Positions 1-64,000 of a DNA stretch of 64,000 bases are shown in pieces. Position 1 is the stretch's first letter. Every line of letters starts with the position of its first letter. The position numbers were made by a program, and so were the translations under genes. Origin of the DNA: Mycolicibacterium sarraceniae (lineage in GTDB: Bacteria > Actinomycetota > Actinomycetes > Mycobacteriales > Mycobacteriaceae); contig NZ_AP022595.1 of the NCBI RefSeq assembly GCF_010731875.1, positions 4,526,001-4,590,000 of the forward strand. The letters run 5' to 3'. Below the pieces are notes generated by a model. The model ran no database searches, was not told the DNA's origin, and saw only the letters and a program-made list of their open reading frames with translations.

Positions 1-311
1 ACCGGTGAGACCGCGAACGGCAGATCGATGACTGCCTGCAACGCCGCCTTACCGCGGAACTTGTTGCGGGCCAGTACCAGTGCCGTCGGTATCCCGAAGA
101 GCACATTGAGCGGTACCACGATCGCCACGACGATCAGCGACAGCTGCAGTGCGGAGATCGCGGCCGGCGTGGTGATGGACGCGACGAACTCGCCGAATCC
201 AGGAGCAAAGGTACGCCACAGGATCAGGCCGACCGGCACGATCACCAGTACCGCGACGTACGCCAACGCAACGTAGCGGACGAGGTAGCGCACCGCGGGA
301 GACAGATTCAC
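1..311 (-). CDS. cysW: Sulfate ABC transporter permease CysW (3' end beyond window)
   Basis: N-terminal part of the second membrane subunit of the sulfate/thiosulfate importer. The visible ~103 residues begin VNLSPAVRYL and hold two hydrophobic segments (about residues 10-30 and 55-80), followed by a LARNKFRGK stretch and a DLPFAVSP motif parallel to the DLPFALPT motif of CysT upstream. The start is GTG at 309-311, which overlaps the cysT stop as GTGA, so translation is coupled. The ATPase gene cysA is expected just outside the window. The family call is firm; the length cannot be judged. Confidence 0.9.
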   Translation of the reverse strand, partial: MNLSPAVRYLVRYVALAYVAVLVIVPVGLILWRTFAPGFGEFVASITTPAAISALQLSLIVVAIVVPLNVLFGIPTALVLARNKFRGKAALQAVIDLPFAVSP

Positions 312-1189
312 GTCGCCAGCTCCTCCCGCTTCGCCGCGCGCGAACCGATGGTCCGCAGCACCAGCAGCACGACGAACGAGAGCACCAGCAGCACAATGGA
401 AATGGCCGCCGCACCGGTCCGGTCGTCATTCTCGATCAACGTCCGGATCCACTGCGAGGACACCTCGGTCTCCCCTGGCACCGCACCGCCGATCAGCACC
501 ACTGAACCGAATTCCCCGATCGCGCGCGAGAACGCCAGCCCCGCACCGGACAGCAGCGAAGGCAGCAACGCCGGCAGGATCACCTTCGTGAAGATGACGA
601 AGTTGGTCGCCCCCAGCGAGGCGGCGGCCTGCTCGACCTCATGGTCGAGTTCGAGCAGGACCGGCTGGACGGAACGCACCACGAACGGCAGCGTGACGAA
701 TAGAAGTGCCACGCCGACACCCCATTTGGTGTGCTGGAGATGTAGATCGATCGGGCTGTTGGGCCCGTAGAGAGCCAGCATGACCAGGCTCGCCACGATG
801 GTGGGCAACGCGAAAGGCAGGTCGATCACCGCATCGACCAACCGTTTGCCCGGGAAGTCGTCTCGGGTCAATACCCAGGCGACGAGCAGTCCGAACACCG
901 CATTGATCAGCGTGACCCCGATCGAGATCGTCAGCGTCACTCGAAAAGATTCCAGGGCGGCGTTCGAGCTGATCGTCAGCCAGAACGCGTGCCATCCCCC
1001 CTTAGCCGACTGCCACACGATCGCGGCAAGCGGCAAAAGGACGATCACACTCAACCAGATCGACGCTGCCCCAACGCGCAAGCTCGTCGTGCCATGCCGG
1101 CGGCCGACGCGGGACGGCCCGCCCGAGCCCCCGTTCGGGGTGAGCTCGGGCCGGACCGCCTGCGGGTTTGGCGTGGTAGCTGCTGTCAT
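308..1189 (-). CDS. cysT: Sulfate ABC transporter permease CysT
   Basis: Inner-membrane permease of 293 aa that pairs with CysW to move sulfate or thiosulfate into the cytoplasm. After a hydrophilic N-terminus of ~35 residues there are about six membrane segments and the permease EAA-type loop, seen as EQAAASLGATNFVIFTKVILP (in part) followed by a SRAIGEFGSVVLIGG motif typical of CysT/CysW. It ends in GTGA overlap with cysW and begins in ATGA overlap with subI. The ATG start at 1189 is set by that overlap. It is equivalent to Rv2399c. Confidence 0.93.
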   Translation of the reverse strand: MTAATTPNPQAVRPELTPNGGSGGPSRVGRRHGTTSLRVGAASIWLSVIVLLPLAAIVWQSAKGGWHAFWLTISSNAALESFRVTLTISIGVTLINAVFGLLVAWVLTRDDFPGKRLVDAVIDLPFALPTIVASLVMLALYGPNSPIDLHLQHTKWGVGVALLFVTLPFVVRSVQPVLLELDHEVEQAAASLGATNFVIFTKVILPALLPSLLSGAGLAFSRAIGEFGSVVLIGGAVPGETEVSSQWIRTLIENDDRTGAAAISIVLLVLSFVVLLVLRTIGSRAAKREELAT

Positions 1190-2226
1190 CCAGTGGCCTG
1201 CTTGTAGATCTTGGTGATGGAGCCATTGTCCTTATCGAACAGCGCCGGATCCACCTTGCTCCAGCCACCGAGGTCAGCGATTGTCCAGAGCTTCTGCGGG
1301 GCCGGGAAGTCGGTAGCGAAATCAGCGGCAACCGCGGGATCGACCGGACGGAATCCGGCCTGGGCCCAGAGCTTCTGCCCTTCCGGGGTGTACAGGAAGT
1401 TGTTCAGCGCGGTCGCCTTGTCGACGTGGGCACCGGTGGTCACCACCGCGACGGGGTTCTCGATCTTGAACGTCTGCGGCGGGTTGATGTGCTCGACCGG
1501 CTTGCCCTGACGCTCGGTGTTGATCGCCTCGTTCTCGTAGCTGATCAGAACGTCACCGGTGCCCTGCAGGAACACGTCGGTGGCCTCCCGGCCGGAGCCC
1601 GGGCGGGTCTTGACGTGATCCTTGACCAGCTTGGCGACGAAGTCCAGACCAGCCGCGTCGTCCTGACCACCGTTGCTCTTGGCGGCGTAGGGAGCCAACA
1701 GATTCCACTTGGCCGAGCCGGAGCTCAGCGGACTCGGGGTGACAACCTCGAGGCCCGGCTGCAGCAGGTCGTCCCAGTCCTTGATGTTCTTCGGGTTGCC
1801 CTTACGAACAACCAGAGAAACAACCGAACCGAACGGGATGCCCTTGGTGGTGGACTTGTTCCAATCAGCGGAGACCTTGTTCGCCTTCACCAGGCGGGTG
1901 ACGTCCGGCTCGACCGAGAAATTGACGATATCGGCCGGCTTGCCGTCAACCACGCCGCGGGACTGGTCACCGGAGGCACCGTAAGACGTCGTCACCGCGA
2001 TACCTTTGCCCTCCGGGGTCGCCGCGAAAGCCGGGATGATCTTGCTCCAGCCGGGCTCCGGCACCGCGTAGGCGACCAAAGTCAGGGTGGTGTCAGCCTT
2101 GGGCTGGCTGCTCCCGCCGGCGACGTCGCTAGAACCACCGCCGCCACAGGCGGCAAGCACCGTTGCGGTCGTCGCGAGCGCGACAGCTGTGCTCCACCGT
2201 CGTACGGGGGCGTGAATCTTGGGCAT
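1186..2226 (-). CDS. subI: Sulfate-binding lipoprotein SubI
   Basis: Periplasmic-side substrate-binding lipoprotein of the sulfate importer, 346 aa. A signal peptide ends in the lipobox LAAC (Cys ~27), followed by a Gly/Ser linker and the mature solute-binding fold. The motifs LVAYAVPEPG near the N-terminus and SYGASGDQSRGV fit the CysP/Sbp family, where such loops contact the sulfate oxyanion. It is the first large gene of the subI-cysT-cysW operon; a GAAAGG ribosome binding site lies 7-12 nt before the ATG. Upstream small ORFs probably control the operon (see the leader ORF at 2344-2436). Confidence 0.93.
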   Translation of the reverse strand: MPKIHAPVRRWSTAVALATTATVLAACGGGGSSDVAGGSSQPKADTTLTLVAYAVPEPGWSKIIPAFAATPEGKGIAVTTSYGASGDQSRGVVDGKPADIVNFSVEPDVTRLVKANKVSADWNKSTTKGIPFGSVVSLVVRKGNPKNIKDWDDLLQPGLEVVTPSPLSSGSAKWNLLAPYAAKSNGGQDDAAGLDFVAKLVKDHVKTRPGSGREATDVFLQGTGDVLISYENEAINTERQGKPVEHINPPQTFKIENPVAVVTTGAHVDKATALNNFLYTPEGQKLWAQAGFRPVDPAVAADFATDFPAPQKLWTIADLGGWSKVDPALFDKDNGSITKIYKQATG

Positions 2227-2238
2227 TGCTGGCCTTTC

Positions 2239-2310
2239 TCATTGCGGGTTAGGGGAATAGAGCCCCGTCGCAACGGAATGGCGATGCTGACAACGAATGC
2301 CAACGAACAT
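2239..2310 (-). CDS. Possible 23-aa upstream ORF directly before subI
   Basis: A 23-codon frame (MFVGIRCQHR at its start, SPNPQ at its end) whose TGA at 2239-2241 lies 12 nt before the subI ATG and touches the subI ribosome binding region as ATGAGAAAGG. It has one Cys and two His codons. It could couple translation to subI or be chance; no ribosome binding site is obvious for it. It is reported only because it lies between the leader ORF and subI. Confidence 0.22.
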   Translation of the reverse strand: MFVGIRCQHRHSVATGLYSPNPQ

Positions 2311-2343
2311 CACCGACACCAGACCGAGGACGGGCAGAGGGTG

Positions 2344-2436
2344 TCAGCGACAACAAGCAACATCAGCAACGGCCAACGCGCCGACGGCAATTAGGGCCAA
2401 GATATGGCCCTTGCCGTACGGGGTGGCAGGTTGCAT
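2344..2436 (-). CDS. Leaderless 30-aa leader ORF with tandem Cys codons, upstream of subI
   Basis: A 30-codon ORF starting MQPATPYGKG and ending VACCR-stop, with two adjacent TGT codons immediately before the last sense codon. A TANNNT hexamer (TAAGCT, 2444-2449) sits exactly 7 nt before the ATG, so the transcript would begin at the A of the start codon. Work in M. smegmatis, as I recall it, describes leaderless short ORFs with consecutive cysteine codons acting as cysteine-responsive attenuators before sulfur-assimilation operons, one of them before the sulfate importer. Position, start architecture and Cys-Cys end all fit that model. Only two Cys codons are present, so response strength is uncertain. 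Confidence 0.55.
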   Translation of the reverse strand: MQPATPYGKGHILALIAVGALAVADVACCR

Positions 2437-2443
2437 GGCGCGA

Positions 2444-2449
2444 AGCTTA
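2444..2449 (-). promoter_or_regulatory. -10 element (TAAGCT) for leaderless sulfate operon transcript
   Basis: TAAGCT fits the mycobacterial TANNNT -10 and is separated by 7 nt from the ATG at 2436. A CTGACA-like hexamer is too close (9 nt) to be a normal -35. This is the likely promoter of the leader ORF plus subI-cysT-cysW. Confidence 0.55.
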
Positions 2450-2480
2450 ACAGAGATCTGTCAGGCGACCAGTCCGGGTA

Positions 2481-2567
2481 TCAGCGGTTGATCAGCCACA
2501 CAACGATCACCAAGATCAGCAGCGCCACCAGGGCCAGCGTCACCCGGGATCGCGGCATCCCACTCAT
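2481..2567 (-). CDS. 28-aa single-span membrane miniprotein
   Basis: A short ORF, MSGMPRSRVT followed by about 14 hydrophobic residues (Leu/Val/Ala/Ile) and ending VWLINR. This is a positively charged N-terminus plus one membrane span, ending in a basic residue. Its ATG at 2565-2567 overlaps the TGA of the 64-aa membrane protein gene as ATGA, the same junction used by true operon neighbours in this window, which argues that it is translated. Function unknown. A role as a small regulatory partner of the adjacent membrane protein or of the sulfate importer is speculation. Confidence 0.5.
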   Translation of the reverse strand: MSGMPRSRVTLALVALLILVIVVWLINR

Positions 2568-2758
2568 CGGAGCCGCCGCTCAGCGAGGCGCAGGCACCGT
2601 AATACCCGGATGCTGTTGCGCAGAATCACGTCGATCACCCATGCGATGCCGTAGGCGAGCATTAAAACCACGGGTATCACAATGATCGTCTGGAGGACGA
2701 AACCGAGCCCGGACAACCAGAGTTCGACGCCGTCCCACCAACTCAACAACCCCTGCAC
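2564..2758 (-). CDS. Small conserved membrane protein (Rv2401A-like)
   Basis: A 64-aa protein starting at GTG 2758 (VQGLLSWWDG) with an amphipathic N-terminus, one long membrane segment (about residues 16-42, rich in Ile/Val/Leu) and a strongly basic end (RVLRCLRLAERRLR). An upstream ATG would give 101 aa, but the extra residues look non-coding and the GTG matches the size of the small membrane protein found at this site in M. tuberculosis. It lies head to head with the trehalase gene and overlaps the 28-aa ORF. Function unknown. Confidence 0.6.
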   Translation of the reverse strand: MQGLLSWWDGVELWLSGLGFVLQTIIVIPVVLMLAYGIAWVIDVILRNSIRVLRCLRLAERRLR

Positions 2759-2868
2759 GGCACCAGCGTATGCCGCGCCCCGCGCTGCGTCGTGACCGGT
2801 GGTAACAGCAAAGGCACGGATCGGTGCATAAGTAGACGGCACAAGGCAATCCGGTCGATGATGTCCCA

Positions 2869-4884
2869 ATGGTTCTGCAAGCCCAGCCGACCGGCGAGGA
2901 CACTGATGCTGTGGCCCTCAACCCAGCCCCGCCGCCGCTGTCCGTAACCGCCCCGGTGCCGTATCCCTCGCCTGCCGCGTTGCGCAACCCGTTCCCGCCG
3001 ATCGCCGATTACGCCTTCTTGTCCGACTGCGAGAACACCTGCCTGATCTCATCAGCCGGTGCGCTGGAGTGGCTGTGCGTTCCGCGACCGGACTCCCCCA
3101 GCGTTTTCGGGGCGGTCCTGGACCGTGGTGCCGGCCATTTCCGGTTGGGCCCGTACGGCGTCTCGGTTCCGGCCGCGCGCCGCTACCTGCCTGGCAGTCT
3201 CATTCTGGAGACCACGTGGCAGACCCACACCGGGTGGCTGATCGTGCGGGATGCCCTGGTCATGGGCCCGTGGCACGATATTGAACACCGATCCAGAACG
3301 CACCGGCGCACCCCAATGGACTGGGATGCCGAGCACATCCTGCTGCGCACTGTGCGCTGTGTGAGCGGCACGGTGGAGCTGGTGATGAACTGCGAGCCGT
3401 CGTTTGACTACGCGCGCGTCAACGCGAACTGGGAGTACTCGGCCAACGCCTACGGCGAAGCGATCGCCCGGGCCAGGAAGGACCCCGACGCCCATCCCAC
3501 GCTGCGGCTGACGACGAACCTGCGGATCGGGCTAGAGGGCCGCGAAGCGCGCGCCCGCACCCGCCTCAAAGAGGGTGACAATGTGTTCGTCGCGCTGTCG
3601 TGGTCGAAGCATCCATCGCCGCAGACCTATGAAGAAGCCGCCGACAAGATGTGGCAGACCAGCGAGGCCTGGCGGCAGTGGATCAACATCGGCGACTTCC
3701 CCGACCACCCGTGGCGTTCCTATCTACAGCGCAGTGCGCTCACGCTCAAGGGTTTGACGTATTCGCCGACCGGTGCCCTGCTGGCCGCCAGCACGACATC
3801 GCTGCCGGAAACGCCGCAGGGTGAACGCAACTGGGATTATCGCTACGCATGGGTGCGTGATTCGACGTTCGCATTGTGGGGTCTCTACACCCTGGGCCTG
3901 GATCGCGAGGCCGACGACTTCTTCTCCTTCATCGCCGACGTATCCGGTGCCAACAACGGCGAGCGTCATCCTCTTCAGGTGATGTACGGCGTCGGCGGCG
4001 AGCGCGAGTTGGTCGAGGAAGAACTCAACCACCTGTCCGGGTACGACAACGCCCGCCCGGTCCGGATCGGCAACGGGGCCTACAACCAGATGCAGCACGA
4101 TATCTGGGGCACCATGCTCGACTCGGTGTACCTGCACGCAAAGTCGCGCGAGCAGATCTCCGATCAGTTGTGGCCGGTACTCAAGGAGCAGGTGGAAGAG
4201 GCCATCAAGCATTGGAAGGAACCCGACCGCGGTATCTGGGAAGTGCGCGGCGAGCCGCAGCACTTCACCTCGTCGAAGGTCATGTGCTGGGTCGCGCTGG
4301 ATCGGGGCTCCAAGCTGGCCGAGCTGGTCGGCGAGAAGAGCTACGCCCAGCAGTGGCGGGCGATCGCCGAGGAGATCAAGGCCGATATCCTGGCCAACGG
4401 CGTGGACAAGCGCGGGGTGTTGACCCAGCGCTACGGGGACGACGCGCTGGATGCGTCACTGCTGCTGGTCCCGCTCGTGCGGTTCCTGCCGTCGGACGAC
4501 CCGCGGGTGCGGGCCACGGTGCTGGCGATCGCCGACGAGCTCACCGAGGACGGTCTGGTACTGCGGTATCGCGTCCACGAGACCGACGACGGCCTGTCCG
4601 GTGAAGAGGGCAGCTTCACGATCTGCTCGTTTTGGCTGGTGTCGGCGCTGGTCGAGATCGGCGAGGTGAGCCGAGCCCGGCACCTGTGCGAGCGGCTGCT
4701 GTCCTTTGCCAGCCCGCTGCATCTCTACGCCGAGGAGATCGAGCCGCGTACTGGCCGCCATCTGGGCAACTTCCCGCAGGCGTTCACCCATCTGGCCCTG
4801 ATCAATGCCGTGGTGCACGTCATCCGGGCCGAAGAGGAAGCCGACAGCACAGGCGTGTTCCAGCCCGCGAACGCGCCGATGTAG
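2869..4884 (+). CDS. treH: GH15-family trehalase
   Basis: Cytosolic hydrolase of 671 aa splitting trehalose into two glucose units; the mycobacterial orthologue (Rv2402 type) is a glucoamylase-fold GH15 enzyme rather than a GH37 trehalase. An N-terminal beta-sandwich (about residues 45-270) opens with DYAFLSDCENTCL and WLCVPRPDSPSVFG. The (alpha/alpha)6 barrel follows, with RNWDYRYAWVRDS (~315-327), a catalytic-acid region DRGIWEVRGEPQHF and a second acid near EEGSFTICSFW. ATG 2869 is used; a stretch rich in Pro follows it, so a slightly later start is possible. It is divergent from the small membrane genes. Confidence 0.9.
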   Translation: MVLQAQPTGEDTDAVALNPAPPPLSVTAPVPYPSPAALRNPFPPIADYAFLSDCENTCLISSAGALEWLCVPRPDSPSVFGAVLDRGAGHFRLGPYGVSVPAARRYLPGSLILETTWQTHTGWLIVRDALVMGPWHDIEHRSRTHRRTPMDWDAEHILLRTVRCVSGTVELVMNCEPSFDYARVNANWEYSANAYGEAIARARKDPDAHPTLRLTTNLRIGLEGREARARTRLKEGDNVFVALSWSKHPSPQTYEEAADKMWQTSEAWRQWINIGDFPDHPWRSYLQRSALTLKGLTYSPTGALLAASTTSLPETPQGERNWDYRYAWVRDSTFALWGLYTLGLDREADDFFSFIADVSGANNGERHPLQVMYGVGGERELVEEELNHLSGYDNARPVRIGNGAYNQMQHDIWGTMLDSVYLHAKSREQISDQLWPVLKEQVEEAIKHWKEPDRGIWEVRGEPQHFTSSKVMCWVALDRGSKLAELVGEKSYAQQWRAIAEEIKADILANGVDKRGVLTQRYGDDALDASLLLVPLVRFLPSDDPRVRATVLAIADELTEDGLVLRYRVHETDDGLSGEEGSFTICSFWLVSALVEIGEVSRARHLCERLLSFASPLHLYAEEIEPRTGRHLGNFPQAFTHLALINAVVHVIRAEEEADSTGVFQPANAPM

Positions 4885-4896
4885 GCGGAGGCCTAC
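4881..4896. terminator. Short hairpin overlapping the treH stop; rest of gap to lepA empty
   Basis: GTAGGC and GCCTAC flank a GGAG loop across the trehalase stop codon. There is no T-run after the stem on either strand, so it would be a weak or non-canonical terminator. The remaining bases up to 5112 separate convergent treH and lepA and hold only short GC-rich palindromes; I see no gene there. Confidence 0.3.
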
Positions 4897-5112
4897 AAAA
4901 AGGCAGAGGTAGCTAGGCCAACCGGTCGGCCGCCAGCGCCGGTTCGACACGCTGTAGTAGCACCGTGGCGGCCGCAGCGGCTTGCCTATCGTCCCTGGCG
5001 GCTTTCGGGCCAGTTCCTCGGCAGACTCGCACCCGCCCACAGCGGATCACGGACGATAGCGTCCCTCAGCTGGCAGGTTGGGGTACTCCAACCGCCGTCA
5101 CAACAGACGAGC

Positions 5113-6978
5113 CTATTTCTTGGCCTTGTCGCCGGTCTTCTCGCCACCGCCGTCGGTGGAGAGCGCGGCGACGAACGCCTCCTGGGGCACTTCAACCCGC
5201 CCGATCGTCTTCATCCGCTTCTTGCCCTCTTTCTGCTTTTCCAGCAGTTTGCGCTTACGCGTGATGTCACCGCCGTAGCACTTTGCGAGCACGTCCTTGC
5301 GGATCGCCCGGATGTTCTCGCGGGCAATGATTTTCGCTCCGATAGCAGCCTGCACCGGCACCTCGAACTGCTGGCGCGGGATGAGTTCCTTGAGCTTGGT
5401 GGTCATCTTGTTGCCGTAGGCCTGTGCCGAATCCTTGTGCACGATCGCGCTGAAGGCGTCGACGGCCTCACCCTGTAACAGGATGTCCACCTTAACCAAC
5501 GCGGCCTCCTGCTCGCCGGACTCTTCGTAGTCCAGGCTCGCGTAGCCGCGGGTGCGCGATTTCAGCGAATCGAAGAAATCGAAGATGATCTCGCCCAGCG
5601 GCATGGTGTAGCGCAGTTCGACCCGTTCGGGAGACAGGTAGTCCATACCGCCGAGTTCGCCGCGGCGGGACTGACACAGCTCCATGATCGTGCCGATGAA
5701 CTCACTCGGCGAGATGATGGTGGTCTTCACCACCGGCTCGTAGACCTCGCGGACTTTACCTTCGGGCCAGTCCGATGGGTTGGTCACAATCAGCTCGCTG
5801 CCATCATCCTTGATCACCCGGTACACCACGTTGGGTGACGTGGAGATCAGGTCGAGGTCGAACTCCCGCTCGAGGCGTTCGCGGGTGATCTCCATGTGCA
5901 GCAGCCCCAGGAAACCGCACCGGAAGCCGAAGCCCAGCGCCACCGACGTCTCCGGTTCGTAGGTCAGAGCCGCGTCGTTGAGCTGTAGCTTGTCCAGAGC
6001 CTCGCGCAGATTCGGGTAGTCAGAGCCGTCGACCGGATACAGGCCCGAATAGACCATCGGCTTGGGTTCGCGATAACCCGTCAGTGCATCGGTGGCGCCG
6101 CGACGGGCGCTGGTGACGGTGTCACCAACCTTGGACTGGCGCACATCTTTCACACCGGTGATAAGGTAGCCGACCTCGCCGACGCCCAGCCCGTCGCTGG
6201 GTTTGGGGTCGGGCGAAACGATGCCAACCTCGAGCAGTTCGTGGGTGGCGCCGGTGGACATCATCTTGATCCGCTCACGCGGGTTGAGCTTGCCGTCCAC
6301 CACGCGGACGTACGTCACGACACCGCGGTAGATGTCGTAGACCGAGTCGAAGATCATCGCTCGCGCCGGAGCGTCGGCATCCCCGACCGGTGCGGGGATC
6401 AGTCGGACCACCTCATCGAGCAGCTCGGGCACGCCCACACCCGTCTTGCCGGACACCCGCAGCACATCATCGGGTTCGCAACCGATGATGTGGGCGATCT
6501 CGCCGGCGTAGCGATCGGGGTCGGCGGCGGGCAGGTCGATCTTGTTGAGCACGGGGATGATCGTCAGGTCCCGGTCCAGCGCGAGGTACAGGTTAGCCAG
6601 CGTCTGCGCCTCGATGCCCTGAGCGGCGTCGACCAGCAGCACGGCACCCTCGCAGGCCTCCAACGCACGCGACACCTCGTAGGTGAAGTCGACGTGGCCG
6701 GGGGTGTCGATCAGGTGTAGGACGTAATCCGTAGTGACCCCACCTGCTGTGACGCTCCAAGGCAGGCGCACGTTCTGCGCCTTGATCGTGATGCCGCGTT
6801 CGCGCTCGATGTCCATCCGGTCGAGATACTGGGCCCGCATATCGCGGTCGGCGACCACGCCGGTGATGCCGAGCATCCGGTCGGCCAGCGTGGACTTCCC
6901 ATGATCGATGTGAGCGATGATGCAGAAGTTCCGGATCTGCGCCGGCGCAGTGAAAGTCTTGTCGGCGAAGCTGCTGAT
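5113..6978 (-). CDS. lepA: Elongation factor 4 (LepA), probable AUC start
   Basis: Ribosome-dependent GTPase that back-translocates stalled ribosomes or assists assembly. G1 is AHIDHGKS, G2 region [13 protein letters not shown]3 DTPGHVDF, G4 NKIDLP; the EF4-specific C-terminal domain ends in [17 protein letters not shown] and a Lys-rich tail. No ATG/GTG occurs shortly before the conserved [11 protein letters not shown] start. A strong AGGAGAAA lies 5-8 nt before an in-frame ATC at 6976-6978, giving 621 aa, close to the usual ~600. In-frame alternatives are a TTG at about 7057 and a distant ATG at 7308, which would run through the opposite-strand gene at 7103. Downstream starts would delete G1. 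Confidence 0.9.
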
Positions 6979-7089
6979 TGTGTTTCTCCTGGTCGGGTAG
7001 CACTTCGAGGGGGCCCTCGGATTTGTCCAGGGTATCGAGTAGGGCGCCGATGGACACAATCGCGCGCCGCAGGCCCGCGCCGTTCCGCC

Positions 7090-7095
7090 TATGCT
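7090..7095 (+). promoter_or_regulatory. -10 element for leaderless MazF/PemK-like gene
   Basis: TATGCT is followed by 7 nt and then ATG 7103. This spacing supports ATG 7103 and not the ATG at 7091, which lies inside the hexamer. Confidence 0.5.
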
Positions 7096-7102
7096 GTCGA
7101 GA

Positions 7103-7699
7103 ATGGCGTCGCAGTGGAGGACGTTACAGAAATTGGCGGAGCACTTCGTGTTCAGCGAGGCGCCGAAGCTGATCAGGCAATTGCCGATCCCACAGGCCGT
7201 GCCGCGGACCATCCAGCAGGGCCTGCGGCTGGGTATCGAGGCGCTGGTGGCCGGCTCGATAGTCGCCGAGCCGCACACCGCGATCACCGCAGGTCGACCG
7301 GTGACCAACGGCAGCGTCCCGACGGCGCACCGCGCCCGCCGCGTGGTCTACGCGCCGGATCTCGACGGCCGCGCCGACCCGGGCGAAGTGGTGTGGACGT
7401 GGGTGGTCTACGAGGACGATCCGACCCGGGGTAAGGATCGGCCGGTGCTGGTGGTCGGCCGTGACCGCCGGACCCTGTTGGGCCTGATGTTGTCCAGCCA
7501 GGCCCATCACGCCGAGGACGGAAATTGGATCGGCATCGGCTCGGGCGGCTGGGACTATGACGGCAGGCCCAGCTGGGTGCGGCTGGACCGGGTCCTCGAC
7601 GTTCCCGAGGAAGGCATCCGCCGCGAAGGCGCGATCCTGGAGCAGACGACATTCGAGATCGTCGCCGCCCGGCTGCGGGCCGAGTACTCCTGGAGCTAA
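7103..7699 (+). CDS. MazF/PemK-fold protein (Rv2405-like)
   Basis: A 198-aa cytosolic protein of the PemK/MazF-like fold family. The N-terminal ~60 residues ([14 protein letters not shown]...) are an extension not found in short toxins. The barrel-like core starts near [21 protein letters not shown], then [12 protein letters not shown], the strand pattern seen in MazF proteins, and ends with [17 protein letters not shown]. No antitoxin gene is adjacent: upstream is divergent lepA, downstream a decayed CBS gene. It may therefore be a domesticated non-toxic relative; ribonuclease activity is not shown by the sequence. Confidence 0.7.
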
Positions 7700-7702
7700 C
7701 CG

Positions 7703-7957
7703 TCACCTGCCGTGCGTGATGTAGGCCTGCGGATGCTCCTGCTCGACCTGCAGTTGCTCCATCCGGTTCTTCACGACGTCGCCGATGCTGACGATGCCGA
7801 CCAGTCGCCCGTCCCGCATGACGGCCACATGCCGCACCCGGTTGTTGGTCATCAGCGCGCTCGGGTCGTCGATCTGGTCGTTGGGTGAGCACATCACCAG
7901 GAGCTGCGCCGACGAGAGCCGGCGCAGGTGGCGCTGGCATGGCTGCGGCAGTGTCGT
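7703..7957 (-). pseudogene. Decayed CBS-domain protein (Rv2406c-like)
   Basis: The last ~50 codons encode a good second CBS half: ALMTNNRVRHVAVMRDGRLVGIVSIGDVVKNRM, ending YITHGR-stop, like the C-terminus of the ~142-aa Rv2406c type. Upstream the frame degrades (RHLRRLSSAQLLVMCSP) and no complete first CBS motif or start can be joined without frameshifts. The next ~250 bases to 8209 hold no convincing gene; another frame (VAIISVRGLLKRP) may be more of the relic. Confidence 0.6.
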
Positions 7958-8209
7958 CGAATTGGGCAGCCTGAGCGCTGATCCGGCCGATCTCGCCGGG
8001 CCGCTTGAGCAGTCCGCGAACCGAGATGATGGCGACCTTCTCGGCGACCCGGACCGCCGGGGCCGGCGCTGCCTTTGAACTGAGCAGTTAGCAATAATGG
8101 ATGGTCGAGTTGTGTCAATAGGTCATTGAATAGTGCCGGCGAAGTGAAACCCGCCGCGCCGTGGCCACTTGCCCCCGGGTCGCTGCCCGGCAGAGTAGTA
8201 ATTAACCCC

Positions 8210-9040
8210 ATGATCGACATCACCCTTCTCGGCACCGGAAGTCCGATGATCGACCCGAATAGAGCCGGGCCGTCGACCCTGGTGAAAGCCGGTGAGGGCG
8301 TGTTCCTGGTGGACTGCGGGCGCGGGGTCCTGATGCGGGCCGCCGCAGCTGGTGTCGGCGCGGCCACTATCACCGCGCTCTTGCTGACCCACCTGCACAG
8401 CGATCACATCACCGACCTGTCCGATGTCATCACCACCCGCTGGGTGACGACGTTCGTGCCCACCCCGCTGCCGATCATCGGACCGCCCGGCACCAAGGCC
8501 GTCGTCGAGGCGACGCTGGCCGCGCTGGCACCCGACATCTCCTACCGCATTCACCACCACGCCGACATCACCGAACCGCCGTCGATTCAGGTGCACGAGT
8601 ACACCGAGGGCCAGGTGTGGGACGAGGGCGGGGTCCAGATCACCGCCGCGCCCACCGACCACCGACCGGTCGAACCGACGCTGGGGTTCCGCGTCGAGTA
8701 CGACGGCGCCACCGTGGTGCTGGCCGGTGACACCGTGCCGTGCGCGAGCCTCGACGCTCTCGCGCAAGGCGCAGACGCGTTGGTGCACACAGTGATCCGT
8801 GCGGATCTGGTGGCGCAGGTACCAGCACAGCGGCTCAAAGACATCCTCGACTACCACTCCTCGGTGGAACAGGCCGCAGCCACCGCGTCCCGCGCCGGAG
8901 TCGGCACGCTGGTACTCACGCACTACGTGCCGCCGCTGGTGCCCGGGCAGGAGGATCAGTGGCGGGCTCTGGCGGCAGGAGAGTTCAGCGGGCCGGTGGA
9001 AATCGGAAACGATCTGCTCCAGGTATCCGTCGGGAACTAA
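8210..9040 (+). CDS. Metallo-beta-lactamase fold hydrolase (RNase Z-like)
   Basis: A 276-aa hydrolase. Strand one reads [13 protein letters not shown]; the metal motif HLHSDH (about residue 62) is followed by a conserved Asp in LAGDTVPC (~166) and a late His in LTHYVPP (~235), the usual zinc ligands. This resembles the Rv2407 protein annotated as ribonuclease Z/arylsulfatase-like. I chose ATG 8210, since the preceding in-frame extension from 8126 lacks family character and overlaps low-quality sequence. A tRNA 3' processing role is possible but not certain. Confidence 0.8.
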
Positions 9041-9067
9041 TCCCCCGCCGCGCACGACTCATGTGCG

Positions 9068-10615
9068 ATGACAACAACGGTGGAACCCTCGACGCGCCGC
9101 GCTGATTCGGCGGTGCTGCGCCGGATCTGGCGGCTGCACTTCTGGGTGGGATTGTTCGCGGCGCCGGTCTTGGTGGTGCTCGCCTGCTCTGGGTTGGTGA
9201 TCCTCTACAGCCAGCCGCTGGACGCGTGGACCAACCGGCATCTCCTGGTGGTCGAACCGGGACCGCAGGCCGTGCCGCTGGATGCCCAGGTAGCCACTGC
9301 CAAACTGCACGTCGGCGCGACCGACACGCTGGAAGCGGTCACCCCACCCGATGGCCCGAATTCCTCGACTCGGGTGGATTTCTCGGCAGCGACGGTGCCG
9401 GGCTACCCGCAGGCCGAAACCAACGTCATCCAGGTGTTCGTCGATCCGTACACCGGCGCCTATCTGGGCCAGCGCGATCAGCTGTCCGGCCTGGTGGGCT
9501 GGGCCAATCAGCTACACCGGATGTTCGGCAACGACGGACCGCACGTGGCACTTCCGTCGTTGGGACATCTGATCAACCCATCGGCATACCCGGAGTCGAC
9601 GATCCCGGTCGGGATCGGCAATCTGTGGATGGAGCTCACCGCGACCTGGATTCTGGTGCTGCTGGCCAGCGGCGTCTACCTCTGGTGGCCCAGGGCGATC
9701 GAAGCCGCCAAACCGCTGTTGAAAGTCCGGTGGCGCAGCGGCGGCCGAATCCGGTGGCGTGATGTGCACGCCCTCACCGGTGTCGTCATCGCCGTCATCC
9801 TGGCCGGCTATGTCCTGTCGGGAATGACGTGGACGCGCTACTGGGGCGAGAACTGGCGGGCGGTGACCGCAACGGTCACCCCGTCGACCGAAATCGATGC
9901 TCCCTCAACGCCGGCGAAGCTCGGTGACTACGACCGGTTGGGTCGCCGCATCGCCTGGGCTGCCACCGACGACCCGATCTATGCGTCAGCGCCCGGGGGC
10001 ACCGTGGCCCAGCTGTCCTACGCCGACATCGACCGCATCGCCACCGACGAGCACATGGTGCCCGGGTATTCGATCTTCCCGCCGTCGGACTCGACGAAGG
10101 ACGGTACGACGACCTACGGCAGCTACACGGTGGTCAACCGGTGGCCGCAGCGGGTGTCCGAACAGCGCACGCTCTACCTGAACCAGTTCACCGGCGCCAC
10201 GATCGCCAACGCCACCGCCGCCCAGGACGGGGCGCTGACCCGGCTGACCAGTTTCGGGATCGCCATGCACATGGGCAACCAAATGGGTTGGCTGACAAGG
10301 ATTTCGGCGACGGTCGCCTGCCTCGGCGTGCTCCTCAGCGCGCTGACCGGTCTGCTGATGTGGTGGAAGCGGCGTCCGTCAGGACGCAGCGGCCTGCCCG
10401 GCCCGACCAGCCCGGCCACACGTGCGAACACCCCGAAACGAGCGATGTCCACGGTGGCAGTCGTCGCGGTCGCACTCGGGCTGCTCTTCCCGGCCTTCGG
10501 CATCTCCCTGATCGTGGTGCTCGTCGCCGAGGCGATCATCGCCGCCCGGCGTGATCACGCCAGCCGGGTAACCTCCACCACCACATCGAGATCGGTGGAT
10601 CCCTCGCCGGAGTAG
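9068..10615 (+). CDS. PepSY-associated transmembrane protein
   Basis: Integral membrane protein of 515 aa with the PepSY-TM pattern: first span at residues ~22-45 (LHFWVGLFAAPVLVVLACSG in part), a long exported PepSY segment with FVDPYTGAYLG, a second span at ~180-205 (ATWILVLLASGVYLWWP), a third near ~240, a second exported region with YLNQFTGATIA, and two terminal spans joined by LLMWWKRRPSG. Such proteins are linked to siderophore/iron reduction or periplasmic protease control; no iron gene is adjacent here. Its last 61 nt overlap the opposite-strand transglutaminase gene tail to tail. Confidence 0.82.
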   Translation: MTTTVEPSTRRADSAVLRRIWRLHFWVGLFAAPVLVVLACSGLVILYSQPLDAWTNRHLLVVEPGPQAVPLDAQVATAKLHVGATDTLEAVTPPDGPNSSTRVDFSAATVPGYPQAETNVIQVFVDPYTGAYLGQRDQLSGLVGWANQLHRMFGNDGPHVALPSLGHLINPSAYPESTIPVGIGNLWMELTATWILVLLASGVYLWWPRAIEAAKPLLKVRWRSGGRIRWRDVHALTGVVIAVILAGYVLSGMTWTRYWGENWRAVTATVTPSTEIDAPSTPAKLGDYDRLGRRIAWAATDDPIYASAPGGTVAQLSYADIDRIATDEHMVPGYSIFPPSDSTKDGTTTYGSYTVVNRWPQRVSEQRTLYLNQFTGATIANATAAQDGALTRLTSFGIAMHMGNQMGWLTRISATVACLGVLLSALTGLLMWWKRRPSGRSGLPGPTSPATRANTPKRAMSTVAVVAVALGLLFPAFGISLIVVLVAEAIIAARRDHASRVTSTTTSRSVDPSPE

Positions 10616-11394
10616 ATACCCTTCAGCGGGGTGACGTCGGCATAGTCCCGACCGACGCCGACGCTGATGTACTGCTCGTTGATCGCAGAGTCGTTGGTCG
10701 GGTCGTAATTCCACCAGCCGCCCGTCCAGGCCTGAATCCAGGCGTGGCTCTGTCCGTCGACGGTGTCGCCCACCACCGCGTTGCGCTTGGGGTGCAGGTA
10801 TCCCGAGACATACCGCGACGGGATACCCATGCCGCGCAACAGGATCAGGGTCAGATGGGCGAAGTCCTGGCAAACGCCCTTACCCTCGCGCAGGGCGTCG
10901 ATGCCCGAGGAGTGCACACCGGTGGTGCCGGGAACGTATTTCAGTTCGCTGTGCGCCCACTGGGCGGCCGCGATCACCGCGGCCTGTGGGTCGTTCTCTT
11001 TGACGATGCGCCTGCCGACCCGTTCCAGACGCCTGCTCGCCGGGGTGTAGTGCGTGGGGGTCAGGACCTCATCGAAGCGGTCCCGCACCGCCGCGGACGC
11101 CAGCTCTTCCCAGGACACGTCGACGGCAGGTGCCTCCGGCTCCTCGGTCTCGACCACCGAGAACGCGGTCACTTCCAGTTCGGTGTGCGGCGCGTGCAGG
11201 TCGAAAGCCGTCACCGCCGTGCCCCAGTAGTCGACGTAGCGGTAGGACCGGGTGGCCGGAATGGTCTCGACCCGGTTGAGGATCACGTTCTGCCGGGAAT
11301 CCGAACGCGGCGTGAGCCGAGCTTCGTTATAGGAGGCCGTCACCGGCGACTTGTAGGCGTACCCCGTCGCGTGCACAACCCGCATCCGCCACAT
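10555..11394 (-). CDS. Transglutaminase-like cysteine peptidase family protein
   Basis: A 279-aa protein with an N-terminal beta domain (MWRMRVVHATGYAYKSPVTASYNEA in part, ~1-90) and a transglutaminase-like core. The catalytic Cys is in REGKGVCQDFAHL (~153), His in GQSHAWIQAW (~197) and Asp in YDPTND (~212). It lies directly behind the alpha-E gene (no gap) and is the last gene of the ATP-grasp/alpha-E/transglutaminase trio (Rv2411c-Rv2409c order). The trio is widely conserved and proposed to make or process a peptide or amide bond; its substrate is unknown to me. Confidence 0.88.
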   Translation of the reverse strand: MWRMRVVHATGYAYKSPVTASYNEARLTPRSDSRQNVILNRVETIPATRSYRYVDYWGTAVTAFDLHAPHTELEVTAFSVVETEEPEAPAVDVSWEELASAAVRDRFDEVLTPTHYTPASRRLERVGRRIVKENDPQAAVIAAAQWAHSELKYVPGTTGVHSSGIDALREGKGVCQDFAHLTLILLRGMGIPSRYVSGYLHPKRNAVVGDTVDGQSHAWIQAWTGGWWNYDPTNDSAINEQYISVGVGRDYADVTPLKGIYSGEGSTDLDVVVEVTRLA

Positions 11395-12372
11395 TTAGAT
11401 CTCACCTTCTTCGATAACGAGCTCCCCATGTTTGCCGGCATCCGACCACGCCACCCATGGCGCGGAGTGGAAGTACTGCAGCGCCACCGCTTCTCCGACA
11501 TCGCGACAGGTCTCCTGCAAGCTGGCAAGACGCTCTTCCAGCGTCTCGAGCAGCACCCCGGGCCGGATGAATTCGAGCTCGCTGCGGGCCCGCCCGAGCA
11601 GTCGCTGCGCCTCGGCGGTGGACCCGACGCGGTTGGGCGCTCGGTGCATCAATTCGTCGAGGCTGTGTTCGGCCAGCTTGAGCGAGTGATAGATCGACCG
11701 CGGGAAAAGCCGGTCCAGCAACATGAATTCGACGACCCTGCTGGCGTCGAGCACACCGCGATAGGTGCGTAGGTAGGTGTCATGCGCACCGGCCGACCGC
11801 AGCACCGTCACCCACGCCGGCGAGGAGGCGCTGTCCCCGACGCGAGACAGCAACAGCCGTACCGTCATGTCGACGCGTTCGATCGCCCGGCCGAGCACCA
11901 GGAAGCGGTAGCCGTCGTCGCGGGACAGTGTCGAGTCAGCCAGCCCGGCGAACATCGCGGCTCGGCCCTCGATGAAACTGAAGAACTCGTGCGGGCCCAA
12001 CCGGCGGGCCGCACGCTCGCGTTCAGCCAGCGCATTGTAGGTGGTGTTGAGGCACTCCCACATGTCCGAGGACGTGACTTCCCTTGCGGAGCGCGCATTT
12101 TCGCGCGCCGACGAGATCGCGTCGACGATCGAGCACCCGCCCTCCAAGTCCCGGCTGAACGCCACCAGATCGGTCAGCGACCACAGATCGAGCTCGTGTT
12201 TGGGCGGCTCGATGCCCAGCACCTGCAGCAGCACCCGCGAGGTCTGGTCGGGATCGACGCTGGAGTCTTCCAGCAGCTGGTGAACCGTGATGTCAAGAAT
12301 GCGGGCAGTGTCGTCGGCGCGCTCGACATAGCGCCCGATCCAGTAGAGCGCCTCGGCGTTACGGGCCAACAT
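11395..12372 (-). CDS. Alpha-E domain protein
   Basis: A 325-aa all-helical protein of the DUF403/alpha-E family. It starts MLARNAEALYWIGRYVERAD, the family signature, and has Arg/Glu-rich helices throughout (SREVTSSDMWECLN, LGRAIERVDMTVRLLL). No enzymatic motif is known. It shares one base with the ATP-grasp stop (A of TGA/ATG) and is followed without a gap by the transglutaminase gene, so the three products are made in step. The alpha-E domain probably bridges or regulates the ligase and the transglutaminase. Confidence 0.88.
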   Translation of the reverse strand: MLARNAEALYWIGRYVERADDTARILDITVHQLLEDSSVDPDQTSRVLLQVLGIEPPKHELDLWSLTDLVAFSRDLEGGCSIVDAISSARENARSAREVTSSDMWECLNTTYNALAERERAARRLGPHEFFSFIEGRAAMFAGLADSTLSRDDGYRFLVLGRAIERVDMTVRLLLSRVGDSASSPAWVTVLRSAGAHDTYLRTYRGVLDASRVVEFMLLDRLFPRSIYHSLKLAEHSLDELMHRAPNRVGSTAEAQRLLGRARSELEFIRPGVLLETLEERLASLQETCRDVGEAVALQYFHSAPWVAWSDAGKHGELVIEEGEI

Positions 12373-14042
12373 CAGCGCATCACCTGCTGCTGCTGTTGCT
12401 GATTCTGCTGTTGCCCCTGCTGCTGCTGACTGGAGGACTCAGAACCCCTCTCCGCCAACGGATTCTTGGCGGGTTTGGGGATCTTCCGGACGATCTCGGC
12501 GGCGCCGAGCTCGCGGGCGGCCACCGATGTCTTGGAGGCCAGCACCCAGGTGTCCTTGGACCCGCCGCCCTGGCTGGAGTTCACCACCAGGGACCCTTCG
12601 ATCAAAGCGGTGCGAGTCAACCCGCCGGGCAGCACCCACACTTCCTCGCCGTCATTGACAGCGAAGGGCCGCAAGTCGACGTGGCGAGGTGCGAGCGCGT
12701 CGCCGACCTTGGTGGGCACCGTCGACAACTGGACCACCGGCTGGGCGATCCAGCCGCGGGGGTCGCCGATCACCTTCTTGCGGATGGTCGCCAGTTCCTT
12801 CTCGGAGGCATCCGGGCCGAACACGATGCCGTAGCCCCCAGAACCCTCGACGGGTTTGATCACCAGCTCGTCGATCCGGTCGAGCACTTCCTCGCGCTCC
12901 TCGTCGAGCCAGCACCGGAACGTGTCGACGTTGGCCAGTGACGGCTTCTCGCCGAGGTAGTACTCGATGATCGTCGGCACGTAGGTGTAGACGAGCTTGT
13001 CGTCGCCGACACCATTGCCGACCGCGCTGGAGATCACCACATTGCCGGCTCGCGCGGCATTGAGCAGGCCCGCGACTCCGAGTACGGAGTCGGGGCGGAA
13101 TTGCATGGGATCCAGGAAGTCGTCGTCGATACGGCGATAGATGACGTCGACCTGACGCTCGCCTTCGGTGGTGCGCATGTAGACCACGTTGTCCCGGCAG
13201 AACAGGTCGCGGCCCTCGACCAGTTCGACACCCATCTGGCGGGCCAGCAGGGAGTGTTCGAAGTAGGCGGAGTTGAACGGGCCCGGGGTCAGGACGACGA
13301 CAGTCGGGTCGGCCTCGTTGGTGGCCGCGGCGTTGCGCAACGCCCGCAGCAGATGCGACGAGTAGTCCCCGACCGCTCGCACCCGGTGGGTGGCGAACAG
13401 GTTCGGGAAGACCCGCGCCATCGTGCGCCGGTTCTCCATCACGTAGGAGACCCCCGACGGGGAACGCAGGTTGTCCTCCAGCACCCGGAAGGTCCCCTGG
13501 GCATCGCGGACCAGATCGATGCCGGCGACATGGATCCGCACCCCGTTGGGCGGGTTGATCCCGGCGGCCTGCCGGTGGAAGTGCTCGCAGGAGGTGACCA
13601 ACCGGCGCGGGATGACCCCGTCGCGCAGGATCTCCTGGTCGCCGTAGATGTCGTCGAGGTACATCTCCAGCGCTTTGACCCGCTGAGTGATACCGCGTTC
13701 CAGCCGGGACCACTCGGCCGCGGAGATGACGCGGGGCACCAGATCGAGCGGGAAGGGCCGCTCCTGGCCGGACAACGAGAACGTGATGCCCTGGTCGATG
13801 AACGCTCGGCCCAGCGCCTCGGCCCGGGCCTCGAGCTCCTCGGCGTCCGAGGGGGCGAGCTCGGCGAAGATGCCTCTATAGGGCCCGCGGACGTTGCCCT
13901 GGTTGTCGAACATCTCGTCGAACGCCTTGGCATAGGAGCCCATGTCGTTATAGCCGCCGAAGATATGGTCATGTTTGCGTGGCTGCCGCGAACCGTTCCG
14001 CGACGACCGGCTGGCTTCCGAAGGCAGGGTACGAAGGCTCAC
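12372..14042 (-). CDS. Circularly permuted ATP-grasp protein with Gln-rich tail
   Basis: A 556-aa protein of the circularly permuted ATP-grasp type 2 family, expected to form an amide bond using ATP. Motifs: YDDIYGDQEIL near residue 115, LEDNLRSPSGVSYVMENRR (~185), YRRIDDDFLDP, VNAVGNGVGDDKL-like turn, then LVIKPVEGSGGYGIVFGP, which supplies nucleotide contacts. The last ~25 residues are an unusual low-complexity stretch with runs of Gln. ATG 14042 was kept; the first ~30 residues are basic and poorly conserved, so initiation at the later Met (MGSYAKAF) is possible. First gene of the trio. Confidence 0.87.
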   Translation of the reverse strand: MSLRTLPSEASRSSRNGSRQPRKHDHIFGGYNDMGSYAKAFDEMFDNQGNVRGPYRGIFAELAPSDAEELEARAEALGRAFIDQGITFSLSGQERPFPLDLVPRVISAAEWSRLERGITQRVKALEMYLDDIYGDQEILRDGVIPRRLVTSCEHFHRQAAGINPPNGVRIHVAGIDLVRDAQGTFRVLEDNLRSPSGVSYVMENRRTMARVFPNLFATHRVRAVGDYSSHLLRALRNAAATNEADPTVVVLTPGPFNSAYFEHSLLARQMGVELVEGRDLFCRDNVVYMRTTEGERQVDVIYRRIDDDFLDPMQFRPDSVLGVAGLLNAARAGNVVISSAVGNGVGDDKLVYTYVPTIIEYYLGEKPSLANVDTFRCWLDEEREEVLDRIDELVIKPVEGSGGYGIVFGPDASEKELATIRKKVIGDPRGWIAQPVVQLSTVPTKVGDALAPRHVDLRPFAVNDGEEVWVLPGGLTRTALIEGSLVVNSSQGGGSKDTWVLASKTSVAARELGAAEIVRKIPKPAKNPLAERGSESSSQQQQGQQQNQQQQQQVMR

Positions 14043-14199
14043 CCGTCACATGCTGCCGGAAGTTCGCCGTTTCGGCAGGCCAGTGAGCTCCACTTTGGGA
14101 GATTGACACCCTGACTGGTACCCTCAGCAGTCGCTGCCCGAGGGCCTGTTTGGCCCCGGCAAGACCGAGACCCCAAGCTTGAAGACGAGGAAATAACGC

Positions 14200-14460
14200 G
14201 TGGCCAACATCAAGTCGCAGGAAAAGCGCATCCGCACCAACGAGCGGCGCCGTGTGCGCAACAAGTCGGTGAAGAGCTCCCTGCACACTGCGGTCCGCGG
14301 GTTCCGTGAGGCAGCTGCTGAGGGCGATAAGGACAAGGCCGCCGAATTGCTGGTCTCGACCAGCCGCAAGCTGGACAAGGCCGCCAGCAAGGGCGTCATC
14401 CACAAGAACCAGGCGGCCAATAAGAAGTCCGCGCTGGCTCAGGCCTTCAACAAGATCTGA
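14200..14460 (+). CDS. rpsT: 30S ribosomal protein S20
   Basis: An 86-aa 16S rRNA-binding primary assembly protein. It is Lys/Arg-rich ([34 protein letters not shown]) and ends [11 protein letters not shown], the full usual length. GTG start at 14200 with GAGGAAA 7-13 nt upstream. It ends one base before the convergent holA stop, leaving no room for a separate terminator. The 157-nt upstream space to the ATP-grasp start holds a possible hairpin (GGCCTGTTTGGCC, near 14150), which might serve autoregulation; that is inference. Confidence 0.97.
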
Positions 14461-15432
14461 TCAGTCCCGGCCGCTTCCGGCGGCCAGGTGCGCAACCTTG
14501 CGCACCGCATCCTCAAGGGCGTAGTCGGCGTCAGCCGCTACGCCTTTGACGTCTCCATTGAGCTTCGCCACTAGCTGGATCGCCGTCGCCACCTTGTCGC
14601 GCGACCAGCGCCGCGACTGTTTCTGCGCCTTCTGGATGCGCCAGGGCGGCATCCCAAGCTCGCCCGCGAGCCGGTAGGGGTCACCCGAGAGCGGGCCCAC
14701 CCGGGCGATCGTGTGCAACGCCTCGGCCAGGGCATCGGCCAGGACGACGTGCGGGACGCCGGCCATCATCGCCCACCGCAGCGCTTCTGCCGATCCTGCG
14801 ATATCACCCACCACGGCCTTATCGGCGATCTCGAACCCGGTGACTTCCGCTTTGCCGCTGTGATAGCGCCGAACCGCGACCGCGTCGATCTTGCCGTCGG
14901 TGTCGGCGACCAGCTGTGAGCACGCCGCGGCGAGCTCACGGATATCGGAGCCGACGGCGTCGAGCAGCGCGGTCACCGTATCGTCGTCGACCTTGACCTT
15001 CAGCGCCCGGAACTCGGCGCGGACAAACTCCGCCCGTTGCGCGGGCTTGGCGATCTTGGCGCAGGGATGCACCTGGGCACCGAGTTTCTTCAGCTGATCG
15101 GCCAGCGCCTTAGCCCGCCCGCCGCCGGTGTGCACAACCGCCAGGATCGTGCCGGGTGGCAGGTCGGCGGCTGCCGTGGCGATCAACTCGACGGCATCCT
15201 TGCCGGCTTCGGCGGCCGACTCGAGCACGACCACCCGCTCATCGGCGAACAGCGACGGGCTGAGCAGTTCGGCGAGTTCGTTGACCGACACTTCGCCGGC
15301 CCGCAACCGGTCGACCGGGACGTCGGAATTACCCGCGGAGGCGCGGGCACCCCGCAGCACCTCGGTGATGGCGCGGTCGACGAGTAGCTCCTCGTCACCC
15401 AGGATCAGATGCAGGCCCGCCGTCTCGCTCAC
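14461..15432 (-). CDS. holA: DNA polymerase III subunit delta
   Basis: Clamp-loader subunit of 323 aa that opens the sliding clamp. It begins [16 protein letters not shown], typical of HolA, has the helicase-like domain with [13 protein letters not shown] and the C-terminal collar with [22 protein letters not shown]. The start at 15432 (ATG) lies 38 nt inside the end of comEC, so it is cotranscribed with the comEA-comEC pair, the usual mycobacterial order (Rv2413c-Rv2415c). Confidence 0.93.
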
Positions 15433-16924
15433 CCGACGATCGTTTCACGACCGGCCGACACCGTCTGACACCGACCTTGCGCCACCGCCACAACACCGCG
15501 ATGGCCAGCGTGGCCCCGCCGACCGTCAGCACCCCGGCCAGCCCGGACGGTACCGGCACCGAAGCGCCCGGCAACTCAGCGGCGGTGGATGCGACACGCA
15601 GCAGCCACCACAGCTCGGGACCGGTGAAGCGGATCATCAGCCCGGCCGCCGACGGCATGACCCAACACACCACCGCGGCGGCCGTACCCAGCACGGTGAT
15701 CGGTGGAATCACCACAGCAACAGCCAGATTGGCGAGCACGCCGACCACACTCAAACGCCCGGAGATCGCCGCCACCAGCGGCGCGGTGACCAGCTGCGCA
15801 GCCAGCGCGACGCAGACCGCCTCGGCCAGCGGCCTCGGCCAGCCGCGAGCGATCAGCGACGCAGCCCAACCCGGCGCCAGCACGACCAGCGCCGCCGTCG
15901 CCGACACCGAGAGCGCGAAGCCGGCGTCGACCGACAATTGTGGTGCGACGATGAGCAATCCGAGCACGGTGGCCGCCAGCACCGGAATGGCTTGGCGTCT
16001 GCGGGCGCTCACGATGGCCACCAACGCGATGGCACCCATGACCGCGGCACGCAGCACACTGGCGGTGGGTTGTACGACGATGACGAATGTCAGCAGCGCC
16101 ACCGCCGCCAGGCCGACCGCCACGCGCGGACCCACGACTGCCGCCGACAACAGCACCGCGCCGCACACGATCGTCACGTTGGCGCCGGACACCGCCATCA
16201 GATGCGTGAGCCCGGCCGTACGGAATTCCGCTGTGGTGTTGGCACTTACGGTCGATGTGTCGCCCAGCACGAGCCCGGGCAGGACCGCGGCCTGATCCGC
16301 AGGCAGAACGCGGCGTGCCTCATCCGCGAAGCGCGCTCGAACGGCACTCGCCACGCGCTGCAGGGGCGATGCCCGGCCCAGCGCCGGGTCGCCGGTGGCA
16401 TTGAGCACAGCGACCGTCAGATCGTGGCGGGTCGGCCGGCCAATACGCGCCCTGAACCGCGCCGGCCTACCCGCCGTCAGTTCGCCGAAGCCCGATGTCG
16501 TTGCGGAAACAACAACACTGCCGGTCATTTCGGTGCCGTTCAGCTCGGCCAGTGAGCCGCGGAACATCAACCGGCCACTGCCCAGCGGCCGGGGGTCCTC
16601 CCCCGGTGTCACGGTCACGGTGCCCACCGTGCCAAGCCGCTGGGCGATGGGGTGGTCACGGACCGCGGCACTGCGCAGCGTCGCCGCGAACGCGAAACCC
16701 GTCCCGACGACCGCCGCACCGAGCACCGCGACAGCGGCGGTGCGCAGCGCCGGCCGGCCCTGGCCGCACCATCGGGTCAGCACCGCCCAACCGAGCCCGA
16801 CGGCCGCGCAGGCCGTGGCCAGCAACGGCCCGACGGGCCAGGTGATACCCGCGGCGGTGACCACCCAGGCCGTCAGGGCCGCCGGCACCAGTCGCAGATC
16901 CAGGCGCGCGGCGGAATCGGTCAC
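15395..16924 (-). CDS. comEC: ComEC/Rec2-type DNA uptake channel protein
   Basis: A 509-aa multi-span membrane protein with the competence domain: about nine to ten hydrophobic segments, with the conserved [19 protein letters not shown] block (about residues 228-246) and [12 protein letters not shown]. It lacks the C-terminal metallo-hydrolase domain of long ComEC forms, as usual in mycobacteria. It overlaps comEA by 4 nt and holA by 38 nt. DNA uptake has not been shown by this sequence; the pair may act in another form of DNA or membrane transport. Confidence 0.88.
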
Positions 16925-17706
16925 ACCCGGACCAGGGGCCGCAACTTGTCGAGCCGCGCCGGGCCGATACCGTCGACGTCGCCGAGTTGGTCGACGCTGC
17001 TGAACTTTCCGTTGGTGTCACGCCAGGCCACGATCGCAGCGGCCGTCACAGGACCGACTCCCGGTAGCGCGTCGAGTTGTTCGACGGTGGCGGTGTTCAA
17101 GTCGACCGGTTGGGCCGGCTGACCCTTTCCCGCCGCCACCTCTGGAGTGGACGAGGCCGGTGGTCCGCCGGTGACCGAGCTGCCCAGCGCGGTCGGCTGG
17201 CCTGCCGGAGTGCCGATACCGACCACGATCTGCTCGCCATCGGCGAGATGGCGAGCCAGATTCAGCCCGAGGGTGTCGGCTCCGTCGATGGTTCCGCCGG
17301 CCGCGGCGACCGCATCGGCGATCCGGGCGTCGGGCGCCAACGTCACCAGGCCTGGTTTGGTGACCAGCCCGACCACACTGACTACCACCGGGGCGTTGGC
17401 TTGCGGGTTGGGCCGCGCGGATGCCGATGACACCATGTCCACCGGCGGGAGTTTGGCCGACACCACAGGGGGCGGATCGTCGCGCATCAACGTGACCACC
17501 GTGATGAGCACGGCGACAACGGCGATCACCGCCAGGGCGATACCGCCGGCGCGGCCCGGGTCGGCCCGGATGGCGGCAAGCCAGCCGCGCTGACCGTTCC
17601 CCTCGGGGATCCAGCTGGGCACCGGGATCTCGTCGTCGGGGTCGGAGTCGTCGGCGGGGCCCGGTTCGTTCGGGCGCAGGCGCGCCAGCGGCTGCTCGGA
17701 TCGCAT
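16921..17706 (-). CDS. comEA: ComEA-family helix-hairpin-helix DNA-binding protein
   Basis: A 261-aa membrane-anchored DNA receptor. A cytoplasmic acidic N-terminus (~1-65) precedes one span (GGIALAVIAVVAVLITVVT, ~70-90); outside lies a SLBB-type domain (VVSVVGLVTKPGLVTL) and two HhH motifs at the end (VDLNTATVEQLDALPGVGPVTA and VDQLGDVDGIGPARL). ATG 17706 is preferred because TACGGT stands 6 nt upstream as a leaderless -10; an in-frame ATG at 17799 would run toward the divergent gene. First gene of comEA-comEC-holA. Confidence 0.88.
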   Translation of the reverse strand: MRSEQPLARLRPNEPGPADDSDPDDEIPVPSWIPEGNGQRGWLAAIRADPGRAGGIALAVIAVVAVLITVVTLMRDDPPPVVSAKLPPVDMVSSASARPNPQANAPVVVSVVGLVTKPGLVTLAPDARIADAVAAAGGTIDGADTLGLNLARHLADGEQIVVGIGTPAGQPTALGSSVTGGPPASSTPEVAAGKGQPAQPVDLNTATVEQLDALPGVGPVTAAAIVAWRDTNGKFSSVDQLGDVDGIGPARLDKLRPLVRV

Positions 17707-17712
17707 GTCACG

Positions 17713-17718
17713 ACCGTA
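17713..17718 (-). promoter_or_regulatory. -10 element for leaderless comEA
   Basis: TACGGT with a 6-nt spacer to ATG 17706. It decides the start in favour of the 261-aa product. Confidence 0.45.
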
Positions 17719-17822
17719 GGCCCGGCCGGCGACCGGAACCCGCTGTGCGGGACTTCCGGTGGCGGTCCTGTGGATGAATCCGGAACTGTGTACACGCACG
17801 CGTCGAGCCAGGAGGACCGCCC

Positions 17823-18878
17823 ATGACCGCCATCACCGACCGCCCCATTCGGGTGATTCAGTGGACCACCGGCAATATCGGCCGCCGGTCGCTGCACGCG
17901 ATCATCAGCAGGCCGGACCTGGAGCTGGTTGGGGTGTACGCCCACGGCACCGACAAACTCGGGGTCGACGCCGCCGAACTGTCCGGCTGGACCGAGCCCA
18001 CCGGTATCACCGCAACCAACGACATCGACGCGCTACTGGCGGCCAAGCCGGACGCCTGCTGCTACAACCCCCTGTGGCCCAGCGTGGACGAGTTGGTGCG
18101 GCTGCTGGAGGCCGGGGTCAACGTGGTGTCCTCGGCAGCCTGGATCACCGGCGGCAAGCAGTCGCCCGAGGACCTGGCCCGGATCCGAAAGGCATGCGAG
18201 CAAGGCAATTCCACGATCTTCGGCAGCGGCGCCCATCCGGGGATGACGAACATGGTCGGCATGGTGCTGTCCGGTTCCTGCGAACGCGTCGACGAAATCC
18301 GCATCACCGAGTCGGTGGACTGTTCGACCTACGAGTCCGCGGGCACCCAGTCCGCGATGGGCTTCGGCTGCGCCCCCGACACGCCGGGGCTGGATGAGAG
18401 CGTGCGTCGCGAGAGCGAGGTGTTCGCCGAGTCGGCGGCGATGATGGCCGACGCGATCGGCGCGAAGCTGGACCGGATGACGTTCGACGTCACGTTCACC
18501 ACCGCGACCGGCGACAGCGACCTCGGATTCATGACGATCCCGGAGGGCACCGTCGGCGGGGTGTACGGCTACCACCGGGGCTGGGTCGGTGACCGCAATG
18601 TCGTCAGCGTCGGCTTCAACTGGATCATGGGCAGCCATGCGGTGCCGCCCAAGCCTCTTGAGCACGGCCACGTCATCCAGGTATTCGGCATACCCAACAT
18701 GCGCACGGTGCTGCACTGCCTGCCGCCGAAGAACTGGCCCGAAGAGGGGTTCATGGGCCTGGGCATGATCTACACCGCCATGCCGGTGACCAACGCCGTG
18801 CCCGCGGTCGTCGCCGCCGCTCCAGGCATCGTCACGCTGGCCGATCTGCCGCCGGTGACCGGGCGCTTCTCGGGGTGA
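17823..18878 (+). CDS. DapB-fold NAD(P)-dependent oxidoreductase
   Basis: A 351-aa protein related to dihydrodipicolinate reductase/2,4-diaminopentanoate dehydrogenase-like enzymes, of which mycobacteria have several. Rossmann motif IQWTTGNIGRRSLHAI (~10-25), then GVYAHGTDKLGVDA and VVSSAAWITGG. A central GSGAHPGMTNMVGM loop probably shapes the substrate site. Ribosome binding site AGGAGG lies 8 nt before the ATG. It is divergent from comEA and stands where eis-region genes lie in M. tuberculosis. The substrate is unknown; lysine synthesis is unlikely because the true dapB is a shorter protein. Confidence 0.75.
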   Translation: MTAITDRPIRVIQWTTGNIGRRSLHAIISRPDLELVGVYAHGTDKLGVDAAELSGWTEPTGITATNDIDALLAAKPDACCYNPLWPSVDELVRLLEAGVNVVSSAAWITGGKQSPEDLARIRKACEQGNSTIFGSGAHPGMTNMVGMVLSGSCERVDEIRITESVDCSTYESAGTQSAMGFGCAPDTPGLDESVRRESEVFAESAAMMADAIGAKLDRMTFDVTFTTATGDSDLGFMTIPEGTVGGVYGYHRGWVGDRNVVSVGFNWIMGSHAVPPKPLEHGHVIQVFGIPNMRTVLHCLPPKNWPEEGFMGLGMIYTAMPVTNAVPAVVAAAPGIVTLADLPPVTGRFSG

Positions 18879-18975
18879 TCCCCGGAGACGGGAATTAATC
18901 CGGACTGCGGTCCGGTTACTCGTTCTGAAGTGCTGGGCATCAGGTCCGGCACGCCCGGATCAAGGAGACCCCCCG

Positions 18976-19527
18976 ATGACCGCACCGGCTCAGAGCACCG
19001 ATCTCACCGCAGGAACATGGGCGATCGACAACGCCCACTCGTCGATCAGCTTCTCGGTACGTCACCTCGTCGTCAGCAAGGTCCGCGGAACCTTCGGCAC
19101 CTTCAGTGGGGCCATCACCGTCGCCGCGGACGGCACCCCGTCGGCATCCGCAGAGATCGACGTCGCCTCGGTGCACTCCGGCAACGACCAGCGCGACGCC
19201 CACCTGAAGGCTCCCGACTTCTTCGATGTCGAGAAGTACCCCACCGCGACGTTCGTGTCGACGTCGGTGACCCCGGACGGCGAGAACTACCGACTGGACG
19301 GCGATTTCACGCTCAAGGGCGTGACCCGGCCCGTCAGTCTCGCGCTGCAGTTCAACGGCGTGAATCCTGGTATGGGACACGGCGCGGTCGCGGGCTTCGA
19401 GGCCTCGGTGGTGTTGAACCGCAAGGACTTCGGCATCGACATCGATATGCCGCTGGACACCGGCGGCGCGGTGGTCGGCGACAAGGTCACCATCACCTTG
19501 TCGATCGAGGCGCTCAGGCAGGACTGA
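18976..19527 (+). CDS. YceI family lipid-binding protein
   Basis: A 183-aa protein with the YceI lipocalin-like beta-barrel that binds isoprenoid or long-chain amphipathic molecules. Starts with WAIDNAHSSISFSVRHLVVSKV, the family signature, followed by PDFFDVEKYPTATFVST and LTLKGVTRPVSLAL-like strands. There is no signal peptide, so it is cytoplasmic, unlike E. coli YceI. AAGGAGA lies 8-14 nt before the ATG. Its end overlaps convergent degV by 14 nt. Confidence 0.88.
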   Translation: MTAPAQSTDLTAGTWAIDNAHSSISFSVRHLVVSKVRGTFGTFSGAITVAADGTPSASAEIDVASVHSGNDQRDAHLKAPDFFDVEKYPTATFVSTSVTPDGENYRLDGDFTLKGVTRPVSLALQFNGVNPGMGHGAVAGFEASVVLNRKDFGIDIDMPLDTGGAVVGDKVTITLSIEALRQD

Positions 19528-20377
19528 GCGGTGCGGGCGGGGTGGGATCGACGGCGACGACGATCCCCACTGCGCCGGTGCCCACGTGCACACCCAGCAC
19601 CGGGCCCAGATCGGTGACGACGGCGTCGCCGCAGCCGGGCAAGGCGGCGGCTAGCGTGGCAGCCAGTTCGGCTGCCACCGAGGGATTGTCGATGTGATGG
19701 ACCGCCAGTGATGCCGATTGCTCCCCCACGACGTCGAGCACCTGCTCGACCATCGCCGCCTGCGCCTTGGATGCGGTGCGCACCCGCTGGGCCAGTACCA
19801 GCCGGCCCTGCTCGTCGATGCGTAACAGCGGCTTGAGAGCCAGCGCGGTGCCCAACCAAGACGCCGCGGCACCGATTCGGCCGCTGCGGCGCAAATTATC
19901 CAAGCGCTGCACGACGATGTAGGCGCAGACCCGGCCGACCGACGATTCCGTCTCGGCGGCAACGGTTCCCAGGTCCGCACCCGCGATGGCGGCGCGGGCG
20001 GCGGCCAGTGCGACAAATCCGGTGCCCATCGCCGTCGACTTCGAGTCCACCACCCGCACGGCACCGTCGAACTCGCGCGCCGCATATTCGGCGGCACCCA
20101 GTGTGCTCGACAGCTCACCGGAGATATGGACAGCCACCACGCCGTCACCGTCGCTGTCCCGCAACGCATCCCGATAGGCGGCGGTCAGTTCGCTCGGGGT
20201 AGCACCGGCGGTCGTCACGTGTCCACGCTGGTACAGGTCCGCCGGCACAGCGTCGACACCGTCGCGCAGGTCGCGGCCGTCGACCAGAATGTGCAGCGGC
20301 ACCACGCGGATGTTGCAGGCGCGGACCTCATCGGCACGCAGCCGAGCCGATGAGTCGGTGACCACGACGACAGCCAT
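19514..20377 (-). CDS. DegV family fatty-acid-binding protein
   Basis: A 287-aa two-domain protein that binds one fatty acid, as in FakB proteins. It starts VVVVTDSSARLRAD, with the ligand-contact DSS motif, and contains the HISGELSSTLGAAEYAAREFD block and KPLLRIDEQGRLVLAQRVRT in the C-terminal domain. It begins 3 nt after the octT stop and so belongs to the nadD-rsfS-gpgP-octT operon (Rv2417c). Whether it supplies acyl chains for the octanoyl transfer upstream is an attractive but untested idea. Confidence 0.87.
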   Translation of the reverse strand: MAVVVVTDSSARLRADEVRACNIRVVPLHILVDGRDLRDGVDAVPADLYQRGHVTTAGATPSELTAAYRDALRDSDGDGVVAVHISGELSSTLGAAEYAAREFDGAVRVVDSKSTAMGTGFVALAAARAAIAGADLGTVAAETESSVGRVCAYIVVQRLDNLRRSGRIGAAASWLGTALALKPLLRIDEQGRLVLAQRVRTASKAQAAMVEQVLDVVGEQSASLAVHHIDNPSVAAELAATLAAALPGCGDAVVTDLGPVLGVHVGTGAVGIVVAVDPTPPAPLSPA

Positions 20378-20380
20378 AGG

Positions 20381-21118
20381 TCAGTCGCAGGTGGTGTCGT
20401 GCGGAACGCCGGCTTCGGCCAGCGCCTTCAGCATCAGGTCGGCGACGCCCTGATGCGCTTCGAAATTCCAGTGGATGCCGTCGGGATTGCCGCGCCCGGC
20501 CATGACCTCCTCGGCCACCGCCTCTTTCAAATCGACCACTGGAATACCGTGCTCTGCCGCCCATTCGTTGATCGCCGCGACCGTACCGGGCCGGCCACGA
20601 TGGGACATGCCGTAGGTGGGGGCGATGTGCACCGAGGGAACCGACGCGACCATTGGGATGCCCGGCCGGTTGAAATCCAAGGCGCCACGGGTCATTTCGA
20701 GGTATTCGACACTGAGGTGCGGCGGTAGCGCCGGACGCGCGATCGGCGACAGCTTCGGCTGCACCCAGCCGTACCCGTCTCGAACCCAGCGCCGCAGCCA
20801 GGACGGGCGCACGTAGCGGATGAGTTCGCGCAGCGCGGTCGGCAGCGGCGACGGCAGCGAGTCCATGCCACTGGTCGCGAAAATCACCGCGCCGGCCCGC
20901 GGCAGCGCAGCCCACGCGCGTGGATCCTGGGTGGCCGCCCACCACACGTCGCGACTGGTCCAGCCGATCCTGCCGATCAGTTCGACATCCCAACCCAGTT
21001 GGCGAGCAACGATATTGGGCCAGATCCGCGGATCGTCGGACGGCAGGCCACCCTGCGGGCCGTAGTACGAGAGGGAGTCGCAGAAGATCAGCAGTGTCCG
21101 GGGGGCGTCAGAGGACAT
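20381..21118 (-). CDS. octT: Diglucosylglycerate octanoyltransferase
   Basis: A 245-aa SGNH/GDSL-like acyltransferase that adds octanoate to glucosylglycerate precursors of methylglucose lipopolysaccharide (MGLP), from the known role of Rv2418c. The catalytic Ser is in [12 protein letters not shown] (~15); a later [18 protein letters not shown] holds the Asp/His pair. ATG 21118 overlaps the gpgP stop by 11 nt and matches the family length (247); a longer in-frame extension reads through gpgP and is rejected. It is followed by degV. Confidence 0.87.
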
Positions 21119-21776
21119 CGTTGGCCACCTGAGCCGAGGCGTTCCAGACGTCGAGGCGCCAGCGGATCGCCGAGAACGGTGCGCCGTCGGCACTGTGCCC
21201 GGACAGCTGGGCCCAGCTGGCGTTACCCATCCCGCCCAGTACGGGCCAGCTCTCGACGGGCAGTCCGAGCAGGGCCGCACACAGCGCGGCGATCAGCCCG
21301 CCATGGGCCACCAGCACCAGCGGCCGATCGGAATCGTCAAGACCCCACTCTGGCTCTGCGGCAACCAATTCGGCGACCAGCGGCACGCTGCGGTCGGCGA
21401 CGTCGATGCGGCTCTCACCGCCGTGCGGCGCCCAGGTGGCGTCATCGCGCCAGGCCTGCCGCGCCCCGGGTGCGGTGTCATCGACCTGGTGGTGGGTGAG
21501 CCCCTGCCAGTCGCCGAGGTGAGTTTCCCGAAGCCGGGTGTCGGCGCGCACGGCCAGCCCCGTGCGTTCCGCCAGCGCCACCGCGGTGTCATAGGCGCGC
21601 CGCAGGTCCGAGGACACGATCAGCAGCGGCTGGCGCTTGGCCAGCACCTCGGCGGCTGCCACAGCCTGCGCCCGCCCCAGATCGGTCAGGTCGGTATCGA
21701 GCTGACCCTGCATCCGGCTGCCGGCGTTGTACTCGGTCTGGCCGTGCCGCAACATGACCAGTCGCCGCACCGTCAC
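21108..21776 (-). CDS. gpgP: Glucosyl-3-phosphoglycerate phosphatase
   Basis: A 222-aa histidine-phosphatase-family enzyme that dephosphorylates glucosyl-3-phosphoglycerate to glucosylglycerate, the second step of MGLP synthesis. The catalytic motif [15 protein letters not shown] lies at ~10-24 and a second His at [11 protein letters not shown] (~160). GTG 21776 overlaps the rsfS stop as GTGA; this fixes the start, although an open frame continues upstream to 21917. Followed by octT with an 11-nt overlap, so two consecutive pathway steps are coupled. Confidence 0.92.
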
Positions 21777-22156
21777 GGGGCGTCCTCCGGGTGAACGTCG
21801 TCGAGATCCACGGTCAAGAACGGGCAGTCCCGCCACAGCCGGTCCAGCGCGTAGAAGTTGCGCTCCTCCTGATGCTGGATGTGCACCACGATGTCGACGT
21901 AGTCGAGCAGCACCCATCGGCCTTCGCGGGTGCCCTCCCGGCGCGCGGGCTTGTACCCGGCCAGCCGCATCTTGTCCTCGACCTCGTCGACGACCGCGTT
22001 CACCTGCCTCTCATTGGAGGCCGACGCGATCACGAAGCAGTCGGTGATCACCAGCTGGCCGGACACGTCGATGACGACGATGTCCCGTGCGAGCTTGGCT
22101 GCGGCGGCTCTAGCCGCCACGGTGGCCATCTGGATGGCTTCATCGGACGCGGTCAC
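21773..22156 (-). CDS. rsfS: Ribosomal silencing factor RsfS
   Basis: A 127-aa protein that binds L14 and blocks joining of ribosomal subunits when nutrients are scarce. Family motifs: [20 protein letters not shown] (in part, ~27-45), [37 protein letters not shown], and [13 protein letters not shown] near the end. It overlaps nadD by ATGA and gpgP by GTGA. nadD-rsfS is a very common pairing in Actinobacteria. Confidence 0.96.
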
Positions 22157-22818
22157 GTGGGGGTCTCCTCGAATGTCGTCACGGCGGGCCGGCGCAGTTG
22201 GCCGACTCCGCTGTACAGGCCGCGCTTGGATACGTACTGCACGACGCCGTCGGGCACCAGGTACCAGATCGGCCGGTTTCCGGCAGCACGGACGCGGCAG
22301 TCGGTGGACGAGATGGCCAGCGCGGGCACCTCGACCAGGCTCAGTGCTTCTTCGGGCAGCTGGTCGAAGGCGGCAACGATGTGCTTGGCGTTCAGTTCGT
22401 AGCCCGGCCGGCTGACACCGACGAACTTGGCCAGCGCGAACAGTTCTTCCCAGTTCTGCCAGGACAGGATCGATGCCAGCGCATCGGCTCCGGTGATGAA
22501 AAACAGGTCAGCGTCAGGGTTGAGCGCGCGCAGATCGCGCAGCGTGTCATTAGTGTAGGTGGGCCCGCCGCGGTCGATGTCGACGCGGCTGACCGAGAAC
22601 CGGGGGTTGGACGCGGTCGCGATGACGGTCATCAGGTAGCGATCCTCGGGCGGGGTCACCTCCCGGGACTTCTGCCACGGCTGACCCGTCGGCACGAAGA
22701 CCACCTCGTCGAGATCGAAGAGGGCGGCCACCTCACTGGCGGCAACAAGGTGGCCGTTGTGGATGGGATCGAACGTCCCACCCATCACGCCGAGCCTGCG
22801 CCGAGCCGAGGAAACCAC
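22153..22818 (-). CDS. nadD: Nicotinate-mononucleotide adenylyltransferase
   Basis: A 221-aa enzyme making deamido-NAD from NaMN and ATP. Nucleotidyltransferase motif [15 protein letters not shown] near residue 15 and the [11 protein letters not shown] motif near 183 are intact. I chose GTG 22818, which has TAAGCT 8 nt upstream; another GTG ten codons later (GVMGGTF) is possible. The longer open frame to 23133 is not family-like. First gene of a five-gene operon ending in degV. Confidence 0.92.
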
Positions 22819-23049
22819 GATTGACCAGCTTACGGGAGGCGGCCAGGCGATTCGCGACGCTCGTGACCCGCTGGCGCAACCGTGCGCTGGCAAAGATCTT
22901 CGCGGGATATCACCGCAATTCAGGTAGCGTTTCGCCCTGAGTCGAGTTATGCCGATCAAGGGGTCGATGATGATGGATTTCGGTAGCCGACGCCTGACAC
23001 CGTCTGTGACGGGTGTGGCCGCTGTGGTTGCCGCGATTTCATCTCGCGT
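22819..23049. other. Gene-free spacer upstream of nadD and before the IS relic
   Basis: About 230 bases carrying the nadD promoter (TAAGCT on the minus strand at 22827-22832) and no convincing gene. A short plus-strand frame (22949-23137) with MMMDFGSRR has no recognisable homology and may be part of the decayed insertion sequence. Confidence 0.4.
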
Positions 23050-23346
23050 GTGCCGGACGGCACCGACACTTCGGCCAACACACCCGCCGCCAGACCCATG
23101 TTCACCCGTACCCGCGACGCCATCGAAGCCCACCTGAGCATCGTGTTCACCGCCTTGGCCCTCAGCCGCGAAGTCCAGAACCGCAGCGGACTGTCACTGC
23201 GCCGATTCCTGCGCACCCACAAACCCCTGCGATCGGCCATCGACCTCAACGGCGCCATCGCCGCCTTCCCGCCAGCGCTAAACGCCGCGGTCACGACCAT
23301 GCTCAATGCGCTGGAAACCGAAAACTCAAGGGACTACGCCAAATGA
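23050..23346 (+). mobile_element. IS1634-type transposase C-terminal relic
   Basis: A 98-codon frame whose core [20 protein letters not shown] continues into [23 protein letters not shown], which matches the C-terminal end of IS1634/IS4-like transposases in Actinobacteria, including the conserved [19 protein letters not shown] helix. The catalytic DDE domain is absent, so it cannot move. It sits at the spot where M. tuberculosis also carries an IS (Rv2424c), which suggests a repeated insertion hotspot. I found no clear terminal inverted repeats. The following 130 bases to 23478 hold no gene. Confidence 0.7.
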
Positions 23347-23478
23347 CCTAACTCGGGCAACCGCGGCTGCCGTGGGTGTTTTCTCGTTTCCACAAACCGC
23401 GAATCACGCCCCGGCAACCGTTCCAAACTGCGCAAACACGCCGTTCAGTATCAATAAAAGCGATCTACGGCTGGGGTA

Positions 23479-24924
23479 CTAGACCGGGAGTAGCTGGTCG
23501 ATCACCGCGGCAAGCTGCTTGGCAGAACGGCATTCGTGCATGGTGATGACGTCCTCGTAGCGCGCCGTCGCCGAATCGCCACTGCCCCAGAGATGCCGGG
23601 GCTCCGGATTGAGCCAGTGCGCGTGCCGGCTGGCGCTGACCATATGAGCCAGGATGTCGACGGCCGGGTTGCGGTAGTTGGTGCGGGCATCGCCGAGCAC
23701 CAGCAGCGAGCTGCGCGGTGACAGCACATTGTGGAAGTTCTCGGCGAAGGAGACAAACGCATTGCCGTAGTCGGAATGCCCGTCACGGGTATAGACTCCC
23801 GCTTCCCGGGTGATGCGCTGGACGGCGACCGCGAGGTCGGCGTCCGGTCCGAACAGGTGGGTCACCTCGTCGGTGGTGTCGATGAACGCGAAGACCCGAA
23901 CCCGGGAGAACTGCTGGCGCAGGGCGTGCACGAGCTGCAGGGTGAAGTGGCTGAAGCCGGCCACTGAGCCTGAGACATCACACAGCACAACGAGTTCCGG
24001 GCGTGCCGGCCGTGGCTTACGCAGAACGACGTCGATCGGCACGCCCCCGGTCGACATCGACTTGCGCAGCGTCTTGCGCAGATCGATGGCACCGGAACGG
24101 GCGCGACGCCGCCGCGCCGCCAGCCGAGTGGCCAGCATCCGGGCCAGCGGGCCGACGACCTTGCGCATCTGGCGCAGCTGATCGCCAGAAGCCCGGAGGA
24201 ATTCGACATTCTCGGCCAGCTGCGGGATGCCGTACATCTGAACGTGATCGCGGCCGAGCTGTTCAGCGGTGCGACGCTTGGTCTCGCCTTCCACCATCCG
24301 GCGCAGCTGCGTGATCTTCTGCGCGGCAAGCGCTTTGGCGATCTGCTCTTGGGTGGGAGTAGGATCGTCGTGGTGCGGTGCCAGCAGACCCGCCAGCAGC
24401 CGGCCTTCCAGCTCGTCCAGGCCCATCGCCTTGAGCGCCTGATACGACGAGTACGACGGGCCGCGGCTCGAGTTGTAGCGGCCGAAGGCCTCGACGATCT
24501 GGGCGATCATCGCGACCAGTCGCTCGTCCATATCGCCGATATCGGGGTTTTCAGCCAGCAGGTCCAGCAGCATCTGCCGCATCGCCTCGACGTCCTCGGG
24601 CGGCAACCCGTCCTGGGCGTCCTCGTCGGCGCCCTCGTCGGCGATGACGGTGCGGCCGCCGAGCGCCGCCGGCCACCACAGGTCGAACAGCGCGTCGTAG
24701 GTCTCCCGGTGGTCCGCACGGCGCAACACCGCGCAGGCCAGACCGTGACGAAGCGCCTCCCGGTCACCGAGACCCAGCACGGTCAGCACCCGGCCGGCGT
24801 CGACCGTCTCCGACGGGCCCACCGAAATGCCCTGGGCGCGCAGTGCTTCGACGAAACCCACGAGATGACCGGGCAGGCCGTGTGGGGCCAGCGGCTGTGA
24901 GGGGCGCACCCTGCGGACGGCCAT
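23479..24924 (-). CDS. VWA domain (CoxE-like) protein
   Basis: A 481-aa protein with a helical N-terminal half and a C-terminal von Willebrand A domain. The MIDAS motif is LCDVSGSVAG (~303-312) with later Thr/Asp residues (FIDTTDEV, VLGDARTNYR). It lies 4 nt behind the MoxR ATPase gene (Rv2426c-Rv2425c order). MoxR/VWA pairs act as ATP-driven chaperones that insert metal cofactors or mature large complexes; the client is not identifiable here. Confidence 0.87.
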   Translation of the reverse strand: MAVRRVRPSQPLAPHGLPGHLVGFVEALRAQGISVGPSETVDAGRVLTVLGLGDREALRHGLACAVLRRADHRETYDALFDLWWPAALGGRTVIADEGADEDAQDGLPPEDVEAMRQMLLDLLAENPDIGDMDERLVAMIAQIVEAFGRYNSSRGPSYSSYQALKAMGLDELEGRLLAGLLAPHHDDPTPTQEQIAKALAAQKITQLRRMVEGETKRRTAEQLGRDHVQMYGIPQLAENVEFLRASGDQLRQMRKVVGPLARMLATRLAARRRRARSGAIDLRKTLRKSMSTGGVPIDVVLRKPRPARPELVVLCDVSGSVAGFSHFTLQLVHALRQQFSRVRVFAFIDTTDEVTHLFGPDADLAVAVQRITREAGVYTRDGHSDYGNAFVSFAENFHNVLSPRSSLLVLGDARTNYRNPAVDILAHMVSASRHAHWLNPEPRHLWGSGDSATARYEDVITMHECRSAKQLAAVIDQLLPV

Positions 24925-24928
24925 CGGC

Positions 24929-25807
24929 TTAGTTCAGCCGCAGTTCGGCGGCGGCGCGCCGCTGATCGGACTGGTGCTTGAGGATGACCCCCAGCGTCGC
25001 GGCGATCGTGGCGTCGTCGATCGTGTCGAGCCCGAGCGCCAGGATGGTGCGGCCCCAGTCGATGGTCTCGGCCACCGAGGGCAGCTTCTTGAGCTGCATA
25101 CCGCGCAGCACGCCGATGATCCGAACCAGTTCGGCCGCCAGCGATTCGGGCAGTTCGGGCACCCGGGACAACAGGATTCGCCGCTCGAGGTCCGCGTCGG
25201 GGAAGTCGATGTGCAGGAACAGGCAGCGACGCTTGAGCGCCTCGGACAGCTCCCGGGTGGCATTGGAGGTCAGCACCACGAACGGGGTGCGCGCCGCGGT
25301 AATCGTCCCCAATTCGGGGACGGTCACCGCGAAGTCGCTCAGCACCTCCAGCAGCAGTCCCTCGATCTCGATATCGGCCTTATCGGTTTCATCGATCAGC
25401 AGCACGGTGGGTTCGGTGCGCCGGATAGCGGTCAGCAGCGGCCGTGACAGCAGGAATTCCTCGCTGAAGATGTCGGACTTGGCCTGGTCCCAATCGTTCG
25501 ACCCGGACTGCATCCGCAGAATCTGCTTGGCATGGTTCCACTCGTAGAGCGCGCGGGCCTCGTCGACACCCTCATAGCACTGCAGGCGCACCAGCCCGGA
25601 CCCGGTGGTCTGGGCGACCGCGCGGGCCAGCTCGGTCTTGCCGACACCGGCCGGTCCCTCGACCAATAGCGGCTTGCCCAGCCGGTCGGCGAGGAACACC
25701 GCGGTCGCGGTAGCGGTATCGGGCAGATAGCCGGTCTCGGCGAGCCGCTTGGCGACATCGTCGATGTCGGTGAACAGCGGTGCCGGACGCGCCGGGGTTT
25801 CAGTCAT
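24929..25807 (-). CDS. MoxR-family AAA+ ATPase
   Basis: A 292-aa AAA+ ATPase. Walker A is EGPAGVGKTELA (~55-66), Walker B VLLIDETDKAD (~133-143), sensor 1 VVLTSNATREL and an Arg-rich RRCLFLHIDFP arginine-finger segment. AGGAGAA stands 5-10 nt before the ATG. It works with the adjacent VWA protein; the pair is probably cotranscribed, with proA just upstream by 18 nt, though the functional link with proline synthesis is unclear. Confidence 0.9.
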   Translation of the reverse strand: MTETPARPAPLFTDIDDVAKRLAETGYLPDTATATAVFLADRLGKPLLVEGPAGVGKTELARAVAQTTGSGLVRLQCYEGVDEARALYEWNHAKQILRMQSGSNDWDQAKSDIFSEEFLLSRPLLTAIRRTEPTVLLIDETDKADIEIEGLLLEVLSDFAVTVPELGTITAARTPFVVLTSNATRELSEALKRRCLFLHIDFPDADLERRILLSRVPELPESLAAELVRIIGVLRGMQLKKLPSVAETIDWGRTILALGLDTIDDATIAATLGVILKHQSDQRRAAAELRLN

Positions 25808-25825
25808 GGTTCTCCTGTCGTCGCC

Positions 25826-27076
25826 TCAGGCAGGGCGGGTGTGGCCGTCTCCCCAGATGATCCATTTGGTTGACGTCAATTCGGGCAGACCCATCGGGCC
25901 GCGGGCATGCAGCTTCTGGGTGGAGATGCCGATCTCGGCTCCGAAACCGAACTGCTCGCCGTCGGTGAACGCCGTCGAGGCGTTGACCATCACCGCGGCT
26001 GCGTCGACACGCTCGGTAAAGAGTTGTGCCGCAGCAAGATTGGTGGTGACTATGGCCTCGGTGTGACCGGTGCCGTAGGTGTTGATGTGGTCGATGGCGG
26101 CGTCGAGACCGTCGACGGCGGCCACCGCGATGTCCATGGACAGGAACTCGGCCCGCAGATCGTCGTCGGTCGGATTGTCGTGGACGGCGACGCCGGCCTG
26201 TTGCAGGGCACCCACCAGCCGCGGCAGCGCGATATCGGCGACGGCGGAGTCCACCAGCAACGTCTCGGCGGCGTTGCAGACGCTCGGGCGACGGGTTTTG
26301 GCGTTGAGGATGATCCGCTCGGCGACGTCGAGGTCGGCGGCGGAGTGGACGTAGACGTGACAGTTGCCGACACCGGTTTCGATGGTGGGCACCGTGGCAT
26401 CGCGGACGACGGCGTCGATCAATCCGGCACCGCCACGCGGGATCACGACGTCGACCAGGCCGCGGGCCTGGATGAGGTGGGTGACGCTGGAACGGTCGTT
26501 GCTGGGCAGCAACTGGACCGCATCCTCGGGCAGACCTTCGGCTGCCAGTGCGCCGCGCAGTGCGGCGACCAGAGCGGCGTTGGAACGCGCGGCCGAGGAA
26601 CTGCCGCGCAGCAGGACGGCGTTGCCGGATTTGAGGGTGAGGCCGAAGGCATCGACCGTCACGTTGGGCCGGCCCTCGTAGACGATGCCGATCACGCCGA
26701 GGGGAACCCGCTGCTGACGCAGTTGTAGCCCGTTGGGCAGCGTGCGGCCGCGCAGTACCTCGCCGATCGGGTCGGGAAGCCCGGCGACCTGGCGCAGGCC
26801 GGCCGCGATCCCATCGATGCGTTGCGGGTTGAGCGCCAGCCGGTCCAGCATCGCCTCCGCGGTGCCCGCTGCGCGCGCCGCGTCGAGATCTGCGGCATTG
26901 GCAGCCAGGATCGCGTCGGCGTGGGCCAGCACGGCGTCGGCGGCGGCGTGCAGGGCGCGGTCTTTGACGGTGGTAGTCAGTGACCCCAGCGAACGCGAGG
27001 CGACCCGCGCCCGACGGGCGGCGTCGAGAACCTGATCACGCACGTCCCCAGAGATGGCCGCCGTCTCGACACTCAT
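25826..27076 (-). CDS. proA: Gamma-glutamyl phosphate reductase
   Basis: A 416-aa NADPH enzyme of the second step in proline synthesis. The catalytic Cys is in [15 protein letters not shown] (~270), with [20 protein letters not shown] (in part) and [12 protein letters not shown] as cofactor and phosphate loops. ATG 27076 gives the family length and has TACCCT as leaderless -10 6 nt upstream; the open frame to 27214 is discarded. Its partner proB is ~8 kb away behind obg. Confidence 0.96.
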
Positions 27077-27082
27077 TCCCCC

Positions 27083-27088
27083 AGGGTA
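27083..27088 (-). promoter_or_regulatory. -10 element for leaderless proA
   Basis: TACCCT plus a 6-nt spacer before ATG 27076 indicates transcription starting at the start codon. Confidence 0.5.
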
Positions 27089-27122
27089 TCGGTCTCCCCA
27101 CCAACCGGCAGGTGGGGGCCGT

Positions 27123-27986
27123 CTAGGACGGCCCGGCGAGCGGGTCGACGGTGCGGTGACGGCCGATACGTTCGTCCGCCGAGGCGGCGACGCCAAACAG
27201 GGCGCGGGCGTCATCGGTGATGGCGCTCTGAAACGCCGACTCGATCGGGGCGTGCAATCTGGCCAGAACCTCAGATGCGACGTCGGCGTCGAGGCGGACG
27301 AGCGCGTCCTGGCCGAACTCGTAGAAACCGTCCAGATCGAGCCCGAAGAACGGGCCGGACCGGAAGGGCCGTCGCTGCAGGTGCTGCGGGACCACCGCCG
27401 CTCCGTCCTTGAAGGCGGCGAACTGCACGTTGAGGCTCCCGCGTTCGCCGAGATCGAAGTTCACGATCCCCTGGATGCCCCGGGCGGGGACGTAGTCGGG
27501 GGTGATCGCCAGCGCACCGAGCAGGCCGCTGTTGATCCACTTGGTCCACCCTCGCGAGTCGGCCACCGGTTCGGGAACCCGGATCTCGTCGACGAAGCGC
27601 AACCCGACTCGTTGGAATGCCGAGCCGACCTTGGCGGCGACGAGTGCGCGGCACCCGGTGGCGATCGCGGTCTCGATCGCCTCGAGGCCGGTGTAGCTGG
27701 TCGTCTCGTACATGAATGCCGCCGGGGTGAAGGTCAGCGATTCCGTGCCTTCGGTGTTGCGCACCACCACACCCTGTCGGGGCTCCGCCCGCGGCGGCAG
27801 TCCCGGTCCCGCGTTGACGAGGTTGACGCCGGTCACCGCATCGGCCAGCGGGAAGCGGCCTGCGAGGGCGACCGCCAGGGCCTCGAACGCTTCCTGCCTG
27901 CGCAGCCTCGGCGCCTCGGTGAATCGGACCTCGGCGACCACCGCGACCACCGGTGGGATGCCAAATGTCTCTGGATAGCTGCTCAT
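27123..27986 (-). CDS. TIGR04255 family protein
   Basis: A 287-aa protein recognised by family features: start region [20 protein letters not shown], then [35 protein letters not shown] and [21 protein letters not shown]04255 proteins are sporadically distributed and of unknown function. ATG 27986 has TAGTTT 8 nt upstream, so it may be leaderless or nearly so. It stands alone between proA and a rbsK relic, in a gene-loss region, which suggests later insertion. No membrane segment or catalytic motif is visible. Confidence 0.7.
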
Positions 27987-28029
27987 AAGAACTCAAACTA
28001 CGTGTCTATTGTCAATGAGGCTGCGGAAC

Positions 28030-28317
28030 CCCATTGGACTTGGCCCACAGGGCATCTGGTCGTGACCCGCGGTTCTCGGGGCGCTGTACCGAGGCGCCGA
28101 GGGGGACGTCAACCTACCCAGCCCCGAGGTGGAGGCCATCGATACCGCCGGTTCGGGTGACTTCTTCGCCGGCGTGCTGGCCGCGGACCGGCTGGCCGGC
28201 CATGACCGTGCGCTTCGCCGAGCCTGCGCGGCGGGCGCACTGGCCACCCTGGTGCCCGGCACCGGCGACTGCACACCCACCGCCGAGGCGGTCGACGATG
28301 TGCTCACCCAGTACTGA
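28030..28317 (+). pseudogene. Ribokinase (rbsK) 3' relic
   Basis: The last ~65 codons encode a PfkB-family end: AIDTAGSGDFFAGVLAADRL has the anion-hole/catalytic Asp motif (usual DTTGAGD), then an Ala-rich helix and VLTQY-stop. A second frame just before it gives HLVVTRGSRGA, the strand usually preceding that motif, so a frameshift lies in the C-rich stretch near 28075-28082. The N-terminal two thirds are missing. M. tuberculosis has rbsK (Rv2436) in this interval, so this is a decayed syntenic gene. Confidence 0.7.
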
Positions 28318-28337
28318 ACGCCCTACGGTTGTGGCGA

Positions 28338-28343
28338 TAGTCT
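28338..28343 (+). promoter_or_regulatory. -10 element for leaderless echA-type gene
   Basis: TAGTCT, then 6 nt, then ATG 28350. Confidence 0.5.
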
Positions 28344-28349
28344 GCGGCG

Positions 28350-29171
28350 ATGACAGACACCGAGACTCCGCGGCCGCCCGACGGTGACTGGCTGGGCACG
28401 AAGTTCCTGAAGTTCACCCGGGAGGGCGGGTTCGGGGTGTGCACCCTGGACCGGCCCGAGGCGCGCAACGCGATGACCCCAGCGATGTACTTCGGCATCA
28501 AGTACGCCGTGAACCACGTGGGGTCTGATCCCGACCTGGCCGGTCTGCTGATCACCGGCACCGGCGACGTTTTCGCCCCCGGTGGCGATATGGCCGGTGC
28601 TGGCGAGGACAACTGGCTGACCTTCGGGGCGGCGCTGGGCATGGACGCCCTGCCGTTCGACACGCTGCGGCAATCCGCCAAGCCGGTGGTGGCCGCGGTC
28701 AACGGGCTGTGCCAGGGCGGTGGGCTGCAGATCGCGTTATGCGCCGATATGGCGGTGGTCAGTGACCGCGCCACGTTCCGCGTCCCTGAGCTCTACCGCG
28801 GTATCGCCGACACCTATCACAGCCAGATGCTGGCACGGCTGATCGGCCCGGTCCGCACCCGTGACCTGATGTTCACCGGCCGCACCCTGACCGCCGACGA
28901 GGCCCGGGACTGGGGCATGGTCGCGCGCGTGGTCCCCCACGAGGACCTCGCCGAGGCGGCCCGCGAGATCCTCGCCCAATGCTGTCGCACCGCACCCGGC
29001 GCACGCTCGGTGGTGAAGTCGAGCCTGGACAACTACCTGGGCCTCTACGACCGGATCGGGATGCAGCGCAGCCTCGGCTCACCGGAGTCCATCGAGGGCT
29101 TCATGGCGTTCAAGGAACGCCGGTCGCCGGACTGGGTGCACCCGGACCTGCGCATCGACGGCAGGCTCTGA
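28350..29171 (+). CDS. Enoyl-CoA hydratase/isomerase family protein
   Basis: A 273-aa crotonase-fold protein. CoA/oxyanion-hole motifs are ITGTGDVFAPGGDMAG (~65-81) and AVNGLCQGGGLQIALCADM (~115-133), then VPELYRGIADTYHSQML. The usual Glu pair of true hydratases is not clear: the position after the second glycine loop reads VPELYRG, with one candidate Glu. It may therefore be an isomerase or another crotonase activity. It begins leaderless and ends 43 nt before the metal-sensor gene. Confidence 0.85.
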   Translation: MTDTETPRPPDGDWLGTKFLKFTREGGFGVCTLDRPEARNAMTPAMYFGIKYAVNHVGSDPDLAGLLITGTGDVFAPGGDMAGAGEDNWLTFGAALGMDALPFDTLRQSAKPVVAAVNGLCQGGGLQIALCADMAVVSDRATFRVPELYRGIADTYHSQMLARLIGPVRTRDLMFTGRTLTADEARDWGMVARVVPHEDLAEAAREILAQCCRTAPGARSVVKSSLDNYLGLYDRIGMQRSLGSPESIEGFMAFKERRSPDWVHPDLRIDGRL

Positions 29172-29188
29172 GTTCAGGCTGTTCTGAA

Positions 29189-29204
29189 TACAGATCTAGC
29201 TGTA
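29189..29204. promoter_or_regulatory. Probable operator (TACAG-N6-CTGTA) of the metal sensor cassette
   Basis: A perfect 5+5 inverted repeat with a 6-nt centre that overlaps the start of the TACTGT -10. ArsR/SmtB repressors bind such imperfect 12-2-12-like repeats close to their own promoters. Autoregulation is inferred. Confidence 0.5.
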
Positions 29205-29208
29205 CTGT
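29203..29208 (+). promoter_or_regulatory. -10 element for leaderless metal-sensor transcript
   Basis: TACTGT with 6 nt to ATG 29215. Because the hexamer shares two bases with the palindrome, a bound repressor would block RNA polymerase. Confidence 0.5.
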
Positions 29209-29214
29209 CGGTGG

Positions 29215-29544
29215 ATGAAGATCGCCATCCACACCGACGCCCTGGCTCGATTCGGCTGTGCCCTGTCCGATCCCACCCGCGCCGAGATCCTGCTCTTGCT
29301 GCGCGAAAACCCCGGGTACCCGTCGGATCTGGCCGAGCGGATCGGTGTGTCTCGCCAGATCCTGTCCAACCACCTCGCCTGCCTGCGGGGCTGCGGCCTG
29401 GTGGTCAGCGAACCCGAGGGCCGGCGCAGCCGCTACGAGCTGGCCGATACCCGGATCGCCAAGGCGATCGACGATCTGATCGGGCTGGTACTCACCGTCG
29501 ACCCGGCCTGCTGCCCGGCGGCCGACACCGAGGACTGCTGCTGA
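29215..29544 (+). CDS. ArsR/SmtB metal sensor, CmtR-like
   Basis: A 109-aa winged-helix repressor. The recognition helix region reads SRQILSNHLACLRGCGLVV: the Cys-x3-Cys pair (~58 and 62) corresponds to Cys57/Cys61 of M. tuberculosis CmtR, which bind Cd/Pb. The wing is EPEGRRSRYELAD. The tail ends DPACCPAADTEDCC, richer in Cys than CmtR, which uses a single C-terminal Cys. Its stop overlaps the ATG of the CDF exporter by one base. Metal-triggered release from the upstream palindrome is inferred. The best guess is a soft metal such as Cd, Pb or Cu. Confidence 0.85.
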   Translation: MKIAIHTDALARFGCALSDPTRAEILLLLRENPGYPSDLAERIGVSRQILSNHLACLRGCGLVVSEPEGRRSRYELADTRIAKAIDDLIGLVLTVDPACCPAADTEDCC

Positions 29545-30212
29545 TGACCACCGTCGCCACCCCCGCGCGGCGTGCCCGGCTGAAGCGACGGATCCGCCTG
29601 CTGGTCGCCGCCACCATCGCCTACAACGTCGCCGAAGCCGCCGTTGCGCTGACCGAGGGCACGCGCGTCTCCTCGGCGGCACTGATCGGATTCGGCCTGG
29701 ACTCGCTGATCGAGGTGTCCTCGGCGGCCGCGATCGCGTGGCAGTTTTCGGCGCACGACCCGCAGACCCGGGAGAAGACCGCGCTGAGAATCGTCGCCGT
29801 CTCGTTCTTTGCGCTGGCGATCTATGTGGCCATCGATTCGGTTCTGGCGCTGGTCGGCATGCAGGAGGCGCGCCACTCCCCGATCGGCATCGGGTTGGCC
29901 GCCATCAGTCTGGCGATCATGCCGGTGCTGTCGCTGGCCCAGCGCCGCGCGGGCCGGGAAGTCGGCTCGTTTTCTGCGGTGGCCGATTCCACGCAAACCC
30001 TGCTGTGCACCTACCTGTCGGCGGTGCTGCTGGCCGGGCTGTTGGTCAATGCACTGGCCGGCTGGTGGTGGGCCGATCCCCTCGCCGCATTGGTGATCGC
30101 CGCTGTGGCGGCTCGGGAAGGGCTCAAAGCCTGGCGTGGCGACGGGTGTTGCGCACCGGCTCCGATGGACGACTGCTGCTCAGGAGAGACACCATGGCCA
30201 CCATCGCATTGA
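29544..30212 (+). CDS. CDF-type cation efflux protein with Cys-rich tail
   Basis: A 222-aa inner-membrane protein with about six spans. Features: YNVAEAAVALTEG in span 2, IGFGLDSLIEVSSAAAIAW (~50-68) holding the CDF acidic metal site, then SADSTQTLLCTYLSA-like SAVADSTQTLLC in span 5, with Asp as ligand. The C-terminal cytoplasmic domain of classic CDFs is absent and replaced by a short tail GDGCCAPAPMDDCCSG. It is translationally coupled to the sensor gene and overlaps the next gene by 19 nt. Probably exports the metal sensed upstream. Confidence 0.78.
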   Translation: MTTVATPARRARLKRRIRLLVAATIAYNVAEAAVALTEGTRVSSAALIGFGLDSLIEVSSAAAIAWQFSAHDPQTREKTALRIVAVSFFALAIYVAIDSVLALVGMQEARHSPIGIGLAAISLAIMPVLSLAQRRAGREVGSFSAVADSTQTLLCTYLSAVLLAGLLVNALAGWWWADPLAALVIAAVAAREGLKAWRGDGCCAPAPMDDCCSGETPWPPSH

Positions 30213-30805
30213 TCCTGTTCGCCGTCTTCGCAGCGGTCGGATTCGGCTGGCGCAGTTGGGAACAGCACCGCCGCACCGGGTCGACCGGCTTCAAAGGCAT
30301 CAGCGGACAGCTGGGGTCGGTCGAGTGGCTGGCCGGCGTCGGGTTCGTGGTAGCGCTGATCGGCGCCGTGGTGGCGCCGGCGCTCCAGCTGGCCGGCGTC
30401 ATCGCTGCCCTCCCGATCCTGATCGCGTGGTGGATTCAGTTGACCGGCATCGTCTTTGCGGTGGCGGGCACCGCGACCATGGTGTGGGCGCAGCTCGATA
30501 TGGGTGACTCGTGGCGCATCGGGGTGGACGACGGCGAGACGACGACGCTTGTTCGCACCGGCTTGTTCGGCCGGGTGCGCAACCCGGTCTTCACCGCCAT
30601 GCTGCTGTTCGGTGCCGGGCTGGTGCTGATCACGCCGAACATCTTGGCGCTCATCGCCTTTGCACTGCTGGCCGGCACGATCGAACTACAGGTTCGCGTG
30701 GTCGAGGAACCATATCTGCTGCGCGTGCACGGCCGGGCCTACCGAGATTACGCCGCCACGGTCGGCCGCTTCATCCCCGGCGTCGGCCGGCGGATCGCTC
30801 ACTAG
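30194..30805 (+). CDS. ICMT-family integral membrane methyltransferase-like protein
   Basis: A 203-aa protein with four to five spans, related to isoprenylcysteine carboxyl methyltransferases. Near the C-terminus LVRTGLFGRVRNPVFTAML (~125-143) and EEPYLLRVHGRAYRDYAATV supply the SAM/substrate pattern of the family (R-x-P/NP, EE, Y-x-x-Y). As it overlaps the exporter gene, it is part of the metal cassette, perhaps modifying a membrane thiol compound or protein. The substrate is unknown. Its stop shares CTAG with the convergent nadE stop. Confidence 0.75.
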   Translation: MATIALILFAVFAAVGFGWRSWEQHRRTGSTGFKGISGQLGSVEWLAGVGFVVALIGAVVAPALQLAGVIAALPILIAWWIQLTGIVFAVAGTATMVWAQLDMGDSWRIGVDDGETTTLVRTGLFGRVRNPVFTAMLLFGAGLVLITPNILALIAFALLAGTIELQVRVVEEPYLLRVHGRAYRDYAATVGRFIPGVGRRIAH

Positions 30806-32844
30806 TCTTCGGGGATTTCCCGCTCGATCTCGGCCAGCCAGATTCGTGCCGACATGTCCGACGGGGCTCGCCAGTCACCACGGGGCGACAACGAGCCGCC
30901 GTGAGACACTTTGGGCCCGTTCGGCAAAGCCGACCGCTTGAACTGGCTGAACGAGTAGTAGCGAGCGGCGAAAACTCCCAGCCAGTGCCGGATCTCCTTG
31001 AGCGAGTAAGCCGGTCGCTTGCCTTCCGGGTAGCCCGGCGGCCAGCTGCCGCTGTCGGGATCGTTCCAGGCGTGCCAGGCCAGGAACGCGATCTTGGACG
31101 GCCGGAAGCCGTACCGCAGCACCTGGAACAATGAAAAGTCCTGCAGCGAGTAGGGACCCACCTTGGCTTCGCTGCTCTGGATCTCCTCATCTTCGCCGGC
31201 GGGCACCAGCTCGGGCGTGATTTCGGTGTCCAGTACCGACTGCAGGATCTCACCGACTTCGTCTTCGAACTGACCGGACGAGATCACCCACCGAATGAGA
31301 TGCTGGATAAGGGTTTTCGGTACCCCGCCGTTGACGTTGTAGTGCGACATCTGATCGCCGACCCCGTAGGTCGACCAGCCCAGTCCGAGCTCGGACAGGT
31401 CGCCGGTGCCCAGCACGATGCCACCGCGCTGATTGGCCAGCCGAAACAGGTAGTCGGTGCGCAGGCCGGCCTGGACGTTCTCGAAGGTGACGTCGTAGAC
31501 CGGTTCGCCGCGCCCGAATGGGTGGTCGATCTCGGTGAGCATCAGTGTGGCGGTGTCGCGGATGTCGAGCTCGGCGAACGTGACACCCAGGGTCTGCGAG
31601 AGCCTGATCGCATTGTTCTTGGTGTGCTCGCCGGTCGCGAAACCGGGCAGCGTGAAAGCGAGTATATCGCCGCGGGGCCGGCCTTCTCGGTCCATCGCAT
31701 GTGCGGCCACGATCAGTGCGTGCGTCGAGTCCAGACCGCCGGACACCCCGATCACCAGCTTGGGGTAATTCAGCGCGCGCAGCCGCTGCACGAGCCCGGC
31801 CACCTGAATGTTGTAACCCTCGTAGCAATCCTGCTCCAGCCGGAACGGATCGCTGGGCACGAACGGAAAGCGTTCGACCGCCCGCAGCAGGCCGATGTCG
31901 CCGCTGGGCGGGTCGATCCGGAAACCGATGCGCCGGAACGACTTCAGCCGGTTTTGGTGGTGACGACGATTATCGTCGAAGGTGCCCATCCGCACTCGCT
32001 CGGAGCGCAAGAGATCCAGGTCGACGTCAGCGACCGAACGGCGCTCCCCGTTGGGGAAGCGCTCGGATTCGGCGAGCAGACGGCCGTTTTCGTAGATCAT
32101 CGTCTGGCCGTCCCAGGCCAGGTCGGTGCTGGATTCACCTTCACCGGCAGCGGCATAGACGTAGGCCGCCAGGCAGCGCGCCGACGCCGAGCGGGCCAGC
32201 AGCTTGCGGTCCTCGGCCCGGCCGATGGTGATCGGACTGCCGGACAGGTTCGCCAGCACCGTCGCACCCGCCAGTGCGGCCTCTGCGCTCGGCGGCACCG
32301 GCACCCACATGTCCTCGCAGATTTCGACGTGCAGCACCAGCCCGGACACATCGTCGGCCGCGAACAACAGATCCGGGCCGAACGGCACGTCCGCCCCGCC
32401 GATCCGGATCGTGCCCGTCACGTCGTCACCGGCGGCGACCTGGCGTCGTTCGTAGAACTCCCGATATGTCGGCAGGTAGGACTTCGGCGCCACGCCGAGC
32501 ACCGCACCGCGGTGGATCACCACCGCCGTGTTGTAAATGCGGTGCAGGTAGCGCAGGGGCGCACCGACCACCAGCACGGGAAACAGGTCGGCCGACGCCG
32601 CGATGATGGCGAGCAGGGCGTCCTCGACCGCATCGAGCAGCGAGTCCTGTAGCAGAATGTCTTCGATGGAGTAACCCGACAGCGTGAGTTCGGGGAACAC
32701 CGCGACCGCGACGCTGTCGTCGTGGCACGCCTTGGCGATCCGCAGCACCGATTCGGCGTTGGCGGCGGGATCCGCGAGCACCGTGCGGTGGGTGCAGGCG
32801 GCCAGCCGCGCGAAGCCGTGCCGGTAGGCCGAGTAGAAATCCAT
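30802..32844 (-). CDS. nadE: Glutamine-dependent NAD+ synthetase
   Basis: A 680-aa two-domain enzyme for the last step of NAD synthesis. The glutaminase (nitrilase-fold) domain has Glu in [14 protein letters not shown] (~52), Lys in [13 protein letters not shown] (~121) and Cys in [12 protein letters not shown] (~176). The synthetase domain starts at [15 protein letters not shown] (~362) with the PP-loop SGGLDS, and has [13 protein letters not shown] later. ATG 32844 gives the normal mycobacterial length of ~680; the extension to 33030 is rejected. A glutamine tunnel between domains is known for the family. Confidence 0.96.
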
Positions 32845-33129
32845 GCCCCATTGTTGCCCGTCGCTCCCGGCGTGGAAGCGACAACCCGCGCTTCGTGCCT
32901 CGAAACGGGTCACACGCGCAGCGAACACGACCCCGATCACATCGCTTGGGGCGAGTGGCCTCAGCCACCACGTTCGTTGTCGCTCAGGGCTTTTGCGTGG
33001 CGGGTGTCGGACTTTCGAGTATGTCTTCACCCGTTCGCATCCGTCGACCCGGTCGTAGGTTTCTCCCTAGGAGACCGAACTTCGCCGGCCCACTAGATCG
33101 GGGGATCGAAATGTTGTTGACGGCCGCGG
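32845..33129. other. Intergenic region between divergent nadE and DUF218 gene, nadE-proximal part
   Basis: No gene seen in about 285 bases. The open frames present are out-of-frame extensions of nadE or short. There are GC-rich stretches and a palindrome CTCCCTAGGAG near 33063-33073. The nadE promoter must lie here, but I cannot pick one hexamer over others. Confidence 0.35.
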
Positions 33130-33252
33130 CCATCTCAGGCGCGGAGCCAGCCAGGGGGAGCCGATTCACGCGGTGACCTCTGAGACGGGAGTAACGGCTG
33201 CCTCCACCCGTGCGATTATCGAGGCAGTAAACTCACACGGGCCGGAGGAAGC
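33130..33252 (+). ncRNA. Possible structured 5' leader with H-type pseudoknot
   Basis: A hairpin with CAGGGG (33152-33157) and CCTCTG (33177-33182), closed on top by CCG/CGG, is followed by two interlocking helices: CTGCCTC (33198-33204) with GAGGCAG (33221-33227), and CCCGTG (33207-33212) with CACGGG (33236-33241). Their A-B-A'-B' order forms an H-type pseudoknot ending 2 nt before the GGAGG ribosome binding site. A GGGGGAGCC element vaguely recalls ydaO (c-di-AMP) riboswitches, but other hallmarks are missing. A competing view: TAAACT at 33228-33233 is the -10, which would leave this DNA untranscribed. Confidence 0.3.
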
Positions 33253-33843
33253 ATGCGTCGTCGATGGAAGGCCGCCTGCGGCGCTCTGCTGCTGGTTGTC
33301 GCCGGCCTGATCGGCGAGCTCATTCCCGCTGTCGCTCAAGCCGACCCGCCTCCGGCGCCCCTACCGGCCGCCAAGGATTTCTCCAATCCCGCGATCGTCG
33401 TGCTGGGATACGGCCTGCTGCCCGACGGTTCGATGCGGATGATCCTGCGCCGCCGAGTGCTGACCGGGCTCGCGGTAGCCCAGATGTACCCACACTCACC
33501 GATCATCGTCACCGGCGGTAACCCGAAGAACGGCGTCACCGAAGCCGCTCAGATGCGCCGGATGCTGCTGATGCTCGGTTTTCCCGACAGCCGGATCATC
33601 GTGGAGGACCGTGCCAACAGCACCGTCCAGAACGCGCAGTTCTCGGTGCCGCTGGCCAAACAGGCCGGCACCTCCGGCATCATCCTGGTGACCTCGTCGA
33701 CGCACCAGGACCGCGCCGACGGCGATTTCGTCGACGCCGGCGCCAACCTGCTGGCCACCGTGAGCTACCCGGACGGGAATCCGACGCTCAACATCACCCA
33801 GTTCGCTCACGACGTACTCAGCCCGCTCACAAATTTCGGCTAA
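33253..33843 (+). CDS. Exported YdcF/DUF218 domain protein
   Basis: A 196-aa protein with a Sec signal peptide (MRRRWKAACGALLLVVAGLI..., cleaved near AVAQA-DPPP at ~31) and a DUF218 domain. IVVLGYGLLPDGSM (~48) and PIIVTGGNPKNGVTEAAQMR (~83-102) plus IIVEDRANSTVQNAQ are hallmarks; ElyC/SanA relatives act in envelope polysaccharide or peptidoglycan metabolism. The ribosome binding site is GGAGGAAGC, 3 nt from the ATG. Translation may be tuned by the leader structure noted just upstream. Precise activity is not known. Confidence 0.85.
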   Translation: MRRRWKAACGALLLVVAGLIGELIPAVAQADPPPAPLPAAKDFSNPAIVVLGYGLLPDGSMRMILRRRVLTGLAVAQMYPHSPIIVTGGNPKNGVTEAAQMRRMLLMLGFPDSRIIVEDRANSTVQNAQFSVPLAKQAGTSGIILVTSSTHQDRADGDFVDAGANLLATVSYPDGNPTLNITQFAHDVLSPLTNFG

Positions 33844-33848
33844 GCACC

Positions 33849-33854
33849 TACCCT
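33849..33854 (+). promoter_or_regulatory. -10 element for leaderless sirtuin transcript
   Basis: TACCCT, 7 nt, then GTG 33862. It starts 6 nt after the DUF218 gene stop, so the sirtuin has its own promoter. Confidence 0.5.
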
Positions 33855-33861
33855 TGAATAC

Positions 33862-34698
33862 GTGGAAAGCCCCGAACTCGTCGCCTTATTGGCGGGTCGT
33901 CGCGTCGCGGTGCTGACCGGTGCCGGGATCTCCACAGACTCCGGCATTCCCGACTATCGTGGCCCGGATTCGCCGCCGGCGAACCCGATGACGATCCGCC
34001 AGTTCACCTCGAGTCGCGCATTCCGGCAGCGCTACTGGGCCCGTAATCACCTGGGCTGGCGACACATGGCGCAGACCCCGCCCAATGCCGGGCATCGGGC
34101 GCTGGCGCACCTGGAGCGTGCCGGTGTGGTGAGCGGTGTCATCACCCAGAACGTCGACCTGCTGCACACCAAGGCCGGCAGCCGAAACGTCATCAACTTG
34201 CACGGCACCTATGCCCAAGTGGTGTGCCTGGATTGTGGGCACCCCATGTCACGCGCGGCACTGGCCGACGAACTCGAGGCGGCCAATCCTGGATTCACCG
34301 AGCGGGCCGAACGACTCGGCGGTATCGCGGTGGCGCCCGATGCCGACGCCGTGGTCAGTGACACCGAATCCTTCCAATTCCTCGACTGCCCGTCATGCGC
34401 AGGGATGCTCAAACCGGATATCGTCTACTTCGGCGAGAGTGTGCGCAAAGAGATTGTCGCGCAGGCTTATTCGATGGTCGAAGAGTCAGATGCACTGCTA
34501 GTCGCCGGATCGTCGCTGACGGTGTTCTCCGGGTACCGGTTCGTGCGGCAGGCCGCCGCGCTGGGCAAGCCGATCGCGATCGTGAACCGCGGCGCCACCC
34601 GCGGCGACAACCTCGCGACGGTCACGGTGGACAGCGGCTGTTCGCCGATGCTGGCGCTACTGGCCGACGAACTGTCCGGGCTCACGAACGCAAGCTAA
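33862..34698 (+). CDS. Class II-type Sir2 NAD-dependent deacylase
   Basis: A 278-aa sirtuin. The NAD loop is [20 protein letters not shown] (in part ~20-38), TQNVDLLH (~94), catalytic His in NLHGTYA, zinc Cys pairs CLDC and CPSC separated by ~45 residues, and [10 protein letters not shown]. The long zinc insert and [15 protein letters not shown] fit class II (SIRT4-like) bacterial sirtuins rather than the CobB type (Rv1151c). GTG start with an adjoining leaderless -10. The stop overlaps convergent proB in CTAA. Consumption of NAD next to nadE is only a positional curiosity. Confidence 0.9.
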
Positions 34699-35798
34699 AC
34701 CGCCACAAGGTCGTCGGCATGCACGGCGGGACGGCGCATGTCGGCCGGCAGGTCCGAGGTCGACCGGCCGATCATCGTGGACAGCTCCCCCGCGTCATAG
34801 GCCACCACCCCGCGGGCAACCATCTCCCCGTCCAGATCACGCAGCTCGACCACATCACCGCCGAAGAACCGGCCCGTCACCTCGGTGATACCGGCCGCCA
34901 GCAGCGAGCGTCGCTGCTTGACCACCGCGCGCACGGCACCAACATCCAGGGTCAGAGCCCCGGCAACCTCCGCCGCATAGCGAACCCAGAACCGCCGCGC
35001 CGACATCCGGTCGGGTCGAGGCGCGAAGACCGTGCCCACCGATGCATCGGTGAGCGCCGCCGTGGCATCGCCCGCCGCGGCCAGCAGCACCGGAACCCCG
35101 GCGTCGGCGGCCAACAGCGCCGAGGACAACTTGGACCGCATCCCACCGGTGCCCAGCCGGCTGCCCTGACCGGCCACCACGCCGTCGAGGTCATCCGGCC
35201 CAGCCACCTCCGGGATGAATCGGGCATCCGACGACTTGCGGGGGTCCCCGTCGTAGAGCCCGTCGATGTCGGAGAGCAGGATCAGCGCGTCCGCACCTAC
35301 CAAGTGGGCCACCAGCGCCGAGAGCCGATCGTTGTCACCGAAGCGAATCTCGTTGGTGGCCACGGTGTCGTTCTCGTTGACGATGGCCACGGCATGCAGG
35401 GCCCGCAGCCGGCTCAGCGTGCGCTGGGCGTTGGTGTGCTGCACCCGCATCGAAACATCGTGTGCGGTCAGCAGAACCTGACCGACCGTGCGGTCATAGC
35501 GGGCGAAGGCCGCGCTCCAGGAGTTGACCAAGGCCACCTGCCCGACGCTGGCGGCGGCCTGTTTGGTGGCCAGATCGGTCGGGCGCCGATTCAGGCCGAG
35601 CGGTTCGATACCGGCCGCGATCGCACCCGAGGACACGATGACGACATCGGATCCGGCCTGCATCCGCGCCTCGATCACGTCGACGAGCTGAGCCAGCCGG
35701 CCCGCGTCGAACAACCCCGACTTCGTGGTCAGTGCGGTGGTACCGATCTTGACGACGACGCTGCGCGCGGAGCGCACGGCGTCGCGGTACTCGCTCAC
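34695..35798 (-). CDS. proB: Glutamate 5-kinase
   Basis: A 367-aa first enzyme of proline synthesis. The kinase domain shows [18 protein letters not shown] (~10-27), [29 protein letters not shown] and [15 protein letters not shown] (~218). The C-terminal PUA domain (~275-367) is present and usually joins in feedback by proline. GTG 35798 overlaps the obg stop as GTGA; the open frame to 35939 is not used. It is the terminal gene of rplU-rpmA-obg-proB. Confidence 0.95.
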
Positions 35799-37243
35799 GC
35801 GCCGTCCTCGTGCTCGCGACGCTGGCGGCGGGCCTCCTTGCGCTCGTCGGCGCCGATTCGATCGGTTTGCTCCAGCCGGGCATCGGTGCCACGGCCGGTC
35901 GGTACAACGTCGACACCGGCCGGGGTCTGCGGCTCCCAATCGAAGGTCATATCGCCGATGGTGACCGCACAGCCGGGTTTGGCGCCGAGTTTGCGCAGTC
36001 GGTCCTCCACGCCGAGCCGGGCCAACCGGTCGCCGAGATAGCCGACGGCTTCGTCGTTGTCGAAGTTGGTTTGGGCGATCCAGCGTTCCGGCCGCACCCC
36101 GCGCACGATGAAACCGCCGCGGTGTGCCGGATCGGCCTCGACGGTGAACCCGGTCTGGTCGACGGGAATCGGCCGGATCACCGGGCGCCGCGGCACCACC
36201 TCGGGCTGTGCGGTCTGGTAGGCGTCCACCATCCCCCAGAGCGCAAAAGTCAGCTCCCGCAAGCCTTCCCGGCTCACGGTCGATACCTCGAATACCGGCC
36301 AGCCACGCGCCTCGACGTCGGCGCGCACGAAGTCGGCCAGCTCCCGGGCCTCGGGGACGTCAATCTTGTTGAGCACCACCGCCCGCGGCCGGTCGGCCAG
36401 GTCGCCGAGTGTCGAATCGCCTTGCAGCGTCGGCCGATACGCGGCCAGCTCGGCCTCCAGTGCATCGATATCGGAGATCGGGTCGCGACCGGGTTCCAGG
36501 GTGGCGCAGTCGACCACGTGGACAAGCAGCGCACAGCGCTCGATATGGCGCAGGAAATCCAGGCCCAGCCCACGGCCCGCCGAGGCGCCCGGGATCAAAC
36601 CGGGGACGTCGGCGACGGTGAAGGTATGCTCCCCCGCCGACACGACGCCGAGATTGGGCGCCAGCGTGGTGAACGGGTAGTCGGCAATCTTCGGCTTGGC
36701 CGCCGAGATCGTAGACACCAGTGAGGATTTACCAGCGGACGGAAAGCCGATCAGCCCGACGTCGGCGACAGTCTTGAGCTCCAGGGTGAGCTCGCGCTCC
36801 TGGCCCTTCTCGCCGAGCAGCGCGAATCCCGGGGCCTTGCGGGCCCGGGACGCCAGCGCGGCGTTGCCCAGCCCACCGCGGCCGCCCTCGGCGGCCACGA
36901 AACGGGTGCCCGCACCGACCAGATCGGCCAGCAGACGGCCATTGGCGTCGACCACGACGGTGCCGTCAGGCACTCTCACCTCGAGATCGGAGCCGTTGGA
37001 CCCCTCGCGGTTATTGCCCATCCCCGGTGTCCCGGACGGTGCCGCGACATGCGGATGGAAATGGAAGTCCAGCAGAGTGTGCACCTGCGGATCGACAATC
37101 AGCACGACACTGCCGCCACGGCCGCCGTTACCGCCGTCGGGTCCACCGAGTGGCTTGAACTTCTCCCGGTGTACCGAGGCACAGCCGTTCCCGCCGTTGC
37201 CCGCGCGGGCATGGATGACGACGCGGTCAACGAAACGGGGCAT
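35795..37243 (-). CDS. obg: GTPase Obg/CgtA
   Basis: A 482-aa ribosome-assembly GTPase. Glycine-rich OBG domain ~1-158 ([21 protein letters not shown] in part, [14 protein letters not shown]), G domain from [15 protein letters not shown] (~165) with [19 protein letters not shown] and the OCT domain at the C-terminus (~345-430, [22 protein letters not shown]). An acidic/basic tail of ~30 residues with [14 protein letters not shown] follows. It lies 86 nt behind rpmA, the standard order, with a hairpin between. Confidence 0.96.
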
Positions 37244-37265
37244 CGGAGAGTCCTTTCAACCGCTA

Positions 37266-37317
37266 AGTGTGAACCTGTTGCGAGATATCAGCCTCAACCT
37301 CGCAGTGGTTTCACACT
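37266..37317 (-). terminator. Hairpin between rpmA and obg
   Basis: AGTGTGAACC (37266-37275) pairs with GGTTTCACACT (37307-37317) with one bulge, and an inner TGCGAG/CTCGCA stem (37279-37284/37299-37304) continues the helix. No T-run follows. It could act as an mRNA processing or attenuation site separating abundant ribosomal protein mRNA from obg. Confidence 0.4.
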
Positions 37318-37329
37318 CGCGAGTGAGAC

Positions 37330-37593
37330 TTACTCCGGTCGCGCGACGCGAACGATGTTGACCGTCCGGCGGCCACGCTTCTCGCCGAACTCGACAGCGC
37401 CGGGGGCGGTGGCGAACAGCGTGTCGTCGCCGCCGCGGCCGACATTCACGCCGGGGTGGAAGTGCGTGCCGCGCTGGCGGACGAGGATCTCGCCGGCCTT
37501 GACGACCTGGCCGCCGAACCGCTTGACGCCGAGGCGCTGGGCGTTGGAATCGCGACCGTTGCGCGAGCTGGAAGCGCCCTTTTTATGTGCCAT
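37330..37593 (-). CDS. rpmA: 50S ribosomal protein L27
   Basis: An 87-aa protein whose N-terminus reaches the peptidyl-transferase centre. [21 protein letters not shown] (in part) followed by [20 protein letters not shown] is the family start without a pre-sequence. Full length. It is 18 nt behind rplU and likely the most expressed part of the operon. Confidence 0.97.
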
Positions 37594-37611
37594 GTCAGTT
37601 CGCTCCCTTGA

Positions 37612-37923
37612 CTACTTGATTCCGGTGACCTTGAGAACCGTCAGCGGCTGACGGTGACCCTGCCGCTTGTGGTAACCGGTCTTGTTCTTGAACTTGTGAA
37701 TCTTGATCTTCGGGCCCTTGGTGTGCTCGAGCACCTCACCGGTGACGGCAACCTTCTCCAAGGCCTTGGCATCGCTGGTGACCTCGGCTCCGTCGACCAC
37801 GAGGGCGACGGGCAGCGAAACCGAACCGCCAGCCTCGACCTCGAGCTTCTCGACCTTGACTATGTCTCCAACGGCGACCTTGTACTGCTTGCCGCCGGTC
37901 TTGACGATTGCGTACGTCGCCAT
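37612..37923 (-). CDS. rplU: 50S ribosomal protein L21
   Basis: A 103-aa protein binding 23S r[22 protein letters not shown] at the start and [19 protein letters not shown] at the end are the family signature. It has AGAGGA 7-12 nt before the ATG. First gene of rplU-rpmA-obg-proB. The 157 nt to rne upstream contain GC-rich palindromes but no other gene. Confidence 0.97.
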
Positions 37924-38079
37924 CGTGTCCTCTGCCTTGCTCTGCGGGCGCGCGCTAACCGAAGCTGCGTGCGCGGGTCTGGGGGTGCGGGATCTTCAGC
38001 CCGCTGCCACCGGCGTCGGACGCCTGGCGACAACTGCTCAAGGTTACGTGACCAGCACCGGGAGGGTCAAACCGCCACT

Positions 38080-41034
38080 CTATAGGGCTGGCGGTCCAGC
38101 CGGACGTGCGGCCGCCCGGCGCCGGTTCCGGCCGGCCGATGCTGCTGGCGCCGGGGCCTCGACGGGCTGGTCGACCTCATATTCGTCGGCCACGTCATCG
38201 TCGTCCTCGTCGTCATCCTCATCGTCGTCGTCCAGGTCGACCTCGATGTCGGCGTCGTCGAGATCCTCGTCGTCGTCATCCAGGTCGACCTCGATGTCGT
38301 CGTCGTCCTCGTCGGCGTCGTCCTCGTCGGCATCGTCCTCGTCGGCATCGTCCTCGTCGTCGAGGTCTTCGTCGTCGTCGTCGTCCTCCTCGGCACCATC
38401 GTCCTCGGTGACCAGTTCGGCGGCGCCGGAGTCGACACCGTCTTCGGACTCCTCGGCTTCTGTCTCGCGCTCGAGCTCGTCGGCCAGCTCTTCCTCAGCC
38501 TCGTCGTCCTCGTGCTTACCGTTGGCCGCCGCCATCGCCTTGAACATCGGATGCTCACTGGAGTGCTGCGGCACCTTCGCGACGGGTGCCTCTTCGGGGC
38601 GGCCGCGCTTGCCCCGCTTACCTCGCCGCCCACCACCACCGCCGGCACCAGGGCCTGACTCGGACCGGCGCCCGACAGCCTGTGCGGTGTCGACCGGATC
38701 GGCGTGCAGGACGATGCCCCGGCCGGCGCAGTGCGTACAGGTGGTCGAGAATGCCTCGACCAGTCCGGTGCCCAGCCGTTTCCGGGTGAGCTGAACCAGG
38801 CCCAGCGAGGTCACCTCCGATACCTGGTGTCGGGTGCGGTCGCGGCCCAGCGCCTCGGTCAGCCGCCGCAGCACCAGGTCGCGGTTGGACTCCAGCACCA
38901 TGTCGATGAAGTCGATCACCACGATGCCGCCGATATCGCGCAGCCGCAGCTGGCGCACGACCTCCTCGGCCGCCTCGAGGTTGTTCTTGGTCACCGTCTG
39001 CTCGAGGTTGCCGCCCGCACCGGTGAACTTTCCGGTGTTGACATCGACGACCGTCATCGCCTCGGTGCGGTCGATCACCAGGGTGCCACCCGAAGGTAGC
39101 CACACCTTGCGATCCAGCGCCTTGGCCAGCTGCTCGTCGATGCGATGCACCGCGAACACATCCGGCCCGTCACCACCGGGCGGGTTATATTTGGTCAGCT
39201 TCGAAACAAGATCGGGCGCAACGGAACTCACGTAACCGTTGATGGTCTCCCAGGCGTCGTCGCCGGAGACGACCAGGCCGGAGAAGTCCTCGTTGAACAA
39301 GTCGCGGATCACCTTGACCAGCACATCGGGCTCTTCATACAGCGCGATGGCGGCGCCGGCTTTGTTGCCCTTGACCCGTTCGGCTTCCTCGGCGATCGTG
39401 TTCCAGCGTTCCTGCAGCCGAGTGACATCGCCGCGGATGTCTTCTTCCTTCACGCCTTCCGACGCAGTCCGGATGATCACACCGGCGTCATCGGGCACCA
39501 CATCGCGCAGAATTTCCTTGAGCCGCTGACGTTCGGTGTCGGGCAGCTTGCGGCTGATCCCGGTGGAGGACGCGCCCGGTACGTAGACCAGGTAGCGCCC
39601 GGCCAGCGACACCTGCGTGGTCAGTCGCGCACCCTTGTGGCCGACCGGGTCCTTGCTGACCTGGACGACGACGTAGTCGCCCGGCTTGAGGGCCTGCTCG
39701 ATCTTGCGCTGCGCCCCGCCGAGCCCGGCGGCCTCCCAGTTCACCTCGCCGGCATAGAGCACACCGTTACGACCGCGGCCGATGTCGACGAACGCCGCCT
39801 CCATCGAGGGCAGCACGTTCTGCACGATGCCGAGGTAGATGTTGCCGACCAGCGACGCCGAGGCGGCCGAGGTCACGAAGTGTTCGACGACGACCCCGTC
39901 TTCCATGACGGCGATCTGGGTATAGCGAGCACCCTCATGCGGGGGTTCGGTGCGGATCTTGTCGCGCACGACCATGACGCGTTCGACGGCTTCGCGGCGA
40001 GCCAGGAATTCGGCCTCGGACAGGATCGGCGGGCGCCGGCGGCCGGCATCGCGACCGTCGCGGCGGCGTTGACGCTTGGCCTCAAGCCGGGTGGAGCCGC
40101 TGATGCCCTGGATGGCATCGGGGTCGCGCTCCTTCTCCATGCGCGGAGTGCGCTCGTGCACGACGGTGTTCGGCGGGTCGTCCGACGAGCCGTCATCAGA
40201 TGCATCGCCGCCGCCACCACCGGACTTGCGGCGCCGCCTCCTGCGGCGCCGACGGGTTGCGGCTTCGCCGCCGCCCGACTCGTCGTCGCTGTCGTCGTCG
40301 TCGCTGTCGGAGTCCTCGCCGGCCTCGGCATTCTCGTCGGCGCCTTCGGGCCGTTCGGATTCGTCGCGGTCCTCGCCGTCGGGACCGCCCTGCTCGCCGC
40401 GGCCGCGGCCACGGCCACGACGGCCACGACGACGACGCCGATTGGCGGGGCGTTCCGACTGGTCGCCGTCGGTATCGGCGGCGGACTCGTCGTCCTCGTC
40501 GTCGTCATCATCATCGTCGACATCGTCGTCCTCGTCGCGAGCGGCGCGGGTGACACGGCGTTCGGTCTCGATCGGCTGGGGCGCGACGAACAGCGGCATG
40601 TACGCCGCCGGCTCGACGGGGGCGGTCTCCAGGATCAGCCGCGACTCGGGCTCTTCGGACGCATCGGCAGCGTCGGCCGGTTCAGCGACCTCACGGGCTT
40701 CGGCAATCTCGGTGTCGATCTCGAGCAGCAGGACCTCGGGCGCGGGGGTCTCCCGCGCGGGGGGCTCGTCGGCGCTGGCCTCGGATCCGGCAGCCAGGAC
40801 ATCGCGGACTCGCACCGCATCGGTGCGATCCACGCTGGAGTGTGGGCTTCGGGTGCGGCCGTCGAGCTCGCTCAAGGCGTCGAGCACGCGCCTGCTGGTG
40901 GTGCCGAGCACCCGTGCCAGCGAATGCACCCTCAGACGGGCAGGCAACTCTTCACCCGCAGCAGTTGCCGGGGGTCCCCACTCCGTCTGGGGTTCGTTTT
41001 CGGGTAGTTCCTGAAAGAGGTCATCGTCGGCCAC
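38080..41034 (-). CDS. rne: Ribonuclease E/G with long acidic tail
   Basis: An endoribonuclease of ~984 aa central to rRNA and mRNA processing. The N-terminal extension (~1-330) is low complexity with Arg/Gly-rich patches and Asp/Glu runs. The catalytic core follows: S1 domain (GNIYLGIVQNVLPSMEAAFVD in part, ~400), 5'-sensor/RNase H-like region, DNase I-like Asp pair in DIGGIVVIDFIDM and TVVDVNTGKFTG, and the zinc link CTHCAGRG (~790). The final ~190 residues are a tract of Asp/Glu with near-repeats before a basic end. GTG 41034 has GAGGAG 6 nt upstream; a GTG at 41064 lacks one. Confidence 0.94.
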   Translation of the reverse strand: MADDDLFQELPENEPQTEWGPPATAAGEELPARLRVHSLARVLGTTSRRVLDALSELDGRTRSPHSSVDRTDAVRVRDVLAAGSEASADEPPARETPAPEVLLLEIDTEIAEAREVAEPADAADASEEPESRLILETAPVEPAAYMPLFVAPQPIETERRVTRAARDEDDDVDDDDDDDEDDESAADTDGDQSERPANRRRRRGRRGRGRGRGEQGGPDGEDRDESERPEGADENAEAGEDSDSDDDDSDDESGGGEAATRRRRRRRRRKSGGGGGDASDDGSSDDPPNTVVHERTPRMEKERDPDAIQGISGSTRLEAKRQRRRDGRDAGRRRPPILSEAEFLARREAVERVMVVRDKIRTEPPHEGARYTQIAVMEDGVVVEHFVTSAASASLVGNIYLGIVQNVLPSMEAAFVDIGRGRNGVLYAGEVNWEAAGLGGAQRKIEQALKPGDYVVVQVSKDPVGHKGARLTTQVSLAGRYLVYVPGASSTGISRKLPDTERQRLKEILRDVVPDDAGVIIRTASEGVKEEDIRGDVTRLQERWNTIAEEAERVKGNKAGAAIALYEEPDVLVKVIRDLFNEDFSGLVVSGDDAWETINGYVSSVAPDLVSKLTKYNPPGGDGPDVFAVHRIDEQLAKALDRKVWLPSGGTLVIDRTEAMTVVDVNTGKFTGAGGNLEQTVTKNNLEAAEEVVRQLRLRDIGGIVVIDFIDMVLESNRDLVLRRLTEALGRDRTRHQVSEVTSLGLVQLTRKRLGTGLVEAFSTTCTHCAGRGIVLHADPVDTAQAVGRRSESGPGAGGGGGRRGKRGKRGRPEEAPVAKVPQHSSEHPMFKAMAAANGKHEDDEAEEELADELERETEAEESEDGVDSGAAELVTEDDGAEEDDDDDEDLDDEDDADEDDADEDDADEDDDDIEVDLDDDDEDLDDADIEVDLDDDDEDDDEDDDDVADEYEVDQPVEAPAPAASAGRNRRRAAARPAGPPAL

Positions 41035-41325
41035 GTATTCTCCTCGAGCCCCCGGGCGCGTCACATCGACGCGGCCACGCGAGGGCCTCCGCTATTTGCC
41101 CGGGTTAGATCGCCCGGACTTGTTTATGGTCTCGCTCCGAACGGTTCATGGGGAACACGCCCGGCGCCTGGCTGAATGACGGCTGTGACGGTCGGCGCCT
41201 CACCGTTGGTGCAGGTGGTCGCGCACGTCGTAAGTCTTCATCCGGATGCACCCTGGCGGACGCATCCGGCATCAGTATCCCACACCGCACACCCTGTCCG
41301 GACGACAGTGGCGCGGCAAGTCCCC
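41035..41325. other. Spacer between ndk and rne
   Basis: About 290 bases with the rne promoter region and the ndk 3' flank. I see no gene; short frames here do not look coding. rne leaders in other bacteria are used for self-cleavage, but no clear structure could be assigned. Confidence 0.35.
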
Positions 41326-41736
41326 TTAGGCCCCGGGAAACCAGAGACCGATCTCGCGCTCGGCGGACTCTGGGGAGTCCGAGCCGTGCACGAGATTGAA
41401 CTGCGTTTCCAGGCCGAAATCACCGCGGATCGTGCCCGGCGTGGCTTTCTCCACCGGATCGGTTCCGCCGGCGAGCTGGCGAAACGCCGCGATCGCACGG
41501 GGGCCTTCCAAGATCGCCGCCACCACCGGGGCTGAGGTGATGAACTCCAGCAGCGAGTCGAAGAACGGCTTGCCGTCGTGCTCGGCATAATGCGCACGAG
41601 CAAGCTCGTCACTGACCTGCTTGAGCTCCAGCGCTGCGATCGTCAGGCCTTTGCGCTCGATTCGGCTGATGATCTCGCCGATCACCCCGCGCTCGACGCC
41701 GTCGGGCTTGATCAACACCAGGGTCCGCTCAGTCAC
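41326..41736 (-). CDS. ndk: Nucleoside diphosphate kinase
   Basis: A 136-aa enzyme that balances NTP pools. Catalytic His in [17 protein letters not shown] (~115), start [21 protein letters not shown] (in part). Full length for the family. GTG 41736 with TACGCT 7 nt upstream as leaderless -10. It is a single gene between rne and the DUF4233/folC/valS operon. The 218 bases between it and the DUF4233 gene hold nothing recognisable. Confidence 0.97.
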
Positions 41737-41743
41737 GGCGCAC

Positions 41744-41749
41744 AGCGTA
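41744..41749 (-). promoter_or_regulatory. -10 element for leaderless ndk
   Basis: TACGCT with a 7-nt spacer to GTG 41736. Confidence 0.5.
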
Positions 41750-41954
41750 CCCGTCAGTCACTTAGCCGCTGCCGACCGGGCAGCAGGCAGCACCGCACGG
41801 TCGCTTCGAGTGAGCCGCTACCCCACTGTGGGCGCACGGTACTCGACTGCCCTACAGCTCTAGGAACAGCGGCGACAGGAATCCGCCCAAGGGCCCGGGT
41901 TTGAGCACCGGGGTGGCCGTCGGAAAAGGCAACGCGGCCAGTGCCCGCCGGGGT

Positions 41955-42350
41955 TCACTGGGGCGGCTGCTGACTCGGCAGCCGCCCTTGCCGCTGTCTG
42001 CGCAGCACCTCGACCCGTAGGTAGGCGATGATCCCCCACACGATCGCGAACACCACCCCGACCATTCCGATCGCGGGGTACACGAGGAACCCCGCGACCA
42101 GGATGAGTTGCACGCCGAGGTTCAGCCAGACGGCCCACGGCCGGCCCTGCACGCCCGACAGCAGCACCAGGAACACCGTGAAGCCGACCAGATACGCCGT
42201 CGACCAAGCGGTGAGTCCACCGCCGACCATGCTGACGACGGGTAGTGCCAGCAGCACCACGATCGCTTCGAGAATCAGCGTGCCAGCCATGACGCCGCGG
42301 AAGGACTTCCAGGGGTCGGGAGCAGCTGGGCCTGCGGGCGTGTCGCTCAT
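41955..42350 (-). CDS. DUF4233 membrane protein
   Basis: A 131-aa protein with four hydrophobic spans: residues ~15-35 (GVMAGTLILEAIVVLLALPV in part), 40-60, 68-88 and 92-112, then a basic tail RVEVLRRQRQGRLPSQQPPQ in part. It follows folC by ATGA overlap, the constant mycobacterial order valS-folC-DUF4233 (Rv2446c). No function is known; the coupling suggests a role near folate or cell-envelope growth, which is inference. Confidence 0.88.
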   Translation of the reverse strand: MSDTPAGPAAPDPWKSFRGVMAGTLILEAIVVLLALPVVSMVGGGLTAWSTAYLVGFTVFLVLLSGVQGRPWAVWLNLGVQLILVAGFLVYPAIGMVGVVFAIVWGIIAYLRVEVLRRQRQGRLPSQQPPQ

Positions 42351-43750
42351 TGCGGGTCCTTCCCGAACAGGGTTCGCGCCGCGCCCGCCGTCACCACCGA
42401 GCCGGTGATGACGATCCCGGCCCCGGAGAAACCGTCGGATTCGGCGGCAGACTCTTCAACCAGTGCGGTGGCGGTTTCGATGGCGTCCGGAAGCGTTTCG
42501 GCGCGCACAACGCGGTCGGGCCCGAAGATCTCCTCAGCCCGGATCGCCAGCGCCTCGACCTCGAGGGCGCGGGGCGATCCGTTGTGCGTGACCACGATGT
42601 GGTCGAATGCCGGTTCCAGCGCGATGAGGATGCCGGTGACGTCCTTGTCCCCCATCACCGAGATCACCCCGACGAGGAACCGGAAATCGAACTCGGTGGC
42701 CAGTGCGTCGGCAAGTACAGCCGCGCCGGCCGGGTTGTGGGCTGCGTCGATGAACACCGTCGGTGCGCTGCGCATCCGTTCCAGTCGGCCCGGGCTGGTC
42801 ACCGCGGCGAACCCAGCCCGCACGGTGTCGATGTCCAGCTGCCGGTCGGCACCGGCACCGAAGAAGGCTTCGACGGCGGCCAGTGCCACGACGGCGTTGT
42901 GGGCCTGATGCTCGCCGTGCAGCGGCAGGAAGATGTCGCAGTACTGCCCCCCGAGACCCTGTAGCTGCAACACCTGCCCGCCGATGGCCACCTGTCGGCC
43001 CAGCACCGCGAACTCGGAATCCTCGCGGGCTACCGCCGCGTCGGACTTAACCGCCTGGGCCATCAGCACTTCCATCGCCTCGGGTGCCTGGCGACCGACG
43101 ATCGCGACGGTGTCCGTCTGGATCAGGTCGCCCCGCGGGGCCCCGATGATGCCGGCCTTCTCGGCGGCGATCTCGGCGACGGTGCCGCCGAGATATTCGG
43201 CGTGATCGATGCCGATCGGGGTGATCACCGCGACAGGCGCGTCGACAACGTTGGTGGCGTCCCAGCGTCCGCCCATCCCGACCTCGACGACGGCGACGTC
43301 CACGGGTGCGTCGGCAAAGGCGGCGAACGCCATGCCGGTGAGCACCTCGAACTTGCTCATCGCCGGGCCACCGTCCTGCTCCGACTGCGCGTCCACGAGG
43401 TGCACGAACGGCTCGACTTCGCGGTAGATCTCAACGTAGCGCGCCGGACTGATCGGCTCGTTGTCGATGGCGATGCGCTCGACGGCGGACTGCAGGTGCG
43501 GGCTGGTGGTGCGCCCGGTGCGGCGGCTGAACGCGGCCAGCAGCGCATCGACGATCCGGGCTACCGAGGTCTTGCCGTTGGTCCCGGCAATATGGATGCA
43601 CGGGTAGCTCAACTGCGGTGAGCCGAGCAGTTCCATCAACGCCTCGATCCGCGCGGTGCTGGGCTCCAGCTTGGTTTCCGGCCATCGCTGGTCGAGCAGA
43701 TGCTCCACCTGCAACAGCGCGGCGATCTCGTCAGGCGTCGGGTCGGTCAT
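42347..43750 (-). CDS. folC: Folylpolyglutamate synthase/dihydrofolate synthase
   Basis: A 467-aa Mur-ligase-like ATP enzyme that adds glutamate to dihydropteroate and folates. ATP loop [17 protein letters not shown] (~52-68), substrate loop [13 protein letters not shown], then [16 protein letters not shown] (~145) and [14 protein letters not shown]-terminal domain with [19 protein letters not shown]. Complete. Overlaps valS and DUF4233 by ATGA. Confidence 0.96.
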
Positions 43751-46410
43751 GCCAGCGCAGCCAGTCGGGCGGTGATCCGCTCAACTTCCTCGCTAGCCAG
43801 TTGCTGACGGCCGCGAATCTTGGCGACGACGTCGTCGGGCGCCTTGGCCAGGAATGCGTCGTTGCCGAGTTTGGCTGTGGTACCGGCCAATTCCTTCTGC
43901 GCAGCGGCCAGATCCTTCTCGAGACGGCGGCGTTCGGCCGCCACGTCGACGGTCCCCGAGGTGTCGACCTCGACGTTGACGGTGCCACCCGAGAGCCGCA
44001 CCTCGATGTGTGCGGTGGGAGTGAAGTCCGCCTTCGATGCGCTCAGCCATGCCAGTGCGGTGACCGGTGCGACCTGACCGCCCAGGCCGGCCGCATCGAC
44101 ACCTGATAGCCGGGCCGGCACCTTCTGCCGGTCGGCCAGACCCTGGTCGCTGCGGAACCGCCGGATCTCGGTAACCAGCTTCTGCACATCGGCGATCCGC
44201 TGCGCGGCAACCGGATCCAGTGCGATCCCGGAGGCGGTCGGCCACGGCGCGATCACCAGCGATGCAGCATCGGGCTCACCTTGATTCAATGCCTTCCACA
44301 GCGTCTCAGTGACGAACGGAATCACCGGATGCAGCAGTTTCAGCAAGGTGTCCAGCACCGCGGCCAGCACGGCGGTCGTATGGGAAATACCTTCGGCCAA
44401 CTGCACTTTGGCCAGCTCCAGGTACCAGTCACAGAATTCGTCCCAGGCGAAGTGGTACAGCGCCTCACACGCCCGGTTGAACTCGTAGCTGTCAAGGGTC
44501 GAATCCACCTCGGCCCGAACCTCTTCCAGGCGTCCCAGAATCCAGCGGTCCGCGTCGGTGAGATCGGCCGAATCCGGCAGCGGTGCCGGTGCCGCGCCGT
44601 TCATCAAGGCGAACCGAGTGGCATTGAACAGCTTCGTGGCGAAATTGCGCGACGCGCGAGCGGCGTCGTCACCGATGGACAGGTCACCACCCGGGCTGGC
44701 GCCGCGGGCCAGGGTGAACCGCAGCGCATCGGCACCGAACTGTTCGACCCAATCCAGTGGGTCGATACCGTTGCCCTTCGACTTGCTCATCTTGCGGCCG
44801 AACTCGTCACGAATCAGGCCGTGCAGGAACACGTTCCGGAACGGAACCTGCGGGCCCTTCGTACCGCCTTGAGGAATCGTCTCATCGGAACCGACGAAAG
44901 TGCCGAACATCATCATCCGGGCCACCCAGAAGAAGAGGATGTCGTAACCGGTGACAAGCACACTGGTCGGATAGAACTTCTCCAGCTCCGGTGTGCGCTC
45001 AGGCCAGCCCATCGTCGAGAACGGCCACAGCGCCGACGAGAACCACGTGTCCAGTACGTCGGGGTCCTGCTTCCAGCCTTCCGGCGGGGTTTCATCGGGT
45101 CCGACGCACACCTGCTCGCCGCCCGGGCCGTGCCAGATCGGAATTCGGTGGCCCCACCACAGTTGCCGCGAGATGGTCCAGTCGTGCATATCGTCGACCC
45201 AGGCGAACCAGCGCGGTTCGAGGCTCTTAGGGTGAATGACGGTGTCGCCGTTGCGTACCGCATCACCGGCTGCCTTGGCCAGTGACTCGACCTTGACCCA
45301 CCACTGCAGGCTCAGCCGTGGTTCGATCGGCTCACCGCTGCGCTCGGAGTGGCCGACGCTGTGCAGGTACGGCCGCTTCTCGGCGACGATCCGGCCCTCG
45401 GTGGCCAACGCCTCACGCACAGCGACACGGGCCTCGAACCGGTCCATGCCGTCGAATTGCGTTCCGGTATCGGTGACCCGGCCCTTCGTATCGAACATCG
45501 TCAGCATCGGCAGCTGGTGTCGTACGCCGATCTCGAAGTCGTTCGGATCGTGCGCCGGGGTGACTTTGACTGCGCCGGTGCCGAATTCAGGATCGACGTG
45601 CGTGTCGGCCACGATCGGGATCTGCCGATTGTGAAACGGATGCGGCAGTGTCTTGCCGACCAGGTCCCGGTAGCGCTCGTCGTCGGGATGCACCGCGATC
45701 GCAGTGTCGCCGAGCATCGTCTCGATCCGGGTGGTGGCCACCACGATGTGCGGTTCGGAGTCAGCAAGAGATCCGTACCGGAACGACACCAGTTCACCCT
45801 CGACGTCTTCGTATTTGACCTCGAGATCGCTGATCGCGGTCTCCAGCACCGGCGACCAGTTCACCAGCCGCTCGGCGCGGTAGATCAGACCCGCGTCATA
45901 GAGCCGCTTGAAGATCGTGCGCACCGCCCGAGACAGGCCCTCGTCCATCGTGAATCGGTCCCGGCTCCAGTCGACACCGTCGCCGATCGCTCGCATCTGG
46001 GCGCCGATGGTGCCGCCCGATTCGCGCTTCCAGTCCCACACTTTGTCGATGAACTGCTCACGGCCGAAGTCTTCTTTCGTCTTACCGTCCACGGCGAGCT
46101 GCTTTTCCACCACGCTCTGGGTGGCGATACCGGCGTGATCCATCCCGGGCAGCCACAGCACCTCGTAGCCCTGCATGCGCTTACGCCGGGTCAGCGCATC
46201 CATCAGCGTGTGGTCCAGCGCGTGACCCATGTGCAGGCTGCCGGTCACGTTCGGTGGCGGCAGCACGATCGAATACGCGGGCTTGCCGCTCGTCACGTCG
46301 GCCGTGAAGTAGCCGGCGGCGACCCAGCCCTGATAAAGCCCCGCCTCTACCGCACCGGGATCCCAAGACTTGGGGAGGGCGTCGGCGCGGGAGTCGTCAG
46401 TGGTGGTCAC
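43747..46410 (-). CDS. valS: Valine-tRNA ligase
   Basis: An 887-aa class I synthetase. HIGH-type motif [19 protein letters not shown] (~52), KMSKS motif [17 protein letters not shown] (~538), editing CP1 domain ~190-340 and C-terminal coiled coil from ~825 ([18 protein letters not shown]). GTG 46410 is supported by TAGACT 6 nt upstream. It overlaps folC by ATGA. Upstream, 160 bases separate it from the enoyl reductase-like gene; I see no further gene or T-box-like structure there. Confidence 0.97.
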
Positions 46411-46416
46411 CCGACA

Positions 46417-46422
46417 AGTCTA
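46417..46422 (-). promoter_or_regulatory. -10 element for leaderless valS
   Basis: TAGACT, 6 nt, GTG 46410. Confidence 0.45.
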
Positions 46423-46570
46423 AGAACGCCGGCGACCGGCCCAGCGGGCGACCTGGGCGGTCGTGACCTGCGCTACTTCTTCCCGCCCGGAGCCGGCCAA
46501 CGCCGAGGCCACCTGGCTGGTGTCACTGCCACCGAAGATCCGCGGAACCAACTGATCACCCTGACCGACA

Positions 46571-47830
46571 CTAGCCCTCGAGGCGGACCGTCTCCAGAGA
46601 AATCTCGGCAGCGGGAAACCGGGCGAGCAAGGCGTCACCCATGGCGGCGGCCGGAGTGAGCACACCGCGCAGCTCGGAGAGCTTGTCGCGGTCCAGCGCC
46701 AACGCCAGGCCGCACTCGCCGAGCATCACCGAGGTGGCCTTGTACCCCGGGTCACCCTGCTGGGAGATCGTGGCCCGATACCGCGCACCAGTGGTGGTGG
46801 TCGTGTAGGTCTCGGCCCGGTAGTAACCACGATCACGGGTCTGCTGGCTGGGACCCGTTCCGGGTTTTGGGGCGACGCGATCCACCAGCCGGCGTGGCAG
46901 GAAACGGAAGAACCGGCTGCCCAGTGCGACGATGCCGTTGTTCGCCACACTCGCCACCGCCGATAACACCGGCGCGGCAACCGAGGACCCGACGCTCATG
47001 TTCTCCGCGTACCGGAACCTACGGCCGTAGGCGTAATGCAATAGCGCGTTGCTGCGCCGCACGATTCGGGTGTTGTACATCGCCATCGCGAAGCCTGTCG
47101 TCCACACCCCGGCCAGTTCGGGCGCGATATTGCTACCGCGCCGCCACGGCAGATCCGGTTGCGGACCGAGTTCGGGTTCGACGGCCCGGTCTTGGGTGAG
47201 TGTGTAGGGGTCTTCGAGCATGCGCCGGGTGTTCGGGTCGTTGGAGGAGGCTCCGAAGACCTCGATCATCGAGGCGGCAGTGCCGCCCGACACCCCGCCG
47301 GAGAATCCGCGGAGTACGAAGTCGGTGTCGCCGAGCTCACCACTGCCGTCTTGCAGAGCCCGCCGGTAGAGCGCGAACACGCTCATATCCGCAGGGATGG
47401 AATCGAATCCGCACGCATGGACGATGCGCGCCCCGGTGTCGACGGCTTGTTTGTGGTAGTCGTCGATGCTCTGCCGCACGAACATCGCCTCGCCGGTGAG
47501 GTCGGCGTAGTCGGTGCCCGCGGCCGCGCACGCGGCCACCAGTGGCAGGCCGTATCGGGTGTAGGGGCCGACGGTGCTGATGACGACGCGGCTGCGCGCG
47601 GCCATATCAGCCAGCGACGACGGGGACCCGGCGTCGGCGGTCAGAATCGGCCACGATTGCGCCGATTCGCCCAGTGTCTCCCGCACCGCCAGCAGCTTGT
47701 CGGGAGACCGTCCGGCAAGGGCGATCCGCGCACCGCCACCGGCGCGGGCCAGGTACTCGGCGGTGAGCTTGCCGACGAATCCAGTGGCCCCATACACGAC
47801 GATGTCGAATTCCCGCTCTTCTGGCGTCAT
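46571..47830 (-). CDS. Saccharopine dehydrogenase-like protein (trans-acting enoyl reductase type)
   Basis: A 419-aa protein starting EREFDIVVYGATGFVGKLTAEYL (in part): an NAD(P) Rossmann motif GATGFVG at ~14, then HACGFDSIPADMSVF (~150) and FSGGVSGGTAASMIEV (~190). It resembles Rv2449c and the Rv2953-type trans-acting enoyl reductase of phenolic lipid synthesis, but no polyketide genes are nearby. ATG 47830 is chosen because the leaderless -10 TATGTT is 7 nt upstream; an in-frame ATG at 47842 is part of that hexamer. Substrate probably an acyl chain; unknown. Confidence 0.85.
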   Translation of the reverse strand: MTPEEREFDIVVYGATGFVGKLTAEYLARAGGGARIALAGRSPDKLLAVRETLGESAQSWPILTADAGSPSSLADMAARSRVVISTVGPYTRYGLPLVAACAAAGTDYADLTGEAMFVRQSIDDYHKQAVDTGARIVHACGFDSIPADMSVFALYRRALQDGSGELGDTDFVLRGFSGGVSGGTAASMIEVFGASSNDPNTRRMLEDPYTLTQDRAVEPELGPQPDLPWRRGSNIAPELAGVWTTGFAMAMYNTRIVRRSNALLHYAYGRRFRYAENMSVGSSVAAPVLSAVASVANNGIVALGSRFFRFLPRRLVDRVAPKPGTGPSQQTRDRGYYRAETYTTTTTGARYRATISQQGDPGYKATSVMLGECGLALALDRDKLSELRGVLTPAAAMGDALLARFPAAEISLETVRLEG

Positions 47831-47837
47831 GAGCGCC

Positions 47838-47843
47838 AACATA
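47838..47843 (-). promoter_or_regulatory. -10 element for the leaderless enoyl reductase-like gene
   Basis: TATGTT, 7 nt, ATG 47830. Decides the start. Confidence 0.45.
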
Positions 47844-47853
47844 CCGGCCGTAG

Positions 47854-48729
47854 TCAGCCCAGCGTTTCGGGCAAACCGACCGACTCCCCCAGCACATGCT
47901 CAGCCAGGAACGCCGTCACCACCTGACACCAGATCTTGGCGTGCTGCGGGGATAGCACCCAGTGATTCTCGGAGGGGAAGCCCAGGAACCGGTGCGAGGT
48001 GGTGCCGTCGTCGGCAGCGGGTAAGCCGGATTCGGTCAGCAGCTCGTACCACAGTCGCAGTGCCTCACAGATGGGCCCTCGGTAGTCCTTGTCGCCGTGG
48101 ATCACCAGCATCGGTGTGGTGATCTTCCCGACGACGCGGTGTGGTGAATTGTCCTGTGCCATAGCCGGTGTCATCTCGCGCGCCCAGCAGTAGGCTCCGT
48201 CGGTGGTCGGGCCGAACTGGTCGAGCGCCCACAGACTGGCGTGGGTGACGATCGCCGCGGTGCGCTCGGCATCGATGCGGGGATCAGCTACCGCCCCGTC
48301 GACAGCCGCCATGACATCCTCGTACGGCGGGCCACCCCAGGCACCCTCCGGCAGCGCCACGCACGGCAACTCGGTGAGCGCCCCGGACGGGTCGATGCGC
48401 ACCGGGTGCGGCGCTGCATACGAGGTCCGCAGCGCGTAGATGGTGCCGTCAGGCGTGCCGATGACGTCGCTGTAGGCGAAGCCGTCGGCGGTGATCTGCC
48501 GGACGTCGCCGTCAAGGCCGATCTCGAAAATCGGGCAGCGGCCGTTGTCATCGGCGGTGACCAGTAGCGCCCAAACCCCCGTTTCTCAATTCAAGTGGCA
48601 CAGCGATATTCGGGGTGCCTGCAGTCGTGTGGAAACGGTTTCGCGGGTGAACGACACGCCTGTGCGATCCGAGGAGATGGTGGGGTATTCCAGGTCGGCG
48701 TCGGGGTCGTCGAATGAGCCCGTGGTCAT
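47854..48729 (-). pseudogene. S9 prolyl oligopeptidase-like relic
   Basis: One continuous frame of 292 codons interrupted only by TGA at 48586-48588 (codon 48). The N-terminus MTTGSFDDPDADLEYPTISS recalls the propeller start, and the C-terminal part TTPMLVIHGDKDYRGP and FPSENHWVLSPQHAKIW holds the Asp and His of the catalytic triad. Against the usual 600+ aa, several internal segments are missing without frame loss; RTAAIVTHASLWALDQFG runs straight through where the G-x-S-x-G nucleophile segment should stand. The product would be inactive even if the stop were read through. Confidence 0.7.
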
Positions 48730-48739
48730 CAGCGCACGT

Positions 48740-48745
48740 TACGTT
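48740..48745 (+). promoter_or_regulatory. -10 element for leaderless FAD monooxygenase gene
   Basis: TACGTT, 6 nt, ATG 48752. Lies in the 22-bp gap between the S9 relic start and this gene. Confidence 0.5.
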
Positions 48746-48751
48746 CAACCC

Positions 48752-50514
<1,763 letters not shown>

Positions 50515-50521
50515 CTAGAGA

Positions 50522-50561
50522 CAAGAGTGGTGCCGAGTCCGGGGACTCGGCACCACTCTTG
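50522..50561 (-). terminator. Strong 19-bp hairpin between the two rpf genes
   Basis: Perfect 19-bp arms (50522-50540 and 50543-50561) around a GG centre. It begins 15 nt after the stop of the upstream minus-strand rpf gene. There is no U-tract directly after, but mycobacterial terminators often lack one. It would make the downstream rpf gene dependent on its own promoter in the 130-base gap. Confidence 0.75.
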
Positions 50562-50576
50562 AATCCGCCGGCTAAC

Positions 50577-51318
<742 letters not shown>

Positions 51319-51334
51319 TGTGATTTAAATCACG
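51319..51334. promoter_or_regulatory. Candidate CRP-family binding site
   Basis: TGTGATTTAAATCACG: a TGTGA-N6-TCACG palindrome one base off the CRP consensus TGTGA-N6-TCACA, located 407 nt upstream of the second rpf start. Mycobacterial CRP (Rv3676) is known to activate rpfA. No other gene nearby on this side can be its target except by reading plus-strand into the gene-free gap. Confidence 0.5.
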
Positions 51335-51868
51335 TCTGATTTGTGGGCTGAGCCACACGATTCGATCACGAAACAGGCCCATGCGGTTGCCTCGAAGCGA
51401 GTGGCGCGGTCAATCCCGCACCGCAACAGCGGAAGACGCGGACTTCATTAGCTGGCGCCGCTCGGCGAAGCGCATCGGGCAATAGAACCAAATCTGTTGC
51501 CAGAAAACAATTTTCATCAAATCGAGCCGGACCGACTGCCCACTCTCCGATAGCCGGACGCCAGCCACCGCTGTCCCCCGAACTCAGGACGCCTTGAGAG
51601 CCAGGCATGTTCGCGACGGCCACACGGTGACCACAGCCCGTCCAACGACGGCCGCCAGCCGGCGCGCACACGAGCTCCGCATGCGATCCCCTACCGCATC
51701 AGAACCGGCGAGAAAGGTCCTGGATATCGCGGCTTCACTGGGAGCCGCCAACCGAAATGCGTTGTGGCTCAGCGGATCTTGTGGCCCAAAAACGGAGAAT
51801 GAACGGAGAATGCCGAATTCATAAAAGGATTTTGCAATTTCGCCATCAAATTAGCCGGAATGACCGAT
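51335..51868. other. Gene-free, lower-GC gap before mobA
   Basis: About 530 bases in which no frame looks coding on either strand. Base composition falls toward 51780-51890 (runs of A/T around the mobA 3' end), and there is an 11-bp tandem direct repeat AACGGAGAATG at 51791-51801 and 51802-51812. No tRNA, terminal inverted repeats or att-like site was seen. M. tuberculosis has two small hypothetical genes here (Rv2451, Rv2452c) that I cannot recognise in this sequence. Confidence 0.4.
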
Positions 51869-52447
51869 TCATAGTGCTATTTGCTGCTGCACGTCAGCAG
51901 GCGAATTCACGTTGGCCAGCACCGGGCCCGCAGGGATGACGACCCGTTGGGTGACGACTGTCTCGGCCAGCGCCCGCATACTCCGGTCACCCGCGGCGAC
52001 CAGGATGTCGATGTGGTCGGCGAGATCGGTGCGATAGATGCCGGCCAGATAGTGATCCCGGCCGTCCCAGGGCAGCACGATGTCGACACCCCGGTAGTCC
52101 GCCAGCTCGTCGATGACAGCGGTGGTCAGGAACGGCATGTCCACCGCGCAGACGAACGCCCGCTCCAGACCGGCGGCCGCGGCCGCGCGAAGTCCGCGGC
52201 CGGTTGCCAGAAGCGGCCCCACCCCGCGAACCTCGTCGCGCAGCACCTCGGCCTGTAACGCAGGCAGGGCCTGGCCTGGGGCGGCGATCACAAATAGCGG
52301 CGCGCAGCGGGATTCCAGGACACCGACGGTGTACTCGACCATCGTGGTGCGACCGTCGGGATGCGTCAGCGTGGCCTTGTCACGCCCCATCCGGCGCGAC
52401 GCCCCACCAGCCAACACAATGGCGGCCAGCGGGGCGGGCGTACTCAC
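51869..52447 (-). CDS. mobA: Molybdenum cofactor guanylyltransferase
   Basis: A 192-aa GTP-dependent enzyme making the MGD form of molybdenum cofactor. [16 protein letters not shown] (~12-27) is the nucleotide loop, and [15 protein letters not shown] (~95) carries the metal Asp. GTG 52447 with AGGAG 3-7 nt upstream. It lies 19 nt behind korB; its product would serve the FdhF-type enzyme at the end of the window, which needs bis-MGD. Confidence 0.92.
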
Positions 52448-52466
52448 GGCTCCTGTCTCGGCTCAG

Positions 52467-53543
52467 CTAGTCAACGGTCCAGGTATCGCGACCGCGCAGC
52501 AGCGATTGCAGCGCGTGCCGGTCATGCGGGGTGGCCTCGCGGGCCAGACGGACCTGGTCGCGCGCGGCGTCGTCGTAGCTCGGCCGGCTGACCTGGCGGA
52601 AGACACCCATCACCGTGTGCTCGAGGTTTTGCTCGCTCAACCGCGAGAGCGCGAACGCGTAGGCGGAGTCGGCGATCGTCGCGTCGTGCACCACGATGTC
52701 GCTGGCCGCGACGTCGGCGGTCTTGGCGATGTCTAGACCGAAGCCGGTCTTGACCACGCAGTACTCGCCGTTGGCACCGAACGTGACCGGCTCACCCTGG
52801 CGGACATTGATGATCCGCTCCTCGGAACCTTCCTTGCGGAGCAGGTCGAAGGAGCCGTCGTTGAAGATCGGGCAGTCCTGCATGATCTCGACGAGTGCGG
52901 CACCGCGGTGCTCGGCAGCTGCCTTGAGTACCTCCGACAGACCCTTGCGGTCGGAGTCCAGGGCCCGGCCGACGAATGTCGCTTCGGCACCCAGCGCCAG
53001 CGACACGGGGTTGAACGGATAGTCCAGTGAGCCCATGGGGGTGGACTTGGTGACCTTGCCGACCTCGGAGGTCGGCGAGTACTGGCCCTTGGTCAGACCG
53101 TAGATCCGGTTGTTGAACAGCAGGATCGTGATGTTGACGTTTCGGCGCAGCGCGTGGATCAGGTGGTTACCACCGATCGACAGAGCGTCGCCGTCACCGG
53201 TGACCACCCAGACCGACAAATCCGGGCGAGCCAGCGCCAGGCCCGTGGCGATGGTCGGGGCACGGCCGTGGATCGAGTGGAAACCGTAGGTCTCCAGGTA
53301 GTACGGGAAACGGCTCGAGCAGCCGATACCGCTGATGAACGCGATGTTCTCCCGGCGCAGGCCCAGGTCCGGCAGGAAGTTGCGGATCGTGTTGAGGATG
53401 ACGTAGTCACCGCAGCCCGGGCACCAGCGCACCTCCTGGTCGCTGGTGAAGTCCTTGGCTTTCTGGGGCTGGTCCGTCGTCGGCACCCACGCCGTCTTGG
53501 ACACCCCGGGTGCCAGCAGATCCGAGCCGATCAGGTCAGTCAT
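52467..53543 (-). CDS. korB: 2-oxoglutarate:ferredoxin oxidoreductase subunit beta
   Basis: A 358-aa TPP- and Fe-S-containing subunit of the CoA-dependent, NAD-independent 2-oxoglutarate oxidase. CPGCGDYVIL (~42) holds two Fe-S Cys; the TPP motif is VVTGDGDALSIGGNHLIH (~125-142) with NNRIYGLTKGQYSPTS. ATG 53543 overlaps the korA stop as ATGA. KorAB lets mycobacteria run the oxidative TCA step without the SucA-type complex. Full length vs Rv2454c (~373) within start uncertainty. Confidence 0.94.
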   Translation of the reverse strand: MTDLIGSDLLAPGVSKTAWVPTTDQPQKAKDFTSDQEVRWCPGCGDYVILNTIRNFLPDLGLRRENIAFISGIGCSSRFPYYLETYGFHSIHGRAPTIATGLALARPDLSVWVVTGDGDALSIGGNHLIHALRRNVNITILLFNNRIYGLTKGQYSPTSEVGKVTKSTPMGSLDYPFNPVSLALGAEATFVGRALDSDRKGLSEVLKAAAEHRGAALVEIMQDCPIFNDGSFDLLRKEGSEERIINVRQGEPVTFGANGEYCVVKTGFGLDIAKTADVAASDIVVHDATIADSAYAFALSRLSEQNLEHTVMGVFRQVSRPSYDDAARDQVRLAREATPHDRHALQSLLRGRDTWTVD

Positions 53544-55501
53544 CCGTTCACTCCTGCGCCAACTGTGCCGGTACTCACGGTAGCTGCCGCCAGTCTGGCA
53601 AATTTCGCTTTGTCGTTTTCCCTGTCGGCCAGCGTCCCGTCAAGGGCGGCATCGATGATGCCCTCCAGCTCATCGGCCAGAAACGCCATGCCCTCCACCT
53701 TGGTCACCGAGTGGATGTCCACCAGGTAGGTGCCGCGCAGCAGCAGCGCCAGCTGACCGAGGTTCATCTCCGGGACCACCACATTCGGGTACTTGCGCAG
53801 CACCTCGCCGAGGTTGGCCGGCATGGGGTTGAGGTGGCGCAGATGAGCCTGCGCGACCTTGATCCCGCGGCGGCGTGCCCGGCGAATCGCTTCCCCGATC
53901 GGGCCGAACGAACTTCCCCAGCCCAGCAGCAGCAGCTCGGCGTCGCCGGTCGGGTCGTCGACCCCGATGTCGGGCACCCTGATCCCGGCGATCTTGGCCT
54001 GCCGCAACCGGACCATGAGGTCGTGGTTGGCCGGCTCGTAGGAGATGGCGCCGGAACCGTTGGCCGACTCCAGGCCGCCGATGCGGTGCTCAAGACCGGG
54101 GGTGCCGGGAACCGCAAACTGGCGGGCCAGCGTCTCCGGGTCACGGGCGTAGGGCTGGAAATCCTCGCCGGCCTTGGCGAAGTTCGGCTCGATCGCCGCA
54201 AAGGAGTCGATATCCGGGATCCGCCACGGCTCCGAACCGTTCGCGATCGCACCGTCGGACAGCAGGATGACCGGGGTCCGATAGGTCAGGGCGATGCGGG
54301 CGGCCTCGATGGCCACCTCGAAGCAGTCCGATGGGGTGCTGGCCGCCAGGACCGCAACCGGCGACTCGCCGTTGCGCCCGAACATGACCTGCAACAGGTC
54401 GGCCTGCTCGGTCTTGGTGGGCAGGCCGGTGGACGGGCCGCCGCGCTGCACATCGATCACCAGAAGTGGCAGCTCGGCCATCATGGCCAGGCCGATAGCT
54501 TCGGATTTGAGCGAGATCCCGGGGCCCGACGTGCTGGTCACGCCGAGGGCGCCGCCATAGGAAGCACCGATGGCTGCGCCGACGCCGGCGATCTCGTCCT
54601 CGGCCTGGAAGGTCAAGATGTTGAAGTTCTTGTGCTTGGACAGCTCGTGCAGAACGTCCGACGCCGGCGTGATCGGGTAGGTGCCGAGCACCACCTGAAT
54701 ATCGGCGAGCTGGCCGGCGGCGATCACGCCATAGGCCAGCGCGGTGTTGCCGGAGATCTGCCGGTACTCGCCAGGAGCGAGCTTGGCCGGGGAAATGTCG
54801 TAGGTGGTACCGAACGCCTCGGTGGTCTCGCCGTAGTTCCAGCCGGCCTTGAGCGCCAGCACGTTCGCCTCAGCGATATCGGGCTTGCGGGCGAACTTCT
54901 CCCGGATGAACGTTTCGCTGGTCTCGATCGGGCGGCCGTACATCCACGACAGCAGCCCGAGCGCAAACATGTTCTTGGCGCGCTGGCCGTCCTTCTTGGA
55001 CGCGCCGATCTCCTCGACGGAGCCCAGCGTCAGCGTGGTCATCGCGACGGCCTGCACGACGTAGTCGGACAGCTCGCCGCTCTCCAGCGGGTTGTTCTCG
55101 TAGCCCACCTTGGCGAGGTTGCGCTTGGTGAATTCGTCGGAGTTGGCGATCACCAGACCACCGCGCGGCAGGTCGCGGATGTTGGCCTTGAGCGCGGCGG
55201 GGTTCATCGCCACCAGGACGTCGGGACGGTCACCCGCGGTGAGGATGTCGTAGTCGGCGATCTGGATCTGGAACGACGAGACGCCGGGCAACGTGCCCTG
55301 TGGCGCGCGGATTTCGGCGGGGTAATTCGGTTGGGTGGCAAGGTCATTGCCCCACAATGCGGCCTCTGAGGTGAACCGGTCACCGGTCAGCTGCATACCG
55401 TCGCCGGAGTCACCCGCGAATCGGATGACGACCTTTTCCAGCTTCTGCCGGTTGCCCGTAGCACCGTTGCCGTTGGGACCCACGTCCCCGCCTTTCGTCA
55501 T
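53540..55501 (-). CDS. korA: 2-oxoglutarate:ferredoxin oxidoreductase subunit alpha (gamma-alpha fusion)
   Basis: A 653-aa subunit. An N-terminal gamma domain (VIRFAGDSGDGMQLTGDRF in part, ~27; PQGTLPGVSSFQIQIAD) is fused to the alpha domain (YPITPASDVLHELS ~258, GVTSTSGPGISLKSEAIGLA, LELPLLVIDVQRGGPSTGLPTKTEQADLL in part). Followed directly by korB; together they form the functional complex with ferredoxin. ATG 55501 follows GGCGGGAT, a weak ribosome binding site. Upstream are 266 bases without a gene. Confidence 0.94.
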   Translation of the reverse strand: MTKGGDVGPNGNGATGNRQKLEKVVIRFAGDSGDGMQLTGDRFTSEAALWGNDLATQPNYPAEIRAPQGTLPGVSSFQIQIADYDILTAGDRPDVLVAMNPAALKANIRDLPRGGLVIANSDEFTKRNLAKVGYENNPLESGELSDYVVQAVAMTTLTLGSVEEIGASKKDGQRAKNMFALGLLSWMYGRPIETSETFIREKFARKPDIAEANVLALKAGWNYGETTEAFGTTYDISPAKLAPGEYRQISGNTALAYGVIAAGQLADIQVVLGTYPITPASDVLHELSKHKNFNILTFQAEDEIAGVGAAIGASYGGALGVTSTSGPGISLKSEAIGLAMMAELPLLVIDVQRGGPSTGLPTKTEQADLLQVMFGRNGESPVAVLAASTPSDCFEVAIEAARIALTYRTPVILLSDGAIANGSEPWRIPDIDSFAAIEPNFAKAGEDFQPYARDPETLARQFAVPGTPGLEHRIGGLESANGSGAISYEPANHDLMVRLRQAKIAGIRVPDIGVDDPTGDAELLLLGWGSSFGPIGEAIRRARRRGIKVAQAHLRHLNPMPANLGEVLRKYPNVVVPEMNLGQLALLLRGTYLVDIHSVTKVEGMAFLADELEGIIDAALDGTLADRENDKAKFARLAAATVSTGTVGAGVNG

Positions 55502-55767
55502 ATCCCGCCGGGTGTGAATTCCGCGTCGCTGTCAGGTGGACGCGCCGACGGAATTGACAGCCCAGGAGTTGCTGTCACTCGCGGTACCGATTATTGCACT
55601 TTCTTAGGCAAGCCAGACCACGCGCCGACGATGACACGCCGCAGGGCCAGCGCAGAAGACACAGCTCACGGACATGAGCCGCGGCCGGATGAGACAAAAG
55701 TGTGTCGTTCGTCACTTTTTGAGAATGGCATTCTCTAAGAGCAGAACTACTCGCGGGTAGCTCTCAG
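55502..55767. other. korA upstream region
   Basis: No gene seen. Carries the korAB promoter region and a conspicuous palindrome (see 55721-55735). The sugar kinase gene ends at 55768 and has the same orientation, so kinase transcription would read into this region. Confidence 0.4.
55721..55735. promoter_or_regulatory. GAGAAT-GGC-ATTCTC palindrome upstream of korA
   Basis: A perfect 6-3-6 inverted repeat preceded by CTTTTT, size and symmetry like TetR/FadR-family operators. It lies 220 nt before korA and 33 nt after the kinase stop. It could be an operator for korAB or a small hairpin ending the kinase mRNA. Confidence 0.35.
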
Positions 55768-56613
55768 TTAACGGCGCGCCTGCAGGCGTTTCTCGAGTTC
55801 ACCGGCAACAAGTTCGCTGGCGGCCGTCGCCGCATCGCGCGGGTCGGCACCGGCCGCCCGGTTCGCGACATAACACGTGGTGAACATGTCACCGGCACCC
55901 GTGGTCTGCACACCTTCGACCCGCCAGGCGGCCGGCACGCGCACGCACCTGTCACCGGTATAGATGTCACACCCCTCGGACCCGTAGGTCACCAGGATCT
56001 CAGGCACACCGAGACGCGCGGCGGTCGCGTGATTGAAGGGCCCGTCGGCGACGATGACGGCCTCGTCCTCGGCCAGCTTCACAATGCTGAGGTGGGCCAG
56101 CAGCTCCGGCGGGTAGTGCCGATCCACCACCAGCGGCCCGACCACGTCGGCGCGCACTAGGCCCTGGCCGTCGTAGGCGAGCCGATGGCCCCGCCTTGCC
56201 AGCAGCGCCAGCGTCTGGGCGGGAAAGTCGGTGCGCAGCAGCGGCGCGAGGTGCACCCAGGTGGTGTCGGGGTCGGCGGCGTCGACCTCAGCCCGGCCCC
56301 AGACCGGGCCGATGGCGTCCACCGACATCTGCCGGTGGTCGAGGTCGGAGTAGTCCAGCCGGAACCCGCTCGTGCAGTCCGCGGTCAGGATCCGGATCAT
56401 CGAGCCGAACTGGTTCAGCAGCGGGTCGAACAGCGGCCGGTCGGCGGCGGCCGCCAGCGCGACGATACCGCCGGGTATGCCGGTGGCCGCGATGGCCACC
56501 CCGGAGAACGAGGCACAGCCGCCGGGGGTCTTGCGCCCACCGTTGATGACGTCGACGGCCAGGTTGCCGAGCACGGTCACGCCGGCCACGAGCTCGGCGC
56601 GCGGTGATGGCAC
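55768..56613 (-). CDS. PfkB-family carbohydrate kinase
   Basis: A 281-aa ATP-dependent sugar or sugar-alcohol kinase. N-terminal VTVLGNLAVDVINGG and GGCASFSGVAIAATG replace the usual glycine pair region; the C-terminal signature is VEGVQTTGAGDMFTTCYVANR (in part, ~240) with catalytic Asp in GAGD. GTG 56613 has GAGGAG 7-12 nt upstream. The frame continues to 57084 but has no coding character. The neighbouring iolD relic suggests that this may have been part of an inositol or related sugar locus, yet the kinase itself looks intact. Confidence 0.82.
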   Translation of the reverse strand: MPSPRAELVAGVTVLGNLAVDVINGGRKTPGGCASFSGVAIAATGIPGGIVALAAAADRPLFDPLLNQFGSMIRILTADCTSGFRLDYSDLDHRQMSVDAIGPVWGRAEVDAADPDTTWVHLAPLLRTDFPAQTLALLARRGHRLAYDGQGLVRADVVGPLVVDRHYPPELLAHLSIVKLAEDEAVIVADGPFNHATAARLGVPEILVTYGSEGCDIYTGDRCVRVPAAWRVEGVQTTGAGDMFTTCYVANRAAGADPRDAATAASELVAGELEKRLQARR

Positions 56614-56688
56614 GGACTGTCTCCTCGAATCCTGTGTGCGTTGGGGCATGCGGACGCGTTCATCGTCGCCGTCGGCGCGACATGCTAG

Positions 56689-57377
56689 TCGGGAATTCAC
56701 CGAATCAACGAGTCGGCGATGGCGCACACCGCGGTCGCCTATGCGCGACAAAGGGACCGGCTGGAAGCCTGGGCCGTCACCGCCAGCGTCGGGCCTGGCT
56801 CCACCAACATGCTGACCGCCGCCAACGCACTGGCCGCCGAGGCCGATGTCGTCATCGGGATCGGAACCCGCTAGAGCGATTTCACCTCCGCTTCGCGGAC
56901 CGCGTTCAACAACCCGGACGTGCGGTTCGTCAACATCAACGTCGCCTCGCTGGACTCCGTCAAACAGGGCGGTGTCAGCGTCGTCTCCGATGCCAGGGAA
57001 GCCATCGAGGCCCTGATCCCCGCGTTGGACGGCTACACCGTCAGTGACGAATACCGCTCTCGGGTAACCGAACTCGCCCAGCAATGGGAAGACACCGTGT
57101 CCGCGGTGTACGCGACCGAAGACGGGGCGCAGCTCAACCAGAACCAGGTCATCGGATTGGTCAACACGCTCTCAGAGCCGCGGGACGTCGTGGTGTGCGC
57201 CGCGGGTTCGATGCCGGGAGATCTGGACAAGTTGTGGCGCACCCGCGACCGCAAGGGCTACGACGTCGAATACGGCTACTCGTGCATGGGCCACGAGATC
57301 GCCGGCGGGATCGGTGTGCGGATGGCAGGCCCCGACCGTGACGTGTTCATCGTGGTCGGCGACGGGTCCTATCTGAT
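56689..57377 (+). pseudogene. iolD relic (trihydroxycyclohexanedione hydrolase)
   Basis: A single frame with recognisable IolD blocks: HRINESAMAHTAVAYARQRD, VGPGSTNMLTAA, then directly ALAAEADVVIGIGTR, a TAG at 56872-56874 where the family has Tyr (GTRYSDFT), then SDFTSASRTAFNNPDVRFVN and, near the end, EYGYSCMGHEIAGGIGVRMA and VVGDGSYLM. At least one large internal segment is missing between the second and third blocks but the frame is kept; the C-terminus stops at the TPP motif, where the glnA-side hairpin begins. IolD acts in myo-inositol breakdown. No other iol genes are nearby. Confidence 0.8.
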
Positions 57378-57408
57378 GTCGACACCTTTCGCGAGTAGGG
57401 GTGTCGAC
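57378..57408 (-). terminator. Inverted repeat just downstream of glnA
   Basis: GTCGACACC (57378-57386) and GGTGTCGAC (57400-57408) form a 9-bp stem with a 13-nt loop containing TCGCGA, 8 nt after the glnA stop on the minus strand. Likely glnA terminator; it also marks where iolD homology ends. Confidence 0.55.
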
Positions 57409-57415
57409 AGCTGGC

Positions 57416-59590
57416 TCAGAGGATGTACAACATCTCCTGATAGGTAGGCAGCGGCCAGAGATCGTCGGCGACAATGCTTTCCAGGGTGTCCGCGGCAGCG
57501 CGCACCGCGTCCATCAAGGGCAGCAAGCTCGCCGCGTGCTCGGCCTCTTCCTTGCCGGTATCGCCGCCGTGTGCACCCAGCGCCGTCTTGAGCGCGCTCA
57601 GCGCCCCGGTCAGCTCCGAGATCGGTGCCGACACCGTCGAGAGGAGCGTGATGTCGGCGTCCACCCCGGCCGCCTTCAGCGCCGCGACGTTCTGCGCCAG
57701 CTCGGTCTGGTACCGAACCGCCGCCGGCAGGATCACCGTCGAACCGATCTCCAGCGTCAGCTTGGCCTCGACGTTGACGGTCAGTGCATACGTCTCGTAG
57801 CGGACCTCTTCACGACTGTGCAGCTCACGGGCGTTGAAGACGCCGTACTTCTCGAAGACCTCGATGGCCTCCGGCGTCACCAGCTGCGGGATCGCATCGA
57901 GCGTCGTCTTGAGGTTCGGCAGTCCGCGCTCGGCCGCCTCGATCTGCCAGTTCTCCGAGTAGCCGTCACCGTTGAACACGACGGCGCCGTGCTCGGTGAT
58001 GATGTCGGTGAGCAGCTTCTGCACGGCCCGGTCGAAGTCCTCACCGCCGGCGACGGCCTCCTCAAGAACGCCCGCCATGTAGTCCAGTGAGTCGGCCATG
58101 ATCGTGTTGAGGATGATCATCGGCACGTTGATCGTCTGCCCCGAGCCCGGCGCGCGGAACTCGAAGCGGTTGCCGGTGAACGCGAACGGGCTGGTGCGGT
58201 TGCGGTCGCCCGGATCGGTCGGCAGCTCCGGCAGCGTGTCGACACCGATGATCATGGTGCCCTTGCCCTTTGACGATGTGGCCGCACCCTTGGCGATCTG
58301 GTCGAATACATCGGCCAGCTGATCGCCGAGGAAGATCGAGATGATAGCGGGCGGGGCCTCGTTGGCGCCGAGGCGGTGGTCGTTGGTGGCCGAGGCCACC
58401 GAAACACGCAGCAGGCCACCGTACTTGTGCACGGCGCGAATCACCGCCGCGCAGAACACCAGGAACTGGGCGTTCTCATGCGGAGTGTCACCGGGCACCA
58501 GCAGGCTGCCGAACTGCGCGTTGCCCATCGAGAAGTTGACGTGCTTACCCGACCCGTTCACACCGGCGAAGGGCTTCTCGTGGAACAGGCACTCCATACC
58601 GTGCTTCTTGGCGATATTGCGGAACGTCGTCATCAGCAGCTGCTGATGGTCGGCGGCGATGTTAGCCCGCTCGAACATCGGCGCGATCTCGAATTGGCCT
58701 GGCGCAACTTCGTTGTGGCGGGTCTTGGCCGGGATCCCGAGCTTGAACAACTCCCGCTCGGTATCCATCATGAAGGCCAGCACCCGGTCCGGGATAGCGC
58801 CGAAGTAGTGGTCGTCGAACTCCTGGCCCTTGGGCGGCTTGGCGCCGAACAGTGTGCGACCGGAGTTGATCAGATCGGGACGCGCCAGGAAGAAGTGCCT
58901 GTCGACCAGGAAGTACTCCTGCTCCGGACCACAGAACGACACGATGTGGTCGAAATCCTTGTGGCCGAACAGCTTCAGGATGCGCTCGGCCTGGGTTCCC
59001 ATGGCCTGCTGGCTGCGCAGCAGCGGGGTCTTGTAATCCAGCGCCTCACCGGTCATCGAGACGAACACCGTCGGGATACACAGCGTGTTGCCGTTCGGAT
59101 TCTCCAGGATGTAGGCCGGACTGGTGACGTCCCAGCCGGTGTATCCGCGCGCCTCGAAGGTGCTGCGCAGACCACCCGACGGGAAGCTGGACGCGTCCGG
59201 CTCGCCCTGGATCAGCGTCTTGCCGGCGAACTCGGCGAGCGTGGTCCCGTCACCGACGGGGTCGAGGAAGCTGTCGTGCTTCTCGGCGGTCAGCCCGGTC
59301 ATCGGGTAGAAGACGTGCGCGTAGTGGGTGGCGCCCTTCGACAGCGCCCAGTCCTTCATCACCGAAGCTACTGAGTCGGCGACGGCCGGATCGAGCTTGG
59401 CACCCTTTTCGATGGTCGCGACCACCGATTTGTAGATGGATTTGGGTAACCGCAACCGCATCTCGGCCAGTGTGAACACGTTCGATCCGAAGATCTCGCC
59501 CGGTGCCTCGCCTGGGTCGAAGCTGATGGGGGGAGGCTCGTAAGCCTCGACGTTGACGATCGCCTGGAGACGGGCTGCATTTCCGCTCAA
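57416..59590 (-). CDS. Glutamine synthetase type III
   Basis: A 724-aa GSIII-type enzyme that makes glutamine from glutamate, ammonia and ATP. It is much longer than GSI. Motifs: [21 protein letters not shown] (in part, ~222, first metal-binding Glu pair), [14 protein letters not shown] (~295), [20 protein letters not shown] (in part, ~340, metal and ammonium site), [12 protein letters not shown] (~465). TTG 59590 follows GAGGAAAA with a 5-nt spacer and gives the GSIII length; the frame upstream to 59938 is dropped. No adenylylation loop Tyr of GSI type is expected. Confidence 0.92.
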
Positions 59591-59673
59591 TTGAGTTTTC
59601 CTCTGCAAACAAGACGTCCGCGCCTGCTCGCGGATGTGTGACCGGCCAACACTAGGAAGCCGAAGTTCCAAGC

Positions 59674-59696
59674 TCGTTACGTGAACATCACCGCAA
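59674..59696. promoter_or_regulatory. Possible GlnR-type box upstream of glutamine synthetase
   Basis: On the minus strand the sequence reads GTGAT-N6-GTAAC, and it has the AC-N9-AC spacing described for actinobacterial GlnR sites. It is 90-100 nt before the GS start. Weak match; listed because nitrogen control of this gene is likely. Confidence 0.25.
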
Positions 59697-59776
59697 CAAG
59701 TCATTCGTTTCGTGCGCTGTCGTGCGATTTCCGCGAAGCGATCGCGGGGCCATTCAGACTTGTCAGCGCTTCGCAC

Positions 59777-59782
59777 TAGTGT
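59777..59782 (+). promoter_or_regulatory. -10 element for leaderless DUF222/HNH gene
   Basis: TAGTGT, 6 nt, ATG 59789. Confidence 0.5.
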
Positions 59783-59788
59783 TCGAGC

Positions 59789-61213
59789 ATGGGTTCGACC
59801 ATCCTGCACAAGGCCGTCGCAGCGGTCCGCGCCGCGCACGATGAACTCGCCGCGCTCCCCGTGGACACGTTGTCCCACCGCGAACTTCTCGACGTGCTTG
59901 GCGAGCTGGAGATCCTGTCCCGGCAGCTCCCCGCACAATCACACCGCATCCTCGCCAGGCTCACCGCCGAGGCTTCACCGCAAGCACTCGGCGCCAAAAC
60001 TCTCCCCGATGTGCTGACCACCCGCCTGCGTGTCTCGCGGACCGAAGCCAAGCGGCGGGTGCGCGATGCCGCAGTGCTGGGGCCGCGTCGTTCCCTCATC
60101 GGTGAGCCGCTGTCACCGGTTCTGGAGCTGACGGCCGCGGCGCAGGCCGCCGGCCAGATCGGTCCCGAACATGTGGCGATCATCGGTGAGTTTTTCCGCA
60201 AGCTGCCAGCTTGGGTCGACCCGCAGACCCGCACCCAGGCCGAATCCGATCTGGTCGTCAACGCTCGCGGCCTCACGCCCGAGGAACTGAAGCAGGTCGC
60301 CCAGCGGCTGCAGACGCTGATCGATCAGGACGGGCCGATGCCCGACGACGCCGAACAGGCACGCAAGCGCGGGGTGTGGATCGGCAAGCAACAGGCCGAC
60401 GGTATGACGCCGGTACACGCACTGCTGGATCCCCTGTGCCTGGCGACACTCGAAGCGGTCACCGCCAGACTGGCCGCTCCCGGTATGTGTAATCCGTACG
60501 ACGAAAATCCCTGTATATCAGGCACTCCCAGTCATGACCAGGTCGCCGGCGACGATCGATCAGCGGCGCAGCGCAACCACGACGCACTCACCGCGATGGG
60601 GCGCAGCGTCTTATCGTCGGGCGAACTCGGCCAGCACAACGGGTTGCCCGCGATGATCATCGTGTCGACGACACTGCAGGATCTCACCGACGCAGCCGGC
60701 GTCGGCGTGACAGCTGGTGGCTCGCTGCTACCGATGAGTGACGTCATCCGGCTCGCGTCGCACGCCCATCACAGCCTGGTGGTGTTCGACAAGCACACCG
60801 CTCGTCCGCTGTACTTGGGACGCTCCAAGCGGATCGCGACCGCCGATCAACGCATCGTGCTGTTGGCACGCGACCGCGGCTGCACCCGCCCGGGATGCAC
60901 GGTGTGCGGCTACGACTGCCAGGTACACCACATCACCGGCTGGGCGACCGGCGGCCAAACCAACGTCGACACCATGGTGCTGGCCTGCCCCGCCGACAAC
61001 CGCCTCGCCGATGACGGATACTTCGTGCGGATCCGGGCCGACGGATCGGTCGAATGGATCCCGCCCCCGCACAACGATATCGGCCAGGCGCGAACGAACG
61101 TGTACCACCACCCCGAACGGATGCTCACCACATCCCAGGCGGACACCGAGATTGCCAGACAGGTGGCCGCCCCGGATCGGGACGACGACGTCGGAGACGA
61201 CGAGGTGGCATGA
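59789..61213 (+). CDS. DUF222/HNH endonuclease-domain protein (13E12 repeat family)
   Basis: A 474-aa protein common in many copies in mycobacteria. The DUF222 helical domain spans ~1-300 ([58 protein letters not shown]). A C-terminal HNH domain follows: [21 protein letters not shown] (in part, ~370-390) with Cys pairs and the HH motif, ending [13 protein letters not shown]. The family is related to REP13E12 mobile repeats; nuclease activity is inferred from the intact Cys/His set. An acidic tail [10 protein letters not shown] closes the protein. Full-length and with its own promoter, so not decayed. Confidence 0.9.
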
Positions 61214-61233
61214 CCCACTCGAAGCGATCGGCG

Positions 61234-62169
61234 TCAGGACTGCGTGCTCGTCCAGAAGTGGTCGATGCGGCCGGCGAGATCGATGTCGGTGGCCACCGCG
61301 ACGAACGCCGCCGCAACGATGGACGCCGGGGCACGGTCGAGCACCACCAGCCCGATCGCCGGGCTCGGTCCGTGTTTGGCCATCGACCGCGCTGAAAACC
61401 CCTGCGGCACACCGAGTTGGGGCAGCCAGGCCGTGCTGGCAATGGTGGCCCGCCGCGAATGTCTCAGGTGCGCGTAGAGCGCGTCAACCGAATCCGCCTC
61501 CACCGCAGGGCGGTAATGAATGCCCTCGGCGGCCATATTGGCGTCCAGAATGTGGCGATTACGCATGGTGGTCGTCAGCACGCACAGCTCGAGTCCGGCC
61601 GCCTCGGCCCACGTCACCTGAGGCTTGCCCATCAACGCGTCGTCGGCGGATGCCACCAGAACGTATTGCTCCCGGTACAACTCGACCGAGCGGGTTCCCG
61701 GCAGCGATTCGTCATCGAGATACGTCAGCCCGGCGTCGATCTCGAAATCGGCCAATCGTCTGGCGATTTCGCGTGACGACAGCGCCTCGATACGCACGGA
61801 CGCCGCGGGATTGCGGGACAGGAACTCGGTGGTGACAAACGGGCTGGCGGGTACCGCCGTCGGAATCGCACCCAGCCGGGCGGTGACCGTCAGCCGCCCC
61901 TGCATCCGTTCGAGGTCGGCGAGCATCTCATCGCGTTCGGCGGTGATGCGCTGGGCCCATGCCACGACCCGTTGCCCTTCCTCGGTGAAGCCCTCGAAGC
62001 GACGGCCGCGTTGCACGATGACGATCCCCAGATCGCGCTCCAGCCTGCGGATCGCCACCGACAGCGTCGGTTGACTGATGTGGCAGCGGGCGGCCGCGCG
62101 CCCGAAGTGGCGCTCCGCGGCGAGCGCCAGCAGGTAGTCCAGGTGCTGCAGCAATACGTCGCTCGCCAT
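61234..62169 (-). CDS. LysR-family transcriptional regulator
   Basis: A 311-aa regulator. Helix-turn-helix near residues 15-50 (HFGRAAARCHISQPTLSVAIRRLERDLG in part), linker helix to ~90, then a two-lobe effector domain (TARLGAIPTAVPASPFVTTEF). The N-terminus closely recalls the mycobacterial OxyS/OxyR-like subgroup (RRFEGFTEEGQRVVAWA). It is divergent from the FdhF-type gene 101 bp away, the classic LysR arrangement, and its own -10 overlaps a palindrome. It probably controls the molybdoenzyme; the effector is unknown. Confidence 0.9.
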   Translation of the reverse strand: MASDVLLQHLDYLLALAAERHFGRAAARCHISQPTLSVAIRRLERDLGIVIVQRGRRFEGFTEEGQRVVAWAQRITAERDEMLADLERMQGRLTVTARLGAIPTAVPASPFVTTEFLSRNPAASVRIEALSSREIARRLADFEIDAGLTYLDDESLPGTRSVELYREQYVLVASADDALMGKPQVTWAEAAGLELCVLTTTMRNRHILDANMAAEGIHYRPAVEADSVDALYAHLRHSRRATIASTAWLPQLGVPQGFSARSMAKHGPSPAIGLVVLDRAPASIVAAAFVAVATDIDLAGRIDHFWTSTQS

Positions 62170-62176
62170 CGATCTG

Positions 62177-62182
62177 ACGATA
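62177..62182 (-). promoter_or_regulatory. -10 element for leaderless lysR transcript
   Basis: TATCGT on the minus strand, 7 nt before ATG 62169; overlaps the operator palindrome at 62179-62195, so binding should repress the regulator's own gene. Confidence 0.5.
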
Positions 62183-62195
62183 GCCCTGGGCTATC
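62179..62195. promoter_or_regulatory. LysR operator (GATAGCC-N3-GGCTATC) with half-match near fdhF
   Basis: Perfect 7-3-7 inverted repeat containing ATAG-N7-CTAT, the OxyR/LysR consensus shape (T-N11-A). A partial copy GATA-N6-GGCTA stands at 62247-62261, just before the fdhF ribosome binding site. One palindrome at the regulator and one degenerate copy at the target fit LysR control. Confidence 0.6.
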
Positions 62196-62270
62196 ACCGC
62201 ATGTCAAATACCGATTACGAACCCCTTGTATCTGGTGTGGGTCGCCGATAACGAGGGCTAAATTGGAGGC

Positions 62271-64000
62271 ATGGCCAGTGCCAAAGACGTCAATGCGGAC
62301 TTTGACGAACGGGACGTCGAGGTCAGCGGCCCCAAACACGAGGCGGCCGGGGTGAAGGCCGTGATGGTCAGCATGCAGCGCGGCCTGGCCGAGATGGGGC
62401 CGGTGCGCACCCTGGCGACACTGTCTCGGCTCAATCAGCGGCACGGTTTCGACTGCCCGGGCTGCGCGTGGCCCGAGGAGCATGGCGGCCGCAAGCTGGC
62501 GGAGTTCTGCGAGAACGGCGCCAAGGCGGTGGCCGAGGAGGCCACCAAACGGCGGGTCGCCCCGGACTTTTTCGCTCGCCATACCGTCGCCGAGTTGGCC
62601 GCCAAACCCGAGTACTGGCTGTCCCAGCAGGGCAGGATCACCCACCCGATGGTCCTGCGCCCCGGCGAGCAGCACTACCGGCCGATCGGCTGGGACGACG
62701 CCTTCGGCTTGATCGCCTCCCACCTGCGCGATCTGGGCTCCCCGCACGAGGCGGTGTTCTACACCTCGGGGCGCACCAGCAACGAGGCGGCGTTCCTGTA
62801 CCAACTCCTGGTCCGCAGCTTCGGCACCAACAATCTCCCCGACTGTTCCAATATGTGCCACGAGTCGTCAGGCACCGCGCTGACCGATTCCATCGGTATC
62901 GGTAAAGGCTCGGTGACCGTCGATGACGTCGAACACGCCGACGTCATCGTGATCGCAGGACAGAATCCGGGTACCAACCATCCGCGGATGCTGTCGGTGC
63001 TGGAGAAGGCGAAAGCCAACGGCACCAAGATCATCGCCGTCAATCCACTTCCCGAGGCCGGCCTGATCCGGTTCAAGGATCCGCAGAAGGTGAATGGCGT
63101 TGTCGGCCATGGGGTGCCGATCGCCGACGAATTCGTGCAGATCCGCCTCGGCGGCGACCTGGCGTTGTTCAAGGGGCTGGGCCGCCTGCTGGTGGAGGCC
63201 GAGGAGCGTGACCCCGGCAGCATCATCGACCGCGAGTTCATCGCCGCGCATTGCCACGGATTCGACGAGTACCTGGCCGATGCCCGCACCGTCGACCTGG
63301 ACACCGTCACCGAAGCCACCGGCGTCGGGGGGCCCCAGCTGGAGCGAGTCGCGGGCATGCTGGCCGGCTCCCAGCGCACGATCGTGTGCTGGGCGATGGG
63401 CATCACTCAGCACACCCATGCCGTCGCCACCATTGCCGAAATGACCAACCTGCTGTTGCTGCGCGGCATGATCGGCAAGCCCGGCGCCGGGGTGTGCCCG
63501 GTGCGTGGGCATTCCAACGTCCAGGGCGACCGCACGATGGGAATCTGGGAGAAGGTCCCCGAGACCTTTCTGAGTGCACTGGACGACCGGTTCGGCATCA
63601 TCAGCCCCCGCAAGCACGGTTATGACACGGTCGACGCGATCCGGGCTATGCGTGACGGGCGGGCGTCGGTATTCCTGGCCATGGGCGGCAATTTCGCCTC
63701 GGCCACCCCCGACACGACGGTGACCGAGGCGGCGTTGCGCACATGTGCGCTCACGGTTCAGGTCTCCACCAAGCTCAACCGCAGCCACCTGGTCCACGGC
63801 CGCACGGCACTGATCCTGCCCACCCTGGGCCGCACCGATCGCGACTTGGTAGGCGGCCGCAAACAGGTTGTTTCCGTAGAGGACTCGATGTCAATGGTGC
63901 ACCTGTCGCGGGGCAGCCTGACGCCACCGAGTGACGAGGTGCGCAGCGAAGTCGCGATCATCTGCCAGCTGGCCCGCACCCTCCTCGGCGCCGACCACCC
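62271..64000 (+). CDS. FdhF/YdeP-family molybdopterin oxidoreductase (runs off window)
   Basis: The first 576 codons of a ~750-aa enzyme. Starts ASAKDVNADFDERDVEVSGP; Fe-S-like Cys motif HGFDCPGCAWPE (~64-75), EAVFYTSGRTSNEAAFLYQ (~160-178), CSNMCHESSGTAL (~195), VIVIAGQNPGTNHPRM (~225), GMIGKPGAGVCPVRGHSNVQG (in part, ~400) and TKLNRSHLVHG (~505), all typical of TIGR01701 formate-dehydrogenase-alpha-like proteins. TTGGAGG lies just before ATG 62271. It needs bis-MGD, supplied via mobA. True substrate is uncertain (formate, or acid-related as for YdeP). Divergent from the LysR regulator. Confidence 0.92.
   Translation, partial: MASAKDVNADFDERDVEVSGPKHEAAGVKAVMVSMQRGLAEMGPVRTLATLSRLNQRHGFDCPGCAWPEEHGGRKLAEFCENGAKAVAEEATKRRVAPDFFARHTVAELAAKPEYWLSQQGRITHPMVLRPGEQHYRPIGWDDAFGLIASHLRDLGSPHEAVFYTSGRTSNEAAFLYQLLVRSFGTNNLPDCSNMCHESSGTALTDSIGIGKGSVTVDDVEHADVIVIAGQNPGTNHPRMLSVLEKAKANGTKIIAVNPLPEAGLIRFKDPQKVNGVVGHGVPIADEFVQIRLGGDLALFKGLGRLLVEAEERDPGSIIDREFIAAHCHGFDEYLADARTVDLDTVTEATGVGGPQLERVAGMLAGSQRTIVCWAMGITQHTHAVATIAEMTNLLLLRGMIGKPGAGVCPVRGHSNVQGDRTMGIWEKVPETFLSALDDRFGIISPRKHGYDTVDAIRAMRDGRASVFLAMGGNFASATPDTTVTEAALRTCALTVQVSTKLNRSHLVHGRTALILPTLGRTDRDLVGGRKQVVSVEDSMSMVHLSRGSLTPPSDEVRSEVAIICQLARTLLGADH

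Follow-up and report, generated by a model that had tools for sequence, protein, structure and literature searches.

A conserved Ms4533A-family leader ORF upstream of subI in Mycolicibacterium sarraceniae, a probable cysteine attenuator of sulfate import

A short ORF ahead of the sulfate-import genes

What lies upstream of the sulfate-import genes in the 64,000-nt stretch of Mycolicibacterium sarraceniae DNA analyzed here (the window)? All of the window features described below are on the minus strand. Two genes of the operon were identified with curated protein models: subI, encoding the substrate-binding protein of a sulfate ABC transporter (1186..2226; TIGR00971, 172.6 bits against a cutoff of 155.5), and cysT, encoding a sulfate permease subunit (308..1189; TIGR02139, 271.9 bits against a cutoff of 246.1). 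The frame that follows cysT runs past the window edge and is known from its translation alone, so it is called cysW by position and appearance.

Ahead of subI is a 30-codon ORF, MQPATPYGKGHILALIAVGALAVADVACCR (2344..2436), supported by an ORF call and by a match to the Ms4533A family (see below). A −10 element, TAAGCT (2444..2449), stands 7 nt (2443..2437) before its ATG at 2436, and this sequence, together with its conserved spacing to the start codon, predicts a leaderless promoter. The ORF closes with TGT TGT CGC TGA, its last base at 2344, and another 117 nt separate it from the subI ATG at 2226. The two Cys codons (codons 28 and 29; 2350..2355) are consecutive and near the ORF end, which together with their conservation marks them as the putative sensor; two is the minimum for a polycysteine attenuator. 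The anatomy given in the initial annotation—element, spacing, start, length, terminal codons, and distance to subI—is reproduced exactly when the minus strand is read.

Could such an ORF have arisen by chance? We scanned the window for TANNNT followed after 5 to 8 nt by ATG or GTG and an ORF of 5 to 60 amino acids; eight were found, one of which—this leader—contains Cys-Cys. Windows simulated under a first-order Markov model (n = 40) held on average 0.05 such ORFs with Cys-Cys in the last five residues and 0.475 with Cys-Cys anywhere. A chance ORF is ruled out by this window-wide count, the family match, and the conservation described below. A separate 28-residue ORF, MSGMPRSRVTLALVALLILVIVVWLINR (2481–2567), which has a single hydrophobic helix and no match in NCBIfam, stops 44 nt before the leader start.

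Family membership and conservation upstream of subI

The leader matches NCBIfam NF042937.1, the equivalog model "Ms4533A family Cys-rich leader peptide," at 42.7 bits against a curated cutoff of 31, with its residues 11–29 aligned to positions 12–30 of the 30-position profile. Because the profile is matched only from position 12 on, the N terminus of the leader is divergent from the model. The family name refers to M. smegmatis MSMEG_4533, and Ms4533A stands upstream of a sulfate-binding protein gene; the present leader shares that setting, 117 nt before subI, and differs from the family in having only two Cys codons and in its divergent N terminus. A score above the curated cutoff places the leader in the published class of mycobacterial leaderless cysteine attenuators. 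As judged from its sequence, the leader is genuine and conserved, belongs to a family that already has a name, and is essentially known.

How widespread is the family? The leader is the sole NF042937 match in its genome at E ≤ 0.001. Of 198 genomes in the genus, 115 have a match above the cutoff (124 at E ≤ 1e-3); of 401 genomes sampled at the family rank, 195 do (209 at E ≤ 1e-3), and 20 of 31 genera are represented among the matches. All 14 control genomes were negative. A genome without a match does not equate to a genome without a leader, because 18-residue forms lack most of the modelled core. Two family matches were present in 11 of the 14 listed matching genomes of the genus labelled g10 (e.g., those of loci L154 and L165), about 1.6 kb apart in the two pairs for which both coordinates are listed. 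Within the M. sarraceniae genome, TGYTGYCGNTRA has 86 hits (39 + 47) and the reversed control pattern 31. Four of the 86, this locus included, are exact TGTTGTCGCTGA sites; inspection of the other three found no short leaderless ORF ending in Cys-Cys. Rfam had no match at E ≤ 1 in positions 1–6000 of the window.

Is the leader retained where subI is retained? A set of 110 subI loci (L001–L110, L001 being the window) was picked by SubI similarity with the leader disregarded, combining the 30 top matches from 198 genomes with the top 80 of 575 matches from named genomes; some loci are redundant, with records in both sets. A leader with a −10 element, a start codon, and at least two Cys codons was present in all 109 loci that hold upstream sequence, the remaining record (L050) beginning inside subI. 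A strict search recovered the leader in 104 of the 110. Beyond that search, it sits farther from the aligned part in L080 and L084, and Cys-X-Cys leaders, recognized by eye, replace adjacent Cys codons in L024 and L068 (one contig; Cys-Trp-Cys) and in L083 (Cys-Phe-Cys). Records L052, L053, and L068 are titled Acidobacteria or Bifidobacterium breve and carry mycobacterial-type subI loci; they are probably mislabelled metagenome bins.

Removing identical sequences from the 104 strict-search leaders left 91 distinct ones. They lie 104 to 138 nt from subI, and TANNNT precedes the start codon by 7 nt in 84 leaders and by 6 nt in the other 7, within a set preselected by a 6- to 8-nt criterion. Most are 30 residues long (66 leaders), 14 are 18 residues long, and 11 have other lengths. 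The shortest form seen (L055, 1355–1378 on the plus strand, upstream of subI) is the 7-codon MRTACCR, whose −10 element and Shine-Dalgarno (SD) sequence are of the same type as elsewhere. The C termini read CCR in 78, CCC in 9, CCL in 3, and CCH in 1; two Cys codons are found in 26 leaders, three in 43, four in 19, and five in 3. Among the loci listed, two Cys codons are common to most of the window's closest relatives by SubI identity, M. sphagni among them, and TGT TGT is retained in all close relatives in alignment A1. The loss of frame and Cys codons in close relatives that the initial annotation had put forward as evidence against its reading was not observed, and the comparison across mycobacteria that it had proposed found both the ATG distance and the Cys codons conserved. 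Farther upstream of the leader, a frame with a terminal motif of the W-[LIV]-x-N-[RSQK] type occurs in 26 of the 91 distinct loci; among 25 loci listed, the 14 that have it are the relatives L002–L009, L011–L013, L015, and L017 and the window.

Nucleotide- and peptide-level conservation

At what level is the leader conserved? The Cys-Cys pair is written TGTTGT in 89 of the 91 distinct leaders and TGTTGC in 2; TGC is nonetheless the commoner Cys codon in the window, at 131 of 180 in 38 long frames. Among the 66 thirty-residue leaders, the Cys-Cys amino acids are invariant and pS at these codons is 0.09, against 0.39–0.84 in the other blocks. The pN/pS ratio is 0.09 over ALIAVG (codons 14–19) and 0.04 over AVADV (codons 22–26), compared with 0.95 over codons 2–9, 0.30 over codons 10–13, 0.88 over codons 20–21, and 0.66 at codon 27; these leaders come from loci chosen by subI similarity. 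Because the leaders are related, the pair counts behind these ratios are not independent. Low pS at Cys-Cys shows that it is the nucleotides of the sensor codons that are kept, and low pN/pS in the core that it is the amino acids there. Thus, TGT TGT is under nucleotide-level conservation and ALIAVGxxAVADV under peptide-level conservation.

This split raises the question of whether the peptide itself acts, either through its core, ALIAVGxxAVAD[VI], as a nascent-chain signal that tunes pausing at Cys-Cys or as a small protein with a role of its own. The low pN/pS of the two core blocks relative to codons 2–9 and 20–21 speaks for such a role. A core resembling ALIAVGxx(A/T/S)VAD[IV]xCC also heads leaders in other genera of the family, 8 of 15 stretches around out-of-genus matches passing a filter for a −10 element, a start codon, and a terminal Cys and 7 failing it; these leaders were found by peptide similarity and so provide no independent test of the core. 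A separate block analysis was left out because its search pattern selects for the core. Against a peptide role, 14 of the 91 distinct leaders are 18-residue forms without the core and one is the 7-codon MRTACCR, which makes the core dispensable upstream of subI, and third-position changes between U and C could keep pairing with G, allowing an explanation at the RNA level. The literature searched, which lacked most subscription journals, showed no discussion of the core, which is weak evidence of absence. On balance, we consider an active peptide unlikely. Also improbable is a double sensor, in which the core would serve as a conditional arrest signal in the exit tunnel and amplify the pause at two frozen Cys codons. 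If true, it would account for two codons being enough in the clade resembling M. sphagni, and the core-less 18-residue and 7-codon forms would be a different, codon-only solution.

Predicted RNA switch and cysteine response

How might translation of the leader be coupled to subI? Four RNA elements can be placed between the end of the leader and the subI start. Element 1 (2340..2351) comprises the Cys-Arg-stop region and the bases after it; it is the predicted partner of element 2 in the minimum-free-energy fold of the window, with 76.1% of cells paired over the alignment. Element 2 (CGG...GGTGTCGGTGAT; 2309..2326), from folding and the alignment, is the predicted partner of either element 1 or element 3. 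Element 3 (2275..2283) is the anti-SD CGCCATTCC, the predicted partner of the SD in the window, and element 4 (2232..2239) is the subI SD, AGAAAGGC, assigned from the sequence. In all 91 distinct leaders, GAAAGG or GGAAGG lies no more than 18 nt from the start of subI, although such motifs (or AGAAAG) had guided the choice of start.

The leader RNA is predicted to fold better than shuffled sequences (z = −4.26; 0 of 200 shuffles reach it). The fold computed for the window pairs GGTGTCGGTGAT with the Cys-Arg-stop region and GCCATTC with the subI SD, the latter two in a hairpin. Across the 91 leaders, the mean unpaired probability of the SD hexamer is 0.192, compared with 0.423 when the spacers are shuffled; for the window it is 0.18. 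RNA structure is thus predicted to mask the subI ribosome-binding site.

Are the individual helices conserved? Helices 1:2 and 3:4 have 79.8% of alignment cells paired, against 35–50% when slid, and show no covariation beyond that of shuffles. RNAalifold gave the first indication of helix 2:3, in which 92.6% of cells are paired, compared with 50–78% when the helix is slid. Four of its pairs have two-sided changes (shuffled mean 1.5; 0 of 500 shuffles reach four), and its covariation score is reached by 5 of 500; slid controls, however, equal it in two-sided pairs (four at +1) and exceed it in cells with two-sided changes (up to 12, vs. 6). Support for helix 2:3 is modest, because slid controls match or exceed it and because the helix was partly derived from the same alignment. 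The anti-SD motif was counted in 82 of 91 leaders, against 16.9 expected, but it was chosen after the sequences had been seen, so that its count carries little weight; with an unguided complementarity test, 16.5% of leaders reached P ≤ 0.05, a weak result. Two other structures were set aside: a whole-leader consensus fold, which has negligible energy over the alignment, and a conserved hairpin in the HILAL codons, dropped by eye because the pairing codons vary in the codon table.

We modelled a stalled ribosome by blocking 33 nt around Cys-Cys as its footprint. Accessibility of the SD hexamer rose by more than 0.1 in 30 of the 91 leaders, fell in 2, and stayed within 0.1 in 59; in shuffled controls (n = 546), 13.9% rose and 9.2% fell. 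With the footprint set further upstream, it rose in 3 of 76. Mean SD access was 0.277 under the stall and 0.240 with a ribosome at the stop codon. The mean maximum pair probability of helix 1:2 is 0.67 in the free RNA and nil in the stalled RNA, the latter by construction of the footprint. The stall brings that of helix 2:3 up from 0.05 to 0.26, with a gain of more than 0.2 in 28 of the 91 leaders and a loss in 1; for helix 3:4 the value drops from 0.58 to 0.41, decreasing in 22 leaders and increasing in none. In the window, the SD hexamer moves from 0.18 to 0.22 and helix 3:4 from 1.00 to 0.95, while helix 2:3 stays at zero; a wider stretch spanning the SD and start and including 40 nt of subI goes from 0.17 to 0.39, compared with 0.31 for a ribosome at the stop codon. 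Equilibrium folding takes no account of folding during transcription, when element 3 emerges ahead of element 4 and element 2 could capture it.

These values suggest that the switch may be weaker in the two-Cys leader of the window. The initial annotation had suggested that two Cys codons might mark a weak or divergent version: the count is correct, and weakness is possible given the small modelled relief of the SD, but with two codons in 26 of the 91 distinct leaders the form is not divergent. Might two codons pause the ribosome too little, so that the leader is translated without useful sensing of cysteine and only couples translation? Both the weak modelled switch in the window and the three to five Cys codons of 65 of the 91 leaders point that way; the frequency of two-Cys leaders and the retention of TGT TGT in all close relatives (alignment A1) argue otherwise, and we regard mere coupling as very unlikely.

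The preferred reading, to which we assign a probability of about 0.85, is that the leader acts in cis as a ribosome-mediated cysteine attenuator of the sulfate-import operon subI-cysT(-cysW). Transcription would start at the A of the ATG, and the resulting mRNA would be leaderless, its short ORF being loaded by 70S ribosomes. Given ample charged Cys-tRNA, the ribosome would pass Cys-Cys-Arg-stop and leave, element 1 would pair with element 2 and the anti-SD (element 3) with the subI SD (element 4), and subI translation would be low. When Cys-tRNA is short, a ribosome stalled on the two TGT codons would cover element 1, and element 2, thus freed, would pair with element 3 and release the SD. 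By analogy, the leader most likely raises importer production when cysteine is short; the pairings are predictions from modelling. The initial annotation's leaderless-cysteine-attenuator mechanism, which fits the curated family match, the conservation in 109 of 109 loci, the frozen Cys-Cys codons, and the predicted SD sequestration, is in outline very probably right.

Canestrari reportedly described in 2020 polycysteine leaderless ORFs at six loci of M. smegmatis, in which stalled ribosomes are said to prevent an RBS-masking structure. That account is backed by citing passages in PMC9094748, PMC13236596, and PMC9031893. Contiguous-Cys leaderless ORFs of M. smegmatis regulate downstream translation by attenuation (PMC9031893), and six cysteine-responsive ORFs are predicted in M. 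tuberculosis (PMC9094748). The M. smegmatis attenuators, like the present leader, combine a short ORF, a leaderless-type start, contiguous Cys codons, and a sulfur-metabolism operon. RBS masking, reportedly a feature of the M. smegmatis attenuators, is a prediction here, and the cysteine response in M. sarraceniae is inferred from the published class.

Does the leader act on translation or on transcription? The ribosome's position could instead decide whether polymerase or Rho ends transcription in the 117-nt spacer. PMC8632094 describes a precedent in Rhodobacterales, the uORFC-8-2 motif before cysS, which like the present leader has a uORF with two tandem Cys codons and works by ribosome-mediated attenuation; it differs in phylum and gene and in having an intrinsic terminator with a U-run. 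A scan of positions 1–3000 found no such terminator between the leader ORF and subI, and the lone terminator-like site in that range, where 2.5 are expected by chance, sits inside the leader ORF. The strong leader fold relative to shuffles (z above) would suit transcription attenuation, and termination that depends on Rho or lacks a U-tract is compatible with the sequence, but a conserved feature of the spacer is the anti-SD. We consider it rather unlikely that the leader acts mainly in this way, and translational control is the likelier mode.

To the known class, the present analysis adds a series of leader sizes and Cys counts, a distinction between selection on nucleotides and selection on the peptide, and a switch model with four explicit elements. 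It also extends predicted cysteine attenuation of sulfate import to M. sarraceniae, and no leader found has fewer Cys codons than the one in this species. Minimal requirements could be defined with the natural leaders collected (7, 18, 30, and up to 34 codons; 2 to 5 Cys; Cys-X-Cys), which form a ready set, and the split between selection on TGT TGT as nucleotides and on ALIAVGxxAVADV as protein makes a possible role of the nascent peptide testable.
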